A DNA stretch of 64,000 bases, taken from assembly GCF_029360725.1 (NCBI RefSeq), contig NZ_JARKMY010000002.1, positions 1,054,001 to 1,118,000 on the forward strand, given 5' to 3'. This stretch comes from Chryseolinea sp. H1M3-3 (lineage in GTDB: Bacteria > Bacteroidota > Bacteroidia > Cytophagales > Cyclobacteriaceae). The position numbers and the translations under genes are program-made. The notes below the pieces were generated by a model. That model saw nothing but the letters and a program-made list of their open reading frames with translations. It made no database searches and was not told the DNA's origin. Below are positions 1 through 64,000 of this stretch, in pieces. Positions within the stretch are counted from its first letter, which is position 1; each line of letters starts with the position of its first letter.

Positions 1-1
1 T

Positions 2-1501
2 GAAGGCTGGCGACTGGAAATAAAAGACCTTCCGGAATTAACGAGCGTTGGTGCCCAACGTGAACATACTGCTGGTAAAGAAACAGCAGTTCTTCATCCG
101 GCTTATGGGTCTGGTCCCTTTGCAAAAGCGGAAGGTAAATTCGGCCATGGATATTATTCAAGGAAAGACTTTATAGAAATTTTAAAGTATGCCAATGAGC
201 GTCATATTAAGGTCATTCCTGAATTAAACTTTCCCGGTCACGCACGTGCAGCTATTAAAGCAATGGAAGCCCGTTACGAAAAATTCATGAAGGACGGAAA
301 AGAAGCGGAAGCCAATGAGTACCGGTTAATAGATCCGCAGGATGCCTCCGTTTATCTGTCAGCTCAAGGATATAAGGACAACGTTGTCAGTGTTGCACGC
401 GAATCAGTATTTCACTTCTATGAAAAAGTTGTGGATGAAATTACGGCAATGTATGCAGAGGCCGGTCTGAAGCTGGATGAATTTCATACAGGAGGCGATG
501 AAGTTCCGGAAGGTGCGTGGACAAAATCTCCACTGGCTGCGGAACTGATGACCAAACATCCTGAGATCAGAGATCCAAAAAATTTGCAAGCATATTTCTT
601 TCGTGAATTGTTAAAGCGATTGAAGAAAAGAAATCTCCAGGTACATGGCTGGGAAGAAGTCGCGCTCATGAAAACATCAGAAGGGGAGTATGTTCCCAAT
701 CCTGAATTTGCAAAGGAAAATGTAGTGCCATACATCTGGAATAACATGTTTGACTATCCCGACCTTGGTTATCGGTTGGCAAATGCCGGTTATAGCGTTG
801 TGCTTTGCAATGTTTCGAATTTTTATTTTGACCTGGCATACAACAAAGATCCGAAAGAACCCGGGTTGTATTGGGCTGGTTTTGTGGATACGAGACATGC
901 GTGGACCTTTGCTCCTTATGATATGTTCAAAACGACTACCAAAAACTCCATGGGACAAAAACTTGATCTCGAAACAGGGAACATGAAAGCAGGCGGTAAG
1001 AGTAAAATAATTGTAGAGCATTTAAGGCCGGAGGCGAGAAAAAATATTTTAGGCATTGAAGCACAGGTTTGGAGCGAGACTATAAAAGGACGAGAGATGC
1101 TGGAGTATTATACACTTCCCAAACTTATTGGATTTTCGGAAAGTGCGTGGGCAGCCGAGCGGAAATGGGAAACGATTGAAGACAAAACACAACGGGAAAC
1201 GCTGATACAACAAGAATGGAATGTTTACGCGAATAGTCTGGCGAAAAAAGAATTGCCAAGACTAAGCTATTTAAATGGAGGATATCACTATCGTATTCCT
1301 TCTCCGGGCGCGATTGTTGAAAATGGCAAGCTGAAGGCAAACGTAGCGTATCCGGGTTTGATCATCAGATACACGACTGATGGCACTGAACCAACGCTGA
1401 ATTCGTTGAAGTATGAAAACCCGGTGGATATCAAAGGTACCATTCTTCTTAAAAGTTTTGATGCATCAGGAAAAGCAAGTCGTGTTGTTCAGGTAAACTG
1501 A
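2..1501 (+). CDS. beta-N-acetylhexosaminidase, GH20 (5' partial)
   Basis: The frame is open from the window edge, so the true start lies upstream. The first visible residues (EGWRLEIKDLPELTSVGA) are a typical internal GH20 segment just after the catalytic-domain DDEGWR motif. The catalytic Asp-Glu pair is in FHTGGDEVPEGAW, with the codons at 497-502. The C-terminal 60 residues (TTDGTEPT...) match the chitobiase/hexosaminidase C-terminal Ig-like domain. GH20 enzymes remove terminal GlcNAc or GalNAc from glycans and chito-oligosaccharides, probably in the periplasm or at the surface. Its position ahead of a sugar kinase and a SusC/SusD pair fits supply of amino sugars to this locus. Any signal peptide lies outside the window. 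Confidence 0.93.
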   Translation, partial: EGWRLEIKDLPELTSVGAQREHTAGKETAVLHPAYGSGPFAKAEGKFGHGYYSRKDFIEILKYANERHIKVIPELNFPGHARAAIKAMEARYEKFMKDGKEAEANEYRLIDPQDASVYLSAQGYKDNVVSVARESVFHFYEKVVDEITAMYAEAGLKLDEFHTGGDEVPEGAWTKSPLAAELMTKHPEIRDPKNLQAYFFRELLKRLKKRNLQVHGWEEVALMKTSEGEYVPNPEFAKENVVPYIWNNMFDYPDLGYRLANAGYSVVLCNVSNFYFDLAYNKDPKEPGLYWAGFVDTRHAWTFAPYDMFKTTTKNSMGQKLDLETGNMKAGGKSKIIVEHLRPEARKNILGIEAQVWSETIKGREMLEYYTLPKLIGFSESAWAAERKWETIEDKTQRETLIQQEWNVYANSLAKKELPRLSYLNGGYHYRIPSPGAIVENGKLKANVAYPGLIIRYTTDGTEPTLNSLKYENPVDIKGTILLKSFDASGKASRVVQVN

Positions 1502-1587
1502 AGTAAGTGGTTTTTAATTTTCAATTGTCTTATGAATTTGTGTGCGTTGACGTCCTGCGAAAAAACGGATTCCGTTGAAAACCTTTG

Positions 1588-1652
1588 ACGCAAAATGAAG
1601 TTTTATTAACGCAAAGTTTCGCAAATTAGGGTAAAGGCATAGAATACTTTTG
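1588..1652 (+). promoter_or_regulatory. candidate promoter and repeated ACGCAAA motif
   Basis: The gap before the ROK kinase gene carries ACGCAAA at 1588-1594, TTAACGCAAA at 1606-1615 and CGCAAA at 1620-1625. TACTTTTG at 1645-1652 exactly matches the Bacteroidota -7 element TAnnTTTG and lies about 50 bp before the ATG. I see no good -33 TTG at the usual spacing. The same TTAACGCAAA ten-mer recurs before the susC-like gene, so the motif may be a shared operator. That role is inference. Confidence 0.35.
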
Positions 1653-1705
1653 CAAACAGCGTGCTGGTTGTACTCCATTACTTTAAACATTGTATCTAAA
1701 GCAAT

Positions 1706-2563
1706 ATGACAATAGGTGTCGATTTGGGTGGAACCCACATACGTGCAGGGATTGAAAATGGTGGGAATGTCTTCAACCAGAGAAAAGAAATATTTCGCAC
1801 CGACCGGTCATTAGAAGAAACGATAACGCAGTTAATAGAATTTGTCAGACCGTTGGTTCGTGCAGAGGTGAGAGGCCTGGGCATTGGCGTTCCTTCCGTG
1901 GTCGATATCGAGAAAGGAATTGTATACAATGTTACCAATATACCGTCGTGGGAACAGGTTCCATTGAAAGACATTCTTGAACAAGAATTTAGAATACCGG
2001 TCAGTGTGAATAACGATGTGAACTGTTTTACACTTGGCGAGCACCAATTTGGGTTATTGAGAGGAATGAAACATGTGGTTGGAGTTTCGTCAGGTACTGG
2101 ATTAGGCGCAGGTATTATTATCAACAATCAACCTTTTTATGGCAACAATTGTGGTGCAGGAGAAATCGGACTGTTGCCATACTTGGATCACAACATTGAA
2201 TACTATGCCAGCGGAAATTTGTTCCGTGCGTATTTCAACATTAATGCGGAAGAGGCACATCAGCGCGCCCTCGCCGGCGATGCCAAAGCCTTGGGATATT
2301 GGAAAGAATTTGGAATTCACATGGCAGAAGCCGTAAAGTGTGTAGTATACGCCTATGATCCCGAGGCTATCGTTTTAGGCGGTTCTTTGTCCAAAGCATT
2401 TAACTTATTCCGGGACAACATGAATGCCACCCTAAAGGATTTTACCTATCCGGAATCCATGAAGAGACTTAAGATTTTCCAGTCTCAAAACGAAAATATC
2501 ACGCTATTGGGCGCCGCCGCTATGGTTAGGCAGTTTAATGCTTCTCTTGCCAATATATCCTGA
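1706..2563 (+). CDS. ROK-family sugar kinase lacking the zinc motif
   Basis: This 285-residue ROK (repressor/ORF/kinase) protein probably phosphorylates a cytoplasmic hexose or N-acetylhexosamine such as GlcNAc or ManNAc with ATP. Visible motifs are the N-terminal phosphate loop DLGGTHIRAG, the catalytic Asp in NNDVNCFTLGE, the second phosphate loop GVSSGTGLGAG and the adenosine motif IVLGGS. There is no N-terminal helix-turn-helix, so it is a kinase and not a NagC-type repressor. The usual ROK zinc site (GxxGH followed by CxCGxxGC) is missing: the segment reads CGAGEIGLLPYLDHNIEYYASG. Placement between a GH20 gene and susC/susD suggests a GlcNAc/ManNAc kinase role, but substrate cannot be read from sequence. 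Confidence 0.88.
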   Translation: MTIGVDLGGTHIRAGIENGGNVFNQRKEIFRTDRSLEETITQLIEFVRPLVRAEVRGLGIGVPSVVDIEKGIVYNVTNIPSWEQVPLKDILEQEFRIPVSVNNDVNCFTLGEHQFGLLRGMKHVVGVSSGTGLGAGIIINNQPFYGNNCGAGEIGLLPYLDHNIEYYASGNLFRAYFNINAEEAHQRALAGDAKALGYWKEFGIHMAEAVKCVVYAYDPEAIVLGGSLSKAFNLFRDNMNATLKDFTYPESMKRLKIFQSQNENITLLGAAAMVRQFNASLANIS

Positions 2564-2837
2564 TTAGTCAGCCATCGTTTAACTCTTTCCGTTGCTTAGG
2601 TGTGTTCGGTTTGTTTCCTTTTTAACAAATTGACTTACATTCTATTACCGCAATATTAAATGTTAGATCTCTTGCGCAAACCCTGCACTGGTTAACGCAA
2701 AATGCGGATATCTCCAACTTACTTAATCACGAACTTTAAAAAGGTTATTCGCGACTCCATCTTTTGATTTCACGAAAAACCACTGTAGATGAACTGCAGT
2801 TCAGTAAAAAAAATGAGACCGTATTAACTAACCATCT
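2564..2837 (+). promoter_or_regulatory. leader region of the susC/susD operon
   Basis: This 274-bp gap separates the kinase from the susC-like gene. It contains TTGCGCAAA at 2672-2680 and TTAACGCAAA at 2692-2701, matching motifs before the ROK gene and in the divergent region near 11.7 kb. A perfect 12-bp palindrome, GAACTGCAGTTC, lies at 2791-2802, 36 bp before the ATG. No convincing TAnnTTTG element was found. An operator role for these elements is inference. Confidence 0.35.
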
Positions 2838-5800
2838 ATGAATTTAAATTTTTACAAAAAGGGGCCGGGCAGGAGATTTTTATTTTCGCTGCTAACGGTT
2901 ATGCTGCTTGCCAGCCAAGTATTTGCAAGTGCCGATGGCGCTGACGTGACGATTACCGGGAAAGTAACTGCTGCCGATGACGGCAATCCACTTCCTGGGG
3001 TAAACGTGTATGTTAAAGGAACTCAAATTGGAACCATTACCGACAGTGAAGGTACGTATTCCCTTACTGTAGGAGACGAGAATGGAACGCTTGTTTTTTC
3101 TTACATCGGCTATGCTACGCAGGAAATTTTGATCGGCGGACGCGCCACTATTGATGTTGTACTTGAACTGAGCGCCGAATCTCTTGACGAAGTAGTAGTC
3201 ACTGCGTTGGGTATTAAGCGCGAAGAAAAATCTTTGGGTTATTCTGTCGGAAAAGTTGACGGTGGCGACCTGACAAGAATCGCGCAGGAAAACGTGTTGA
3301 ATGGTCTGGCGGGTAAAATGCCGGGCGTAACAATAAACTCAACCGGGGGAACAGGATCATCCGTGAGCATGGTTATTCGCGGTGCTACTTCTCTGGTAAA
3401 TGACAATCAGCCTTTATTTGTCGTAGACGGTGTGCCCATCGCCAATACACTAAACAACATCACAGAGATTGGTCGTGATAACAAGGTTGACTATGGAAAT
3501 GCCATTTCAAACTTAAATCCTGAGGATATTGAAAGTATCTCGGTGTTGAAAGGACCAAGTGCAGCGGCGTTGTATGGTTCTCGTGCAGGTAACGGTGTTG
3601 TGCTTATTACAACAAAGGGAGCAAAGTCAGATAAATTGTCTGTTTCAGTTACTTCTAATACCGTGTTTGACATTCCGTTCAAATACCTGGACATGCATTC
3701 AAAATTTGCAACGGGAATTTTACCTTTTACACCAGACAACAATCCTTATCCTGGTGGAGTTTTACAGATCGATGAAGGTTCAGCAGGTGGCGTGGGCCCA
3801 GAGCTTGGCAAGGGTTACAATGCCATTCAATGGAACAGTCCATTGGATGCAAACGGTGATCCAATACCCACACCGTTAGTATCGCATCCTAATAATGTGA
3901 AGAATTTTGTTCAGACAGGTATAACCACAACCAATGGCATTTCGATCGCAAAAGGAAATGATCAACTTTCTTACCGCTTGTCATATTCTAACATGAATAG
4001 CAGAGGGATTATCCCCAATTCTGATCTGTTTAAAAATTCATTGAATTTAAATACATCGATTAAAGCGAGTGAAAAGTTGAGAATCAGCTCTAACCTAGAT
4101 TTTAGTCGCAACAATTCAAATAATCGTCCTTCTGGTAATCGTGGCACAAATCCTTTGCAATGGGCATACGCTGTGTCACCACATATCGACATTCGTGATC
4201 TAAAAAATTACTGGGTACCAGGTCAGGAAGGCTTACAACAACTTTCTCAAGCGCCTGGCGATTACAATAACCCGTACTTCCTCGCTTATGAAGTCAACAA
4301 TAGTTTCGTTAGAGACAGGTTGTTTGGAAATATCAAAGCGGAATATCAAATAACACCTGCCTTTAGTTTTATGGCGCGCTATGCGTTGGATACTTATAAT
4401 GAGCAACGCGAAACGAAAATTGGTGCCAGTTATACAGGTGAGCCTAGAGGCGCCTATGGTATCCTTAATTTAAAGAGATATGAACGGAATGCGGACTTTC
4501 TTGCAACCTATAAGAAGGATTTATCAAGCTTCAGTCTTACAACTTCGGTCGGTGGAAACGTACGATTCAGCAAAACCAGTGATGTAAGCTCACAAAGTAA
4601 AAACGGAACAGGACTTATTATTCCGGGCTTGTTTACCATTCAAAATATTGCGCCAGCCAATTTGCAATATACCAGCTATGGTACAGAAAAAGCCGTACAC
4701 AGTATTTATGGATTGATAAACCTGGGTTATAAGGATATGGTGTATTTGGATCTTACCGCTCGCAACGACTGGTCTAGTACATTGCCTGAAGAAAATCGTT
4801 CTTACTTTTATCCATCAGCTTCGTTAAGTGTTTTGATAAATGAGATGATCGACATTTCTCCCAGTCTTGATTTATTAAAATTACGCGGTGGTATTGCTGT
4901 AGCAGGTAATGACACAAATCCCTATAACCTGGTAAATATCCTCGATAACATGGAGGCTTGGGGTACACTTACTCGCCTCTCTAAGTCAGGAACGATACTG
5001 TTACCAAATCTGAAACCTGAACAGGCCACCTCAGTGGATTTGGGAATGGATGTAACGCTTTTCAGAAACCGGCTGAGATTCTCCGGAACATATTATACGA
5101 TAGAAAATGAAAATCAGATTGTACGCAATGAACTTGCACCTTCGTCTGGATTTACATTCCTTAATTTTAACGCGGGGCTATTGGTCAGCAAAGGTATTGA
5201 GTTAGCGATCGGTGGTACACCCTTTGATCGAAATGGCTTACGGTGGGATATCAATATGAACTATTCAAAAAATAGAACAAGAATTGAAGAGCTTACCGAG
5301 GGTATGGATCGGTTCCAGTTATGGTCTGATGCAAAAGGTGGTGCTTGGACCTATGTAGGAGACGAAATTGGCGATTTATATGATGCGAAATTGATTACAG
5401 TGGAGGATAAGAATTCACCATATTATGGATATCCAATCCTTAATGATGATGGTTCATGGCAGAGCATCAGCGCTGGTAATACCAAAAATAAAATCGGAAA
5501 TTTTAACCCTGATTTTATTATGGGATTGCAAACTTCACTTACGTATAAGGCATTCACATTGAATTTAGCTTTCGAGTGGCGCAGCGGTGGTGATTTTATT
5601 TCACAAACTTATCGTTATGGCGAATCTGACTTAAAGACTCAACGATTCCTCGATAACTTGATCAACCCTGGTGACATGTCAGCCGATGAACTCAGAAATT
5701 ATCTGATCGATAACAACTTGGTAGTTGTAGGCGACAAATTCAACATTGTAGGCGGACCCACAGCTGAATATGGTGGATTTCCTTTTGAGTACGGCGGAAA

Positions 5801-6233
5801 TACTTATCCTTATGGTGTGTTTAATCCCGGCGTAATTGCTGAATATGATGATGACGGCAACGTTATTGGCTATACAGAAAATTTAGGTGGACCAGGTACC
5901 AAGATCATTCCTTATGGTGACAACTACCCATGGGATTTTACAAAGGCGGCTATGTTTGATGCTTCTTTTATCAAACTTCGTGAGGTATCACTTTCTTATG
6001 CGCTTCCAAGCAGCTTTGTCAAAAGAATTGGATTGCAAAATGCCAGCCTTTCTGTGTATAGCAGAAACATTATGCTTTGGACCAAAGCTAAGATTGGTGT
6101 TGATCCGGAAACCGCTTTCCAACAAGAGGGATCTATACAAAACGGTGGCTCACAATTCAAACAAGGTATCGAGCGGTATAATGTTAACCCTTGGGTTATA
6201 CCTGTTGGATTCAAACTTGGTCTAACTTTCTAA
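2838..6233 (+). CDS. SusC/RagA-family TonB-dependent outer-membrane transporter
   Basis: This 1131-residue protein has a signal peptide (about residues 1-30), a carboxypeptidase-D regulatory-like domain (about 36-115) and the SusC linker SLDEVVVTALGIKREEKSLG. The TonB plug includes PLFVVDGVPI and GPSAAALYGSRAGNGVVLITT, and a long beta-barrel follows. It ends in GFKLGLTF, a typical terminal barrel strand. With the SusD-like lipoprotein directly downstream it should form a TonB-powered importer for oligosaccharides too large for porins. The size and motif set are standard for SusC. Nearby GH20, BNR and NanA genes suggest an amino-sugar or sialylated glycan as cargo; this is inference. Confidence 0.95.
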   Translation: MNLNFYKKGPGRRFLFSLLTVMLLASQVFASADGADVTITGKVTAADDGNPLPGVNVYVKGTQIGTITDSEGTYSLTVGDENGTLVFSYIGYATQEILIGGRATIDVVLELSAESLDEVVVTALGIKREEKSLGYSVGKVDGGDLTRIAQENVLNGLAGKMPGVTINSTGGTGSSVSMVIRGATSLVNDNQPLFVVDGVPIANTLNNITEIGRDNKVDYGNAISNLNPEDIESISVLKGPSAAALYGSRAGNGVVLITTKGAKSDKLSVSVTSNTVFDIPFKYLDMHSKFATGILPFTPDNNPYPGGVLQIDEGSAGGVGPELGKGYNAIQWNSPLDANGDPIPTPLVSHPNNVKNFVQTGITTTNGISIAKGNDQLSYRLSYSNMNSRGIIPNSDLFKNSLNLNTSIKASEKLRISSNLDFSRNNSNNRPSGNRGTNPLQWAYAVSPHIDIRDLKNYWVPGQEGLQQLSQAPGDYNNPYFLAYEVNNSFVRDRLFGNIKAEYQITPAFSFMARYALDTYNEQRETKIGASYTGEPRGAYGILNLKRYERNADFLATYKKDLSSFSLTTSVGGNVRFSKTSDVSSQSKNGTGLIIPGLFTIQNIAPANLQYTSYGTEKAVHSIYGLINLGYKDMVYLDLTARNDWSSTLPEENRSYFYPSASLSVLINEMIDISPSLDLLKLRGGIAVAGNDTNPYNLVNILDNMEAWGTLTRLSKSGTILLPNLKPEQATSVDLGMDVTLFRNRLRFSGTYYTIENENQIVRNELAPSSGFTFLNFNAGLLVSKGIELAIGGTPFDRNGLRWDINMNYSKNRTRIEELTEGMDRFQLWSDAKGGAWTYVGDEIGDLYDAKLITVEDKNSPYYGYPILNDDGSWQSISAGNTKNKIGNFNPDFIMGLQTSLTYKAFTLNLAFEWRSGGDFISQTYRYGESDLKTQRFLDNLINPGDMSADELRNYLIDNNLVVVGDKFNIVGGPTAEYGGFPFEYGGNTYPYGVFNPGVIAEYDDDGNVIGYTENLGGPGTKIIPYGDNYPWDFTKAAMFDASFIKLREVSLSYALPSSFVKRIGLQNASLSVYSRNIMLWTKAKIGVDPETAFQQEGSIQNGGSQFKQGIERYNVNPWVIPVGFKLGLTF

Positions 6234-6254
6234 GCACCTGAAAAAATTAAGATT

Positions 6255-7904
6255 ATGATAATCAAAAATAAAAAAATTGTCGCATTCGCTGTCCTGCTAT
6301 GTTCACTATTGCTGGCATGCGAAGACCTCACAGAAACAAATGTAAATCCAAACGGCGTACAGCCTCAGGTTGTAAATCCTAACTTGGTTCTTCCAAGCGT
6401 TTTGACAGAGACTGGTAAAGTTTATGTTAATCTGGGATACCAGGATATCGCCGGCGTTATGCAGCATACGCAAAAGGATGCGTGGTCTAACGGACACAAT
6501 GATTACGATTGGGGAGGAAGCCAGGATTGGGGACCGTACTATAGCATTCTGAGAAATAATGCGCTAGTATATGACAGAGCGGTTGATTTAAAGCTCGAAT
6601 TTCATCAGGGTGTTGCGCTGGTAATGAAGTCCTACGTTTTCGGTCTCATCACAGATCTCTGGGGAGATGCTCCTTATACTAACGCATTAAAGGGAGAACT
6701 TCTTGGTGAAGAAAATATTAAACCATCATTCGATAGCCAAGAGGTTATATATAATGGAATATTAGCGGATCTTGAAACTGCGAATACACTTTTGTCAAAG
6801 GACGAAGCTGAGTACACGGGTATCGTTAAAAACACCGATGTATACTTCCAAGGCGATCCTGCAAAATGGAGGAAGTTTGCCAATTCTCTAATGATGCGTT
6901 ACTTCATGAGAATCTCTGTTAAAAAACCTGATGTGGCAAAAGCTGGCATTGAAAAGATTGTTAATAACCCTAGTCAGTATCCCATTATAACATCTCAAGG
7001 TGATGATGTGACAATGTCTTTTCCTGGCAGCAGCAACGACAACGCCTGGCCTGCAAACACGGTGCTCGACGCAAGCGGAAGCAATTACCGAAGGATAAAA
7101 ATGGCGGCTACGTTAGTCGAGTCTCTTCAGGCAAAATCAGATCCACGCCTGGCAGTTTGGGCTAATAAAGTTCAGATTCCTTTAGTGGTTGACGCTACTC
7201 TTCCTCCTGATACAGATGAGATTATTGATGGTGTTAGGTATTTATCTCCAGACAAGGTTGGGGATACGCCAGTAGATACTGATCCAGAATACGTCGGTAT
7301 ACCCACAAGTTTTTCTGCGCTACCTTCCGCTTATAATCTGAATCCTACGCCAGGGCAAACATCTCAAAACCCGCATGTATCTTTTTTGAACGATATTTAT
7401 AAAGCTGCCACAGGACCATTGTTAAAAGCCAGGCTACTTTCGGCAGCTGAGGTGAATTTCATTCTTGCAGAAGCGGCATTAAAGGGATGGAGTGTAGGTG
7501 AGAATGCAGAAACTTATTATAAACAAGGCGTTAAAGCGTCCTTAACTACATGGGGAGTTGGTAGTACCTATGATACTTATATCGCGGGTCCTGGCGTTGC
7601 TTACAACGGTACCCTAGAGCAAATCATGGAGCAAAAGTGGATAGCCAGTTGGACCTCTGCAGCTGAAGCGTGGTTTGATTATAGAAGAACAGGATTTCCA
7701 GCATTGCAGGCCGGACCAGCTGCGAAACGCAGTGTATTACCCGTAAGGTTTTACTACATGCAGCGAGAAATAACGTTGAATGGAGATAATGCGGAACAAG
7801 CATTGAATAATTTAGAAGTCACTGGCTATACTCAGGCTGACGGTAAAAACAGTGCATGGTCAAAACCATGGCTGATTCAAGGAACCGGTAAGCCCTGGGA
7901 GTAA
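6255..7904 (+). CDS. SusD/RagB-like outer-membrane lipoprotein (SusD-like_2 type)
   Basis: The gene starts 21 bp after the susC stop, so the two are co-transcribed. The 549-residue product has a lipoprotein signal (FAVLLCSLLLAC, lipidated Cys22) followed by acidic residues EDLTE, which suits surface export of Bacteroidota lipoproteins. The NVNPNG...VVNPNLVLPSVL segment and the helical TPR-like core resemble the SusD-like_2 branch. SusD proteins cap the SusC barrel and bind glycan at the surface. The C-terminal EQKWIASWTSAAEAWFDYRRTG motif is also family-typical. A strong terminator follows. Confidence 0.93.
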   Translation: MIIKNKKIVAFAVLLCSLLLACEDLTETNVNPNGVQPQVVNPNLVLPSVLTETGKVYVNLGYQDIAGVMQHTQKDAWSNGHNDYDWGGSQDWGPYYSILRNNALVYDRAVDLKLEFHQGVALVMKSYVFGLITDLWGDAPYTNALKGELLGEENIKPSFDSQEVIYNGILADLETANTLLSKDEAEYTGIVKNTDVYFQGDPAKWRKFANSLMMRYFMRISVKKPDVAKAGIEKIVNNPSQYPIITSQGDDVTMSFPGSSNDNAWPANTVLDASGSNYRRIKMAATLVESLQAKSDPRLAVWANKVQIPLVVDATLPPDTDEIIDGVRYLSPDKVGDTPVDTDPEYVGIPTSFSALPSAYNLNPTPGQTSQNPHVSFLNDIYKAATGPLLKARLLSAAEVNFILAEAALKGWSVGENAETYYKQGVKASLTTWGVGSTYDTYIAGPGVAYNGTLEQIMEQKWIASWTSAAEAWFDYRRTGFPALQAGPAAKRSVLPVRFYYMQREITLNGDNAEQALNNLEVTGYTQADGKNSAWSKPWLIQGTGKPWE

Positions 7905-7924
7905 GTTGGTATAGGATTGGGTTT

Positions 7925-7956
7925 AAATAGCGGGGGTGGTTCCCCGCTATTTTTTT
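7925..7956 (+). terminator. rho-independent terminator after susC/susD
   Basis: The arm AAATAGCGGGG (7925-7935) pairs with CCCCGCTATTT (7942-7952) around a short loop, and the T-run continues to 7956. It lies about 20 bp after the susD-like stop and just before the metallophosphatase gene. Confidence 0.85.
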
Positions 7957-7987
7957 AATGTTACTTCAGTAAATATCTTTATCAAAC

Positions 7988-9382
7988 ATGCATCGTAAAT
8001 TTTTTAAAGTAATTGGTTTCACGGTTCTGCTTATTGCTCTTTTTGTTTACACAGGATTCTTGTATGAGAATCACATTATGGATTCTCATTCGCATCATCA
8101 CGATCATAGCGACCATTATCATGAGCATTCTCACAGCGAAAAAACCTTACTCCCACAAAAATTATTATTTCCTTCACCTGATCCGGACAGGGTAATACTA
8201 AATCTTACCGAAAACCCTGAAACCTCAATTGCAGTAAACTGGCGAACGGATACGACTGTCTTATCAGGAACCATCGAATGGTCTGTTGCTACTGCGGGCC
8301 CTGAATTTTTAAACAGTGTACAGAAAGTCAACGCCGTGCGTGAAAGGTTAAAAGTAGTCCGGCCCGAGGAACCAACTGTAATATCAAACTATTTCTCTGG
8401 AAAAATTGAAGGCCTCAATCCGGGAGAAAAATATGTGTATCGAGTAGGCTCTGCCATTGCATGGAGTGAATGGTATCAAATTCAAATGCCGGATGCTTCA
8501 AAACAGAAATTGTCTTTCATCTATTTTGGCGATGCGCAGAATGATTTAAAGTCGATGTGGTCACGGGTGATTCGCGAAGCTTATAAAACTTTGCCCAAAG
8601 TAGATTTCATGTTGCATGCAGGCGATCTGATTAATCGTCACGATAGAGATGTTGAATGGGGCGAATGGTTCTACGCAGGAAACTTTATTCACGCAACGGT
8701 GCCTAGCGTGATGACACCTGGTAACCATGAGTATGGAAAAGGGGTAATACTTTCACCACAATGGAGACCTCAGTTTAACCTGCCCTTGAACGGCCCAAAA
8801 GGGCTGGAAGAAACTTGCTATGTCGTGGATTATTCAAACCTGAAAGTTATTTCTCTCGACGCCGAACAGATCGATGAGTCGCCAATGTACCTGGAAAAAC
8901 AAAAACAATGGTTAGACTCTGTGCTATCCAATAACCCTAAGAAATGGACGGCCATTACTTTTCATTATCCTGTTTTTTCTACAAAACCAAACCGCGATAA
9001 CGAAAACTTGAGAAATCACTTCAAACCCTTATTTGATAAACATAAAGTGGATATTGTGTTGCAGGGCCACGATCATGCTTACGGTAGGGGAATTGTCAGC
9101 AATGTACCTACCGGGAAAAATTTGAAAGATGATTCATCCGGTACCATGTACGTAGTATCCGTTAGCGGCCCGAAAATGTATGATGTATCGAATGATCCCT
9201 GGATGCAACGGAAGGCCCGGAGCACACAATTGTTTCAGATTATCTCCATTGAAGGAGATAAAATGTCGTATGAAGCTTTTACAGCCCATGGTGAATTGTA
9301 TGATGCATTTGATTTGCTTAAATCGTCCAGAAAGGTGAATAAACTAGTGAATAGAATTCCCCCAACCAAAGAGCGATTATAA
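7988..9382 (+). CDS. purple acid phosphatase-like metallophosphoesterase with His-rich N-terminus
   Basis: The 464-residue protein begins with a membrane/signal segment (about residues 8-25). A His-rich stretch follows at about residues 33-52 (HSHHHDHSDHYHEHSHS). Next is a fibronectin-like purple acid phosphatase N-terminal domain, then a calcineurin-type catalytic domain. Metal ligands are visible in FGDAQND, HAGDLINRH, PGNHEYG, TFHYPVF and GHDHAYGR. Such enzymes hydrolyse phosphomonoesters or diesters outside the cytoplasm. The His-rich segment is unusual and may buffer or load Zn, Fe or Mn. It has its own transcription unit between two hairpins. A phosphorylated glycan or lipid substrate is inferred from the neighbourhood. 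Confidence 0.88.
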   Translation: MHRKFFKVIGFTVLLIALFVYTGFLYENHIMDSHSHHHDHSDHYHEHSHSEKTLLPQKLLFPSPDPDRVILNLTENPETSIAVNWRTDTTVLSGTIEWSVATAGPEFLNSVQKVNAVRERLKVVRPEEPTVISNYFSGKIEGLNPGEKYVYRVGSAIAWSEWYQIQMPDASKQKLSFIYFGDAQNDLKSMWSRVIREAYKTLPKVDFMLHAGDLINRHDRDVEWGEWFYAGNFIHATVPSVMTPGNHEYGKGVILSPQWRPQFNLPLNGPKGLEETCYVVDYSNLKVISLDAEQIDESPMYLEKQKQWLDSVLSNNPKKWTAITFHYPVFSTKPNRDNENLRNHFKPLFDKHKVDIVLQGHDHAYGRGIVSNVPTGKNLKDDSSGTMYVVSVSGPKMYDVSNDPWMQRKARSTQLFQIISIEGDKMSYEAFTAHGELYDAFDLLKSSRKVNKLVNRIPPTKERL

Positions 9383-9390
9383 AACTCCCT

Positions 9391-9422
9391 CAATTGCCCC
9401 GAGCTGAAGCTCGGGGCAATTG
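9391..9422. terminator. bidirectional terminator hairpin
   Basis: A perfect 15-bp inverted repeat (CAATTGCCCCGAGCT at 9391-9405, mate at 9408-9422) lies between two convergent genes. T-rich sequence follows only on the minus-strand side (AGTTTT), so it probably serves both directions with different efficiency. Confidence 0.7.
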
Positions 9423-9466
9423 AATATGAAATGATAAGGGCTTTATAGCTCATGTTCCTCCGGAAA

Positions 9467-10576
9467 TTATTGCACAGACACATGTTGGATACCAAGGCGC
9501 TGACACCATCCTAAAAAAGTCTGATGTACACCATCCAGCGTTTTCTTTTGTTCAGCCGTCAAGGGCTGCGCTGACGAACGACTAACAGGCTGAATCGGAA
9601 TTCCACGCTTTTCTAAAAAATATTTTGAACTCATAGGATAAGCTCTTGAAATCAGGTCCTCGGTTTTTTCGAGTTCAGCCTGAAGCCATTGGACATCTTT
9701 TTGTCTAAGTGGGTCGTTTACATGATTGCACATCCAAACTAAAATCTCGGGATAAAAATTTCCAGAAATGGCGGACATGCCTTTCGCACCGTTCTGCAGT
9801 GAAAATACGGTGTTCGCTGTATGCGCGTCATAAAATTCCATTGGATTATTTTTAATCAGCGCAAGTTTGGCTTTGACCTTATCGCGATCTATGGATGTGT
9901 CTTTATGGTATACCATTCGTTTCGTTTCCAGCAACGCTTTGAAAACTTCGGGACTCACAATTCGTTTGTAAGGCGAAGGGCATTCATACAGTCCCATCGG
10001 AATATTGCCGGTGAGCTCCAGCATAGTTTCGATATTGCTTAACAGTGTGGCGTCACTTTCGTCCTTTGTTGCATAGTGACTTGAAATCAATATCACGGCT
10101 TTTATTCCTGTGTCGTAAATCCTCTTGGAAAATTCTACCCGTTCATTCATCGTTGCGCCGAAAGACCCCGTTGCAACAACGGGTACAACACCATTGACAC
10201 GTTTCACAACATGCCTCGTCAATGCAAGTCGCTCTTCCTCGTTCAGGTGATACATTTCGCTGCTGAGGCAGTTAGCAAAAAATCCCTTAACACCGGCAGC
10301 AAGGTAGAAATCAATGAGCCTTGTAAGCGTATCATAATCGATTTTTCCATTCTGCAAAAATGGCGTAATCATCACAGGTACAAACTTTTTATCTTCAGCC
10401 TTTGCCAGAGGTGCTGTAGGCGAAATTGCTGGGCTTATTTCAACTGTCGGGCTACCGTAGTTTCGTATTGAAACCGAAGCAACGATACCTGTAGTCGTAA
10501 TTTGTTTGATAAAAGTTTTTCGTGAAAACTTACTTTTAGTTTCCATTGGTTTCTGTTTTAAAATTGACTGCGCCAT
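9467..10576 (-). CDS. exported DapA/NAL-superfamily protein with Tat-like signal
   Basis: Residues 65-365 form a dihydrodipicolinate synthase/N-acetylneuraminate lyase TIM barrel. The Schiff-base lysine is Lys225 in YHKDTS and the catalytic tyrosine is Tyr197 in GLYECPSPY. The pyruvate-binding GTTGE motif is replaced by NCLSSEMYHL, so the substrate or reaction probably differs. The N-terminus carries SRKTFIKQ followed by a weakly hydrophobic run (ITTTGIVASVS), an RK variant of the twin-arginine signal. Members of this superfamily are normally cytoplasmic. A second in-frame start at Met11 (10546) would leave the signal nearer the N-terminus. It lies 29 bp after the YdjC/ChbG gene, probably in one operon. 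Exact reaction unknown. Confidence 0.82.
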   Translation of the reverse strand: MAQSILKQKPMETKSKFSRKTFIKQITTTGIVASVSIRNYGSPTVEISPAISPTAPLAKAEDKKFVPVMITPFLQNGKIDYDTLTRLIDFYLAAGVKGFFANCLSSEMYHLNEEERLALTRHVVKRVNGVVPVVATGSFGATMNERVEFSKRIYDTGIKAVILISSHYATKDESDATLLSNIETMLELTGNIPMGLYECPSPYKRIVSPEVFKALLETKRMVYHKDTSIDRDKVKAKLALIKNNPMEFYDAHTANTVFSLQNGAKGMSAISGNFYPEILVWMCNHVNDPLRQKDVQWLQAELEKTEDLISRAYPMSSKYFLEKRGIPIQPVSRSSAQPLTAEQKKTLDGVHQTFLGWCQRLGIQHVSVQ

Positions 10577-10605
10577 AGGTATCCTGCGTTACACTTTAAC
10601 CTTCA

Positions 10606-11595
10606 CTATTTTTTAAACCGTTTCATGATCTCATTCCAATTGGTAAATACGATTCCTTCAGCTTTTAAAAATTTAATAACTTCGGGGTCAGAAAACATTT
10701 TAGCTTCCCAAACACGTTGTTGCCACGATCCTGTAATGGTTTTTAGATTCTCCGTTTCTACAGACGGATGGAAAATGATTTCTGTGAGGCCTGGTTTAAG
10801 CGACTGAATGAGTATTTTGAAGTTTTTTAATTTTTCCTCGTAACTTGAGCCATTGGGTACACTGGTGAAATAATCCAGTTTTGGCAGTTTGTAGTTCGCA
10901 AATAGTTTAACGACTTCATCTGTAATTGGGTATCCCATCTTCCGAAATTCTTCAAGCACAGCTGCATCAGAGACATCAATAACATTTGCCGGGATATTGT
11001 ATTCTTCCGCAACCTTGAAGAATGCCTTTATGTAATCCGGGTGGCCATACAACGTACCCATATGCGTATCAATATGGTCTGGCCGATATCCTAGTGCAAT
11101 CGACTTTTCAATTTGAGCGCGAATTTCTTTTTCAACTTCTGCTGCTGATGCATGGGTGACCACTCCCGGTACGTCTCGCCACAATTTTTTATCAGGATCG
11201 AGTAAGGTCGGAACCTCTGCCATCGGAGAGACAGGGCCCCATCGGTGCGTTTTCCATTCACTCGTAAGGGTCAAATGCAAACCAATATCTTTCTTTGGAT
11301 TTTTTTTAGCCCAATTGATCATGTCAGGTGCATATGCGCACGGCATCATAATTGCTGCCGATTGGATCTTGTCCTGTTTTAAATAATTGATCGCAGCAAT
11401 ATTGGCTTCTTCACACATGCCAATGTCATCGGCATGAAGCATGATCACTTTTTTTCCCTTGGGGAAATTTAGCTTTTCGGCCCACGTGATATGTGGTTCT
11501 TGATTTTTAGTTCGTTTACTATCCACAGTCAAAGCGCCACTTTGCAGTATAAGAACTAAAACAACGATAATGTTTATTCCAATGCTTTTCATCAT
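10606..11595 (-). CDS. secreted YdjC/ChbG-family carbohydrate deacetylase
   Basis: The frame is open to an ATG at 11664, but I prefer the double ATG at 11595, which has AAAGGAACTC just upstream and begins a clean signal peptide (MMKSIGINIIVVLVLILQSGA). The mature domain shows the YdjC metal-site motifs HADDIGM, IGLHLTLTSEW and DHIDTHMGTLYGHPD, plus EIIFHPSV near the C-terminus. ChbG-type enzymes remove N-acetyl groups from chito-oligosaccharides or related sugars. ChbG itself is cytoplasmic, so an exported member is a specialised form. The length (329 residues) is slightly above the family norm because of the signal. It is followed by the exported DapA-like gene. Confidence 0.88.
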   Translation of the reverse strand: MMKSIGINIIVVLVLILQSGALTVDSKRTKNQEPHITWAEKLNFPKGKKVIMLHADDIGMCEEANIAAINYLKQDKIQSAAIMMPCAYAPDMINWAKKNPKKDIGLHLTLTSEWKTHRWGPVSPMAEVPTLLDPDKKLWRDVPGVVTHASAAEVEKEIRAQIEKSIALGYRPDHIDTHMGTLYGHPDYIKAFFKVAEEYNIPANVIDVSDAAVLEEFRKMGYPITDEVVKLFANYKLPKLDYFTSVPNGSSYEEKLKNFKILIQSLKPGLTEIIFHPSVETENLKTITGSWQQRVWEAKMFSDPEVIKFLKAEGIVFTNWNEIMKRFKK

Positions 11596-11801
11596 GAGTT
11601 CCTTAAAGGTTTTATTTGCCACTAACTTAAAGGTAGAGCGGTGGACGCTGCTATCAAATAGCAAAAAACAACATTGCGCAATTTGACCTACGATTTGCGT
11701 GAAGTGTGAAAAAATGAGGTGGTAATAATGATACTTTTATAGCAGGTGATTTGCGTTCGTATTTGCAGTATTGTGAATTGATAGCATGCACACTTCATAA
11801 C
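11596..11801. promoter_or_regulatory. divergent promoter region with TTTGCGT/TTGCGCAA motifs
   Basis: This region drives the deacetylase leftward and the ceramidase-like operon rightward. It holds the palindrome ATTGCGCAAT (11673-11682) and TTTGCGT at 11694-11700 and 11750-11756. These are reverse complements of the ACGCAAA motif found before the ROK and susC genes. TACTTTTA near 11732 is one base off the -7 consensus. The recurrence suggests a shared regulator, perhaps the local XylR-like or AraC protein; this is inference. Confidence 0.35.
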
Positions 11802-13100
11802 ATGAGTACGCGTAATTTCTTACTGTTGCACAAATACCTTCTGGCTAGTCTGTGGGTGTTGTCTATTGCCACTTATGCATGCGCACAGGACTTTAAAGTT
11901 GGAGCTGCCGTTCGCGTCATTACGCCAGATCCGCTGTTACCTGTTTCCGGCGGAGTAGGCCAACCGAAAAAATCAACACAAAAGAAAGGTGATCTCTTTG
12001 TTCGTGCCATGGTCCTTGAACGTGGAAAAACGCGTGTGGCTATCGTGAGTGTTGATAATCTTGGGTGGTCATCGGCCTTGGGTGATCGTTCAAGAAGCTT
12101 GATCAAAGGAATCCCTCCTGAGAACATCCTTATCGGCGCCACACATACACATAGCGCACCCGATGCCTATGGTTTCCCCGATGAGGCTGGTAAATCGCAG
12201 GCTGACATGGGATATCTTGATTGGTGTGTAGGCCAAATAGCAGATGCTGTTCAGGAGGCGGAAAAAAATCTCACCCCTGCATCTCTCAAAATTGCTGTAG
12301 GTGAAGCGAACGGTAAAATTTCTTATAACTATTATGCTGATAAACTGTATGATCCCCGTTGTGGTGTGATGCAGGCCATTGCCGAGTCTGGTAAGGACAA
12401 AGGAAAAGTGATTGCTACACTTGTGAATTATGCCATTCATCCGGAAGTTATCGGTTCCAGTCAAGGCATACTGAGTCCTGATCTATGCGGACCGTTGTAC
12501 GATCGCATCGAGGCGAAAACGGGTGGTGTTGCAATTTTTATGAATGGTGCTCAGGGAGGCATGGTCACGGCTGATACCCGACTTGAAAACGGAAAGGAAG
12601 CAAATACCTGGGAAGAATGCATTCGTATTGGAAATTTGCTGGCAGACGAGGCGCTTCGCATCATTGAAAAAGCTGAAATTCAAAAGGTGCCCAAACTGCT
12701 TTGTGAATCCCGAATAATCAATTTCCCTGTTGAATCGGAAATGATGCGTTATATTCTGAAAAATTCTCCTGTTAAAATGACTTCGGTGAAAGATGATATA
12801 ATCAGTACGCGTTTAAATTATTTGGAAATAGGAACAGCCAAAGTACTTACCATTCCGGGCGAAGCATTGCCGAATATCGGGTTTTATATCAAACGGAATA
12901 TGAATACTGACAACGCTTTCCTTTTCGGGCTTACCAATGATGCATTTGGATATATACTCACGAAGGTTGACTTTAATAGCTTCAAACGATATGATTATGT
13001 TAGTCGTACCAGCCTTGGAGAAATGACGGGAGAGATCTACATCAGTGAAGTATTACAATGGCTAAAAGACAGGCATCAAAGTAAAGCAGAAAAAAAATAA
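11802..13100 (+). CDS. neutral/alkaline ceramidase-like secreted protein
   Basis: I start at ATG 11802 because it opens directly into a signal peptide (LLASLWVLSIATYACAQ); the frame extends upstream to 11751. The 432-residue protein matches the N-terminal domain of neutral/alkaline non-lysosomal ceramidases: VGAAVRVITPD, the zinc motif GATHTHSAPDAYG and the metal-site YAIHPEVIG. The GDVSPN-type segment that carries the ceramidase nucleophile serine reads FMNGAQGGMVTAD here. The C-terminal Ig-like domain of true ceramidases is also absent. It is therefore probably a related metallohydrolase of unknown substrate. It heads a long rightward series of closely spaced genes. Confidence 0.82.
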   Translation: MSTRNFLLLHKYLLASLWVLSIATYACAQDFKVGAAVRVITPDPLLPVSGGVGQPKKSTQKKGDLFVRAMVLERGKTRVAIVSVDNLGWSSALGDRSRSLIKGIPPENILIGATHTHSAPDAYGFPDEAGKSQADMGYLDWCVGQIADAVQEAEKNLTPASLKIAVGEANGKISYNYYADKLYDPRCGVMQAIAESGKDKGKVIATLVNYAIHPEVIGSSQGILSPDLCGPLYDRIEAKTGGVAIFMNGAQGGMVTADTRLENGKEANTWEECIRIGNLLADEALRIIEKAEIQKVPKLLCESRIINFPVESEMMRYILKNSPVKMTSVKDDIISTRLNYLEIGTAKVLTIPGEALPNIGFYIKRNMNTDNAFLFGLTNDAFGYILTKVDFNSFKRYDYVSRTSLGEMTGEIYISEVLQWLKDRHQSKAEKK

Positions 13101-13145
13101 AGATATTCTAAGCATAAATAATTTCACTCATTTAAATTAACCAGA

Positions 13146-14507
13146 ATGACCAGACGATTCATTTGCATGATAACGGTGCTGTTGCAATTTATTTTTTTAT
13201 CTCATATTCATGCGCAGTCGGCCTTGACTCCGGAGACAGCCTTACATGGATACCTTAACAATGGCGATAAAGCGTATCACTGGGAGCTAAAAGAGACGTA
13301 TACGGTTGGGGATGCTAAAGCTTATAGCTTATTACTTACTTCTCAACAATGGCACGAATACATCTGGACCCATCAGTTAACCATTCTTGTTCCTGCTGAA
13401 AATGAATATGACGGCGCCCTGTTGTTCATCACGGGTGGAAGTAACAAAAAAGGTTTACCCAATTGGAACAGTAAGGATGATAAATTTCTTCAGGCGCTTG
13501 GTAGTGTTGCAACAAAGAACAAAAGCATTGTTGCTTTGCTTCGTCAAACACCGAATCAACCGCTTCATGGCGACCTTACTGAAGACGCGTTGATTTCATA
13601 TACACTGCATAAATTCAAAGAAGACGGCGACTACTCCTGGCCATTACTTTTTCCAATGGTGAAGAGCGCGGTGCGTGCCATGGATGCGGTTCAAGAATTT
13701 GCAAAAAACACCTTACAGCATGAGGTAAAGCGTTTTGTGGTTTCCGGAGCTTCCAAACGTGGATGGACCACCTGGCTTACTGGCGCGAGCGATAGCCGGG
13801 TGGTTGCCATCGCTCCAATGGTAATTGATATTTTGAATATGCCGGTGAATCTCGATTATCAAGTTAAAATGTGGAAAGATTACAGCGTTCAAATTGAGGA
13901 TTATGTAAAACTTGGAATACCACAAACAGCGACTTCTGAAAAAGGTCAGGCGATTACGACGATGGTGGATCCCTATTCCTACAGAAAAAAATTAACCATG
14001 CCCAAGATGCTTATCATGGGAACCAACGATGAATATTGGACTGTCGATGCTATCAAACATTATATTGATAGTATTCCGGGTCAGAACTTTGTTCATTATG
14101 TACCCAACGTCGGTCATGACTTGGGTGATAAAAAGCAAGCGTTGGCAGCATTGAGCGCCTTCTTTGGGGCGACTGTAGCCAATAAACCTTATCCTGTTTG
14201 TCAACCAGATTTGACATACGGAAAGAAAGGTATTACGCTGAAAGTAAAAGCGACGCCGGATGTTTTGGTGGATGCGATTCTTTGGTCTACAAGTTCGACT
14301 GATACTGATTTTCGCGATGAGAAGTGGGAAGGAAAAAGTCTTGGGCTAAAGAAGAAGTCTGCTGTGATCACTTCTGTACAACCTTATCCCGCCAGTGGAT
14401 ATCGTGCATTTTATCTCGATCTGAAATATAAAGATTCGAATGGGGGAGAGTATACAAAAAGTACGCGGATGTATGTGGCGGATAATGATGAGGTCTTTGT
14501 AAAGTAA
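13146..14507 (+). CDS. PhoPQ-activated pathogenicity-related (PqaA-like) alpha/beta hydrolase
   Basis: The 453-residue protein has a signal peptide ending HIHAQ and matches the PhoPQ_related family. The sequence WELKETYTVGDAKAYSLLLTSQQWHEYIWTHQL is family-typical in its spacing and aromatic content. A candidate triad is Ser in VSGASKRGW, Asp in GTNDEYW and His in VGHDLG. The family is secreted and of unproven function, probably an esterase or peptidase. It sits 45 bp after the ceramidase-like gene and 12 bp before the GDPD gene, so it is likely part of the same operon. Confidence 0.87.
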   Translation: MTRRFICMITVLLQFIFLSHIHAQSALTPETALHGYLNNGDKAYHWELKETYTVGDAKAYSLLLTSQQWHEYIWTHQLTILVPAENEYDGALLFITGGSNKKGLPNWNSKDDKFLQALGSVATKNKSIVALLRQTPNQPLHGDLTEDALISYTLHKFKEDGDYSWPLLFPMVKSAVRAMDAVQEFAKNTLQHEVKRFVVSGASKRGWTTWLTGASDSRVVAIAPMVIDILNMPVNLDYQVKMWKDYSVQIEDYVKLGIPQTATSEKGQAITTMVDPYSYRKKLTMPKMLIMGTNDEYWTVDAIKHYIDSIPGQNFVHYVPNVGHDLGDKKQALAALSAFFGATVANKPYPVCQPDLTYGKKGITLKVKATPDVLVDAILWSTSSTDTDFRDEKWEGKSLGLKKKSAVITSVQPYPASGYRAFYLDLKYKDSNGGEYTKSTRMYVADNDEVFVK

Positions 14508-14519
14508 GGTAACTATTAA

Positions 14520-15365
14520 ATGAAGCGGTTCTTTTATTTCCAATTTTTTCTTCTTTGCAGCGCGGTCGCTTTCGGGCAACAAAATGCAGATGCGATCAGA
14601 AGAACCTTTTTGGATGCTAATACAGGAACTGTATTGGTGGCCTCGCACCGAGCTACGCATAACGTGTATCCCGAAAATTCCTTAAAGGCAATTCAGGAAT
14701 CCATAAGAATTGGTGTTGATATTATAGAAATTGATGTGAAGGTATCAAAAGATGGCGTTCCGTTTTTGATGCATGATCGTACGCTGGATCGTACGACAAC
14801 AGGGAAAGGTGATCCGGAAGAATTTACGTGGGACGAGTTACAGCAATTGTTTATCATTGATAAAGGCAAAAGGACATCTCTCAAAATTCCTTCCCTAAAA
14901 GATGCGTTAGAACTTGCCTATGGTAAAATTCTCGTTGATCTCGATTTGAAAACGGACAAAGTAGAAGAAGTAATCGGGGTGGTTAATAAAACAGATACAA
15001 AAGATATTGTATTCTTTTTTGATAGCGACTATAAAGTGTTATCCCGTATACACGCAGCCGATAAAGATTTTATGATTATGCCGCGAGCTCATTCCATAGA
15101 ACAAGCCGATTCAGCGATCAGTTTATTTGATCCTCCCGTCGTTCATATTGACTTTTCGTTTTATAACCCGGAATGTGTTCAGTCGATTCAAAGCAGTTAT
15201 GCACGTATTTGGATCAACGCATTGGGTGACGCTGACAAGGACATAAAAAGTGGTAAAGAAAAACGTGCGCTTAAAAAATTATTACAGCACGGCGCCAATG
15301 TAATTCAGACGGACGAACCTCAGTTGTTGCTGCAAGCACTTCGTGAAAGAGGTTTACATCCTTAA
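14520..15365 (+). CDS. secreted glycerophosphodiester phosphodiesterase (GDPD)
   Basis: The 281-residue protein carries a signal peptide (MKRFFYFQFFLLCSAVAFGQ). The GDPD catalytic core is clear: SHRATHNVYPENSL, then EIDVKVSKDG and MHDRTLDRTT, which hold the general acid/base histidines and metal-binding acidic residues. It should cleave glycerophosphodiesters to an alcohol and glycerol-3-phosphate in the periplasm or outside. The start is 12 bp after the PqaA-like stop and the next gene begins 11 bp later, so translation is tightly linked. With the ceramidase-like and phosphatase genes it points to attack on a lipid or phospho-substituted glycan. Confidence 0.92.
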   Translation: MKRFFYFQFFLLCSAVAFGQQNADAIRRTFLDANTGTVLVASHRATHNVYPENSLKAIQESIRIGVDIIEIDVKVSKDGVPFLMHDRTLDRTTTGKGDPEEFTWDELQQLFIIDKGKRTSLKIPSLKDALELAYGKILVDLDLKTDKVEEVIGVVNKTDTKDIVFFFDSDYKVLSRIHAADKDFMIMPRAHSIEQADSAISLFDPPVVHIDFSFYNPECVQSIQSSYARIWINALGDADKDIKSGKEKRALKKLLQHGANVIQTDEPQLLLQALRERGLHP

Positions 15366-15376
15366 CGTAAATTTGA

Positions 15377-16726
15377 ATGAGAAAAATTGCAATCATAGTT
15401 TTAATTCTTGCTATCATCGGGTCGACTTTGTCGTGTCAGACTAAGAGAGACGAAACGACGAGCAGTGAAGCATTTATTTCAAACATTGTTTTTCCTTATC
15501 AGGATGAACATGTGCATGGTTCAACGCTTGTTGAATTACCCAACGGTGATTTACTCACGGCATGGTTCCAAGGTTCTGGTGAGCGTTGGGCAGATGACGT
15601 AAAGATTATGGGTTCACGACTGGTAAAAGGTGACACGACTTGGTCTTCAACTTTTGAAATGGCTGATGTACCCGGATTCCCGGATATTAATCCAATCATG
15701 TTTATGGATCGGAATCAACGGTTATGGCTAATGTGGTATCCCGTGTTAGCCAATCAGTGGGAGACTTCTATTCCCATGTATCGCATCAGTGAAAATTATT
15801 CTTCTGCCGGGCCACCTATTTGGTCATGGCAAGATGTTCTCTTTGTAAAAGCTGGCGACAAAACAGAGCGTGGTATTCAACCGGATGATAGTTTTGTGCA
15901 GCAAGTAAATCAGCAATTAGAAGATTATGAGAAATACCTGGGCGCATCGTTGTTGCCTACCCTTCCCGATAGTGTCAGCAAACCATTGCTTATAGAATGG
16001 AAAAAATATAAAGTTAAAATGGACAGTCTTTCGAAAGGAAAGAATATGATTCGGGCGGGACGGATTGAAGATGGCGATAAAGAAACTCCAGCTCAGTTGG
16101 GCTATCCGTTAACAAGGCGAATTGGCTGGCAGACGAAAAACAAAGCAGTATTTCTTGGTAATCGTATGGTTGTACCGTTGTATTCGGACGGTTTCGATTG
16201 TTCGCTGTTTGCTATTTCCGATGACGCGGGAAAGCACTGGATATTTAGTAATCCTGTACTGGGCGGTGCTGGTATCCAGGCGACAATTGCAATTGGGAAG
16301 GACAGTATTTTAGTCGCTTACTTACGTGACAATGGCCCACCGCCACAGCGGATGCAACGTACCGAATCTCGTGATAAGGGACTTACGTGGAGCATTCCCA
16401 AAGATGATGTACTACCAAACCCGGGTGCAGGCTTTGATCTTGTTACACTGTCGACTGGCGAGTGGGTGATGATTTTCAACGATACTGAAAACGGAAGGTA
16501 TAACCTGAGCGTTGCAGTATCAGATGACGAAGGTAAATCCTGGAAATGGAAAAAGCATATCGAGAATGATACACGGTCGGAAAAACCAACATCCAGTCAC
16601 TATCCATCGGTGATTCAAGGTGCGGATGGCCGGATCCATGTTTCTTACAGCTTTCATCGAAATGACATCAAGCCTGGAAAAACGGTGAAGTATGTTTCTT
16701 TTCCTTTGAGTTGGGTAAAGAATTGA
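15377..16726 (+). CDS. BNR-repeat sialidase-like lipoprotein
   Basis: The 449-residue protein has a lipoprotein signal (ILAIIGSTLSC, Cys20). It is a six-bladed propeller of the BNR_2/sialidase superfamily. Three Asp-boxes are visible: SDDAGKHW, SRDKGLTW and SDDEGKSW. An insertion of about 70 residues near positions 170-245 is rich in charged residues. A canonical bacterial GH33 RIP motif is not evident, so true sialidase activity is unproven. NanA in the same locus makes a sialic-acid or ulosonic-acid hydrolase plausible. Another glycan-binding or hydrolase role remains possible. Confidence 0.85.
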   Translation: MRKIAIIVLILAIIGSTLSCQTKRDETTSSEAFISNIVFPYQDEHVHGSTLVELPNGDLLTAWFQGSGERWADDVKIMGSRLVKGDTTWSSTFEMADVPGFPDINPIMFMDRNQRLWLMWYPVLANQWETSIPMYRISENYSSAGPPIWSWQDVLFVKAGDKTERGIQPDDSFVQQVNQQLEDYEKYLGASLLPTLPDSVSKPLLIEWKKYKVKMDSLSKGKNMIRAGRIEDGDKETPAQLGYPLTRRIGWQTKNKAVFLGNRMVVPLYSDGFDCSLFAISDDAGKHWIFSNPVLGGAGIQATIAIGKDSILVAYLRDNGPPPQRMQRTESRDKGLTWSIPKDDVLPNPGAGFDLVTLSTGEWVMIFNDTENGRYNLSVAVSDDEGKSWKWKKHIENDTRSEKPTSSHYPSVIQGADGRIHVSYSFHRNDIKPGKTVKYVSFPLSWVKN

Positions 16727-16790
16727 ATGCTTAATAAACGTTCAGTCTGTTAGCGATCTAATATAAAGTAAACTATTAGACTAGTATTAT

Positions 16791-18044
16791 ATGATCAAGA
16801 ATAAACAAACGCTTATATCTATTTTGATCGTAGGTATGGCGCTGGGCACCGCCTGGGCTATCCGTGGTAAATTTGGACATGAGCAGGGCGCTGCGTGGGC
16901 AGGGGCTATCGGTGCCATATCGGTTGTCCTGGTCGCAAAACGACGTGACTGGTATAACAATGTATTTAAAATTGCATTGGCCGCTGCTGTTGGATGGGGA
17001 TTGAGTGGTATGATCAGCTATGGACAAATTGTTGGTTATGGCCGAAGCGTAGATTTTGGAAATGCCTATTATGGTTTGCTGATGCTTTTTGTAATTGGGG
17101 TGTTGTATGGTTTTTTAGGAGGCGGACTTTTTGGGCTTGCGTTAGCGGACTCAAAAGATTTTAAAGTGACCTGGACTTCACTAATTGCGGAAATGTTAGC
17201 CTTTGCATTATTAACGTATGGCCTATTGATTAATCAATTGGAATGGTTCATGACGCCACCACGTTCTGAATTATGGGCAGCTTGTTTAGGAGCATCGATC
17301 GCGTTAGGATGGTATGTGTTGAGGAACAGGCAGCAAGGCGTATTAAAGGTTGCGATCTGGTCTGCGTTGGGTGCAGGCGTTGGTTTTGCGTTCGGTAATT
17401 TTTTGCAAGTGCTCGGCGCAGGTTCATCCTTGTCAATCAACTTTTGGAATGTAATGGAATATTCGATAGGATTTTTTGGTGGCTTGGGTATGGCCTATGG
17501 TACATTAACTTCATCATGGGCCGTGTCGAATGATCATGTCAATAAACACGCTAACCTTTTTCCTATTTTGTTTCTGATGGTTTTTATTCCTTTTGTGTTG
17601 TGGGATCAGTCCTTTGTAACCGAGAAACTCAAATTCATAGTTGAGTTAGGCGGAAACGGAGAGACTATTTTTTGGTTTCAGAGCCTCGCTTTAATATCTA
17701 TCGTGGTATGCATAGTAATTATAATAGCAAAATATTATCGTTCGCAATTCAATTTTAATGACGTTAGGACTATTTTTCTCTTATACCTGGGAGTGTATAC
17801 ATTTCTAAGTTTTCTTCTGACCGGTATTTATACGCATCCTATAGAACAGTATCTGTATCTCGTCAATATTGTTGTCATCGTGCTGGTGCTACCTGGTATC
17901 CGTAATAATTTTGAAGTGAAGCAAGAATCTTCGGGACCATGGGTGACCGCTACTTTAGTTTCCGTGTTGCTCATTGCCATGTTTGCAGTAATTGCCATAC
18001 AGACGCATGGCGAATTAGGTGGGAGTCAAACTCGATTTAAATGA
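16791..18044 (+). CDS. uncharacterised polytopic membrane protein (about 12-13 TM segments)
   Basis: I do not recognise a named family. The 417 residues contain about twelve or thirteen hydrophobic segments, roughly at 7-27, 34-50, 56-77, 88-117, 126-146, 157-173, 181-207, 219-240, 259-276, 297-317, 330-350, 357-376 and 386-408. Several are very Gly/Ala rich. The N-terminal motif IRGKFGHEQGAAWAGAIGA looks conserved and could line a pore or ligand site. There is no ABC, MFS or SSS signature. The last four bases overlap the start of the Gfo/Idh gene (ATGA), implying translational coupling. A transporter or membrane enzyme for the locus substrate is a guess. Confidence 0.85.
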   Translation: MIKNKQTLISILIVGMALGTAWAIRGKFGHEQGAAWAGAIGAISVVLVAKRRDWYNNVFKIALAAAVGWGLSGMISYGQIVGYGRSVDFGNAYYGLLMLFVIGVLYGFLGGGLFGLALADSKDFKVTWTSLIAEMLAFALLTYGLLINQLEWFMTPPRSELWAACLGASIALGWYVLRNRQQGVLKVAIWSALGAGVGFAFGNFLQVLGAGSSLSINFWNVMEYSIGFFGGLGMAYGTLTSSWAVSNDHVNKHANLFPILFLMVFIPFVLWDQSFVTEKLKFIVELGGNGETIFWFQSLALISIVVCIVIIIAKYYRSQFNFNDVRTIFLLYLGVYTFLSFLLTGIYTHPIEQYLYLVNIVVIVLVLPGIRNNFEVKQESSGPWVTATLVSVLLIAMFAVIAIQTHGELGGSQTRFK

Positions 18045-19030
18045 TTAATGTAGCTGTTATCGGATTTGGGTTTATGGGCATCACACATGCCTTGAATATA
18101 CTAAAGAATAAAAGATTGTCTCTTCGCGCCATTATTACACGGAACGTAAACGGGATTTCAGAAAAACTTGCTGAGCAGGTTGGAAACTTCTCTGGTGGAG
18201 AAGTTGATGTGAACGCAATCCTTCAGGTTCCGGTATATAAAACCCTTCACGAATGCTTGAAGACAGAGCGGATTGATGCTGTACAAATATGCGTTCATAC
18301 GGACCAGCATTATGAAATGGCAAAGGAAGCAATTGAAAACAAGTTGCATGTTTTCCTGGAAAAACCTATCACGTTACGGCTTGAGGAAGGACAATTGTTG
18401 ATTGCATATGCAAAGCATCAAAAAGTTAAGTTTATGGTTGGTCATGTTGTTCGCTTCATGCCACCCTACCGGAAGCTGAAGGAATGGATAGATAACCACG
18501 AATTTGGCGCGGTGAAGTTTATATCATTGACACGCTTTTCAGGATTGCCTTCGTGGGGTCAGTGGAAAGAGAAGCAAGCGAAATATGGTTCTTCTGGCGG
18601 AGCTTTGTTTGATCTCCTAATTCATGATATTGATTTTTTGAATTATACTTTGGGCGTACCGGAAAAAATTGAGTCAGTATGTTATTCAGGTGCGCTCAGC
18701 GTACACGATTATATTGTTGCACATTGGAATTACCCACACTCAAAAGTGAAAATTGAAGGCGGAAATATATTTCATTCATCTTTTCCGTTTCAAGCCGGAT
18801 ACATGGCGCAATTTGAAACTGGAAGTGTTGTTTATTCAACATTGCATCCGGAATTTATTCAGGTATGCACCCATGAGAAAATGGACAATGTTCCTGCCGG
18901 AAATGCTATGGATGGTTTCTACAACGAGATTGATTATTTTGCCTCCTGTATTGAGAATGACACCGAACCTCTTGAATGTACACCAGCCTCATCGTTGAAA
19001 ACTATTGAACTGTGCTATGATCATCTATGA
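18041..19030 (+). CDS. Gfo/Idh/MocA-family NAD(P)-dependent sugar dehydrogenase
   Basis: The 329-residue protein opens with the Rossmann fingerprint VAVIGFGFMGITHA. The catalytic lysine is in the family motif EKPIT (near residue 107), and the second motif GGALFDLLIHDIDFLNY holds the catalytic His/Asp region. These enzymes oxidise or reduce a hydroxyl/keto position on sugars, inositols or their derivatives. The start overlaps the upstream membrane-protein stop by 4 bp, and a DegT aminotransferase follows after 44 bp. Such pairs commonly make or remove an amino group on a sugar or cyclitol via a keto intermediate. Substrate is not predictable here. Confidence 0.92.
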   Translation: MINVAVIGFGFMGITHALNILKNKRLSLRAIITRNVNGISEKLAEQVGNFSGGEVDVNAILQVPVYKTLHECLKTERIDAVQICVHTDQHYEMAKEAIENKLHVFLEKPITLRLEEGQLLIAYAKHQKVKFMVGHVVRFMPPYRKLKEWIDNHEFGAVKFISLTRFSGLPSWGQWKEKQAKYGSSGGALFDLLIHDIDFLNYTLGVPEKIESVCYSGALSVHDYIVAHWNYPHSKVKIEGGNIFHSSFPFQAGYMAQFETGSVVYSTLHPEFIQVCTHEKMDNVPAGNAMDGFYNEIDYFASCIENDTEPLECTPASSLKTIELCYDHL

Positions 19031-19074
19031 AGGCCAATAGTCATAGGTGTGGCTGATAACTCAATATTTGATTT

Positions 19075-20292
19075 ATGAAAAAAAATTTAGCCCTTTACGG
19101 GGGAAAGAAAACGGTCGAGAAGAATTTTGTCTGGCCCGTTTTTAATGAAAGGGATGTGGATGCAGTTACTCAGGTAGCGCAAAGCGGCCAATGGGGAAAT
19201 CCTGATTGTCGCGGTCTGGTCGAGAAATTCGAAAAGGAATTTGCTGGATATTGTGATAGTAAGTACGCCATCTCTTGCGTAAATGGTTCAGTAGCTTTAC
19301 GGCTTGCGCTTATCGCATCAGGTGTTAAACCGGGTGATGAAGTAATTGTTCCTCCTTATACGTTTATTGCAACGGCCACTATTGTGATTGAAGCGAACTG
19401 TGTTCCAGTCTTTGTGGATATCGAACCAGATACCTACAATCTTGATCCTTCCAAAATTGAGGCGGCGGTTACAGATCGGACCAGGGCAATTATTCCGGTT
19501 CATTTCGCCGGGCAAGCGTGTGACATGGATCAGATCATGGCGATAGCAAATAAACATAATCTTGTTGTCATTGAAGATGCCGCGCACGCCCACGGCGGAG
19601 AATATAAAGGCAAGAAACTAGGGAGCATTGGCCATGCCGGTTGCTTCAGTTTTCAATCATCAAAAAATTTGAATGCGGGGGAGGGTGGATTAGTGGTAAC
19701 GAATGACGAGACGTTGTACAACATCATGAACTCGCTGCGAAACGTCGGCCGTGTGAAAGACGGTCAATGGTATGAGCATCATTATATCGGGTGTAACTAT
19801 CGGATCACACAATTTCAAGCGGCTTTGCTTTCACAACAGTTGACGAGATTGGATGAGCAAACGAAGTTACGAGATCAAAATGGAAAATATCTCAATAAGC
19901 TACTGGAATCAGTAGAAGGAATAAGTCCGCTTACGCGTGGTCACGGTGAAACAATGCACACGTATCACCTTTATATTTTTCGATATGACAAGACAAAATT
20001 TAATGGCTTGCCAAAAAAAGAGTTTTCAGAAATGCTTGCGGCAGAAGGTGTTCCTTCTTTTATGGGGTATCCCAGACCGATTTATGAACAGCCATTGTTT
20101 CAGAAAAAGAATTTCATGTGCTACGCGATTCCCGAAAATGTAGATTATACAAAGGTTCATTGCCCAGTAGCCGAGCGTGCATGCTATGAAGAAGCTATTT
20201 GGATACTACAACACGCGATGTTAGGTACAAAAGAAGATATGAATCAGTTTGTTGAAGCGATAAAGAAGATCAAGCAAGCTGCGTTATCTTAA
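19075..20292 (+). CDS. DegT/DnrJ/EryC1/StrS aminotransferase, inosose-type
   Basis: This 405-residue PLP enzyme is a class V-like sugar aminotransferase. Visible features are NGSVALRLAL (phosphate site), GDEVIVPPYTFIATA, VIEDAAHAHGG with the PLP-contacting Asp, and the Schiff-base Lys in SFQSSKNLNAGEGG. The pattern YGGKKTVEKNFVWPVFNERD at the N-terminus and PPYTFIATA resemble scyllo-inosose and AHBA-type members more than UDP-sugar aminotransferases. It transfers an amino group between glutamate or glutamine and a keto-sugar or keto-cyclitol. Adjacent Gfo/Idh gene supplies or consumes the keto compound. Catabolic (deamination) versus biosynthetic direction cannot be told from sequence. Confidence 0.9.
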   Translation: MKKNLALYGGKKTVEKNFVWPVFNERDVDAVTQVAQSGQWGNPDCRGLVEKFEKEFAGYCDSKYAISCVNGSVALRLALIASGVKPGDEVIVPPYTFIATATIVIEANCVPVFVDIEPDTYNLDPSKIEAAVTDRTRAIIPVHFAGQACDMDQIMAIANKHNLVVIEDAAHAHGGEYKGKKLGSIGHAGCFSFQSSKNLNAGEGGLVVTNDETLYNIMNSLRNVGRVKDGQWYEHHYIGCNYRITQFQAALLSQQLTRLDEQTKLRDQNGKYLNKLLESVEGISPLTRGHGETMHTYHLYIFRYDKTKFNGLPKKEFSEMLAAEGVPSFMGYPRPIYEQPLFQKKNFMCYAIPENVDYTKVHCPVAERACYEEAIWILQHAMLGTKEDMNQFVEAIKKIKQAALS

Positions 20293-20418
20293 GATTATAC
20301 CCATTGTACCTATCTGGTTTTCACCATCATGGAGCGCGATTCGTCGGTGAATCGGTGCCCGTGATAATTGAATACGGAACACCGATTATCAAATCAAAAA
20401 GTTAAATTTAGAATTTAC

Positions 20419-21591
20419 TCAGGCCGACTGCTTCGTTAACATGTGTTTTTTTCGGTACTCCATCGGCGTCAAACCTTTTATTTGTTTGAACTGTCTAGCA
20501 ATATTTTTGCTATCACTTAACCCAAGATCCAAAGCAATTTCAAAGATGGTCATATCAGTCTCTAAAAGTTTTTGTGTAAACTTTTCGATCCGTTGATTAT
20601 AGATATATTCGTACACCGGATATCCTGTTGTTAGAATAAATCTCTTTTCAAGTGATCTCCTTGAAAGCGGAACTTCTTTCAAGACCTGATCTACCTTAAG
20701 ATTTTTATCCAGGTTGCAATGGATATATTTCAGCGCACTTACAATATATTTGTCTTTGCTGGCAAAGATATCCGTAGAATGACGCGTCACAACCTGTGTC
20801 GCTTTAACGATAATGTCAGGCGCATGGCACGTTTTTTCCTCGATCATTTGTTCCATTAAACGTGCAGCTTCATATCCGCTTTTCTCCGAATCCAATTCAA
20901 TACTAGATAAGGGTGGGTCAGATAAATCACAAACCATTTCATCGTTATCCACCCCCAACACGGCAACTTCGTCAGGGATGCGAATACCGGCATGCTTGGC
21001 TGCTTCAGTGATATGATGCCCTTGATTGTCATCGCAGGTCATCAATGCTATAGGTTTTGGCAGAGATTTTAACCAATCACTCAGCGCCGATGGTTTATAA
21101 TACCAAAGGTCCGTGGAATGAGAATTTGTTTGTTCGTAATAGTGAACATTAAATCCCGCTTCCTGTATACGTTCTTCAAAACCTTCTGCGCGTTCACGTG
21201 ACCAAACGATGTTGCCAAATCCATAGAATGCAAAATTTTTGAATCCTTTCTTTAAGAAGTAGTCTGCTCCTAATCGTCCCGTCTCCTTATATGCGCCCGT
21301 GATGTTAGGAATGTCAGTAAATCTTTCTTTAAAATCCTGTGCAATAACCGGAATGTTTGCTTTTGTAAACTTTTCGACTTCTTCATCATTGTAAAACTGA
21401 CCGATAATACCATCGGCTTCCCATTCCTTTGCCCATTTTAAAATGCCATCGATGCCAATGGTTTCGCGAAAGTAGGTTGGCATTTTACAGAACGTCCAGG
21501 GACCGTGGTCTTTGGAGTACCGCGTAATTCCGCGAAGAATATTTTTATTATATTCTTCGGCAAAGTCGCTTAGTAAAATCAGTTTGATCAT
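20419..21591 (-). CDS. XylR-type transcription regulator (LacI-like sensor plus AraC HTH)
   Basis: Residues 1 to about 270 form a type I periplasmic-binding-protein fold of the LacI sensor type (ADGIIGQFYNDEEVEKF, VAVLGVDNDEMVCDLSDPPLSSIELD). Residues about 285-388 are an AraC double helix-turn-helix (LSRRSLEKRF, GLSDSKNIARQFKQIKGLTPMEYRKKH). This order is that of E. coli XylR, which binds a sugar and activates catabolic genes. It is convergent with the aminotransferase operon and 73 bp upstream of it, on the same strand, lies nanA. It is the best candidate for the ligand-sensing regulator of this locus. Confidence 0.92.
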   Translation of the reverse strand: MIKLILLSDFAEEYNKNILRGITRYSKDHGPWTFCKMPTYFRETIGIDGILKWAKEWEADGIIGQFYNDEEVEKFTKANIPVIAQDFKERFTDIPNITGAYKETGRLGADYFLKKGFKNFAFYGFGNIVWSRERAEGFEERIQEAGFNVHYYEQTNSHSTDLWYYKPSALSDWLKSLPKPIALMTCDDNQGHHITEAAKHAGIRIPDEVAVLGVDNDEMVCDLSDPPLSSIELDSEKSGYEAARLMEQMIEEKTCHAPDIIVKATQVVTRHSTDIFASKDKYIVSALKYIHCNLDKNLKVDQVLKEVPLSRRSLEKRFILTTGYPVYEYIYNQRIEKFTQKLLETDMTIFEIALDLGLSDSKNIARQFKQIKGLTPMEYRKKHMLTKQSA

Positions 21592-21664
21592 AAGTGTTGT
21601 ATGTTAGGTAAATGAGTTTCATGATATAAAATCTTCTGATCCGATTCATCATTAATACAATAAA

Positions 21665-22609
21665 TCATATCGGACTAACTGCAACATGTCTGATATTATG
21701 GTGAAAGAACGTTGTCTCTCGTAATTTCCTCAACAGTGTTTCGCTGTCTCCCTTAGTAAAGGGCTTTAATGGTTTCCTAACGGTTCCGCAGTCTATTCCA
21801 AGAAACCGCATGATTTCTTTTCCAGCAGTTATACCGTTGTGCTTCAAAATAATTTTGTAGATGGCGTCTGCTTCTCCCTCGAGGGTCACTACCGATTTCA
21901 AATCGCCAGCCTGATGTGCTTGCAGCATTTGTTGGTAGATATCTCCCATGTAATTATAAGTACTTCCCACGTAATGTCGGTTCCCCGCTGCATAGAGCAT
22001 CATAAATGCTTCATCTGTGCCCCAGTAAAGAGAATAATTCTCCTTGGCAAAGTGAATACAATGTTGATAATCGACGATGTCTGTAAAGCTATTTTTAAGC
22101 CCGGCAAAATTTGGAATGCGCCTTGATGCTATTTCGAGGAAACTAATTAAAGGGAAATTCACCCCGGTAAGAAATGGAATATTATAATAATAAAAAGGTG
22201 TCTTGGAAGCGGCAGCGGCTACATATTCACATTGCTCGACTAATTCCTCTAGTGTTTTTGGTCGGAAGTAAAATGTAGCAACCATTGCAATGCCATCTAC
22301 CCCATGCGATTGCGCATGCTCCGCCATGCGTGCGGTTTCATACAGGTTACAACTCCCCACATGTACGAATATCTTAAAATCCGGTCGATTCAGTTCCCTA
22401 CGGTGTAAAGTCCACGTTTCAACAAGTTTAAGACGTTCTTCAACGCTAAGTGACATGCACTCGCCGGTGGTTCCATTAAGAAAGATGCCATTTGCACCTG
22501 TGTTAATACAGTGCCGGAATAGATCGGGAATCCGTTCATAATTTATCATTCCATCCTCATCCATGGGAGTGAAGGTTGCATTGAGGATTTCTACATTATT
22601 AGAATTCAT
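21665..22609 (-). CDS. nanA: N-acetylneuraminate lyase
   Basis: The 314-residue protein is a DapA-superfamily TIM barrel with features of sialic acid aldolase. These are the pyruvate-binding motif NGTTGE, the catalytic Tyr142 in YYNIPFLTGV and the Schiff-base Lys172 in GLKNSFTD. The YNIPxxxGV signature separates NAL from DHDPS, which has YNVPxRT. It should split N-acetylneuraminate into pyruvate and N-acetylmannosamine in the cytoplasm. It is transcribed leftward, divergent from the AraC gene and ahead of the XylR-like gene. NanE epimerase, NagA and NagB are not in the window, so the remaining steps must be encoded elsewhere. Confidence 0.9.
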   Translation of the reverse strand: MNSNNVEILNATFTPMDEDGMINYERIPDLFRHCINTGANGIFLNGTTGECMSLSVEERLKLVETWTLHRRELNRPDFKIFVHVGSCNLYETARMAEHAQSHGVDGIAMVATFYFRPKTLEELVEQCEYVAAAASKTPFYYYNIPFLTGVNFPLISFLEIASRRIPNFAGLKNSFTDIVDYQHCIHFAKENYSLYWGTDEAFMMLYAAGNRHYVGSTYNYMGDIYQQMLQAHQAGDLKSVVTLEGEADAIYKIILKHNGITAGKEIMRFLGIDCGTVRKPLKPFTKGDSETLLRKLRETTFFHHNIRHVAVSPI

Positions 22610-22797
22610 ATAAGAGCTTTAAAGCATTGCAAAAACTTGGTCGTTTTAGCATACCTCAAGTTGAACAACCTTTTCAGGGGAATCAATGGAGGCCATTACT
22701 AAAAAGATGTATAAAATTCTGATAAATTTTGCGATCCTTTTTATACCTTGGAGCGGATGATTTTCATTGGTTAGACTTTTGGCTTTGAATTTCTCGC

Positions 22798-23664
22798 ATG
22801 CAATTACAAACTCATTCGCTTCATCAACGGTATTGTGTTATTCCCCAAAGTGTCCTGAAACGGATAGTTAACCACCCACTGTGTAGCAATTTATATTTGA
22901 CTGAAATTGGATATGAAGATGAAACGGTTTTTCATCCATTTACAAAAAGTAAGGGCAGTGAATATTTATTAGTCTATGTTTCTAAGGGTGAGGGAAGGTA
23001 TCGTGTGAATAAGAAAGTATATCCTGTTACGGAGAATGATTTTTTTGTTTTGCCGGTTCGATTTGCGAATGGTTTGGAGTCATCGAGTAGAAATCCCTGG
23101 AGTATCTACTGGGCATACTTTTCCGGAGCCCAGGCCCAAAAAGTTGTTCAACACTTGGTCGGAAAGCAATATTCCCCGAAGAAAGCAAAACCATTGATTG
23201 GAAGAATCGCCCAGTTTAATGACATTCTTCATCACCTTGAGTTGATGGAAAATATTGAGAACCTTGTATACGCAAACAGTCGCTTCTATAGTTTTTTGTG
23301 TTCCTTCAGGCTCATGGTATTGTCTTCGCGAAAACACGGTAGTAAAGATGGCGTCATTCAGAGTATCGAATACATGAGAGAGAACATAAACACCATGGTT
23401 ACCTTGGAGGACCTCGCTGAAGTTGCGGGATTGTCCGTATCACATTATTGCGCATTATTCAAACAGAAAACAATGCAAACACCTATGCAGCTTTATACAT
23501 CGATGAAAATTCAGCGTGCATGTCAGTTATTGCAAAATAGGACTCAAACTATAAAATCTATTTCCTATAGCCTTGGATTTTTCGATCAATATCATTTCTC
23601 GAAAGTCTTTAAACAAATCATGGGAGTGCCTCCTAAGAGTTTTAGAAATCATGGAGGGGATTAG
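22798..23664 (+). CDS. AraC-family transcription regulator
   Basis: The 288-residue protein has an N-terminal cupin-like AraC ligand-binding domain (HPFTKSKGSEYLLVYVSKGEGRY, PVTENDFFVLP). A C-terminal double helix-turn-helix spans about residues 190-285 (LEDLAEVAGLSVSHYCALFKQKT; SISYSLGFFDQYHFSKVFKQIMGVPPKSFR). It is divergent from nanA across a 188-bp gap and 196 bp upstream of the transporter genes, so it probably controls one or both. The locus thus has two AraC-output regulators with different sensor domains. Confidence 0.92.
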   Translation: MQLQTHSLHQRYCVIPQSVLKRIVNHPLCSNLYLTEIGYEDETVFHPFTKSKGSEYLLVYVSKGEGRYRVNKKVYPVTENDFFVLPVRFANGLESSSRNPWSIYWAYFSGAQAQKVVQHLVGKQYSPKKAKPLIGRIAQFNDILHHLELMENIENLVYANSRFYSFLCSFRLMVLSSRKHGSKDGVIQSIEYMRENINTMVTLEDLAEVAGLSVSHYCALFKQKTMQTPMQLYTSMKIQRACQLLQNRTQTIKSISYSLGFFDQYHFSKVFKQIMGVPPKSFRNHGGD

Positions 23665-23860
23665 AAGATTGGATTGTTAAAATTGAAGATTTAAGATTGA
23701 CCCCGGCATATTGATGTGGAATTTTACAACCTTTAAATCTTCCTTCGCAATCCATCAAAACGCATTTTGAGGTATGATATTCGCGAAAGGTGCGTGTGTT
23801 TGATGAAAGGAATGTAAACTTGGATAGATATTTTAACAGGAACTTAGTAGAAACAACTTT

Positions 23861-25123
23861 ATGAAGTCAAATCGAATAATTGTTCCTCTCATTTTTTTGA
23901 TTTTTTCTGTTATCTCTTTTCTAACAAATATTCTTGGACCACTGGTACCAGACATTATTGACAGCTTTAACCTCAGCATTGGTATAGCTGGTTTTTTACC
24001 TTTTTCATTTTTTGTTGCATACGGTGTAATGTCCATTCCTTCCGGAATATTGATTGAAAAATATTCTGAAAAAAAGGTCTTGATTGCTGCTTTTATACTG
24101 GCATTCGCGGCTGCTTTAGTGTTTGCTATAATTCCAACATTTCAAATGGCCTTGCTTTCGCTATTTTCCATTGGAATTGGTATGGCAATGCTACAGGTGG
24201 TTATTAATCCATTACTTCGACATGCAGGAGGAGAGGAGCATTTTGCTTTCAACTCCGTCCTTGCCAATTTCTTTTTCGGTGCCGCATCGTTCTTAAGTCC
24301 GTTGTTGTATAGCGCCATGGTTAGCAATATCCATAGCAATAATGCTAGTGGTATTATTTTATTTTTCAATAAGCTGGTAACGCCTGAATTGAAATGGGTT
24401 TCACTGTATTGGGTTTTTGCACTCACTTGCCTGATAATGATTGTAGTCATTGGCTTAATTAAATTTCCAAAAGTTGAGTTAAAGGCTGATGAGAAAATTG
24501 ATACCGGCGTTGCCTTCAAAGATCTGCTTCGTAATAACAATGTAATCCTTTATTTCATTGGCATATTTGCATATGTGGGAACCGAACAAGGTATCGCAAA
24601 CTGGATGTCAAAATTTCTTCAGCTTTATCATGGCATCGATCCGGCTACAGGTGGGGCATCAGCCATTTCTTATTTCTGGGGGTTGATTACCGTGGGATGT
24701 TTTTTAGGATTGCTGTTGTTGAAGTTATTTGATAGTCGCGGGGTGTTGGTGGTATTTGCATCGGGTGGCATCATAACATTATCAATGGCTTTATTCGGAT
24801 CGATGAACATTGCCTTAATCGCTTTCCCTGCAACCGGTTTCTTTCTTTCAATAATGTGGTCTGTTATCTTTTCTCTGGGAATGAATTCCGTTCCGCATCA
24901 TCACGGCACTTTCTCAGGGATTTTATGCACAGGTATTGTCGGGGGTGCCGTCGTTCCCTTGATTATCGGTGGCATCGCAGAATTGATAGGACTTAAATTG
25001 GCCATGCTGTTTTTATTCATAACACTGGGTTACATTCTTTCCATTGGGGTATGGGCAAAGCCGATCATCAACAATGCAGTTGTAAAAAACTGGAACGAAC
25101 TTTTCAAAGTTAAAATCCAGTAG
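23861..25123 (+). CDS. MFS sugar transporter (FucP-like)
   Basis: The 420-residue integral membrane protein has twelve predicted helices in the MFS arrangement. The N-half segment GPLVPDIIDSFNLSIGIAGFLPF followed by YGVMSIPSGILIEKYSEKKVL is the usual loop between TM2 and TM3. The C-half SFLGMNSVPHHHG-like region resembles the FucP/NagP branch of Bacteroidota importers. It should move a monosaccharide across the inner membrane with H+ or Na+. It shares a direction with the SSS gene 58 bp later and so they are probably co-transcribed. Substrate (sialic acid, GlcNAc or other) is inferred from context only. Confidence 0.88.
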   Translation: MKSNRIIVPLIFLIFSVISFLTNILGPLVPDIIDSFNLSIGIAGFLPFSFFVAYGVMSIPSGILIEKYSEKKVLIAAFILAFAAALVFAIIPTFQMALLSLFSIGIGMAMLQVVINPLLRHAGGEEHFAFNSVLANFFFGAASFLSPLLYSAMVSNIHSNNASGIILFFNKLVTPELKWVSLYWVFALTCLIMIVVIGLIKFPKVELKADEKIDTGVAFKDLLRNNNVILYFIGIFAYVGTEQGIANWMSKFLQLYHGIDPATGGASAISYFWGLITVGCFLGLLLLKLFDSRGVLVVFASGGIITLSMALFGSMNIALIAFPATGFFLSIMWSVIFSLGMNSVPHHHGTFSGILCTGIVGGAVVPLIIGGIAELIGLKLAMLFLFITLGYILSIGVWAKPIINNAVVKNWNELFKVKIQ

Positions 25124-25181
25124 GGATGAAATATGTAGACATGCGGTTTGGTATTATTAATTTCAGTGTATAATTATTTAA

Positions 25182-26705
25182 ATGAATTCATTACCTCTAA
25201 TTGACCTTTCGATCATTGCCTTATACCTGCTCGGAATGATTGGGGTTGGCGTCTATTTTTCCAGAAAAAATAATAGTACGGATCAATTCACGAAAGCTTC
25301 AGGGCATATACCGGGATGGGCACTGGGAATAAGTCTTTATGCAACTTTTCTCAGTAGCAACACATTCCTTGGTGTACCCGGAAAAGCATTTGGAAGTAAT
25401 TGGAATTCTTTTGTCTTCAGCCTTTCCATGCCGGCTGCCGCCTGGATAGCCGCGAAGTATTTTGTCCCTTTTTATAGAAAGAGTGGCGAGATCAGCGCAT
25501 ACACACATCTTGAACACCGTTTTGGGCCTTGGGCCAGAACTTATGCGATGCTTTGTTTCGTGCTTACCCAACTGGCCCGGATGGGTTCTATATTTTTTGG
25601 AATAGCCTTAACGTTGGAAGCACTCACTGGAATAGATATGCGGACAATCATGGTCGTGAGTGGAATCTGTATTATAATTTACACCATGCTTGGGGGGATG
25701 GAGGCTGTTATCTGGACCGAGGTTGCCCAGGGTATTATCAAGACCATTGGCGCAATGGTGGTCTTGGGTATCGTGATCATGGAAATGGAAAATGGTTTTT
25801 CTGACATTATCGGCATTGGAAGCGCTGATGAAAAGTTCAGCCTGGGAAGTTTTAGTCTTACTGATTTTACCACGTCTACATTTTGGGTTGTATTTCTATA
25901 TGGTTTTTTTATCAACCTCAATAACTTCGGTATCGACCAAAATTATGTACAACGGTATCATACGGCAAAAAATTCCAAAGAAGCTGCCCGCAGTATCTGG
26001 CTTTGTGTGTATTGGTATTTGCCGGTGTCTATGGTGTTTTTCTTTATTGGAACTTCTTTGTATGCATACTTTCACCAACATCCCGAGCTTATCGAGGCCG
26101 TCAAGCAACAAGTTGCCACCGATAAGGGTATACCTGCAACAGCACTAACGCCTGCGGACTACGGCGACAAAGTACTACCACATTTTATGGTCACGAAGGT
26201 GCCGCATGGATTGCTTGGATTAATTATTGCCGCCATTCTTTCTGCAGCTATGAGCACTATTAGCAGCGGTATGAATAGCAGTGCCACCGTATTTTTAAAA
26301 GATATTTACCAACGATATATCGACAAGGATATATCGCCTAAGAAAGAATTGCTTGTACTTTATATCGCCACTGCAGCTATGGGCGTATTAGCCATCGTTA
26401 CCGGCATTGTCATGATTGGCGTAAAAAGTATTCTTGATTTATGGTGGCAACTTGCAGGAATTTTTGCTGGTGGTATGCTCGGCTTATTCCTGTTGGGTAT
26501 GATCAGCAGAACCGCCGGAAATGCTGTTGCCAAACTGGCCACTATGATTGGTATCTTGGTAATAATATGGATGACATTTTCAAGTCTACTTCCCGACCAG
26601 TATGATGGCTTGCGAAATCCACTTCACATGAATATGGTAATTGTCGTTGGAACGCTCTCAATTTTTCTAAGTGGTTTGTTAATCTCAAGGTTAAAAAAAA
26701 CTTAG
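25182..26705 (+). CDS. sodium:solute symporter (SSS family)
   Basis: The 507-residue protein has about 13 hydrophobic segments. Sodium symporter signatures are seen in DQFTKASGHIPGWALGISLYATFLSSNTFLG (the first inverted repeat), YTMLGGMEAVIWTEVAQG and AAILSAAMSTISSGMNSSATVF, which carries the Na+-site Ser residues. SSS members include the SiaT sialic acid transporters, and nanA next door makes that a reasonable assignment. A second inner-membrane transporter of another family in the same operon suggests two related substrates. Specificity is not decided by sequence alone. Confidence 0.92.
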   Translation: MNSLPLIDLSIIALYLLGMIGVGVYFSRKNNSTDQFTKASGHIPGWALGISLYATFLSSNTFLGVPGKAFGSNWNSFVFSLSMPAAAWIAAKYFVPFYRKSGEISAYTHLEHRFGPWARTYAMLCFVLTQLARMGSIFFGIALTLEALTGIDMRTIMVVSGICIIIYTMLGGMEAVIWTEVAQGIIKTIGAMVVLGIVIMEMENGFSDIIGIGSADEKFSLGSFSLTDFTTSTFWVVFLYGFFINLNNFGIDQNYVQRYHTAKNSKEAARSIWLCVYWYLPVSMVFFFIGTSLYAYFHQHPELIEAVKQQVATDKGIPATALTPADYGDKVLPHFMVTKVPHGLLGLIIAAILSAAMSTISSGMNSSATVFLKDIYQRYIDKDISPKKELLVLYIATAAMGVLAIVTGIVMIGVKSILDLWWQLAGIFAGGMLGLFLLGMISRTAGNAVAKLATMIGILVIIWMTFSSLLPDQYDGLRNPLHMNMVIVVGTLSIFLSGLLISRLKKT

Positions 26706-26790
26706 TTGCTTAACCGAAATGTTGATTACCTTGGACTCCTCGCAACTATCGAATTTTTAAGTCAAGTTGCAAAGTATTAACATATAAGAT

Positions 26791-27717
26791 ATGGATAGCA
26801 ACTTGTCAGAAATTCTGGAAATACCAGAACGGGCCAAAACGTTACTCGAAGATCCCGCGAAATATTCTTTGCCTTTACATGTTCCTTACCTCGCAATGGG
26901 TTCATCGCACTTTGCGACACTTGCTTTTAAATACATGGGTTTTGAGATTTACCCGGAAATAGCTTCTGAATTTCATGCATACTTAAAAAAGGAAAATAAG
27001 ATTCCTGAAGCTGTTATCTTATCACAATCGGGTAGAAGTAGTGAACCTGTTTGGTGTACTTCGCTGGTGGATGCGTACACGGCGATCACAAATGATCTTA
27101 ATAGTCCTTTGGCACTTGCAAAAAATGCAAAGCAGGTAATTGCAATTATGGCTGGTGAGGAACATAATTCGTCCAGTAAAACGTATACCAATACATTGCT
27201 AACGCTTTTCAAAGGATTCGGAATAGATGTAACGCCAGGGCTAAACGTATTGGTAAATAATATGGCTGTCTACCAGGATCGGGGAAAAGCAATGGCCAAG
27301 GAAGTTTTTGAACTACTGCAATCAGGCACTATTCATGGGATATACATTGTTGGCAATGGCCCAAATATTGCCACCGCCATGGAAGCTGCGCTGATATTAA
27401 GTGAAAGCACAAAGCGTAACTTTCACGGTTTGCCTATGGCGCAATACGATCATGGACCGAAAGAAACTGCTAAAAATAGCGTTATAATTCAAATTGTTTC
27501 TCAAGGACCTTCCTATGTCCGCACTATAAAGTTGGCCGAAATATTAAAAAAAGCTGGAGCACATGTTATCCAGGTAGAAGAAAAAAATGTCTCAGAAAAC
27601 CTTTCTGTGGTGAATAACATCGTTCCCTTCAACTTTATGGCTTATTACCTGGCGCAGAAGCTGAATGTAGGAAGTACGTTTACTGTAGGCGGAAAAGTAA
27701 CTGAAGTTGACGTGTAA
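26791..27717 (+). CDS. double-SIS-domain sugar-phosphate isomerase/deaminase
   Basis: The 308-residue protein has two SIS domains, as in the isomerase half of GlmS and in AgaS. The first includes LAMGSSHFATLAFKYMG and the Ser/Thr phosphate loop ILSQSGRSSEPV. The second includes IVGNGPNIATAMEAALILSEST and the HGPKETA segment equivalent to the GlmS HGP motif. The glutaminase domain is absent. It could deaminate or isomerise an amino-sugar phosphate (for example GlcN-6-P to Fru-6-P), closing the catabolic pathway. It lies 85 bp after the SSS gene and converges with the M1 peptidase gene, leaving 7 bp between stops. Confidence 0.88.
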   Translation: MDSNLSEILEIPERAKTLLEDPAKYSLPLHVPYLAMGSSHFATLAFKYMGFEIYPEIASEFHAYLKKENKIPEAVILSQSGRSSEPVWCTSLVDAYTAITNDLNSPLALAKNAKQVIAIMAGEEHNSSSKTYTNTLLTLFKGFGIDVTPGLNVLVNNMAVYQDRGKAMAKEVFELLQSGTIHGIYIVGNGPNIATAMEAALILSESTKRNFHGLPMAQYDHGPKETAKNSVIIQIVSQGPSYVRTIKLAEILKKAGAHVIQVEEKNVSENLSVVNNIVPFNFMAYYLAQKLNVGSTFTVGGKVTEVDV

Positions 27718-27724
27718 AAATTTC

Positions 27725-29305
27725 TTAAAATTTTCCTTGCTTTTTTGTTAGAATGAAAAATTTATCAAGATCTTCTCCGACCGCTTCTTCGAAAGCAGTT
27801 TGCATATCACCGGGCTGAGGATGTTTATGCTTCCATTTGTTAAAGTAGTTTTTAATCGCAAGGTCAATCTTCTCCTGACCCAATGCTGATTCCATTAAGT
27901 ACATCCACAAAGCTGTTTTTATATAGGAGACCATTCCATACTCGTCGCTACTTGGGAATTTATCAGCAGGTATATCCATTGCGGATTCCATCGGAAGGTT
28001 TTTATGGATAACCTCATAGATTACTCCCAAAAATTTATCGGTGGGTAGCTTTCTAATGTGAGCAGGGATATTTTTTCCAAACATGCTATTGCCTCTATAC
28101 TTTTCAGCTTCATACCTGAATTGAAAATAAGTATTCAAACCCTCGTCCATCCAGGTATGTGCTCTTTCGTTACTGCCAAGCATACTCATAAACCAATTGT
28201 GCCCTATCTCATGCGTTATAACGCCGTCCAAAGATTCCTCTGTTGCATCAGGATCTGTTATCAGAGTGATCATTGGATATTCCATTCCGCCACTGGAATT
28301 ATTTGCAGGCCCTTCGACTACCTGTACCACGGGATACTCATAATCGCCAATCCATTCACTATATTTTCTCACCGCATCTTCAATATAATCTATGCTATTG
28401 TTCCATAGAGTTTTCTTTTTATTGTGGTAGTAAGAAAAGCCATCTATGATTTTGCCACTGGGTAGTCGAATGGTGTCGTATTGTATCACCACATCTTTAT
28501 CGGCAAACCATGCAAAGTCAGGAACATGCTTTGCTTCGTATGCAAGTGTTTTTGTCCTGTTGCTGGAATACGGCGTATATAAAGCAGGTTTCTTTTTACG
28601 CTTTGCTGTATTCTTTCTTCCCACGGTCTTATATACTTCCAATTCTTCCCTTGTCAGTAGCGATCCAGTTGCACCAACGACATAGTGTGATGGAACTGTA
28701 AGGCTAACAGCATAATCTGCATACTCACTATAAAATTCTCCCATGTCTAGATAAGGAAATTCATGCCATCCTGCGGCATCAAAGACTGCTGGTTTAGGAT
28801 ACCATTGGCATGCCATAAACTGCGTACCTGAGTGGCCAGATCTTGAAAAATATGGTGGAAGTAAAACCTTAAAAGGTGTGCTAATAGTGACTGACTCGCC
28901 CGGTTTCAATGGACTCGGAAGTATTACCTTTATTACATCAATGTATTGTGGATTAGGATGTGGCTCTGTCTGCGCAGGTTGATCATTTATTTTGAATGCC
29001 AAGCCATCAATTGATCCGATTCCCGCGTGACTTTCTTTCTTTGAACGCGCACTATCATTCTTGATTTGAGTCATGAGCGCAGTCGAATCATGCTTGTAAG
29101 CATTAGGCCAGATATGAAACCAGATGAAGCTTAAGGTATGTGGAGAATTGTTTTTATAAACGATATTTTCAAAACCGATTATTGATTTTTCTGCATCATT
29201 TAGCTCGGCTTGTATTGTGTAACGAAGTTCCTGTTGCCAATAGGAGCTTTGGGCTACTGATACCCCACTTATCAGTAAGGCGAGAATTAGAAGAAACGGT
29301 TTCAT
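27725..29305 (-). CDS. secreted M1-family metallopeptidase
   Basis: The 526-residue protein has a signal peptide (MKPFLLILALLISGVSVAQ) and a gluzincin catalytic centre. His365, Glu366 and His369 (HEIGH) with Glu388 in WMDEGL satisfy HExxH-x18-E for zinc binding. The exopeptidase GAMEN loop reads SGGMEYPM. M1 enzymes cleave N-terminal residues. It lacks the C-terminal ERAP-like helical domain, so it is a short form common in Bacteroidota. It is probably periplasmic and is not obviously part of the glycan locus. Confidence 0.92.
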   Translation of the reverse strand: MKPFLLILALLISGVSVAQSSYWQQELRYTIQAELNDAEKSIIGFENIVYKNNSPHTLSFIWFHIWPNAYKHDSTALMTQIKNDSARSKKESHAGIGSIDGLAFKINDQPAQTEPHPNPQYIDVIKVILPSPLKPGESVTISTPFKVLLPPYFSRSGHSGTQFMACQWYPKPAVFDAAGWHEFPYLDMGEFYSEYADYAVSLTVPSHYVVGATGSLLTREELEVYKTVGRKNTAKRKKKPALYTPYSSNRTKTLAYEAKHVPDFAWFADKDVVIQYDTIRLPSGKIIDGFSYYHNKKKTLWNNSIDYIEDAVRKYSEWIGDYEYPVVQVVEGPANNSSGGMEYPMITLITDPDATEESLDGVITHEIGHNWFMSMLGSNERAHTWMDEGLNTYFQFRYEAEKYRGNSMFGKNIPAHIRKLPTDKFLGVIYEVIHKNLPMESAMDIPADKFPSSDEYGMVSYIKTALWMYLMESALGQEKIDLAIKNYFNKWKHKHPQPGDMQTAFEEAVGEDLDKFFILTKKQGKF

Positions 29306-29474
29306 TAATAAAGTTTAGAATTTTAAAAGTAGCTAAAACTGCCACTGATTATAACATGGTGTAAGTTTATTGCTATCTGTGTATTTAACAGACACAGAAA
29401 CAATAGTTTCATTAAGATTAACTGAATGGTCGGGAAGCTTATCTACATGAGACTTGAAATCTTTTATATAGTTC

Positions 29475-31625
29475 TTACTGATTGGATTCCGCTGCGACGG
29501 GTGTATTTGAAAATCTAGGTGCTGACGTATGAATATTATCGTTTCTTAACACAAATTCTGCTCTTCTGTTTTTTTGGTGATCTTCTTCCGAACAATCTAC
29601 AGCATAGCAAGGTACCACTGGAAGTGATTCCCCATATGCCTTTTGTATAATCCGGTCTTTTGAAATACCATGGCCTGCCAAATATTTAGTCACTACCTGT
29701 ACTCGTCTTTGCGATAGCCCTATATTATAGTCTTCATCACCTCGGTCGTCAGCGTGGCCAGCAATCAGTAGTTTCAAAGATCGATCGTGTTCCAAAATCA
29801 TTTTCACTTGATCAAGATAGATTTTATCTTCCTCGTCTAAGGTTGCCATGTCAAAGTCAAAATATATATTTCGCAGGTTGGTGCGATCTGATTTTTCCAT
29901 GCCTAACTTCTTTAACACTGGCGAAGGATCTGTTCTGATTTTTGATAAATTCCCTTTCGTCAGATATTCGTTTCCTTTAGGCGTCTTAAGATACAACAGA
30001 CTATCTTTCTCAGTTATTTCGGTAAGCGATTTACCAGAAGTAATGTACATTTTAGAAGTACCTTGCTCGGTATCTACTACAAGCAGTTCAGATCCGCTTC
30101 CATCGTCTTTATTTTTTAATAGTATGGAAAAATTTTCAGTTTCCGGTCCGTTCTTTGGTATGTTTAGTTCCTGGGAGGTTGTTTGATAATTTTCATGCGC
30201 CACCGTTACGTCATATGCTTTACCACGTTCACCCAGAAAGGTTAAAGATCCTTTATCTGTTTCAACAGCAAGTGTATCCCCTGTACTTTTTTCAGTAACA
30301 ATTGCCTTGTGCCCACTTACCAATTCTCCTAATATATTTGTAACACGTCCCATGGCGAGCACATCGACGTTGGTTAACATTTGAAATGAAAATATGTCGT
30401 CATTGCCATTGCGTGCGGATGCAAAGTACCCACTCCGTTGCTCCGGATTTATTATAAGAGAAAAATCATCTGAGGTAGAATTTATCGGATATCCAAGGTT
30501 CACAGGCGCAGAAATCCCATCCGGCGATAGTTCACACTTGAATAAATCTAAACCTCCTAATCCACCCCAGCCGTTGGATGTAAAGTATAATGTGTTCTCA
30601 ACTAAAAATGGAAAGGCTTCGTCCTCCGCTGAGTTTACAATTGGTCCGAGGTTTACAATTGGTCCCCAGACGCCATTAGTGCGTGTAGTTCGGTAGATGT
30701 CTGTACCGCCGAATCCACCAGGCTTATCGGAGGCAAAGTATAAAACAGTGCCATCTTCTGAAATAGCTGGGTGCAAAAAAGAATAGGCTGGATCATTGAA
30801 AGGCAACGGCACAACTTCCCAGGACGATTTTTTAACATCCAGTCGCGCGTCATATAAACCTGGTCGCCATTCAAAAACATTTTCTCTTCCTTCGACTTCG
30901 ACTCGTTGATTACGATTAATGATCATTCTTTGATGCTGTGAATAGAACGTTGCCGGACCATCGTGATGCCTTGTATCCAAATCGTCTTCAAATAATGTGG
31001 GTTCCCCTAGGCGTTGGTCAGGTGTTTTTCCAGCATAATAAAGATTGAGGAATGGACTATTATCCCAATGTGATTTTTTCTTGAAAGCACCTTCATGCCT
31101 TGAGGACGTAAAGACAATACCGTCTTTGTAATATGCTGGCGCAAATTCTGAAGCTGATGTATTAATTGGTAAGTTAACTACCGTGCACGCCGATGAATCG
31201 CGATAATACTGTTTATAATTCCGGAGATCTTCAAGGGCCTTTCGTGCCACATTATTATTAAGATCATGCTTTAATACATGTTCTAATAACGTATCAGCCT
31301 GTTCTCTTTTTTTCAACATGATTAATACCTGCGCAAACTCATAGTAATCCTTTGTGGAGAAGGAACCTTTGTTTTTTTGCGCACTTATGAACCACTTTTC
31401 TGATTCAGCTATACCGTTGATTTTATAATAACATTTTGCCAATTGAAGCATGATGTTACCCTGGTGTGGAGATTTTTTCAGGGCTTTTATATAATAGTCG
31501 GTTGCAACCTGGTAATGATGGTGCACGTAAAGAGAGTCAGCCAAAGCACGATATGCATTGCTACTGTGTTGTGCAAATCCTTGTACTCCAACGAACAACA
31601 GTAGTATGGTAAATATCCTTTTCAT
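29475..31625 (-). CDS. TPR/PD40/OmpA-domain outer-membrane protein of gliding/T9SS type
   Basis: I start at 31625 (MKRIFTILLLFVGVQGFAQ, a clean signal peptide), 1 bp after the stop of the upstream PorP/SprF gene; the frame itself opens to 31739. The 716 residues contain N-terminal TPR-like helices and PD40/WD40-like propeller repeats (for example DGTVLYFASDKPGGFGGTDIY). A carboxypeptidase-regulatory-like domain near residue 460 follows, then a C-terminal OmpA domain (IYFDFDMATLDEED, GHADDRGDEDYNIGLSQRR) that binds peptidoglycan. The arrangement matches proteins that anchor PorP/SprF-type components. Tight coupling to the two upstream genes supports a role in presenting the large adhesin. Confidence 0.9.
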   Translation of the reverse strand: MKRIFTILLLFVGVQGFAQHSSNAYRALADSLYVHHHYQVATDYYIKALKKSPHQGNIMLQLAKCYYKINGIAESEKWFISAQKNKGSFSTKDYYEFAQVLIMLKKREQADTLLEHVLKHDLNNNVARKALEDLRNYKQYYRDSSACTVVNLPINTSASEFAPAYYKDGIVFTSSRHEGAFKKKSHWDNSPFLNLYYAGKTPDQRLGEPTLFEDDLDTRHHDGPATFYSQHQRMIINRNQRVEVEGRENVFEWRPGLYDARLDVKKSSWEVVPLPFNDPAYSFLHPAISEDGTVLYFASDKPGGFGGTDIYRTTRTNGVWGPIVNLGPIVNSAEDEAFPFLVENTLYFTSNGWGGLGGLDLFKCELSPDGISAPVNLGYPINSTSDDFSLIINPEQRSGYFASARNGNDDIFSFQMLTNVDVLAMGRVTNILGELVSGHKAIVTEKSTGDTLAVETDKGSLTFLGERGKAYDVTVAHENYQTTSQELNIPKNGPETENFSILLKNKDDGSGSELLVVDTEQGTSKMYITSGKSLTEITEKDSLLYLKTPKGNEYLTKGNLSKIRTDPSPVLKKLGMEKSDRTNLRNIYFDFDMATLDEEDKIYLDQVKMILEHDRSLKLLIAGHADDRGDEDYNIGLSQRRVQVVTKYLAGHGISKDRIIQKAYGESLPVVPCYAVDCSEEDHQKNRRAEFVLRNDNIHTSAPRFSNTPVAAESNQ

Positions 31626-31626
31626 C

Positions 31627-32598
31627 TTAAAAATATCGGGGTGAGTAAACAATATGTTTATTGCGACTGATTCGGTAGTTAAGCACAACCTCATGGGTAC
31701 CTGTCTGTATAGATGAGATCGAACTGATTGGATAACCATATGAATATCCCAGACTTAATTGGTTATTAATATTCATTTCAAGTAAACCGTCCACAGAATC
31801 TTTCATTCGATAGGACACACCCACCCAAAGAACTTCGTGGAATAGCATATTGGCATTGAGGTCATATTGAAAAGCTCCCCCTTCTTGCCATTTTAACAAC
31901 ACATTAGGTTTTAGCTTAACCTGTGGACCCAGTGCGAAAACATGCCCGGCCGAAAGAAAATAATGCCTTTTTTGTCTGGCTTGCGTGTAGGTATCCTGGT
32001 CGTTCCAGCGATTGTTGATCAATGTGGGTAATGATATGCCAATATAACTCCTCTTAGAATAGAAATACGCACCAATACCGAGGTTGGGTAAAACTCTGCT
32101 TTCGTTCTGAGCAAACGTAGGGTCTACCTGGCCATTTTGGGTAATGATGTTTAACTCGGATAAATTAGCCTGGTAGTAGGTTGCGCCAGCTTGACCGCCT
32201 ATGGCAATTTTTGCATTTTTTGACACTGGGATCCTATACGCATACGTTCCATAAAACATGTATTGATTGATAACACTAACCTTATCGTGCACGAATACCG
32301 CACCTGCTGCAGACCGCGAAAATTTTAACGGTGAATGCAGGGATGCGACTTGTGTTTGAGGAGCACCTTTAAGTCCTGTCCATTGCGAACGTGCAGCCAA
32401 TGTCGCTGTCATCGACTCATGACTTCCCGTGTACGCGGGATTAATCACCAGTCCATTAAACATATATTGCGTGAATAATGGATTCTGCTGTGCGTTACCT
32501 TCAAGCGAGATCAGTATGATTACCAATACCAGGTGCAGCCTCCACATTTTTTTTACTGAATCCATTTTTTTTACATTGATATGTAATGTTTTCTTCAT
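31627..32598 (-). CDS. PorP/SprF-family type IX secretion membrane protein
   Basis: The 323-residue protein matches the PorP/SprF family. Evidence is the conserved QQNPLFTQYMFNGLVINPAYTG start after a signal peptide, then ARSQWTGLKGAPQTQ and SPL, and beta-barrel strands to the C-terminus. SprF proteins are needed for surface delivery of the adhesin encoded beside them and bind its type B sorting domain. The gene lies between the adhesin (15 bp upstream) and the OmpA protein (1 bp downstream), the standard gene order. Met12 (MDSVKKMW) is an alternative start. Confidence 0.95.
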   Translation of the reverse strand: MKKTLHINVKKMDSVKKMWRLHLVLVIILISLEGNAQQNPLFTQYMFNGLVINPAYTGSHESMTATLAARSQWTGLKGAPQTQVASLHSPLKFSRSAAGAVFVHDKVSVINQYMFYGTYAYRIPVSKNAKIAIGGQAGATYYQANLSELNIITQNGQVDPTFAQNESRVLPNLGIGAYFYSKRSYIGISLPTLINNRWNDQDTYTQARQKRHYFLSAGHVFALGPQVKLKPNVLLKWQEGGAFQYDLNANMLFHEVLWVGVSYRMKDSVDGLLEMNINNQLSLGYSYGYPISSISSIQTGTHEVVLNYRISRNKHIVYSPRYF

Positions 32599-32613
32599 TG
32601 TAATCCTTTTTTG

Positions 32614-35178
32614 TTACCTGACGATAACCACGTATCCGGTCATGGTTTCCATTTCTTCCCCTGGTTCTAAAATGTAATAATAAGTACCCTGATCTAGTAA
32701 CTTCCCGGCATGCTGTGCCATATTTCCACGGCCATCCCATGGTGCTGTTGTATTTTCATATCGTTGTTTTTGATAAACCAGAAATCCCCAGCGATCAAAA
32801 ATTTTGACTGAATTGTTTGGGTAATTTTCAATGCCAAGGATAAACCAGGTTTCGTTGTTATTGTCGTTGTTCGGTGAGAAGCCCTCAGAGATCGTTAGTG
32901 GTGCGTAAAGATTTTCGATCGTAACTACTGCTGCATCGGTAAGCCCCGCAGGATCTTGAATAGTATAAATAAAAGTGACTGTTCCTGAAGTTAAACCTCC
33001 TGGCTGATACACGATTTTTCCATTGACGATGCTAACAGACCCCATAGCCGGGCTCGTCACAGAAACGATCGATAGCTCGTCGTGACTATTGTCTTCATCA
33101 TAATCATTGGCGAGAACATCAATCGTGATAGGAGAGAGTGATGTATTTACCACGGGTCCGTCGTCTACGGCATCCGGTGCAAGATTCGGAGCCATTGCAA
33201 CGGATATGCTTACCGTTGCCGGCAAAGATGTTAACCCATCCGAATCCCTAATGGTGTACGTAAAAGAATCATTTCCGTCGAAATCATTGTCAGGTGTAAA
33301 ACTTGCTACGCCTGTTGATGCGTTATAAGTAACTATACCTTGTGCCGGATTGCTTGTGATCGTAACCGATGTTGCCACCACATCGCTATCAACATCATAA
33401 TCGTTTGAGAGAATACTGATGTCTACTCCACTGTTTTTATCGGTTGTCGCCTCATCATCAACTGCCACTGGAGCGTCGTTCACTGGAGTTACCGTTACAG
33501 TTACGGTGGTAGCTGCTGATGTTGCGCCTGCCAAATCTTTTACCGAGTAAGTAAAAGAATCATCTCCGGTAAAGTCTTTCGCCGGCGAATACAGAACTAT
33601 TCCCGTCGGCGATTGTACAACCACCGAACCGTTGGAAGGCCCACTCACAACCACCACGGAAGAAATATCTAACCCATTATCCACATCCGTGTCGTTGACT
33701 AAAACATGAATCGATATTGGAATTTCTTCCGGTGTGACTGCTACATCAGGATTAGCTATTGGCGCATCATTTACCGGAGTTACCGTTATCGTCACGGTAG
33801 TTGTTGCAGATGAGGCACCGGCACCGTCCTTCAGTGAATACGTAAATGAATCATTTCCAGTGAAATTATTTGAGGGAGTATATAGAACTTTACCTGTTGA
33901 AGATTCAATTACCGCAGTGCCATTAGCAGGATTACTTATCAGGAGCAATGAGGTGGCATCTAACGTATGGTCTACATCAACATCATTTGCCAAAACCGGA
34001 ATTGATATGGCAGTTTCTTCTGGAGTTGTTATTAAATCTGCATTAGCAATCGGCGCATCGTTCACAGCATTGATTGTAATGTTTACGGTAGCAACATTGG
34101 ATAATGCACCAGCCGCATCTTTCAGCTTATAGGTAAAAGAATCTGAACCATTAAAATCGGCATTAGGCGCGTATGTTACTTGTCCGGTTGATGGATTTAT
34201 GGCAGCTGATCCATTTGCGGGGGATCCTACCAATACAATCATACTGGCATCCAATATATCATCTACATCAATATCATTGGAAAGTATGGAAATGCTTATC
34301 GGCGTATCTTCATCTGTTGATATGCCATCGTTTAAAGCAATGGGAGCGTCATTTACTGGAAGTACAGTAATGGTTACAAGTACATCGCTTGAATTTAGCG
34401 TACCATCGTTGGCGTGATAGGTAAAACTATCTGTTCCATAAAAATTAGGATTGGGGGTGTAAATAAAAAATCCCCCTTGATCGACTACTGTACCATTGGC
34501 GGGAGGCTGACCAACCAGTGCGATCAGATGATCACCATCTGGATCTGTATCATTCGACAACAAACAACCACAATCCAGGTCTGTGTCTTCGTTCATGACA
34601 AATGTGTCGGGTTGTCCTACCGGTGTGTCGTTAATCCGGTTAACTTGAATGTTACGGGTAACGGTAAGACTATTGGTGGATCCATCATTCACGGAAAAAG
34701 AAACAGTCCTTATTAAATTAGAAGGATGATTATTATTTGTATTCTGATATGTGATGGAACGCAATGCGTTTGTAAAGTCAGCTGGTGAAGCCGGTCCTGT
34801 CAATGTAAGGGTTCCGGTCAGCGCATCATATGATCCGGTGATGGAAAAAGCATTGCTAAACCCGAGTACATCCTCGGTATTTGAATAATTCCCACTAATC
34901 TGAATGGTTGCACTCGTTAACAATGGACTATCAGGATCTGATGCTTCAATGTCGGCTGAGAGATGCGTAGCAGCTTGTCCTTCATCATAATTTAAAGATG
35001 TGACCTCAATTCCTGTGAGGGTTGGATTTTGCGCAACAGATGCATGTACAGGAAAAAGAATAGAAGCTGCAAAAACTGAGATCCAAAGCCTTTCTTTTAA
35101 TTCTTGCCGGCAAAAAAAATAGAATATTTCCTGCGAAGCACAGGAAATTCTACCTTTTATTAAATCGGTAACTTTCAT
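32614..35178 (-). CDS. repeat adhesin with cadherin-like domains and type B T9SS sorting domain
   Basis: The 854-residue secreted protein has an unusually long signal region (hydrophobic core KERLWISVFAASILFPVHA after about 29 polar residues). A Calx-beta/cadherin-like N-terminal part follows, then tandem Ig/cadherin-like repeats marked by VNDAPIA, DVD, SFTY and a conserved NG core. The last 95 residues (SEGFSPNNDNNNE, VKIFDRWGFLVYQKQRYEN, WDGRG) are a gliding-motility-associated CHU_C domain, which directs export by the type IX system. It is likely a SprB-like surface adhesin or matrix protein. The repeat block varies little in spacing. Confidence 0.92.
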   Translation of the reverse strand: MKVTDLIKGRISCASQEIFYFFCRQELKERLWISVFAASILFPVHASVAQNPTLTGIEVTSLNYDEGQAATHLSADIEASDPDSPLLTSATIQISGNYSNTEDVLGFSNAFSITGSYDALTGTLTLTGPASPADFTNALRSITYQNTNNNHPSNLIRTVSFSVNDGSTNSLTVTRNIQVNRINDTPVGQPDTFVMNEDTDLDCGCLLSNDTDPDGDHLIALVGQPPANGTVVDQGGFFIYTPNPNFYGTDSFTYHANDGTLNSSDVLVTITVLPVNDAPIALNDGISTDEDTPISISILSNDIDVDDILDASMIVLVGSPANGSAAINPSTGQVTYAPNADFNGSDSFTYKLKDAAGALSNVATVNITINAVNDAPIANADLITTPEETAISIPVLANDVDVDHTLDATSLLLISNPANGTAVIESSTGKVLYTPSNNFTGNDSFTYSLKDGAGASSATTTVTITVTPVNDAPIANPDVAVTPEEIPISIHVLVNDTDVDNGLDISSVVVVSGPSNGSVVVQSPTGIVLYSPAKDFTGDDSFTYSVKDLAGATSAATTVTVTVTPVNDAPVAVDDEATTDKNSGVDISILSNDYDVDSDVVATSVTITSNPAQGIVTYNASTGVASFTPDNDFDGNDSFTYTIRDSDGLTSLPATVSISVAMAPNLAPDAVDDGPVVNTSLSPITIDVLANDYDEDNSHDELSIVSVTSPAMGSVSIVNGKIVYQPGGLTSGTVTFIYTIQDPAGLTDAAVVTIENLYAPLTISEGFSPNNDNNNETWFILGIENYPNNSVKIFDRWGFLVYQKQRYENTTAPWDGRGNMAQHAGKLLDQGTYYYILEPGEEMETMTGYVVIVR
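33473..34636 (-). repeat. tandem 291-nt coding repeats in the adhesin gene
   Basis: Equivalent positions of the VNDAPIA motif fall at 33473, 33764, 34055 and 34346, an exact spacing of 291 nt (97 residues). The copies differ in sequence but keep length, which suggests duplication followed by divergence, or exchange between copies. Flanking domains are related but not in register. Confidence 0.85.
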
Positions 35179-35634
35179 GGTTAGGGTTCATTTTGTCCAT
35201 CTAGATGCAATGCGCGCACCAAATCGGATGTTTTGTACCCTATATATCCCCAGCATCAAAAATGTAAACTTTAAACTTTTCCTTACATGAAATTCTCCGT
35301 GTACTTGTCCCATTTTGATTAAGGAAATGTCTTGTTTTGGGACTAAACCGCTATGAAATTAGAACCGGGGCGGAACTAGGAATGTGAATGCTGCGGTAAC
35401 GTTTGAACGTGGCCTGGATTGTATAATTTTATTACATAATTGACCCTCTATTCGACCCCTCTTTTAGGCATTTTAACTTCATATTTTTAATTGGCAGATG
35501 CCAGTTATTACTTTTTTATTTCTCATAAAGTGGTTTAAATATTTTAAAACCCAGAATTAAACTAAAAATATTAGTTTTATTGTCTAATAAAATTAGTTTG
35601 TCTTAATTTGTTGCTCACGCCATCGTATATCTTT
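35179..35634. other. divergent intergenic region, 456 bp
   Basis: This AT-rich gap separates the leftward adhesin operon from the rightward ImuA cassette and must hold both promoters. I found no gene. A 9-bp hairpin (TAATTGGCA near 35488 with its mate) precedes a T-rich tract on the plus strand; with no plus-strand gene ending there it is not an obvious terminator. The ImuA-proximal end carries the repeats listed separately. Confidence 0.5.
35570..35604 (+). promoter_or_regulatory. possible damage-regulated operator before imuA
   Basis: An inverted repeat TTTTATT-GTCT-AATAAAA occupies 35575-35592 and is flanked by TTAG on both sides. A partial direct repeat, ATTAGTTTTATTGTCT and ATTAGTTTGTCT, overlaps it. 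It lies about 30 bp before the imuA ATG, where a LexA-type repressor would act. No LexA consensus for this lineage can be applied here, so the role is inferred. Confidence 0.3.
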
Positions 35635-36402
35635 ATGCGAACAGAAAGAGCAAACATTATCTCCCAACTGCAGCAGGATATACTCCTGCTGCAAGGATAT
35701 AAGCCAGCCAACAGCCCTTCCATCGATACGGGGCTTGGGCCAATAAAAGATGCTTTTCCAAATAACACCTTTCCAACCGGTGCTGTCCATGAGTTTGTGT
35801 TTGAAGGTTCAGAATCTGCGGCAGTAACCAGTGGTTTTTTGGCCGCTATGTTAACACCTCTTATGCATGAAAATGGTGTAGCATTATGGGTTAGTTCATC
35901 GCGTACACTTTTTCCCCCGGCGCTGAAAAATTTTGGCATGCATCCCGATCGTTTCATCTTTATTGATCTTCAAAAAGAAAAACATGTGATATGGTCCATG
36001 GAAGAGGCATTGAAGTGCAGCGCACTAACCGCAGTGGTAGGGGAGATGCAAGAAATTGGTTTTACCGCTTCGAGACGCTTGCAATTAGCAGTGGAGCATA
36101 GTAAGGTCACAGGTTTTATCCTTAGAAAGAATCCGCGCAAGCTTAATACAACTGCCTGTGCCGCACGTTGGAAGATAACATCCCTGACCAGTCAATCGGA
36201 TGATCAGCTGCCAGGCATAGGTTTTTCGCATTGGAGAGTGGAGTTGCTGCGTGTCAGAAATGGTAAACCTGGTGTGTGGCATATCAGATGGCAGGATGGA
36301 AAATTCATACCTACAATTGCTCATGACCATAACGGTGAGGCTGGATACAATAGGTCTCATAAAGTTCAGCAGGCATGGGAATATCAAAAGAAAACGGGAT
36401 AA
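35635..36402 (+). CDS. imuA: ImuA-like RecA-fold mutagenesis protein
   Basis: I start at ATG 35635 (MRTERANIISQLQQDI); an upstream TTG at 35608 is less likely. The 255-residue protein has a RecA/SulA-like core (GAVHEFVFEGSESAAVTSGFLAAML, ALWVSSSRTLFPPAL). The Walker A lysine is not evident, so ATP hydrolysis is doubtful. Its stop is directly followed by the ATG of imuB with no gap, and dnaE2 follows. ImuA-ImuB-DnaE2 is a known damage-inducible translesion cassette; ImuA is its accessory protein. Confidence 0.85.
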   Translation: MRTERANIISQLQQDILLLQGYKPANSPSIDTGLGPIKDAFPNNTFPTGAVHEFVFEGSESAAVTSGFLAAMLTPLMHENGVALWVSSSRTLFPPALKNFGMHPDRFIFIDLQKEKHVIWSMEEALKCSALTAVVGEMQEIGFTASRRLQLAVEHSKVTGFILRKNPRKLNTTACAARWKITSLTSQSDDQLPGIGFSHWRVELLRVRNGKPGVWHIRWQDGKFIPTIAHDHNGEAGYNRSHKVQQAWEYQKKTG

Positions 36403-37899
36403 ATGGAAAGGCGGTTTGTTTCTATCTGGTTTCGGTATTTAACTACTGACTGGTTTTCCCTTCGCCAGCCGCACCTTCGTGATCTGCCTTTTGTCTTATG
36501 CGCCCCTTCACATGGGAGAATGATAGTCACTGCAGCGAATGCTGTTGCGCAGGCTATGGAAATAGACACGGGAACAGCGGTGGCAGACGCACGTGCCATC
36601 ATTCCTACTTTACAAATTGCGGATGATAAGTCGGACCTTGGGGATCGATTATTAAAACGTCTTGCTGAATGGTGTATTCGTTTTACACCTAGTGTAGCCG
36701 TTGATTCCCCAGACGGGCTTTTGCTTGATGTTACTGGATGCACACATCTTTGGGGCGGCGATCAATTTTATTTGGATGAAATTATTAAGAAATTAAACGC
36801 ACGTGGATATGATGTGCGCGCAGCAATTGCTGATACCGCAGGAGCTGCATGGGCCGTGGCACGATATGGAAATGGCCCTTTTGTTATTACAAGTGAGTTT
36901 CATATAGAAGCATTGCTCCCTTTGCCGCCTGAAGCGCTCCGCCTGGAGATGGATACGATCGATCGCTTACATAAACTTGGTCTTCATCGCATCAGCCAAC
37001 TTATTGGAATGCCGCGTTCTTCTTTAAGAAGACGTTTTGGTGAGCATTTCATTCATCGTTTGAATCTGGCCTTGGGGCTTGAAGAAGAAGTAATCCAAAG
37101 TGTGCAGCCAATGGAACCATACCACGTGCGATTGCCTTGCCTCGAGCCAATCGTTACGTTAACAGGAATAGAGATCGCCTTAGATCAAGTATTGAAAATG
37201 TTATGCCATCGTCTTCAGCAGGAACAGAAAGGACTTCGTGTAGCCACGTTGAAAGGTTATCGTGTCGATGGAAAAGTTGTGCATGTTGATATCGGAACAC
37301 ATCAGCCATCGCATAATGTCAGCCATCTTTTCAAATTGTTTGAAAATAAACTCTCAACGATAGAGCCAGCTTTGGGTATCGAATTGTTCGTATTAGAAGC
37401 ATCTAAAATTGAAGACCATACTCCAAAACAGGAAGAATTGTGGCAAAAACCAGGTGGACTGGATGACGTCAGCATATCGGAACTTATAGATCGGTTGGCT
37501 GGTAAAACTGGCGTACAGGCTATTCGTTATTTGCCAGATGAACATTACTGGCCGGAGCGCTCATTCAGACCGGCATCGTCACTTAATGAAAAATTAAAAA
37601 TAGCATGGAGATCGGACAGGCCTCGGCCTATAAACATTTTGTCGGTTCCCGAGCGGATTGAGGTTACTTCACCTATTCCTGATTATCCACCCATGTTATT
37701 TCGATACCAGGGAAAATTGCATAGAATTATGAAGGCAGATGGACCTGAGCGAATCGAACAAGAATGGTGGCTGCAACAAGGACAACATCGTGACTATTAC
37801 CGCGTGGAGGATGAGGAAGGACAGCGATATTGGCTGTTCCGGCTAGGTCATTATAATGACAAAACCTATCAATGGTTTATGCACGGTTTTTTTGCATAG
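36403..37899 (+). CDS. imuB: ImuB-like catalytically degenerate Y-family polymerase
   Basis: The 498-residue protein resembles Y-family polymerases over its first 350 residues (FVLCAPSHGRMIVTAANAVAQAMEI, VDSPDGLLLDVTGCTHLWGGD, helix-hairpin-helix LHKLGLHRISQLIGMP). The catalytic SIDE-type acidic pair is replaced by VDSPDG, and the first catalytic Asp (DxDxFF) is IWFRYLTTDWF. It is therefore probably inactive as a polymerase and acts as a scaffold linking DnaE2 to the clamp, as in known ImuB. It starts directly after imuA, and dnaE2 begins 12 bp later. Confidence 0.88.
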   Translation: MERRFVSIWFRYLTTDWFSLRQPHLRDLPFVLCAPSHGRMIVTAANAVAQAMEIDTGTAVADARAIIPTLQIADDKSDLGDRLLKRLAEWCIRFTPSVAVDSPDGLLLDVTGCTHLWGGDQFYLDEIIKKLNARGYDVRAAIADTAGAAWAVARYGNGPFVITSEFHIEALLPLPPEALRLEMDTIDRLHKLGLHRISQLIGMPRSSLRRRFGEHFIHRLNLALGLEEEVIQSVQPMEPYHVRLPCLEPIVTLTGIEIALDQVLKMLCHRLQQEQKGLRVATLKGYRVDGKVVHVDIGTHQPSHNVSHLFKLFENKLSTIEPALGIELFVLEASKIEDHTPKQEELWQKPGGLDDVSISELIDRLAGKTGVQAIRYLPDEHYWPERSFRPASSLNEKLKIAWRSDRPRPINILSVPERIEVTSPIPDYPPMLFRYQGKLHRIMKADGPERIEQEWWLQQGQHRDYYRVEDEEGQRYWLFRLGHYNDKTYQWFMHGFFA

Positions 37900-37911
37900 A
37901 AGAAATAGCGC

Positions 37912-40900
37912 ATGGAGTATACTGAATTACAAGTCACAACAAACTTTAGCTTTCTAAGGGGTGCATCACATCCTGAAGAACTTGTTGAACAGGCGGCAAT
38001 GTTAGGTTACAAGTCGATTGCCATTACGGATAGAAATAGTTTTGCTGGTATTGTCAGGGGTCATGTTGCTGCAAAAAAATTTGGAATCAGGATTATACCT
38101 GCATGTCGTATTGATCTTTTGGATGGGCCGTCACTCCTGACATTTCCCACTGATATAAATGCTTATTCTCAATTATCCTCATTAATCACCTTAGGTAATC
38201 TTCGTGCTGAAAAAGGTGAATGTCATCTCTACAGGGCAGATGTGTTTCAATATGTTCAAGGTGCAAAAGTGATCGTCTTACCTCCTGGAGTGTTGAATGG
38301 AGTTTTGGATTTTGATCCATCGTTTAAAAAAACATTGCAAGAATATAAACATGTATTTGGTGAACATTTATATGTGGCGGCAACGCGCACGTACAGTGGT
38401 GATGATAGTAAACTCTTATTCCGAATTTCACAACTCGCATCACAATTCAATGTGCCTATGGTAGCAACCAATGATGTTCATTACCATGTCCCCACACGCA
38501 GGGAATTGCAGGACGTAGTTACATGTATTCGCGAGAAATGTACCATTCAAAATGCAGGTTTTCGCTTGCATCCGAATGCGGAAAGATACCTCAAGTCCGG
38601 GGAGGAGATGATGCGGTTATTTCAACAATATCCCGCGGCTATTCAAGGTACTTTTGAAATTGCTGAAGCTTGTACTTTTTCGCTTGATGAATTAAAATAT
38701 CAATATCCTAAAGAAATCACCAGCGATGGGCGCACGCCGCAGGAAGAACTTACATTTTTAGCATGGCAAGGTGCGCAACATATTTATGGAGATAAGATTC
38801 CTGACAAGATACAAGCAAACATCAAGTATGAGTTAGCCTTTATGGAACAGATGAACTATGCCGAATATTTTCTGACGGTTCATGATCTTGTACGCTTCGC
38901 ACGTGAGAAAGGTATTCTTTGTCAAGGCCGTGGTTCTGCGGCAAATTCCACTGTTTGTTATTGTCTGGGTATTACTGCTGTCGATCCTTCAAAATTCGAT
39001 TTACTGTTTGAACGATTTATTTCATCGGCGCGCAATGAGCCGCCGGATATCGATGTGGACTTCGAACACGAACGACGCGAAGAAGTAATCCAATATATCT
39101 ATGAAAAATACGGCCGTCACCGTGCAGCCATTGTAGCAACTGTAACGCAACAACATCATAAAGGAGCGATTAAGGATGTAGGAAAGGCTATGGGACTTTC
39201 GGTTGATACCATTAATCGTTTGTCTGGCGCAATGTGGGAATTTACCGACGAATGGGTGAATGGAAAATGTCTTGCAGAGCAAGGATTCAATCCTAATGAT
39301 GCCACATTGGTAAAAGCTTTACAACTCACATCTCAGTTTATGGGATTTCCCCGGCAATTGGGGCAGCACACTGGCGGATTTGTTATTACGCAAACCAAAT
39401 TATCTGACTTATGTCCTATCCTCAATGCGCGAATGGAAAATCGTACCTGCCTTGAATGGAACAAAGATGACATCGACGTCTTGGGCTTTCTTAAAATTGA
39501 TGTACTGGCGCTGGGCATGCTAACCTGTATCCGCAAGGCGTTTGATCTTGCGGGTAAACATTATGGTTTAGCTTTAACGCTTGCTAACATCCCGCAGGAT
39601 GATACTGCTGTTTATGATATGGTAAGCGAAGCTGATACTATTGGTGTATTTCAGATTGAGAGTCGTGCGCAGCAATCGATGTTGCCGCGGCTGCGGCCCA
39701 AATGTTTTTATGACCTGGTAATTGAAGTAGCCATTGTACGCCCAGGTCCCATCCAGGGTGATATGGTGCATCCCTACCTGCGCCGCCGGAATGGTGAAGA
39801 GCCGATTGATTATCCTTCAAAAGATTTAGAAGAAATTCTTGGACGGACTCTAGGTGTACCGTTATTTCAGGAACAAGCCATGAAGATCGCGATTGTTGCT
39901 GCCGGATTTACACCAGCTGAAGCAGATGAACTACGGCGGAGTATGGCCACCTTTAAAGCAAAAGGCGTGGTCGCTCATTTTGAAGAGAAATTAATCAGCG
40001 GTATGATTAAAAATGGGTACAGCAAGGAGTATGCACAACGCGTGTTTAGACAACTCGAGGGATTTGGTAGTTATGGATTCCCGGAAAGTCATGCCGCCAG
40101 CTTTGCCTTGTTGGTGTATGTATCATCCTGGGTCAAATGTTATTATCCGGATATTTTTGCTTGTGCTTTGCTCAACAGTATGCCTATGGGTTTTTATCAG
40201 CCGGCACAAATTGTTATTGATGCACGTAAACATGGTGTAGATGTTCGCCCCGTAGATATCAATTATTCCAGCTGGGATAACACCTTAGAAGAAAAATCCG
40301 GAAAGTACTGTGTGCTTCGCCTGGGATTTCGTCAGGTAAAAGGACTGCGGGAAGATGATATAAAAATATTGATGGATGCAAGAGAAAAAATGTTTTCATC
40401 AATCCATGAACTTCGAAAAATTGGACTTGCAGAAACAGCGCTCGAAAAATTAGCAAATGCCGATGCGTTCAGGTCACTCGGAATTGACCGCCGTAAGGCA
40501 TTATGGGAGGTGTCGACAAAAGATCGTCCTACAGCAATTTTCCCTGTTCAACAATTTGGGGGTATTGACGAAGAAAAAGTGGTGCTGCCTGAAATGAAAC
40601 TTTCAGAGCATGTCGCGCATGATTATGCTACTACCTCATTATCTATTAAAGCACATCCCGTAAGTTTTATCCGGGAGAAACTTGACCAGCTTCATATTTC
40701 ATCTGCTTCGAAACTTAATACAAAGAAAAACGGGGATGCGGTAAAAGTTGCAGGGCTTATTCTTGTAAGACAGCGACCAGGAACTGCAAGCGGCATTTGT
40801 TTTATAACCATCGAAGACGAGACAGGTTGCATCAATCTGGTTGTTTTTGAAAAACTGTTTAATCAATATCGCAAAGAAATTTTGCAATCCAGTTTGTTAA

Positions 40901-41136
40901 TGGTGGAAGGAACAATGCAGCGTGAAGGTAAAGTTATACACGTTATTGTAAAGCGTTGTTTTAATTTCTCAAAACTGTTAAGACAGTCCATCGCATTTGG
41001 TGCGGAGGATTTATCTTTGGCGCCAATGTCACGAGCGGATGAAAGAACAGCCCCTGTTCCTCCAAAGAAGGATAAAACAAAAATACGGGAAGTTATCCAA
41101 GGTAAAATTTTTCCAGAAGGAAGGAATTTCAGATAG
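37912..41136 (+). CDS. dnaE2: error-prone DNA polymerase III alpha subunit DnaE2
   Basis: The 1074-residue protein has an N-terminal PHP domain (TNFSFLRGASHPEELVEQAA, IAITDRNS). The C-family polymerase core carries the catalytic Asp triplet in PDIDVDFEHERREEV (near residue 378). The tail has an OB-fold (ICFITIEDETGCINLVVFEKL). Its length and the SFLRGASHPEELV signature point to DnaE2 and not the replicative DnaE1. It is the polymerase of the ImuA-ImuB-DnaE2 mutasome and bypasses lesions at the cost of mutation. Third gene of the operon. Confidence 0.95.
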   Translation: MEYTELQVTTNFSFLRGASHPEELVEQAAMLGYKSIAITDRNSFAGIVRGHVAAKKFGIRIIPACRIDLLDGPSLLTFPTDINAYSQLSSLITLGNLRAEKGECHLYRADVFQYVQGAKVIVLPPGVLNGVLDFDPSFKKTLQEYKHVFGEHLYVAATRTYSGDDSKLLFRISQLASQFNVPMVATNDVHYHVPTRRELQDVVTCIREKCTIQNAGFRLHPNAERYLKSGEEMMRLFQQYPAAIQGTFEIAEACTFSLDELKYQYPKEITSDGRTPQEELTFLAWQGAQHIYGDKIPDKIQANIKYELAFMEQMNYAEYFLTVHDLVRFAREKGILCQGRGSAANSTVCYCLGITAVDPSKFDLLFERFISSARNEPPDIDVDFEHERREEVIQYIYEKYGRHRAAIVATVTQQHHKGAIKDVGKAMGLSVDTINRLSGAMWEFTDEWVNGKCLAEQGFNPNDATLVKALQLTSQFMGFPRQLGQHTGGFVITQTKLSDLCPILNARMENRTCLEWNKDDIDVLGFLKIDVLALGMLTCIRKAFDLAGKHYGLALTLANIPQDDTAVYDMVSEADTIGVFQIESRAQQSMLPRLRPKCFYDLVIEVAIVRPGPIQGDMVHPYLRRRNGEEPIDYPSKDLEEILGRTLGVPLFQEQAMKIAIVAAGFTPAEADELRRSMATFKAKGVVAHFEEKLISGMIKNGYSKEYAQRVFRQLEGFGSYGFPESHAASFALLVYVSSWVKCYYPDIFACALLNSMPMGFYQPAQIVIDARKHGVDVRPVDINYSSWDNTLEEKSGKYCVLRLGFRQVKGLREDDIKILMDAREKMFSSIHELRKIGLAETALEKLANADAFRSLGIDRRKALWEVSTKDRPTAIFPVQQFGGIDEEKVVLPEMKLSEHVAHDYATTSLSIKAHPVSFIREKLDQLHISSASKLNTKKNGDAVKVAGLILVRQRPGTASGICFITIEDETGCINLVVFEKLFNQYRKEILQSSLLMVEGTMQREGKVIHVIVKRCFNFSKLLRQSIAFGAEDLSLAPMSRADERTAPVPPKKDKTKIREVIQGKIFPEGRNFR

Positions 41137-41274
41137 ATGCTGTTTTAATTTGATGACTTTAAAGATAAGCGTCGGAATTCAATCATACATTAATTCTTTT
41201 ATTGGGTTCAAATATGGACGAACACAGAATGATAAGTAATAGACCCAGTTTAATTTCATTTGATAAATTTTATT

Positions 41275-41979
41275 TTAATTACCTACACGAATATCTCCAT
41301 AAGCGTGGATCTTATCGCAAATTAAACGTAATGAAGATTCAAGATTGCCGTCTGCGGTTTTAAAAGCGTCGGCATCAATAGTTAAAGGTGCACCCAGTAC
41401 TACAAGAGGGGCACCATATGCAGGACATTGAATCGCCTGTTCTAAGGTAAGGCCGCCAACTGCCTGCACCGGAACGTTTACTGCTTTAACCACTTCACGA
41501 AGCTGGTCTAACGGACTAGGCATACGCTTTCCAGCAGCTGCGATGCCACGACGTTCATCGTAACCAATGTGATGAATGATATAACCACAGCCTAAATCTT
41601 CCAACCATTTGGCAGCGCCTACCATATCAGGACACCCAAGATTATCACCCATTACGCCAATGCCATAATCTTTGCCAGCTTTAACCACACACTTTATTGT
41701 TTCTTCATGAGCACGCGCCATCACGACTACATAGGAGGCGCCAGCTTTTGCCATCATCTCGGCTTCAAGGTAGCCACCATCCATTGTTTTAAGATCTGCA
41801 ACAATAGGTGTATTGGGAAACGCTTCCCGTAATTTTTTAACGCCGTGCAATCCTTCAGCTAAAATCAAAGGTGTTCCGGCTTCCAGCCAATCAACACCGG
41901 CGCGCATTGCCATTGCTGCGGTTTCCAGTGCTTCATCAATATTGGTTAAGTCTAGTGAAATTTGGACGATGGGCTTCAT
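41275..41979 (-). CDS. HUMPS/OMP-decarboxylase-family protein
   Basis: The 234-residue protein is a TIM barrel of the orotidine-5'-phosphate decarboxylase superfamily. The DxKxxD motif is present in ADLKTMDGG. Family members include 3-hexulose-6-phosphate synthase and 3-keto-L-gulonate-6-phosphate decarboxylase. IHHIGYDERRG is another conserved part of HUMPS enzymes, while GTPLI matches the substrate loop. No partner 6-phospho-3-hexuloisomerase is adjacent, so it stands alone; substrate is undecided. Confidence 0.85.
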   Translation of the reverse strand: MKPIVQISLDLTNIDEALETAAMAMRAGVDWLEAGTPLILAEGLHGVKKLREAFPNTPIVADLKTMDGGYLEAEMMAKAGASYVVVMARAHEETIKCVVKAGKDYGIGVMGDNLGCPDMVGAAKWLEDLGCGYIIHHIGYDERRGIAAAGKRMPSPLDQLREVVKAVNVPVQAVGGLTLEQAIQCPAYGAPLVVLGAPLTIDADAFKTADGNLESSLRLICDKIHAYGDIRVGN

Positions 41980-42138
41980 ATAAACGTATAGTTATGTTGT
42001 TTTATTTCTCAACCCGTCAAAATAGAACATTATTATGTAGCCGGATGATTTTTTCGCGGAAACGTTGTTCAACTTTGCGCAGGGACGGCAGAGATAGGCG
42101 TTGGGAGGTCTTTTGTTTTAAAGGTTTGTAAGAGCAAG

Positions 42139-42597
42139 TCAACCCCCACTCGGGAGCATATTTCTAATAGCACTGATTTTCCAAACACCTTTATCAGAAA
42201 CGGCAATAAACGTACTCCACATTTTTCGAATGCTCCCATCTGTATTTTGTATCTCATACTTACAGTCGACAATAGCACTTGTTGAATTAAGCATGCGTAT
42301 CTTTTCAATAGTAAGGGTCCTGGTTCCAGGACTGGTAGCAGAGCTTCTTAGCATTCCCTGTACAGATGAAGCTATTCCGTTTCTCCATTCGCCTGTAGAA
42401 ACCAACTGATCCACATCTCTAGATAAGATATTTTTAAGCAGAAGGGTATCTCTGTTTTCCCGTGCCTGGGAGTATTTGTCAATTAAGACCTGAAGATCTA
42501 TCCTCTGTTTTTCAGTAGGGACTAAATTCTGGCCATGTAAAACATAGAGACTTGAAATATTAAATAAGGTGAATAAAAGAATACTTTTCATGATCAC
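42139..42597 (-). CDS. secreted NTF2-like (SnoaL/DUF4440-type) protein
   Basis: The 152-residue protein has a signal peptide ending LYVLHGQ. One cone-shaped NTF2-like domain follows (LQVLIDKYSQARENRDTLLL, TLTIEKIRMLNSTSAIVDCKY, KGVWKISAIRNMLP). These small secreted proteins of Bacteroidota are usually unassigned. There is no evident operon partner: upstream is the divergent TonB receptor. Confidence 0.75.
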   Translation of the reverse strand: MIMKSILLFTLFNISSLYVLHGQNLVPTEKQRIDLQVLIDKYSQARENRDTLLLKNILSRDVDQLVSTGEWRNGIASSVQGMLRSSATSPGTRTLTIEKIRMLNSTSAIVDCKYEIQNTDGSIRKMWSTFIAVSDKGVWKISAIRNMLPSGG

Positions 42598-42762
42598 AGG
42601 AGTTATTTAAAATTAGCAGCTTTTGATGGAAGAACAAAGTGTAGCACATTCTGGCGTGGCGCTCTTGGACTCCTGAAAAAATAGCTAATATTTTAAAATT
42701 GCCGTAGGGGTATCGTTCAATAGAGTTGTCATTAACCAAACCAACCAAAAATCACACTACTC

Positions 42763-45105
42763 ATGAATGTTAGAATAATTTCTCTTCTCCTGACGTTGCA
42801 AGCGACGTTTTTATACGCCCAACAGATTAATCAAACGGTAAGAGGCCGTATCCTGGACCAGGATAGTCAAATGCCGCTCATTGGCGCAACCGTTGTAGTG
42901 CTAGATTCAAATCCGTTGATAGGAGCGGTTACTGATGTAAATGGAGACTTCCGGCTTAATAGTGTGCCCATTGGCCGCGTTACGCTGAAGATCACGTTTA
43001 TCGGATATGAGGATCGCATCATACCGAATCTTCTTGTTGGCGCGGCTAAGGAAGAGGTGTTAAATATTAGTTTAATAGAATCTATCAGTACATTGGAAGA
43101 AATTACAGTTAATGCGAATAAACAAAAAGGGGAAGTTCTTAACGAGATGGCTATAGTAAGTGCCCATACATTTTCAGTAGAGGAAACCCAACGTTATGCC
43201 GGTTCATTTGATGATCCGGCCCGAATGGTTTCTGCCTTTGCAGGTGTCAACGGTAACACTGAAGGTAATAATGATATTATCGTAAGGGGCAATTCACCTA
43301 AGGGAATTTTGTGGCGACTGGAAGGAATAGCGATTCCAAATCCAAATCACTTTGCCGGAGAAGGTTCTACTGGCGGTCCCATTAATGCTTTAAGCAGTAA
43401 AATGTTGAGTAACTCAGATTTTTTCACGGGAGCATTTGCGCCCGAATACGGAGATGCTACATCTGGCGTCTTTGATATGAAACTGAAGGCTGGTAATAAC
43501 GAGCAGCGTGAATATACTGCATCTATTAGTACGTTAGGACTCGACATGACGGCGGAAGGACCTTTTAAAAAAGGAGGAAAAGGATCTTATATAGCCAACT
43601 ACAGATACTCCGCACTTGACCTCCTGGATAAAGCGGGCATTGTAGATTTTGGTGGCGTGCCAAGATATCAGGATTTATCTTTCAAAATTCAATTGCCTGT
43701 TAGCGGCAAACATAACTTTGCGTTATTCGGCCTTGGGGGAATGAGTAGCATTGACACGGAAGACAAAGACGAGGAAGATGAAGACCGGATTATCGGGAAA
43801 TTTAATGGCGAGAACAAATTAGGCGTGTTAGGCATTTCACATACATTTCAGGTGAACGACGATATGTATATTAAGAGCTCTATCGCAGGTACTGGTAGTG
43901 AAAGTATTTTCAATTACGACATTCCAAACAACCTGGAAGAATTTTATACCATTGAAACAGGTAAAATCTCAAAATCATCTGTCATAGCCTCTAGCGCTTT
44001 TAACTATAAGCTTAATTCAAAACATAAAGTTGAAACAGGAATTATCCTGACAAGACTGAATTATAACCTCCGATCCGACGAATTTAATTTTGAAAGGGAT
44101 TTATTGGAGAACCAACTTTCGGAAAAAGGGAACTCCAATACATACCAGGCATTTGCCAGTTGGAAGTACAGAATGAGTGAAGAATTTACAATGATCAGTG
44201 GTTTGCACTACATTCATTTTGCATTAAATAAAAATTATTCTTTGGAACCACGCTTGGCAGTGCAATGGCAATTTGATGAAAAACAATCTTTTAATGCGGG
44301 GGTAGGACTGCATAGCAAACTGGAGCCGGTGTCTACTTATCTGGCAAAACGATATGATAATGATGGTGGTTACACGCAGCCAAACAAAGATCTCGAAATC
44401 ACCAAAGCTGCGCATTTTGTCATAGGATATGATCGGCAAATTGCCAACAATACACATGTTAAAATTGAAACGTATTACCAATATTTGTATGACGTGCCTG
44501 TAGAGAACGGTCCATCTTCATTTTCCTTACTTAATCAAACAGAAGGTTATACAACACGGCAGCTAGTCAATGAAGGTTATGGAAAGAATTATGGCGTCGA
44601 AATTACCGTTGAACGATATCTCCACAAAGGTTTATATTATATGGGAACGTTATCATTGTTCCGCTCATTATACACGCCGATGGATGGCATTGAGCGTAAA
44701 TCCGCTTTCGATAATAATTATGTTGCTAATCTGATTGGTGGGAAGGAATTTAATGTTGGTGCTCCTTCCAAGAACAAAGTTTTCTTTATTAACACAAAAA
44801 TTGCGTTGATCGGTGGAAAAAGATATTCTCCTATTGATCTTGAGAAATCAATTGAGGCCGGTGACGAAGTTACGGATGAAGTAGAACCTTTTTCCAAGAA
44901 AGGTGACGATATTTTCAGAACCGATCTATCTATAGGTTTGAGAAGGAATAGGAAACGGACCACTTCAGAATTAAAATTTGATGTTCAGAATATATTTAAC
45001 AATCAGACAGTAGTATCCGAAGAATATGTCCATGCGACGGGGTCAATTTCGAAAGGAAGACAGTTAGGAATGTTACCAACCATCAGTTACAAAATAAGTT
45101 TTTGA
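42763..45105 (+). CDS. TonB-dependent receptor with N-terminal CarbopepD domain
   Basis: The 780-residue protein has a signal peptide (LLLTLQATFLYAQQ) and a carboxypeptidase-regulatory-like domain (about residues 26-110). A TonB plug (AFAGVNGNTEGNNDIIVRGNSPKGILWRLEGIAIP) and a 22-strand barrel ending in ISYKISF follow. It is smaller than SusC and lacks a SusD partner, so it is probably a metal or small-ligand receptor. The plug segment NDIIVRGNSP is seen in Bacteroidota receptors of undefined cargo. It is convergent with the rhodanese gene. Confidence 0.92.
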   Translation: MNVRIISLLLTLQATFLYAQQINQTVRGRILDQDSQMPLIGATVVVLDSNPLIGAVTDVNGDFRLNSVPIGRVTLKITFIGYEDRIIPNLLVGAAKEEVLNISLIESISTLEEITVNANKQKGEVLNEMAIVSAHTFSVEETQRYAGSFDDPARMVSAFAGVNGNTEGNNDIIVRGNSPKGILWRLEGIAIPNPNHFAGEGSTGGPINALSSKMLSNSDFFTGAFAPEYGDATSGVFDMKLKAGNNEQREYTASISTLGLDMTAEGPFKKGGKGSYIANYRYSALDLLDKAGIVDFGGVPRYQDLSFKIQLPVSGKHNFALFGLGGMSSIDTEDKDEEDEDRIIGKFNGENKLGVLGISHTFQVNDDMYIKSSIAGTGSESIFNYDIPNNLEEFYTIETGKISKSSVIASSAFNYKLNSKHKVETGIILTRLNYNLRSDEFNFERDLLENQLSEKGNSNTYQAFASWKYRMSEEFTMISGLHYIHFALNKNYSLEPRLAVQWQFDEKQSFNAGVGLHSKLEPVSTYLAKRYDNDGGYTQPNKDLEITKAAHFVIGYDRQIANNTHVKIETYYQYLYDVPVENGPSSFSLLNQTEGYTTRQLVNEGYGKNYGVEITVERYLHKGLYYMGTLSLFRSLYTPMDGIERKSAFDNNYVANLIGGKEFNVGAPSKNKVFFINTKIALIGGKRYSPIDLEKSIEAGDEVTDEVEPFSKKGDDIFRTDLSIGLRRNRKRTTSELKFDVQNIFNNQTVVSEEYVHATGSISKGRQLGMLPTISYKISF

Positions 45106-45146
45106 TGATTTGCAATAATGGGCTTTGCAATGATGTGATACATATT

Positions 45147-45175
45147 TTAAAAATGGCCTTGTTACTGAGGCCATT
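45147..45175 (-). terminator. terminator overlapping the rhodanese stop codon
   Basis: AATGGCCT (45152-45159) pairs with AGGCCATT (45168-45175). On the minus strand the hairpin is followed by TTTTTAAAA, the layout of an intrinsic terminator. The rhodanese TAA (45162-45164) lies in the loop, so the upstream arm is coding sequence. Confidence 0.7.
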
Positions 45176-45488
45176 CACCAACTCCACCTTTTAAATTATT
45201 AACTTTAAAACCCTCCTTTGCCATAATAGAACAAGCCTGTGCGCTTCTGCCGCCACTTCTGCAGAAGATAAAATATTCCACAGTCTTATCCAGCTTGCTA
45301 ATGGCATCTTTAAATCTCGGCGACATGATATCAATATTCTTTGAACCTTTAATGGTTCCGGAAGAATATTCAGATGCAGTCCGGACATCAATTAGAACCG
45401 GTTTTTTAGTGTTAAGGAATTTTTCTTTGAATTCCCTTCCACTCAATGAGCTGTAGTCTTTGGCAGGACTTGAAAATAGATTGAACAT
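45162..45488 (-). CDS. rhodanese-like sulfurtransferase
   Basis: The 108-residue single-domain protein has the rhodanese motifs VLIDVRTASEYSSGTIKGSKNID and the catalytic loop FCRSGGRSAQ with the active cysteine. GVGEWPQ is the usual C-terminal end. Single-domain rhodaneses transfer sulfane sulfur in the cytoplasm. A stray region before the domain (MFNLFSSPAKDYSSL) could be a short targeting or linker part. Confidence 0.9.
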   Translation of the reverse strand: MFNLFSSPAKDYSSLSGREFKEKFLNTKKPVLIDVRTASEYSSGTIKGSKNIDIMSPRFKDAISKLDKTVEYFIFCRSGGRSAQACSIMAKEGFKVNNLKGGVGEWPQ

Positions 45489-45827
45489 ATGGTTTTCTTT
45501 TTATAGTTACTTTTTTCGATGCTCAGAAAATGTCTTTCTGAATGACTATACAAATTTCGTTATTGGGTAGTATCAGTTACAGTGACAAAAATCACATTGA
45601 GATATTTTTAGCTAAAGTTTTATTTATTTGAGTTAGAGAAGATTTGTTAGGGATTTGCAAGCTTGAGAAAATATGATACCCGGCTTTACGTGCTCGCATC
45701 ATCAAAAAAACTAAGCGCACATTTATAGTCTCACACAGCGAAGGTTTTTGTTGTAAACGAAGCCCTCAGGACAGCCCGATACAATTCAGAAAAGTTTATC
45801 TAATTTACCAGTATTAAATTGACGCTT
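45489..45827. other. intergenic region, 339 bp, with two candidate operators
   Basis: No gene is seen. The palindrome TCAGAAA-atgtc-TTTCTGA occupies 45523-45541, about 35 bp before the rhodanese start. AGTGA-N6-TCACA at 45581-45596 is one base off the TGTGA-N6-TCACA site of the CRP/FNR family. Either could control the rhodanese gene leftward; the GH16 gene starts over 230 bp away. Confidence 0.35.
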
Positions 45828-46730
45828 ATGGATATCTGGAAATTGTTACTTAGATACTTATCTGATATGAACTGTAGGTCGGTCGCCCTCTTATTGCTAT
45901 TTGTAAGTTGTTCAAAAGAGTCTACTAAGAATGGTGATGCCCTCATTCCCTCCATAGCTCCGGCTATTTGTGATTACGAACAGAAGGAAGTGGAGATGAA
46001 AGCTACAGGATGGTTAAAGGTTTTTGAAGATAATTTTGAATCAGACCTTTCTCAATGGAATGTATGGACAGGTGGAGCGTATAACGAAGAACTTCAGCAT
46101 TATCAGGCGTCGAATCTTGAAGTTGCAAATGGCACACTGCTGATCAATGCAAAAAAAGAATCTGTTACTGGAAATACAACGCCTCAGGATCCGACGCAAA
46201 AATCTTTTGGTTTTACCTCGGGACGAATTGAAAGCAAAACAAATATATCTGCAAATCCGAATGCTCCCAAAGTCAGAATTGCAGCGCGAATAAAACTTCC
46301 TAGCGGGAAAGGATTATGGCCTGCATTTTGGAGTTACGGAGATCCTTGGCCAACACAAGGTGAAATCGATTTTCTTGAAGCCCGTGGAAACGAACCTACG
46401 AAGTATCAGACCAATTATTTTTTTGGAACATCCACGAATAACAATTTAGTAAAAGGAGCAGAACATGTCATTGAAACGGATGCCAATCTCACAACATGTT
46501 ATCATGTTTATGAATTGATATGGGAAGAATCTAAGCTTACTTCCATCCTTGATGGTACCGTCGTTGAAGTGAAAGCATCGGGTGGATACATTCCGCAACT
46601 TTTTGGAAAGCAGCAAAGGGTAACGTTAAATGTTGCAGTAGGAGGATGGTTTTTCAATAACCTTGATCCTTCAACCATTGAAGAAGGAACGATGATGGTT
46701 GATTGGGTGAGGGTGTACACATCGAACTGA
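45828..46730 (+). CDS. GH16-family beta-glucanase lipoprotein
   Basis: The frame opens at a TTG at 45819; I take ATG 45828, with ATG 45867 (MNCRSVALLLLFVSC) also possible. The lipobox LFVSC directs lipidation. The GH16 fold is clear: FEDNFESDLSQWNVW, a sugar-binding jelly roll, and the catalytic signature GEIDFLEARG with nucleophile and acid/base Glu. GH16 enzymes of this type cut beta-1,3 or mixed beta-glucans. The N-terminal region has an unusual 40-residue spacer. A decayed sensor gene lies directly downstream. Confidence 0.88.
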   Translation: MDIWKLLLRYLSDMNCRSVALLLLFVSCSKESTKNGDALIPSIAPAICDYEQKEVEMKATGWLKVFEDNFESDLSQWNVWTGGAYNEELQHYQASNLEVANGTLLINAKKESVTGNTTPQDPTQKSFGFTSGRIESKTNISANPNAPKVRIAARIKLPSGKGLWPAFWSYGDPWPTQGEIDFLEARGNEPTKYQTNYFFGTSTNNNLVKGAEHVIETDANLTTCYHVYELIWEESKLTSILDGTVVEVKASGGYIPQLFGKQQRVTLNVAVGGWFFNNLDPSTIEEGTMMVDWVRVYTSN

Positions 46731-46879
46731 GGCAGCGATTTTTCCTATCGTTGTGGCTGGTTCGGTTATGGCTCCCTGCTGTGTTGATGTCGCATTCTAC
46801 TTTGGGTCAAACGAAGCCATCAGATATGTCCATTGAAATGGATGATATATTGAAGTTCAAAAGAATGAGCATAGGTTGA
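46703..46879 (+). pseudogene. remnant of a secreted or hybrid two-component sensor 5' end
   Basis: A 58-codon frame overlaps the end of the GH16 gene and runs into its 3' flank. It reads RFFLSLWLVRLWLPAVLMS, then HSTLGQTKPSD, a good signal peptide with cleavage after LGQ. DDILKFKRMSIG and a TGA stop follow. FKRMSIG at this position is how periplasmic two-component propeller sensors begin (FKRMS..GLS). No continuation is found in the other frames. I read it as the first few dozen codons of a deleted regulator of the GH16 gene; a small secreted peptide is the alternative. Confidence 0.4.
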
Positions 46880-46969
46880 AGGCGCTAAGGGTAGTGTATG
46901 GGTTGTAACAGCTTTTTCGATAATTTCTGTACCTTCATACCCTGTTCCTCTTGTTATCGAGGAGGTGCT

Positions 46970-49900
46970 ATGAAACATAATATTTTTTTTATTCTTTTTG
47001 CCTTATGCGTAGTATGTCCTTGTTACCAGGGATTTTCTTTTCAATCTGGCAATGGAGCAGAGATAGCGATGAAACGCGCTGAAGTTTTTTTTGAAGTCAG
47101 CAATTACAAAAAAGCATTGCAGCATTACAGTAGTGCTGCTAACAACTTTAAAATACAAAAGAATTGGAGTGGCTACTTAAACGCTGTAGCAGGCAAGGCT
47201 TATTGTTTAGTCCGGCTGAGTGCATTCGATGATGCAAGGCTGCTATTAGACACTGCGGTAATTGTCGGTGACAATATAGGAGAAGGTATTGAGGTTGCTA
47301 GAATCTATTATGTATATGGTATTCTTTTGGACTTGCTCAACGAGCCTCATGAATCCTTGGCAATGCATCAGCATGCCTTGAACATTAGAGTGCGTTTGTT
47401 GGGTTCCAATCACATCCTGGTATCAGAAAGTTACAACGGCATTGGGGAGGTTTACCGCTATACGCTAAGGGATTATGTTGAAGCGGAAAAATATTTTCAA
47501 AAGTCAGTCAACATCTTGGAGACAACACCACCAAAATATCTCAAACAACTTTACCGCGTTTATTATAATCTCGCAACTACCAACCGTCTAAAGAAGGATT
47601 TTGAACGTGCGCTGGGATTTGCCTTCAGTGCTATTCAAACACTCGAATCTATCGACCCCGTTGACACTACTTCGTTCATACGATGTTATGGTATCATCGC
47701 CAATATTTACAATAATCAGGATGTTTCTGAGAAGGCAATTTTGTATTATCGAAGGGCCTTGTCCCTGCGGCTTGATCGTCACGAAATGTCGGCTGAGATG
47801 GCCAATGATTTTACAAATTTGTCGCAGGCTTATATAGAAACAGGACAGCATTTATTGGCATTACATTGCGTTGACAGTGCACTATTGATTATAAAAAATA
47901 AGAATGCTTATGACTCAACGACAATGGCTGATATTTATCTTGTCAAAGGTAAAGCACTGCGTGAAGCGAACCGCGACCAGGAGGCGCTAGAAAACTACCG
48001 GCGGAGTTTGCATATACGAAATGCATTTTCACAAAGCAACACTGCAGATATTTCGAATACTTATAAACATCTTAGCGAGGTTTTGTACAAGATGAAACAA
48101 TTTGATTCGGCTCTTTTCTATGCGCAGCAAAGTATTCAGTCTGCGCTAGGTTCAGAGACAACGCTTTCTTCCACATCAAATCCGTCTTACAAGGTACTTG
48201 AGAATAAACCAAGATTGTATGATATTTTAGCTCATAAAGGTACCGTGTTGATGCAACTTGCGGAAGGAAGAAATGCAGTGAATACTTTGAAACTTGCTGC
48301 TGAATGTTTTTATCTATCGGATAGGCTAATGGACAGGTATTGGGATTCTCAGGAGAATGAAAATTCAAAACTCCATTTTGCAAGCGATACCTATTACATT
48401 TATGAACGGGCGCTGAGCGCTTTGTATAAACTTTACGGGCTTACATCGGATGAGCAGTACATCGCATCTGCTTTTGAACTAATGGATAAAAGCAAAGCGC
48501 GTATTCTGCGACAAGGTGTTGAGCAAGCCAGTCAACGTGCACAAAAGTATATTCCTGACAGCATCTTAACACAAGAGTTAAATATCAAGGCCAAAATAAC
48601 ATCGGTAGAAAATAAGCTTGGTTCGGTAAAAAACTTGGAGGTAGAGAGTGAATTGAATGTAGAGCTGCTAAACAGACAGAAGGAGTTAGCGGTCTGGCAG
48701 CGGCAAATAAAAAAGCAGTTTCCGCAATATACCTTTGGAGTAAAAAGGTCGCCTGTCATGACGCTCTACCGTTTACAGGAAGCATTAGAAGAGGATATGA
48801 TCTTTGTTGAATATTTTTTTGGTGCAGAAACGATATATGCGATCGCATCATTTGATGGAGCGCAGGGGTTTGAAGCCATTGAGACTAAAAACCTGACACA
48901 GGATATTTATAAGTTTTGCGAACTCTTGAAAAACGGCTTACAAACTAAAGACCTGCAAGAGGATTTCGCGAACTACGTAATGCTAGGCTCAAGTTTATAT
49001 GAAGATCTTTTGCTGCCAGTAATTAATCGTTTCGGCTTACAAGCAGGAGATGACCGTCACCAGCTCATGGTTGTGCCAGACGGCCCGCTTTCTTTATTGC
49101 CGTTTCAGGCATTACTTGCTTCCAAGCCAAATACAACTCATGTAAATTACCGCGATCTGGACTATCTTGTTAAGCATTTTACGATTTCATATTCTTTTGA
49201 TGCGGTCTCTCCATTTCTAACTAACCCGCGCAGCCATTCGGAGAAACCATTGCTAGCTTTCGGGTGGTCAGATGGCGAGCAAGAAAAATATACAACTGAC
49301 GATCTTCCTGGAACGTATCGTGAATTGCAAGCCATTGCCAGTATTTTTCCGGGCGACTTCAGTATGGGAAAGGACGCTGTTAAGAAAAAATTTATGGCCG
49401 AAGCTTCCTCTTATAAGATACTTCATTTGGCAATTCACGGAGTAGGCGACGAACATGATATCTATAATAATTATTTACAGTTCAGAGATGAAAAGTTGTT
49501 TGCACATGAATTGTACGGATATAACCTGGGTTCTGATCTTACAGTGTTGAGTGCATGTGAGACAGGTTATGGAAAGATTTTCACGGCGGAAGGTGTATAC
49601 AGCATTGCCCGTGGTTTTTTCTACGCAGGCTCAAAAAGTTTACTAATGACGCTCTGGAGAATTAATGATGGCGAGAATGTGTCATTGATACATCAGTTTT
49701 ATAAAAACCTTGCACAGAATGAATATGCGAGCAGTGCTTTATGTAAATCCCAACTAACGTATTTAAAGGAGGCGGATGAATATACGGCGCACCCACGCTT
49801 TTGGGTTGGGCTAGTGTTATGGGGTAATTACAAGGAGCTAAATGATCAAAACATATCGGTGCAGATATACGCAGTCTCAATAATGACGGTTCTGGCGACT

Positions 49901-49972
49901 GCAGCTTCTCTATTTTTTCTTCGAAGAAAAAGAAAACAAGCCCGTGACGTGTCAAATTCGCAAGCTTGTTAA
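46970..49972 (+). CDS. membrane-anchored TPR-CHAT protein
   Basis: I start at ATG 46970, preceded by GGAGG at 46961-46965, and a signal peptide follows (IFFILFALCVVCPCYQG); the frame opens at 46898. About residues 40-440 are tetratricopeptide repeats of the FGP/NB-ARC-linked type (IARIYYVYGILLDLL, ALNIRVRLLGSNHILVSESYNG). About 640-960 is a CHAT (caspase-like) domain with catalytic His823 in HLAIHG and Cys863 in LSACETG. A C-terminal transmembrane helix (VSIMTVLATAASLFFLRRKRKQ) anchors it, with the CHAT domain outside. CHAT proteases are found in bacterial gasdermin and immune systems as well as sensors. No effector substrate gene is adjacent. Confidence 0.88.
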   Translation: MKHNIFFILFALCVVCPCYQGFSFQSGNGAEIAMKRAEVFFEVSNYKKALQHYSSAANNFKIQKNWSGYLNAVAGKAYCLVRLSAFDDARLLLDTAVIVGDNIGEGIEVARIYYVYGILLDLLNEPHESLAMHQHALNIRVRLLGSNHILVSESYNGIGEVYRYTLRDYVEAEKYFQKSVNILETTPPKYLKQLYRVYYNLATTNRLKKDFERALGFAFSAIQTLESIDPVDTTSFIRCYGIIANIYNNQDVSEKAILYYRRALSLRLDRHEMSAEMANDFTNLSQAYIETGQHLLALHCVDSALLIIKNKNAYDSTTMADIYLVKGKALREANRDQEALENYRRSLHIRNAFSQSNTADISNTYKHLSEVLYKMKQFDSALFYAQQSIQSALGSETTLSSTSNPSYKVLENKPRLYDILAHKGTVLMQLAEGRNAVNTLKLAAECFYLSDRLMDRYWDSQENENSKLHFASDTYYIYERALSALYKLYGLTSDEQYIASAFELMDKSKARILRQGVEQASQRAQKYIPDSILTQELNIKAKITSVENKLGSVKNLEVESELNVELLNRQKELAVWQRQIKKQFPQYTFGVKRSPVMTLYRLQEALEEDMIFVEYFFGAETIYAIASFDGAQGFEAIETKNLTQDIYKFCELLKNGLQTKDLQEDFANYVMLGSSLYEDLLLPVINRFGLQAGDDRHQLMVVPDGPLSLLPFQALLASKPNTTHVNYRDLDYLVKHFTISYSFDAVSPFLTNPRSHSEKPLLAFGWSDGEQEKYTTDDLPGTYRELQAIASIFPGDFSMGKDAVKKKFMAEASSYKILHLAIHGVGDEHDIYNNYLQFRDEKLFAHELYGYNLGSDLTVLSACETGYGKIFTAEGVYSIARGFFYAGSKSLLMTLWRINDGENVSLIHQFYKNLAQNEYASSALCKSQLTYLKEADEYTAHPRFWVGLVLWGNYKELNDQNISVQIYAVSIMTVLATAASLFFLRRKRKQARDVSNSQAC

Positions 49973-49994
49973 TGAAGGTAAATAGGAGTATGAA

Positions 49995-50204
49995 CTACTC
50001 CCCAATCTCTTTAAGTAATTTTGTTGCCTTTGAACTATATGGGTTAGCGTTGCCTCGTAGTTCTGTTAATACCTTTCGTGCATTGTCCAGGTCACTTGAT
50101 TTCATATAAGTTTGTGCAAGCTCCCACTTCTCCTGCTCTGGAGAATTTCTCTTTACAATTCGCGTAGGTCTGGTGTCTTTTAAATCATCGGTTTTGTCCG
50201 GCAT
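49995..50204 (-). CDS. small TPR-like protein, 69 residues
   Basis: The predicted product is highly charged and ends with a single helical-repeat segment (EKWELAQTYMKSSDLDNARKVLTELRG). This resembles the C-terminal TPR-like segment of FimV-type proteins. There is no signal peptide. The gene converges with the CHAT gene, leaving 22 bp. No clear Shine-Dalgarno is seen, which is common in this phylum. It could be a real small protein or a chance frame; the repeat-like sequence favours the former. Confidence 0.5.
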   Translation of the reverse strand: MPDKTDDLKDTRPTRIVKRNSPEQEKWELAQTYMKSSDLDNARKVLTELRGNANPYSSKATKLLKEIGE

Positions 50205-50387
50205 AATATTGTGATTTAGAGGGTTAAATGTTTTTCAGGAAAGGTAATAAACTTATTATAAGATATATATAACTGGTTTAAGGGAGGCTACCTTTGAAGT
50301 TATGCGGTATTTGATCGCCGACGAAATTGGGAAACAATCGGTGTAACGTATATGGATTGTTTATTGGGCGAGGAAATTCGAATACTG

Positions 50388-50489
50388 TTAAGGCGAGGTA
50401 ATTGGCAAGTTAAGTCCTAAACCTACTGTCAACTGTAAAACGATCGGATATTTTTCAGGTCCGTATAGAGCATCGGTAATGCCTATTAT
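50388..50489 (-). pseudogene. remnant of an outer-membrane beta-barrel C-terminus
   Basis: A 33-codon minus-strand frame just beyond the Q/P-rich gene, in another frame, reads IIGITDALYG followed by PEKYPIVLQLTVGLGLNL and stops. The alternating pattern ending in LQLTVGLGLNL is typical of the last strands of a Bacteroidota beta-barrel. There is no start codon. It may be the tail of a barrel protein whose body has been deleted, or the frameshifted end of the Q/P-rich gene. Confidence 0.4.
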
Positions 50490-50980
50490 CTAAGGGGTTT
50501 CGTACCGTTATTGTTTGCCGGATTAGTCGATTGGGGTGTTGTCGGTTGTACGGATTCATTGTAGCGATTTTGGAGGTCCCGGTTATTCGGTACTGGCTGC
50601 CCGGAGGTTGGTGTCTGAGGTTGTGTTGGCAATACCTGTAATTCTGGCTGCGAGTTGATTTCAGGTTGCGGCTGTAACGACGGTTGGAGTTGGGGTTGTG
50701 TTTGCCCTTGAGGTTGAGGCAACGGCTGGGCCACTGGGGAATTTGGATCTTGTGCTTGTGGTGTGCTTTGGAATTGCTGCATGCCATTGTTTTGATTTCG
50801 ATTGGCAGGCGCGGTTTGAATAGATTGCGGCGTTGCTGATTGGTTTAAGTTTCCATTCTGTGAGTCGGTTTGATTAATTCCAGTAGAGCTTGCGCGATTA
50901 TAAGAGGAGTCTGTTTGTTGTGCATACGAAATCGTACTTGTGGCAGCTACGCATACGAATAGAATTGCTATGTGTTTCAT
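50486..50980 (-). CDS. secreted Gln/Pro/Asn-rich low-complexity protein
   Basis: The 164-residue product has a signal peptide (MKHIAILFVCVAATSTISYAQ). The rest is low complexity with Gln, Pro, Asn, Ser and Thr in excess (QPLPQPQGQTQPQLQPSLQ). No family or catalytic motif is visible. The composition suggests an extended or surface polymer. A barrel-like remnant lies immediately downstream, which raises the chance that this is a truncated gene. Confidence 0.65.
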   Translation of the reverse strand: MKHIAILFVCVAATSTISYAQQTDSSYNRASSTGINQTDSQNGNLNQSATPQSIQTAPANRNQNNGMQQFQSTPQAQDPNSPVAQPLPQPQGQTQPQLQPSLQPQPEINSQPELQVLPTQPQTPTSGQPVPNNRDLQNRYNESVQPTTPQSTNPANNNGTKPLR

Positions 50981-51231
50981 AGATAATTTTTTTAAACTTT
51001 TTTATTTTCCTGCAAAAACATTGTGCCGATTTTAAATCAATCATCGTAAACATTAATTGAAGCTGTGCTGATGCATTGATTCTACAGTGGGGAATATTGT
51101 TTTGGAACAAATTAGACATCAATCACGAAAAAGGGCAATGAAAGAATTATCAGATATTTAAATTCTTTCTGTCACTTCAAAAGTTATCACATCATTCTGG
51201 AAAAAATGAGTTACTTCAAAGAAAAAGAAGA

Positions 51232-51675
51232 ATGAAGCAAAAAATTCGCATGACCGACATCGTAAACGCATCTTCTTTCGATGTATGGAAAGCGCTGACA
51301 GTGCCAGCACTCATGAAATTGTGGGCAGCGGAGCCTGAGTTAGCCTTAGAAATTATTACAGATTGGATGGAGGGTGGACCAATCATTATGAAAGGATTTC
51401 ATCATATCCACTTCGAGAACAAAGGAAGGGTGTTAAAATTTGAACCTTATACTATTCTTCAGTATAATTTTCTAAGTTCATTGTCACGTTTACCGGATCG
51501 ACCTGAAAATTATACGACAGTAACGTTTAAACTTGCACCATTAGAAAATCAGACATCCTTAACATTGACCCTTAGTAATTTTCCAACGGAGACGATCTAT
51601 AAACATATTGATTTTTATTGGAGAACAACTTTTGGGATCATTAAAAATGTAGTCGAGAAGCAGTTTGGAATTTGA
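51232..51675 (+). CDS. AHSA1/SRPBCC-domain protein
   Basis: The 147-residue protein fits the activator of Hsp90 ATPase 1-like (SRPBCC) fold: VNASSFDVWKALTVPALMKLW at the N-terminus, ITDWMEGGPIIMKG and a C-terminal helix WRTTFGIIKNVVEKQ. Such proteins bind small hydrophobic ligands; functions are mostly unknown. The gene stands alone between the Q/P-rich gene and the esterase. Confidence 0.85.
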   Translation: MKQKIRMTDIVNASSFDVWKALTVPALMKLWAAEPELALEIITDWMEGGPIIMKGFHHIHFENKGRVLKFEPYTILQYNFLSSLSRLPDRPENYTTVTFKLAPLENQTSLTLTLSNFPTETIYKHIDFYWRTTFGIIKNVVEKQFGI

Positions 51676-51748
51676 TCGCGTTCACCATTCTGTCGTAATT
51701 CGCCCCCAAATTGCCGTGAATAAGCGCTTATGAAAAATATTACAATTC

Positions 51749-51756
51749 TACCTTTG
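51749..51756 (+). promoter_or_regulatory. candidate -7 promoter element before the esterase gene
   Basis: TACCTTTG exactly matches the Bacteroidota -7 consensus TAnnTTTG and lies 50 bp before the esterase ATG. A -33 TTG at usual spacing is not obvious, so the call is tentative. Confidence 0.35.
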
Positions 51757-51805
51757 TGAGGTGTCCAATCAGCTTTTGAGGAGACAAAGATAGGAGATAC
51801 AGAAG

Positions 51806-52675
51806 ATGAAAAATATTATACTAATTCTGATGTTGATAACAACGATTGTAAATGCCCAGCAAATGGAAATACAACTATACGATGGTAAAGCTCCTGGCTC
51901 CGAAAGCTGGACATGGCAAGAAGGAGTGAATAACAGGAATAGTGTGAGCGTTACCACTGTTTTCAATGTAGTTCATCCAACGTTAACAGTTTTTTCGCCG
52001 GCGGCTTCAGCCTCTAATGGAACAGCCATCATAATCTGTCCAGGAGGAGGTTTCCATTTTTTAGCGATTGATCACGAGGGAAACGACATCGCAAAAGTCC
52101 TAATACAAAAAGGTATAACGGTTTTTATTTTAAAGTACAGACTTGTGCGTATTTACAGCGAAAATCCGTTCGATGATATGCTGAACGCGCCTGATAAAAA
52201 GGCATGGGATGAGGAGAGTTTGCCGATAATACCATTAGCCATAGCAGATGGTAGGCAGGCGATTGCTTATGTGAGAAAACATGCAAAGAAGTACAACGTA
52301 AGCCCTGAACGTATAGGGATCATGGGATTTTCTGCAGGAGGAATGGTGGCTGCGTCTTCTGCGTTTGACTACACGATTGAAAATCGCCCGGATTTTGTCG
52401 TACCTGTGTATGCGGATATGCCCGAAAATAGAGTTGGTGCAGTTTCGCCAGATGCGCCTCCATTATACATGTTATGTGCACAAGACGATGAGTTTGGATT
52501 TGCTCCTCATGCTCTTAATATGTATAAAAAATGGTATGCTGCCAGGCGTCCCGTCGAAATGCATCTTTTTGGAAAAGGTGGACATGGATTCGGTATTGGA
52601 AGTCCTTCTAACACAACACACAATTGGATAAACCTGTTTTGCGAATGGCTGAAGATGCAGGGCATGATTAATTAG
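51806..52675 (+). CDS. secreted alpha/beta hydrolase (BD-FAE esterase-like)
   Basis: The 289-residue protein has a signal peptide (MKNIILILMLITTIVNAQQ) and the oxyanion HGGG-like segment CPGGGFHFLAIDHEG. The nucleophile serine is in GIMGFSAGGM, the acid in LCAQDDEFGF and the histidine in GKGGHGFG. The pattern matches the BD-FAE/acetyl-xylan esterase branch that removes acyl groups from plant polysaccharides. No xylan genes are in the window. Confidence 0.88.
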   Translation: MKNIILILMLITTIVNAQQMEIQLYDGKAPGSESWTWQEGVNNRNSVSVTTVFNVVHPTLTVFSPAASASNGTAIIICPGGGFHFLAIDHEGNDIAKVLIQKGITVFILKYRLVRIYSENPFDDMLNAPDKKAWDEESLPIIPLAIADGRQAIAYVRKHAKKYNVSPERIGIMGFSAGGMVAASSAFDYTIENRPDFVVPVYADMPENRVGAVSPDAPPLYMLCAQDDEFGFAPHALNMYKKWYAARRPVEMHLFGKGGHGFGIGSPSNTTHNWINLFCEWLKMQGMIN

Positions 52676-53108
52676 ATTGTGCCCACATTCACTGCAGGGA
52701 CCTTTCATGGCCTTCCTCATTGTTTGTTTGTTTTTATATCATAAGCAGGAATGATGGCATTGGTCTGTATTTCTTTAGGCACAAGTCATTATTTCGTTAA
52801 TGTGCTTTGTGCCTTGTAATTGTTGATTTTTTATTTGGTCGATTTCAATCGTGATTGTTTAATAAAAAGATAACATTCAATTTGCTAGGGCCTTTTGTAA
52901 AAAAATTTCCTTGCAACGTTTTTTGATTGGAGATTGATTTATTTCATAAAGTATTATATTCAGAATTCTTTAGAGATAAACACTACGTATTTTTCAGAAG
53001 GAAATTTTATCCTGAAGAATCAAAGGCCAGTCTGCAAAACTCCAGTTCATTTGTACAACAAGAAATGTCAATCTTTAATCCATAATTAGTTCATCTAAAA
53101 TGTAGTTT
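52676..53108. other. intergenic region, 433 bp, with a nested hairpin
   Basis: No open frame of note is present. AGGCACAA (52777-52784) pairs with TTGTGCCT (52807-52814), enclosing a second stem CATTA (52787-52791) with TAATG (52798-52802). A T-rich tract follows soon after. It could be a weak terminator of the esterase gene or a small structured RNA. The rest is AT-rich leader for the PhoX-like gene. Confidence 0.35.
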
Positions 53109-54461
53109 ATGACCACAAGAAGAAATTTTATCAGACAGTCTCTTGCAGTTTCGGCAGGCATTGCCGGATTAAATCAGTTCCTTTCGATTCCCGCATTAGC
53201 AATGCCTAAACGGATGATGCAGACTGATGAAAAATGGCTTGAGCTACCGGAAGGATTTACAGCCAGGATGATTTCAAAATGGGGAGATAAAATGTCTGAC
53301 GGATTTTTCGTTCCAGGCAAAGGCGATGGTATGGCCGCTTTTAATTTAAATGAAAAAGTAGTAGTGATACGAAATCATGAAAATAGTCCTTTGCCTGCAA
53401 AGTTTGGTCCTTATGGTGAAGATATGGCCTTGTTCAGCAAAGTAAACAAACTGAATGCATTTGATTACGGTTATGGAAAAACGCCCGGGCTAGGCGGTAC
53501 AACTACATTGATTTACAATGAAAGCAAACAAGTGGTTGAACAGCAGTTTCTCAGCTTAACCGGAACATACAGGAATTGCGCAGGTGGACCAACGCCATGG
53601 GGTAGTTGGCTTTCCTGCGAAGAAGATACTTCTCCCAAGAGTGAGACTTCAGAAACAAAACATGGTTATAACTTTGAAGTTCCAGCTGCCAATAAAAAAT
53701 TGTTGACTCCTGTGCCATTAAAAGAAATGGGACGATTCAATCACGAAGCGGTTTGTGTTGATCCAACAACTGGAATTGTTTATCAGACAGAAGATCGATC
53801 TGATAGTTTAATTTACCGGTTCATTCCAAAAGAACCAGAGAAGCTGCATTTAGGGGGTACGCTACAGGCGCTCGTTATCCGCGCATCAAAAGCCTTTGAT
53901 ACCCGGAATTGGGAAACACCTACCCTAAACGTTGGCGAGACGGTTGATGTGGAATGGATTACTTTGTCGGATGTTGATGCTGACGCGGATGACCTTCGAC
54001 TCCGTGGACATGCACAAGGCGCTGCGTTGTTTGCGCGCGGAGAAGGGATGTGGTATGGTAACAAAGAGATTTATTTCGCATGCACGAATGGTGGAGCGAA
54101 AAAATGCGGGCAGGTCTTTAAGTATATTCCTTCACCCAGTGAAGGGAAAAAAGAAGAAAAGGATAATCCGGGTAAGTTGGTTTTATTCGCGGAACCCAAC
54201 AACATGGATATTCTGAAGTTTTGTGATAATCTGACCGTAAGCCCTTGGGGAGATGTCATACTGGTTGAAGATTCTAAAGATTCCTATATACGTGGCATTA
54301 CTCCGGAAGGTAAGATATATAACATCGGTAGAAATGTGGGATCGGATTCAGAACTTGCAGGCCTTTGTTTTTCTCCTTCCGGAAAAACACTTTTTGTAAA
54401 TGTTCAGACACAGGGGTTAACGTTTGCCATAACGGGTCCCTGGAATAGTTTAAGAAAATAG
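53109..54461 (+). CDS. Tat-exported PhoX/DUF839-like protein
   Basis: The 450-residue protein begins with a true twin-arginine signal (TTRRNFIRQSLAVSAGIAG). The body matches DUF839/PhoX proteins, with VVIRNHENSP, RNCAGGPTPWGSWLSCEEDT, GRFNHEAVCVDPTTGIVYQTEDR and CDNLTVSPWGDVILVEDS. PhoX is a calcium/iron alkaline phosphatase, but many homologues have no proved activity. The metal-site Glu residues appear in CEED and FNHEA. Confidence 0.9.
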   Translation: MTTRRNFIRQSLAVSAGIAGLNQFLSIPALAMPKRMMQTDEKWLELPEGFTARMISKWGDKMSDGFFVPGKGDGMAAFNLNEKVVVIRNHENSPLPAKFGPYGEDMALFSKVNKLNAFDYGYGKTPGLGGTTTLIYNESKQVVEQQFLSLTGTYRNCAGGPTPWGSWLSCEEDTSPKSETSETKHGYNFEVPAANKKLLTPVPLKEMGRFNHEAVCVDPTTGIVYQTEDRSDSLIYRFIPKEPEKLHLGGTLQALVIRASKAFDTRNWETPTLNVGETVDVEWITLSDVDADADDLRLRGHAQGAALFARGEGMWYGNKEIYFACTNGGAKKCGQVFKYIPSPSEGKKEEKDNPGKLVLFAEPNNMDILKFCDNLTVSPWGDVILVEDSKDSYIRGITPEGKIYNIGRNVGSDSELAGLCFSPSGKTLFVNVQTQGLTFAITGPWNSLRK

Positions 54462-54585
54462 ATGTTAAGCATCAACAAATATTTCGTTTCTGGGTTTGTC
54501 GAAAAGTGATTGGAGACGAATGGCGTCGTGTTCATAAAATTTATTTAATTTCGAAGAATGCTGAAAATCTAAATAAAAAGTTGGC

Positions 54586-54891
54586 ATGATGAATGAAATT
54601 CAATTGAGGCTAGAGCAAAACGGAAAAGGTGCTTTTATAATTGAAGATGCCGGCGAACGGGTCGCTGAAATGGAAATTGGAATTTCGGGTAATAACCTTA
54701 TGGTATACCACACAGAGGTGGCGGAAGAATTAAAAGGGCAGGGGATCGCTAAAGATCTATTGTCCAAGATGGTGGAATATGCGCGACAAAAACAGTTGAA
54801 GGTAGTACCACTCTGTCAATACGTTAGTGCACAATTTAACAGGCACCCTGATCAATATGACGATATATGGAATCGCCACTGGCGTCAATAA
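54586..54891 (+). CDS. YjdJ-type GNAT acetyltransferase
   Basis: The 101-residue protein is a short GNAT variant. Evidence is the acetyl-CoA loop VAEELKGQGIAKDLL, MVYHTEVAEEL and the terminal LCQYVSAQFNRHPDQYDDIW, which is characteristic of the CG-type family. It shares its direction with the pirin gene 39 bp downstream. Substrate unknown. Confidence 0.9.
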   Translation: MMNEIQLRLEQNGKGAFIIEDAGERVAEMEIGISGNNLMVYHTEVAEELKGQGIAKDLLSKMVEYARQKQLKVVPLCQYVSAQFNRHPDQYDDIWNRHWRQ

Positions 54892-54930
54892 GAAAGATTC
54901 TGTTTTACCTTTATCGGGTTTTGTTAGACT

Positions 54931-55845
54931 ATGCTTGAGATTGTTATAGAAGCGCGAAAGGCGTCATTGGCACCAGGAATGGAAGTTCGCAGAATACTTC
55001 CGTTTCGGATGCGACGAATGGTAGGCCCATTTATTTTTATGGATCATGCAGGTCCGGTGACGGTCCGTCCGGAAGAGGCACGTACCATGGATGTATTGCC
55101 CCATCCGCACATCGGTCTGTCTACTGTAAGTTATCTATTTGGCGGACAGGTTACGCACCGGGATAGCCTTGGCGTTGAGCAGATCATACGGCCCGGCGAA
55201 GTAAATTGGATGACAGCTGGCAAGGGCATTGCTCATTCCGAACGATTTGAAGATCCCGCTGCGTTAGCTGGAGGTCAACTGGAAATGATTCAGACTTGGG
55301 TAGCGCTTCCTGAAAAGGATGAAGAATCCACACCGACATTTGTAAATTATAAACCGGATGTATTACCTGTATTTACAGATAAAGGAGTATGGATGAGATT
55401 GATTGCCGGAGATGCTTTTGGCTTGATGAATAAAGTTAAAACTCATTCCCCTTTGTTTTATGTTCATGTTTTACTGGAGAAAGAAACACGGTTCGGATTA
55501 CCTAAGGAACATTCCGAACGTGGCGTCTATGTAGCCAAAGGAAGTATTGAGGTTTCGGGGCAAACTTATGTCGCCGGACAGCTATTGGTTTTTGGCAAAG
55601 GAGTAGACCCTGTGATCGTTTCTAAAGAACCTGCTACACTAATGTTGTTGGGGGGAGAACCCGTTGGCGAAAGATTTATCTGGTGGAATTTTGTTTCATC
55701 CCGCAAAGAAAGAATAGAGCAAGCCAAAGCAGATTGGAAAGAAGGAAGAATAATTTTGCCGCCTGCTGATAACCATGAATTCGTTCCCCTTCCTGAAGAT
55801 CGCACGAGGCCGGCAGGTAACCCGTCGCCGCAGGCACTTTCTTGA
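54931..55845 (+). CDS. pirin-family cupin protein
   Basis: The 304-residue bicupin has the pirin metal site, with His residues in PHPHIGLSTVSYLFGG and GVTHRDS-like GQVTHRDSLG, and a further Glu in the N-terminal cupin. The GKGIAHSERF segment is family-typical. Members bind iron and some oxidise quercetin. C-terminal cupin ends in GEPVGERFIWWNFVSS. Start and length are normal. Confidence 0.94.
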   Translation: MLEIVIEARKASLAPGMEVRRILPFRMRRMVGPFIFMDHAGPVTVRPEEARTMDVLPHPHIGLSTVSYLFGGQVTHRDSLGVEQIIRPGEVNWMTAGKGIAHSERFEDPAALAGGQLEMIQTWVALPEKDEESTPTFVNYKPDVLPVFTDKGVWMRLIAGDAFGLMNKVKTHSPLFYVHVLLEKETRFGLPKEHSERGVYVAKGSIEVSGQTYVAGQLLVFGKGVDPVIVSKEPATLMLLGGEPVGERFIWWNFVSSRKERIEQAKADWKEGRIILPPADNHEFVPLPEDRTRPAGNPSPQALS

Positions 55846-55979
55846 CAATCGGAAACCACAAATTATCAAGAGGTCCGTTCTCTGCATGCTGTCTTGAAAA
55901 TATTCCTAAGAGAACACGATGTAAAATATTAGTTCTGAAATTAAATTAACAGTGTGATCTCAACATTAAGACTCATTCA

Positions 55980-56891
55980 ATGAAAGCAGTTGTTTACGAG
56001 AAATATGGGCCACCAGAAGTTCTTGAACTTAGAGATATTGATAAGCCTGCACCCAGAGACAATGAAGTGTTGGTGAAAGTATATGCGACAACCGTGACTG
56101 CCGGAGACTGGCGCATGCGTAAAGCGGATCCATTCCTGGTAAGAATTTTCAGTGGTTTATTCAAACCTTCGAGGGTAAAAATACTTGGGTTTGAATTAGC
56201 TGGCGTGGTTGAGGAAGCTGGTAAACTTGTCAAGTCATTTAAAATCGGAGATCCGGTGTTTGCTTCATGTGGATTTAAATTTGGTGCATATGCTGAGTAC
56301 AAATGTCTCCCTGAAAACAATGTGATTGCCATAAAGCCTTCCAACATGACATTCGAGGAAGCTGCAACAGTGCCGATTGGTGGCCTTACCGCCTTGCGAC
56401 TTTTAAAACAAGGGGGGATAGGCCCAGGACATAACGTTCTCATATATGGTTCATCCGGAAGTGTCGGAACGTTTGCTGTACAGATTGCAAAATATTTTGG
56501 TACGCATGTTTCTGCGGTATGCAGTACTACAAATCTGGACCTGGTAAAATCACTCGGTGCAGATCATGTTATCGATTATACGAAGGAGGATTTTACAAAA
56601 ACAGAAACGCGTTTCGATATTATTTTGGATGCTGTTGGGAAAACATCGAAATCAGTCTGCAAGAAATTATTAAAACCCACGGGCAAATATGTATCGGTAT
56701 CAGGTTCTCCTAAGGAAAACCCGGATGATTTATTGGTCCTAAAAAAGATTATTGAATCCGGAAAGTTAAAAACCGTAATAGATCGGCGATATTCGCTTGC
56801 ACAAATCAGGGAAGCACATGCTTATGTTGAAACATTTCATAAGAAGGGAAATGTGGTCATTAACGTATTTGAAAATGGAAATAAGGTTTGA
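55980..56891 (+). CDS. zinc-free MDR quinone oxidoreductase-like protein
   Basis: The 303-residue protein is a medium-chain dehydrogenase/reductase of the quinone oxidoreductase class. Visible are the N-terminal GroES-like domain, [20 protein letters not shown], and the NADPH loop [19 protein letters not shown]. The catalytic-zinc Cys/His set is absent. It reduces quinones or reactive carbonyls with NADPH. Confidence 0.92.
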
Positions 56892-57071
56892 GTTAGATTG
56901 GTATCCATTGTCGACGGATCACTGATCTTTGTTCTTTATCAAAAATGTGTTTAGTCAGAGAGCAACACGACCGGATAAACAATGAAAGCAAAATAAGTAA
57001 ACCTTGAAGGTGACAACGAATCACCATTACTTTTAAATTTTACGGCGTTCCTGGACCCAACCCCGAGTGAT

Positions 57072-58565
57072 ATGATTAGAATATGTTTACTGGTATTTAC
57101 CCTTTCCTTTTCAGTAGCCTGCCAGCCGGAAAAGGATAAACCAAATGATAATCATCAGACCCAATTTCAGGAACCCTATCGTTCCCAATTTCATTTTACG
57201 CCTCCGTCCGGGTGGATGAATGATCCAAATGGCATGGTTTATTATGAAGGCGAATATCACTTGTTTTATCAGCATTATCCGGATAGTACGGTTTGGGGAC
57301 CGATGCATTGGGGGCATGCAGCTAGTAAAGATCTCATGCATTGGGAGCATCTACCCATAGCGTTGTTTCCTGATTCATTGGGATATATCTTCAGCGGAAG
57401 CGCTGTTGTTGATTGGAAAAATACCAGTGGACTGGGCAGTAAAACCAACCCTCCGTTGGTAGCGATTTTTACTTTTCACGATGCAGCAGAAGCGGAGAAA
57501 GGTAGGAACGATTTTCAGACACAGGGCATTGCATACAGTTTGGACAAGGGACGGACTTGGAAGATGTACGATGGTAATCCGGTATTACACAATCCTGGAA
57601 TAGCGGATTTCAGAGATCCAAAAGTTTCATGGCATGAAAGCAGTAAGCAATGGATAATGTCGCTGGCCGTAAAAGATCATATTGAATTTTACAGTTCTCC
57701 TGATTTTAAGAAATGGAATAAGTTGAGCGAGTTCGGGCAAAGAGTCGGTGCTCATGGTGGTGTTTGGGAGTGTCCCGATCTGTTTCCCCTCAAGGACCAA
57801 AACGGAAACACAAAGTGGATTTTGTTTGTCAGCATTAACCCGGGTGGACCACAAGGCGGATCTGCCACGCAGTATTTTGTTGGCAATTTTGATGGGCAAA
57901 AATTCACGTCTCAGGATACGATCACCCGCTGGATCGATTATGGTCCTGATAATTACGCAGGGGTTACTTGGTCTGATATTCCCCAGAGTGACGGAAGAAG
58001 ATTGTTTTTGGGATGGATGAGCAATTGGCAATACGGTCAGGTGGTGCCCACTGAAAAATGGAGAAGCGCCATGACGCTGCCACGCGAAATCTCCTTATTA
58101 AGAAATGTGGATGTCTACGAATTGAAGTTTTCTCCGGCTCGTGAAGTGAAGAACCTGGAAGGGACTCCTAAAAACTTCAATGAAGATGCGACCCTTGATA
58201 ATCCTTTGTGTAAAATTTCATTTAAAGTAGATTCCTCGCAGACCTTTCTCCTGACGATTTACAATGAAAAGAACGAGAAGGTGATGATGTCTTTGAATGC
58301 TGGCGTTTTATCCTTCGATCGCAGGCAATCTGGTTTAACATCTTTTAACAAGGATTTTCCAGCTGTACACAAAGTGAACATGCATGACATAAACATCGAA
58401 ACGTTGGACGTGTATGTAGACTTGGCTTCAATCGAGGTTTTTGTCAACGGCGGCGGACGTGTTCTGACAGAAATTGTGTTTCCTTCTGTACCCTACAATA
58501 AAATACGCTTAGAACAGGGCGACCCGCAGTTTGCCATTTCACCACTTTCGTCTGTTTGGAAATAA
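57072..58565 (+). CDS. GH32 levanase/invertase lipoprotein
   Basis: The 497-residue protein has a lipobox (LSFSVAC, Cys17). The GH32 catalytic residues are visible: the nucleophile in WMNDPNG, the transition-state Asp in FRDPKV and the acid/base Glu in WECPDLF. The C-terminal 140 residues form the usual beta-sandwich. It hydrolyses fructans or sucrose and is probably surface or periplasmic. No susC/susD or fructokinase is nearby, so it is an isolated member. Confidence 0.94.
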   Translation: MIRICLLVFTLSFSVACQPEKDKPNDNHQTQFQEPYRSQFHFTPPSGWMNDPNGMVYYEGEYHLFYQHYPDSTVWGPMHWGHAASKDLMHWEHLPIALFPDSLGYIFSGSAVVDWKNTSGLGSKTNPPLVAIFTFHDAAEAEKGRNDFQTQGIAYSLDKGRTWKMYDGNPVLHNPGIADFRDPKVSWHESSKQWIMSLAVKDHIEFYSSPDFKKWNKLSEFGQRVGAHGGVWECPDLFPLKDQNGNTKWILFVSINPGGPQGGSATQYFVGNFDGQKFTSQDTITRWIDYGPDNYAGVTWSDIPQSDGRRLFLGWMSNWQYGQVVPTEKWRSAMTLPREISLLRNVDVYELKFSPAREVKNLEGTPKNFNEDATLDNPLCKISFKVDSSQTFLLTIYNEKNEKVMMSLNAGVLSFDRRQSGLTSFNKDFPAVHKVNMHDINIETLDVYVDLASIEVFVNGGGRVLTEIVFPSVPYNKIRLEQGDPQFAISPLSSVWK

Positions 58566-58902
58566 TATATCCTTAAACGGTTGAATTGAACGAGCTAAAT
58601 GAATTTTTGTAGTTAAAATGCTTTCCTTAAATGGTAATTTCTATTGCCCACCATGCGTTTTACCACATTCCCAATATGGTCATCATCATTCCCCAGGTTG
58701 GAAGTAAAACATGCTACACGGAGTAATTTTGAATCAACTGGTTTGCAGAAAATAGGTTTTGTTTAAGGACGAAAATGGTCTAACCTTTTTTCTTCTTACG
58801 GAAGAAGCTCCGAAAGCCATTCATTAAACAAAATGCTATACGTTTTGGCAGGGTTTAATAGTTGTATACGTGATCTCGAAACATTCAGGATTAGAGATAC
58901 AT
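58566..58902. other. intergenic region, 337 bp, with a possible coding remnant
   Basis: A 49-codon minus-strand open stretch (58616-58762) reads KPIFCKPVDSKLLRVACFTS and continues with GNDDDHIGNVVKRM before a TAA at 58613. It has no start codon and no family I can name, so it may be a gene fragment or chance. The rest is AT-rich. No promoter consensus was found for the following gene. Confidence 0.3.
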
Positions 58903-60894
58903 ATGAAAATTTTTAAGACGCGCGCAAAACATAAAGAAATTGCCGAACAACTATTACAGCAAAATAATTTATTAAATGAAGCTGCTTCCTTTATGAAGGA
59001 AATTGAACGAGGTAATCTCGATATGCCGCTTTCGGAAAAAATGATACAAGCAACGTTGGGTAAATCTCTTCTCGGCATTAAAGCTCATTTGCAGGACATA
59101 AAGAAAGGCGATAACGAACGTAATTGGTTAAATACAGGGCTGGCAAATTTTTCAGATATCCTTCGAAACAAGGAATCGAAGAAATTGGCTGCACTATCAG
59201 ATGAGATTTTGAAAAATATCGTACAGTATCTAGGCGCTAACCAAGGGGCAATCTTTGTATTGAATGAAGAGGGCGAAGGAAAAGATCCATACCTGGAGAT
59301 GATCTCCTGCTATGCGTATGAAAAGAAAAAATATTTGGAAAAAAGAATAAATCTTGGCGAGGGGTTAGTAGGTCAGTGTGTACTTGAAAAGGATATGATC
59401 TATTTAAAGAAAACTCCCGATGATTATGTGCGCATCACTTCTGGTTTGGGACAGGCAACACCCAAAGAAGTTTTGATTGTACCGCTTCTCATTAATGAAA
59501 AAAGTTTCGGTGTAATAGAGCTTGCGTCCTTCGAAGAATTTCCGCCTTACAAAATAGATTTTTTGAAAAAGCTTTCAGAAAATATAGCCGCTGCAATTAA
59601 AAATGTAAAGGAAGGTGACCGTATACTCACCTTGCTCCACTCAAGTCAGGAACAAGCTGAGGAACTGAGAGCGCAAGAAGAAGAAATGCGGCAGAATATG
59701 GAAGAGTTACAGGCAACGCAGGAAGAAATGCAACGTAAAAGTGACGAAATCGCGAAGGCGTCAGCGGAGATGATCAGCATTAAAAATGGTATTGATGCTT
59801 CCATGGCGACGATTGAATTCACGCCTGATGGTTTAATATTAGCAGCAAATCCGAATTTTTTAAAAGTGACAGGTTATAAGATCAGTGAACTTAAGGGTCG
59901 GCATCATAAACAATTGGTTCCAGAAGAGATCATTGATTCTGATGATTACAAAAAATTCTGGAGCAGATTAGCGGCAGGTGAATCTTTTACCGGAATTTTT
60001 AAAAGGCTTTCTGCTGAAAGAAAAATCATTTGGTTGAATGCCGTATATAATCCGATTCTTGATGCAAAAGGCGAAGTAGCAAAAGTTGTCAAGTTTGCGA
60101 CCGACGTTACCGAGCAACAGGAACGTATTAGTGAAAATCAAGGACTAATAAGTGGTATGAATGCTACGATGGCGTTAATTGAGTTCACTCCGGATGGTAC
60201 CATTCTTACAGCAAATGAGAATTTTACCAAGGCAATGAAATACAGTCTTGACCAGATCAAAGGAAAGCACCATAGTAAATTTGTCCCTAAAGAAATATTA
60301 GACTCGCCTGATTATAAGACATTCTGGAAACGATTATCATCGGGTGAAGCTATCGCAGGCGTCTTTAAACGTATCAATTCGTCTGGCAAAACGGTGTGGT
60401 TGAATGCTATTTATAATCCTATCCTAAACGCCAACAAAGATGTCGTAAAGGTCATCAAATTTGCAACGGATATCACACAGCAACAGGAGCTGCTGGCCGA
60501 GATAAAAAGTACTATGGAAGGTATTGAGACAACAATGGCAACAATAGAATTTAAACCTGATGGAACCATCGTTAATGCTAATAAGCTATTCTTAACGTCC
60601 ATGAAATATACATTGGATGAAATTAAAGGCGAGCATCACAGCAAATTTGTTCCATTGGAAGTCAGGCACTCAGAAAGTTATAAACAGTTTTGGCCTACGC
60701 TGGCTTCCGGTAAACCTGTGAGTGGAGTGTTTAAACGTGTCGCTTCTGATAATTCGGTGGTATTGTTAAACGCTATTTATAATCCCATACTAGACACGGA
60801 AGGAAAAGTTATTAAAGTATTAAAGTTTGCAACAGACATTACTGCGTCCAGGAAAATGTTAGATGAGCTGGATTTAGAGAAGAATAAGGTTTAA
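58903..60894 (+). CDS. GAF and triple-PAS sensor lacking an output domain
   Basis: I start at ATG 58903 (MKIFKTRAKHKE); a GTG at 58870 is also in frame. The 663 residues comprise a short helical lead and a GAF domain (about 70-245). A coiled coil (EELRAQEEEMRQNMEELQATQEE) follows, then three PAS domains of the BdlA/MCP type (ATIEFTPDG, GRHHKQLVPEE, AVYNPILDAKGEV and VKFATDVT in each). The third ends 20 residues before the C-terminus (SRKMLDELDLEKNKV). There is no histidine kinase, methyl-accepting, GGDEF or HTH domain. It is likely soluble and works through another protein. Confidence 0.9.
   Translation: MKIFKTRAKHKEIAEQLLQQNNLLNEAASFMKEIERGNLDMPLSEKMIQATLGKSLLGIKAHLQDIKKGDNERNWLNTGLANFSDILRNKESKKLAALSDEILKNIVQYLGANQGAIFVLNEEGEGKDPYLEMISCYAYEKKKYLEKRINLGEGLVGQCVLEKDMIYLKKTPDDYVRITSGLGQATPKEVLIVPLLINEKSFGVIELASFEEFPPYKIDFLKKLSENIAAAIKNVKEGDRILTLLHSSQEQAEELRAQEEEMRQNMEELQATQEEMQRKSDEIAKASAEMISIKNGIDASMATIEFTPDGLILAANPNFLKVTGYKISELKGRHHKQLVPEEIIDSDDYKKFWSRLAAGESFTGIFKRLSAERKIIWLNAVYNPILDAKGEVAKVVKFATDVTEQQERISENQGLISGMNATMALIEFTPDGTILTANENFTKAMKYSLDQIKGKHHSKFVPKEILDSPDYKTFWKRLSSGEAIAGVFKRINSSGKTVWLNAIYNPILNANKDVVKVIKFATDITQQQELLAEIKSTMEGIETTMATIEFKPDGTIVNANKLFLTSMKYTLDEIKGEHHSKFVPLEVRHSESYKQFWPTLASGKPVSGVFKRVASDNSVVLLNAIYNPILDTEGKVIKVLKFATDITASRKMLDELDLEKNKV
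59806..60891 (+). repeat. three tandem PAS-coding repeats, 366-nt period
   Basis: Matching codons of the PAS start motif (ATIEF/ALIEF/ATIEF) fall at 59806, 60172 and 60538, exactly 366 nt (122 residues) apart. The copies are divergent but their length is strictly kept, including the TEQQE/TQQQE linkers. Confidence 0.9.
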
Positions 60895-60937
60895 GGGATT
60901 ATCGTCCGTATTATTCCGGATCGACTGATTTTAAATT

Positions 60938-60985
60938 AAACGATAATATTTAATAGACAGACTTGTCTATTAAATATTATCGTTT
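60938..60985. promoter_or_regulatory. 48-bp perfect palindrome, probable TetR operator
   Basis: Two perfect 22-nt arms (60938-60959 and 60964-60985) enclose a GACT centre. The core AGACAGACTTGTCT lies at 60955-60968 and resembles NemR-type half-sites spaced 6+4+6 (TAGACx-N4-xGTCTA). The palindrome covers the -33 element and ends right at the -7 element, so bound repressor would block RNA polymerase. It belongs to the TetR gene that starts 26 bp later. Confidence 0.75.
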
Positions 60986-60993
60986 TACATTTG
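60963..60993 (+). promoter_or_regulatory. tetR promoter (TTG and TACATTTG)
   Basis: TTG at 60963-60965 and TACATTTG at 60986-60993 are 20 bp apart and fit the Bacteroidota -33 and -7 elements (TTG and TAnnTTTG). The predicted start is near 61000, and CAGGAG at 61001-61006 precedes the ATG. Confidence 0.6.
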
Positions 60994-61011
60994 CTGCTGT
61001 CAGGAGTAAAT

Positions 61012-61581
61012 ATGAGTAAAGAAACAGGACCAAAAGACCGGATACTGGAAACGGCTTCGAGACTATTCTACAAGCAAGGTTACAACAATACAGGAATCAA
61101 CCAGATACTGGATGAGGCGAAAGTAGCAAAGGCGAGTTTGTACCAACATTTTGGGTCAAAAGAGGATGTAGGACTTGAATACCTGAAAGCTGCTCGCATA
61201 GAATGGTTCCAAGGTTTGGATAAATGGACCGGAAGTAAAGGTACGCCCTTGCAGAAACTTTATGCATGCTTTGACTTCCTCGAATATGCCCTTAGAAATA
61301 ACGAGTTTCGAGGATGCAAATTTATCAATATGTTATCAGAGTTAGCGGATGCTGGTCCGGCAATGTTAAAGCAAATCGTTGAGCATAAAGCTAAGCTGCG
61401 AGATTACATTAAAACATTTGTAAAGGACGCCATGATGGAAGACTCCGCAAGGATCGAAACTATGGGAGATTCAATTTATCTATTATTCGAAGGTGCTATC
61501 GTTGAATCGAAAATTTACAAGGATGCATGGCCCGTTAAGTCAGCAAAGAAAATGGTAAAAATGATATTGGAAGAAGCGTAA
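61012..61581 (+). CDS. TetR/AcrR-family repressor
   Basis: I choose ATG 61012, with CAGGAG 5 bp upstream, over an in-frame TTG at 60991. The 189-residue protein has the N-terminal TetR HTH (RILETASRLFYKQGYNNTGINQIL, AKVAKASLYQHFGSKEDV). The ligand domain has one Cys in NNEFRGCKFINML, which could sense electrophiles as in NemR. It should repress itself and the genes downstream through the flanking AGACAGACTTGTCT sites. Confidence 0.93.
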   Translation: MSKETGPKDRILETASRLFYKQGYNNTGINQILDEAKVAKASLYQHFGSKEDVGLEYLKAARIEWFQGLDKWTGSKGTPLQKLYACFDFLEYALRNNEFRGCKFINMLSELADAGPAMLKQIVEHKAKLRDYIKTFVKDAMMEDSARIETMGDSIYLLFEGAIVESKIYKDAWPVKSAKKMVKMILEEA

Positions 61582-61588
61582 AAAATTT

Positions 61589-61614
61589 TGTCTTTTAAAT
61601 AGACAGACTTGTCT
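61589..61614 (+). promoter_or_regulatory. second TetR operator copy, before the DUF1348 gene
   Basis: AGACAGACTTGTCT at 61601-61614 is identical to the core of the upstream palindrome and lies 20 bp after the tetR stop. An extra half-site TGTCT at 61589-61593 faces AGACA at 61601-61605. The surroundings (AAAT upstream, TTTCTATTTTAAA downstream) are only partly palindromic. It lies 43 bp before the next ATG. Confidence 0.65.
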
Positions 61615-61656
61615 TTCTATTTTAAATAAAATGACCTGCGGTAAAAAAAAAATTAT

Positions 61657-62070
61657 ATGAAAGAACAGCGACACCCTGTACCACCATTCAATCAGCAGAC
61701 AGCACTTCAAAAAGTAAAGGCTGCCGAAGATGCTTGGAATTCGAAAGACCCCGATCGTGTAAGCAAAGCTTATACAACTGATACCGAATGGAGAAACCGC
61801 TCTGAATTTTTGAAAGGGCGGGACGAGGTGAAAGCTTTTCTCGAAAGAAAGTGGAGGAAGGAGTTGGATTATAAACTTAGAAAGGAACTTTGGGCATTCA
61901 CGGCGAATAAAATTGCCGTCAGGTTTGAATATGAATGGCATAATCCTGATGGCAATTGGTTTCGCTCGTATGGAAATGAGATGTGGGAGTTTGATGAGGA
62001 TGGATACATGAGTAGAAGGTTTGCAAGCATCAATGATCTATCAATCCAGGCTGCCGACAGACATCTTTAA
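61657..62070 (+). CDS. DUF1348/SnoaL-like protein
   Basis: The 137-residue protein matches DUF1348, an NTF2-like family ([69 protein letters not shown]). No signal peptide is present. It is the first gene after the second operator and is probably repressed by the TetR protein. Members are often annotated as stress-related proteins of unknown activity. Confidence 0.88.
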
Positions 62071-62095
62071 TATTTTTTACGAATACAAATACACT

Positions 62096-62458
62096 ATGAA
62101 AACAGCAATACTGGTTTTCTCTGATCCCAAGGCCGGGTCGGAGGAAGCACTCGGGCGGGTATTTAACGCCATGGCTACTGCATATGAAATTAAGAACGCA
62201 GGTGAAGAAGTCGGAATTTATTTTCAGGGCGCCGGTACCCGATGGCCCGAAGAGCTTCTTAAAAAAGATCATCCTGGACACAGACTATTTAGAGCGGTTC
62301 AGGATAACGTAGTAGGCATTTCGTGCGGTTGTGCCGATGTCTTTGGTGCTAATGCTTCCGGCTTCGACCTTATTACTGACAATAAGGTTCCTGGTACGAC
62401 AGGACTTCCTAGCGTTTATGCAATTCAAAAACAGGGTTTTAATGTATTGACTTTTTAA
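62096..62458 (+). CDS. DsrE-family protein
   Basis: I start at ATG 62096 (MKTAILVFSDPKAGSEEALG); the frame opens at 62021 but would overlap the upstream gene. The 120-residue DsrE-like fold has an EEALGRVFNAMATAYEIKNAGEEV core. Cysteines occur in ISCGCADVFG and could act in sulfur or redox relay. It follows the DUF1348 stop by 25 bp. A hairpin follows it. Confidence 0.85.
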   Translation: MKTAILVFSDPKAGSEEALGRVFNAMATAYEIKNAGEEVGIYFQGAGTRWPEELLKKDHPGHRLFRAVQDNVVGISCGCADVFGANASGFDLITDNKVPGTTGLPSVYAIQKQGFNVLTF

Positions 62459-62466
62459 TCAAACTC

Positions 62467-62494
62467 CCCAGGAACAATTTCTGTTCCTGGGTTT
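62467..62494 (+). terminator. hairpin between the DsrE-like and PNPOx-like genes
   Basis: CCCAGGAACA (62467-62476) pairs with TGTTCCTGGG (62482-62491) over a 5-nt loop, then TTT. It ends 9 bp before the next ATG at 62501, so it would also fold over the ribosome-binding region. It may end transcription partly or limit translation of the PNPOx-like gene. Confidence 0.55.
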
Positions 62495-62500
62495 CCCTAT

Positions 62501-63415
62501 ATGGAGAATATTTATCATCCAGGAGAAATCTTGGTACAGCAAAAAGCGAATGAAAGAACAATTGCTGATCGAAACGGAAGGGCTGTTACTAATAAAATAA
62601 TTCCCGGCGCTATAAATTTTATCGAAAAGCTTCCGTTTGCAATCGCGAGTTCCAGAAATGAGGCTGGAGAAATTTTCGTTTCCTTCCTTTCGGGATCAGA
62701 AGGCTTTATCAGGGTTATCAACGATAGTCACATAGAGATCAACGTTGAATTAAGCTCCTCAAATCCTAACGATCAATTCTGGCGCAATGCGCAACTGGGT
62801 CAACATATTGGATTTCTCTTCATCGAGCCATTGACACGAAGGCGATATCGATTAAATGGCAAAATCGATTCAACTGGTAAAAAAATTCAAATTGTTTTGG
62901 AGCAGGCTTATCCCAACTGTCCAAAATATATTCAGAAAAGAAGTTTTGCGCGCGTTGAAAAAAATATTTATCCCGAATCAATCATTCAGGGACGTGAATT
63001 ATCACCAGAGTTAATTTCTTTAGTCAAATCTGCAGATTGTATTTTCGTGGGTAGCGCAGATCTGAGCGGTTCAATGGATGCATCACACCGGGGAGGGCTA
63101 CCCGGATTTATTCACATCACCAACCCGGTTACATTAATAATCCCAGACTATCCCGGTAACGGCATGTTTAACACGTTGGGAAACTTTATAACTAATCCGA
63201 ACGCGGGAATACTTCTGTTGGATCACGAATCAAAAAGAACACTTCAAATCATCGGAAACGTTCAGATACACTGGCAGCTTCCCGATCTTTCATTAAATAC
63301 GTCAGGAACAAATAGATCGTGGTCCTTAACAATACATCGTTGGATTCTCATGGACAATATGTTCGGACTGTCATCTGAGTTTATTGAATACTCTTCCTTG
63401 AATCCTACAATCTAA
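62501..63415 (+). CDS. PNPOx-like FMN-binding split-barrel protein
   Basis: The 304-residue protein resembles pyridoxamine-phosphate-oxidase-like proteins (YHPGEILVQQKANE at the start, FAIASSRNEAGEIFVSFLSG, and YPNCPKYIQKR). Two split-barrel halves are suggested (residues about 30-160 and 175-300). Members use FMN or F420 to reduce small molecules. The start is right for the family even though a hairpin occupies the leader. Confidence 0.85.
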   Translation: MENIYHPGEILVQQKANERTIADRNGRAVTNKIIPGAINFIEKLPFAIASSRNEAGEIFVSFLSGSEGFIRVINDSHIEINVELSSSNPNDQFWRNAQLGQHIGFLFIEPLTRRRYRLNGKIDSTGKKIQIVLEQAYPNCPKYIQKRSFARVEKNIYPESIIQGRELSPELISLVKSADCIFVGSADLSGSMDASHRGGLPGFIHITNPVTLIIPDYPGNGMFNTLGNFITNPNAGILLLDHESKRTLQIIGNVQIHWQLPDLSLNTSGTNRSWSLTIHRWILMDNMFGLSSEFIEYSSLNPTI

Positions 63416-63480
63416 TTGTCATGATTTAAATATCAATCTATTATTTCATAACGAAGAAAAGCAATTATAACTAATCTATT

Positions 63481-63951
63481 ATGAATACGAGAAATACATC
63501 CCTTAGCCAAACTGTTCTGGAAATTCTTAATCGTGACTTAAATAAAGTGATACAGGAAATTGAATCCTACAAGAATGAAAATCATATTTGGTCGCTTGCC
63601 GGTAATATCGGTAATACAGGCGGTAACCTGGCACTTCATATTGCAGGAGCGATAAATCATTTCATCGGTGCAGTATTGGGGAGGAACGGTTATGTCAGGG
63701 AAAGGGATAAAGAATTTTCTGAAAAAAATATTACCCGCGACGAAATCCTATCCAAGGTTAAATCCGCGATTGAAACAATACACCAAGTTCTACCGGTAAT
63801 TTCATTGGAGATTTTAGAAGACGAATTTCCGGAAAAACCGGGAGGGAAGTCTATGACAACTGGTTTTTTTATGATTCATCTGGTAAGTCATATTAACTAT
63901 CATCTCGGACAAATTAATTATCACAGGAGGTTGCTAGATAAGAACCAATGA
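63481..63951 (+). CDS. DinB-family (DUF1572-type) protein
   Basis: The 156-residue four-helix protein has the DinB His residues in LHIAGAINHFIGAV and in HLVSHINYHLGQINYHRR, which bind a divalent metal. Such proteins include bacillithiol-related transferases and DNA-damage-induced proteins of unknown role. It follows the PNPOx-like gene by 65 bp. The last 49 bases of the window after the stop hold nothing I can identify. Confidence 0.9.
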   Translation: MNTRNTSLSQTVLEILNRDLNKVIQEIESYKNENHIWSLAGNIGNTGGNLALHIAGAINHFIGAVLGRNGYVRERDKEFSEKNITRDEILSKVKSAIETIHQVLPVISLEILEDEFPEKPGGKSMTTGFFMIHLVSHINYHLGQINYHRRLLDKNQ

Positions 63952-64000
63952 CACATGTTCCACATCAACCAACAGCATTGCGCCACGTTCCATAATCTGT

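Follow-up and report, generated by a model that had tools for sequence, protein, structure and literature searches.

Recurrent, unusually long perfect palindromes centred on a predicted TetR-family operator

Introduction

Operators are palindromic because the repressors that bind them are dimeric. That the two halves of an operator keep matching as they drift in sequence is usually ascribed to selection alone. Sites longer than a single dimer would cover are known from QacR, whose 28-bp site is bound by two dimers.

In Escherichia coli, a stalled polymerase can template on the nascent strand and so convert an imperfect inverted repeat into a perfect, or more perfect, one; agents that crosslink protein to DNA raise this quasi-palindrome correction (PMC7202029). 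In RNA genes, a single template-switch event can make perfect stems (PMC8794818). In a survey of 118,019 genomes, perfect inverted repeats are enriched upstream of transcription starts, with bacteria preferring a 4-bp spacer (PMC13155455).

Here we describe a perfect palindrome in the promoter region of a tetR gene of Chryseolinea sp. H1M3-3. All positions refer to the window, the whole 64,000-nucleotide stretch of DNA that was analysed. An earlier note on this window had drawn attention to the palindrome, arguing that its arms are far longer than a TetR dimer needs and that it could bind two dimers, form a cruciform or act as an RNA hairpin. We compared the locus with its relatives and with other genes, and find that a palindrome of this kind is real and unusual: its middle resembles an ordinary TetR operator, and what is extraordinary is the length, and the recurrence, of its perfect symmetry.

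Results

Structure and genomic context of the palindrome

The palindrome occupies positions 60938–60985 (48 bp) and comprises a left arm of 22 nt (60938–60959), an asymmetric 4-nt centre, GACT (60960–60963), and a right arm of 22 nt (60964–60985), none of them assigned to a strand. All 22 arm pairs are complementary (100%), confirming the mismatch-free arms described earlier. The arms are AT-rich. As a DNA strand, the palindrome has a predicted fold of −19.8 kcal/mol, compared with a mean of −3.15 for shuffled sequences (z = −10.28; 0 of 200 shuffles as good), and the region taken as RNA folds at −35.7 (z = −7.0).

We scanned three stretches of the same genome (C12:654001–1118000, C1:1–800000 and C2:1–800000), together 2.06 of 6.88 Mb (30%), for perfect inverted repeats with a spacer of at most 10 nt. 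The palindrome is the longest in these 2,064,000 bases, the next longest having arms of 19, 17 and 17 bp. The repeat that ranks second (L091:19866–19912; G000:C12:993866–993912) has 19-bp perfect arms around a 9-nt centre and lies between divergent genes, in a gap of about 1 kb. Another, at window positions 9390–9423, has 16-bp perfect arms between convergent genes and is probably a bidirectional terminator. Terminators between convergent genes were considered as the usual form of long repeat here; of the 16 perfect repeats in the own-genome sample whose arms reach at least 14 bp, they account for 7, which makes them common, not a majority. A search of the whole genome for the arm sequence with up to 3 mismatches recovered the two arms themselves and no further copy, ruling out a dispersed repeat, a MITE or an inserted element.

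Operator core, promoter and neighbouring genes

Downstream of the palindrome, on the plus strand, lies tetR (61012–61581), which encodes a TetR-family repressor of 189 residues with matches to the TetR_N helix-turn-helix (E = 5.9e-15; 55.2 bits, cut-off 24) and to TetR_C_13 (E = 7.4e-8; 33.2 bits, cut-off 27). The mechanical open reading frame begins at a TTG at 60991, inside the −7 box described below; we took the ATG at 61012 as the start. About 16 bp in the middle of the palindrome are predicted to form an ordinary operator of the TetR family. Its core, AGACAGACTTGTCT (O1, 60955–60968, plus strand), recurs as O2 (61601–61614, plus strand) between tetR and the next gene, where the arms are short (5 bp), and its positions are conserved in 63 related sites. 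A 17-bp core, AATAGACAGACTTGTCT, is found exactly twice in the genome, within the palindrome and at 61598–61614 in the gap between tetR and the DUF1348 gene, and these 17 bp are all that the two sites have in common. The remaining 14 core matches in the genome carry 3 mismatches each and are fewer than the 24 in a reversed control, so we treat them as noise.

The first gene past O2, which is likely to be regulated, encodes a DUF1348 (SnoaL-like) protein (61657–62070, plus strand; Pfam DUF1348, E = 3.4e-63). A DsrE-like gene, possibly the second of the operon, follows at 62084–62458 on the same strand (DsrE, E = 3.7e-4, just below the Pfam cut-off), and the genes between 61657 and 63951 are DUF1348, DsrE-like, PPOX-like and DinB-like. 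By eye, L011, L047, L017 and L018 likewise have a DUF1348-like protein after tetR, and L011 also has a DinB-like one there. Since the second operator copy precedes the next gene, TetR most likely represses both itself and the DUF1348 operon. Upstream of the palindrome, a PAS/GAF gene (58870–60894) runs in the same direction as tetR.

As the earlier note had read it, the palindrome sits over the tetR promoter, covering a −33 element and abutting a −7 element. A putative −33 element, TTG (60963–60965, plus strand), falls within the operator centre, and a putative −7 element, TACATTTG (60986–60993, plus strand), matches the Bacteroidota consensus TAnnTTTG, which sits at −12 to −5 in Flavobacterium (PMC9723704). 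The two are 20 nt apart, and the right arm takes up the whole gap from the operator centre to the −7 box, its last base being the one before TACATTTG, with 0 nt between. Both elements were found in 39 of the 68 relatives described below (one or both were not found in 29); the distance from TTG to TAnnTTTG is exactly 20 nt in 19 of these 39 and 18–23 nt in 32. Consensus match and conserved spacing thus place the operator across the predicted tetR promoter. From the position of the −7 box, a transcription start near 60998 is expected; the palindrome is wholly upstream of this point and should therefore lie outside the tetR message; the suggested RNA hairpin in that message is accordingly unlikely.

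Conservation of the operator in relatives

We searched for the TetR protein in overlapping sets of 59, 390, 295 and 395 genomes, with matches in 5, 24, 24 and 22 of them, the own genome counted each time. A scan of named genomes gave the loci L017 (Paraflavitalea, 67% identity) and L018 (56%); only these two of its 22 loci were used, the other 20 being distant (best identity at most 48%). In total, 70 loci were kept, and L041 was left out as a duplicate of L040. The gene start could be located in 68 (window included), with L040 and L215 lost at this step.

Most of the information across 63 related sites is held by about 16 positions (−7 to +8); these sites score at least 12 of 16 for the core and were selected for resemblance to it, which favours the core and leaves the flanks unbiased. 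A core-like site also follows tetR in 31 of the 68 relatives. Among the relatives the operator is seen in two registers that overlap and are offset by 2 bp, AGACA-gact-TGTCT and ACAGAC-tt-GTCTGT. In L011 and L010 the centre reads AGTC, the orientation opposite to that of most relatives, and both half-sites are altered symmetrically (GTACA/TGTAC and AAACA/TGTTT). L011 has no TTG at the operator centre on the tetR strand.

The nearest relative, L017, has arms of 9 bp, and its flanks do not align with those of the window. None of five other genomes of the genus has this gene at E ≤ 1e-20. Around the two other longest cases, relatives were found in 3 of 59 genomes (20-bp case) and 3 of 58 (23-bp case), own genomes included, none of them near enough to show the arm forming.

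Arm lengths compared with chance

Perfect operator-centred arms of 14–23 bp are present in 5 of the 68 relatives, the window among them: 23 bp in L011, 22 in the window, 20 in L060, 15 in L047 and 14 in L238, which belong to five genera. The L011 palindrome is the longest in its 336-kb contig and that of L060 the longest in the 20 kb around it. The outer arm sequences of these long cases are unrelated to each other. At the other end, 55 of the 68 relatives have arms of at most 8 bp. Besides the window, four genera thus carry long perfect arms at this operator, and it is the symmetry that recurs, not the sequence. The counter-case named in the earlier note, a 14-bp core that alone is conserved and protected, largely holds as far as conservation goes. 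Together, the 16 conserved positions, the 17-bp match at O2 and the short arms of most relatives argue mostly against an extended specific site. The palindrome is, as the earlier note argued, longer than one dimer should need. Since most relatives do without long arms, the operator should not need them.

Swapping flanks between loci gave an expectation of 0.06 of 68 loci with arms of at least 14 bp, and none of 20,000 draws reached 18. Arm length is not due to chance. Arms of 10–13 bp, found in 6 relatives with about 2.4 expected, are also in excess, although L235 and L237 belong to one genus, as do L226 and L231; with the longer cases, 11 of 68 relatives have arms of at least 10 bp against 2.4 expected. 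A strict all-or-none distribution, which we had considered, was dropped on account of the 10–13-bp cases, and the distribution is better described as heavy-tailed. The remaining 59 operators that were scored pair slightly more than expected outside the core, at borderline significance (0.371 against 0.353, sd 0.012; p = 0.064), with p = 0.22 for the nearest seven positions.

Six of the seven arms of at least 12 bp stop 0–6 nt before the −7 box and the seventh extends 7 nt into it, a closeness that long arms reach partly through length alone. In L060 (L132:8670–8713), the −7 box contained in the right arm has a mirror image in the left arm (AAACATA / TATGTTT). The TTG of this locus is 11 nt from its −7 box, so that its −33 element must be elsewhere or absent.

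Promoter palindromes at other genes

Among 1879 genes called in 2.4 Mb (own genome and L011 contig), 9 have a perfect repeat of at least 14 bp at the promoter, taken as 200 bp upstream to 60 bp inside the gene. Arms of at least 16 bp occur at 4 of the 1879, two TetR genes (window and L011) and two ArsR genes, both of which match HTH_20. One of the ArsR repeats (L094:705–746; G000:C12:1034705–1034746) has 17-bp perfect arms and an 8-nt centre directly before the gene; the centre runs on into a TATATTTG box, GCAAG-N6-CTTGC occurs twice in inverted orientation with the N6 mirroring each other too, and SRPBCC-like genes are neighbours. The other (L120:7894–7937; G020:C33:107894–107937) has 18-bp perfect arms on the promoter and an adjoining SRPBCC-like gene.

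With the index locus left out, arms of at least 14 bp are found in 4 of 67 relatives and 7 of 1877 genes (p = 3.5e-4), a comparison that ignores kinship. They occur in 0 of 50 TetR_C_13 paralogues (maximum 13) and 2 of 70 ArsR genes, neither of which differs significantly from the 4 of 67 relatives (p = 0.10 and 0.32, respectively).

Discussion

The arms of the long palindromes are free of mismatches, have no sequence in common, are missing in most relatives and are centred on a short conserved palindrome; in these respects they resemble products of inverted copying. We tentatively favour the view, short of firm confidence in it, that they arose by a template switch or quasi-palindrome correction seeded at an ordinary TetR operator of about 16 bp. 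Replication would stall at the operator palindrome or fold on it, and the polymerase would for a short time use one flank as the template for the other, so that a short operator became a perfect 48-bp palindrome. We infer that the bound repressor would be the stalling agent. The promoter-side arm could persist, since promoters tolerate variation in the sequence that separates −33 from −7. The mirrored −7 box of L060 points to right-to-left copying. If copying ran from left to right, selection to keep the −7 box would set an upper limit to the arm.

Several observations speak against copying. Its starting point is not represented among the relatives, as the gene is missing from the five other genomes of the genus and the L017 flanks cannot be aligned; the excess of 10–13-bp arms could equally come from gradual selection; the remaining 59 operators show borderline extra pairing; arm ends lie nearer to the −7 box than free right-to-left copying needs; and the contrast with TetR_C_13 and ArsR genes is weak. 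Our confidence in inverted copying is no higher because the intermediate arm lengths removed the all-or-none argument.

The alternative that we take most seriously is selection for DNA structure, in which a perfect palindrome would be maintained in the −33 to −7 interval since, extruded as a hairpin or cruciform, it adjusts promoter activity by setting TetR binding against supercoiling. The strong predicted fold, the AT-rich arms and the way in which most arms of at least 12 bp take up the interval as far as the −7 box would all suit it, and symmetry maintained with unrelated arm sequences is what selection on structure alone would be expected to leave. Arms of at least 14 bp are moreover confined to upstream sites (5 of 68, compared with 0 of 31 downstream core-like sites), a difference that is not significant (p = 0.15). 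Against it stand the 63 of 68 relatives that do without 14-bp arms. As selection for a spacer-filling structure gives the same picture of arm ends, we retain a hairpin or cruciform as an unlikely but serious reading. A further proposal, in which a pair of TetR dimers occupies adjacent positions as in QacR and the long palindrome is a double site of this type with high affinity, draws on the likeness of the N-terminal 77 residues of TetR to QacR (E = 1.1e-7; NemR and YxaF are among the matches) and on the two operator registers seen in relatives. Yet information drops past about 16 positions, whereas in a double site about 28 bp should be conserved. Because the long arms are, furthermore, unrelated in sequence, 22-bp arms cannot be a conserved specific contact, and a site of QacR length accounts for arms of about 14 bp at most; we consider extended protein contact improbable.

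Transcription termination offers another possible function, with an intrinsic terminator of the upstream PAS/GAF gene fused to the operator. That gene is co-directional, and a terminator scan calls both strands of the palindrome terminator-like (7 sites, compared with 2.4 in shuffles, sd 1.9). However, no T run directly follows the stem in L011, L060 or L047, the window arms are poor in G-C pairs (4 of 20 counted), and in the 23-bp case (L011/L123) the adjacent gene is divergent and leaves no read-through to stop. Read-through termination as a general cause fails for L011 and has little in its favour for L060 and L047, and we consider it to be a very doubtful origin of the window palindrome. 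Chance extension of the operator in AT-rich flanks is scarcely credible: flanks pair at 0.35–0.41 per position, at which rate 16 more pairs have a probability of 6e-8 to 6e-7, and the five long cases far exceed the flank-swap expectation. Occasional inverted-copy events fit better than either conserved contacts or a terminator. We regard the additional arm sequence as a probable by-product of DNA copying, with a function no more than possible.

A broader form of the copying hypothesis, to which we give less credence than to copying at this operator, is that the operators of autoregulated repressors seed palindrome growth in general. A bound repressor or an operator hairpin would stall replication, the flank would be copied, and TetR and ArsR promoters would repeatedly gain the longest perfect palindromes of a genome, limited by the −7 box. 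If operators do seed inverted copying, a single event would change both half-sites and add long perfect arms. A regulatory protein would then influence how the site it binds mutates and would hold both halves of that site identical, and comparative genomics would read operator symmetry, length and turnover differently. If the arms are selected instead, the promoter would be a rare natural TetR switch that depends on structure.

A search by title, largely of open-access literature, turned up no account of TetR operators on which long palindromes have grown. The closest described process is quasi-palindrome correction by template switching (PMC7202029, PMC8794818), likewise a mismatch-free repeat grown on a short one; the present case differs in being read from end states alone, at natural operators. 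The perfect inverted repeats surveyed across genomes (PMC13155455) are alike in upstream position and 4-bp spacer, and that survey ties them to no operator class, the terms operator, repressor, TetR and Bacteroid- being absent from its main text.

Among regulatory systems, the locus is most like the autoregulatory operators of TetR-family proteins such as QacR, NemR and YxaF/LmrA. It has in common with them a dimeric helix-turn-helix repressor adjoining its target gene and an AGAC...GTCT inverted repeat on the repressor's own promoter, with a second copy before the next gene. It differs in its 22-bp arms, which exceed both the 16 conserved bp and the 28-bp QacR site, and in that such long arms are found in a minority of relatives, each time with an unrelated sequence.
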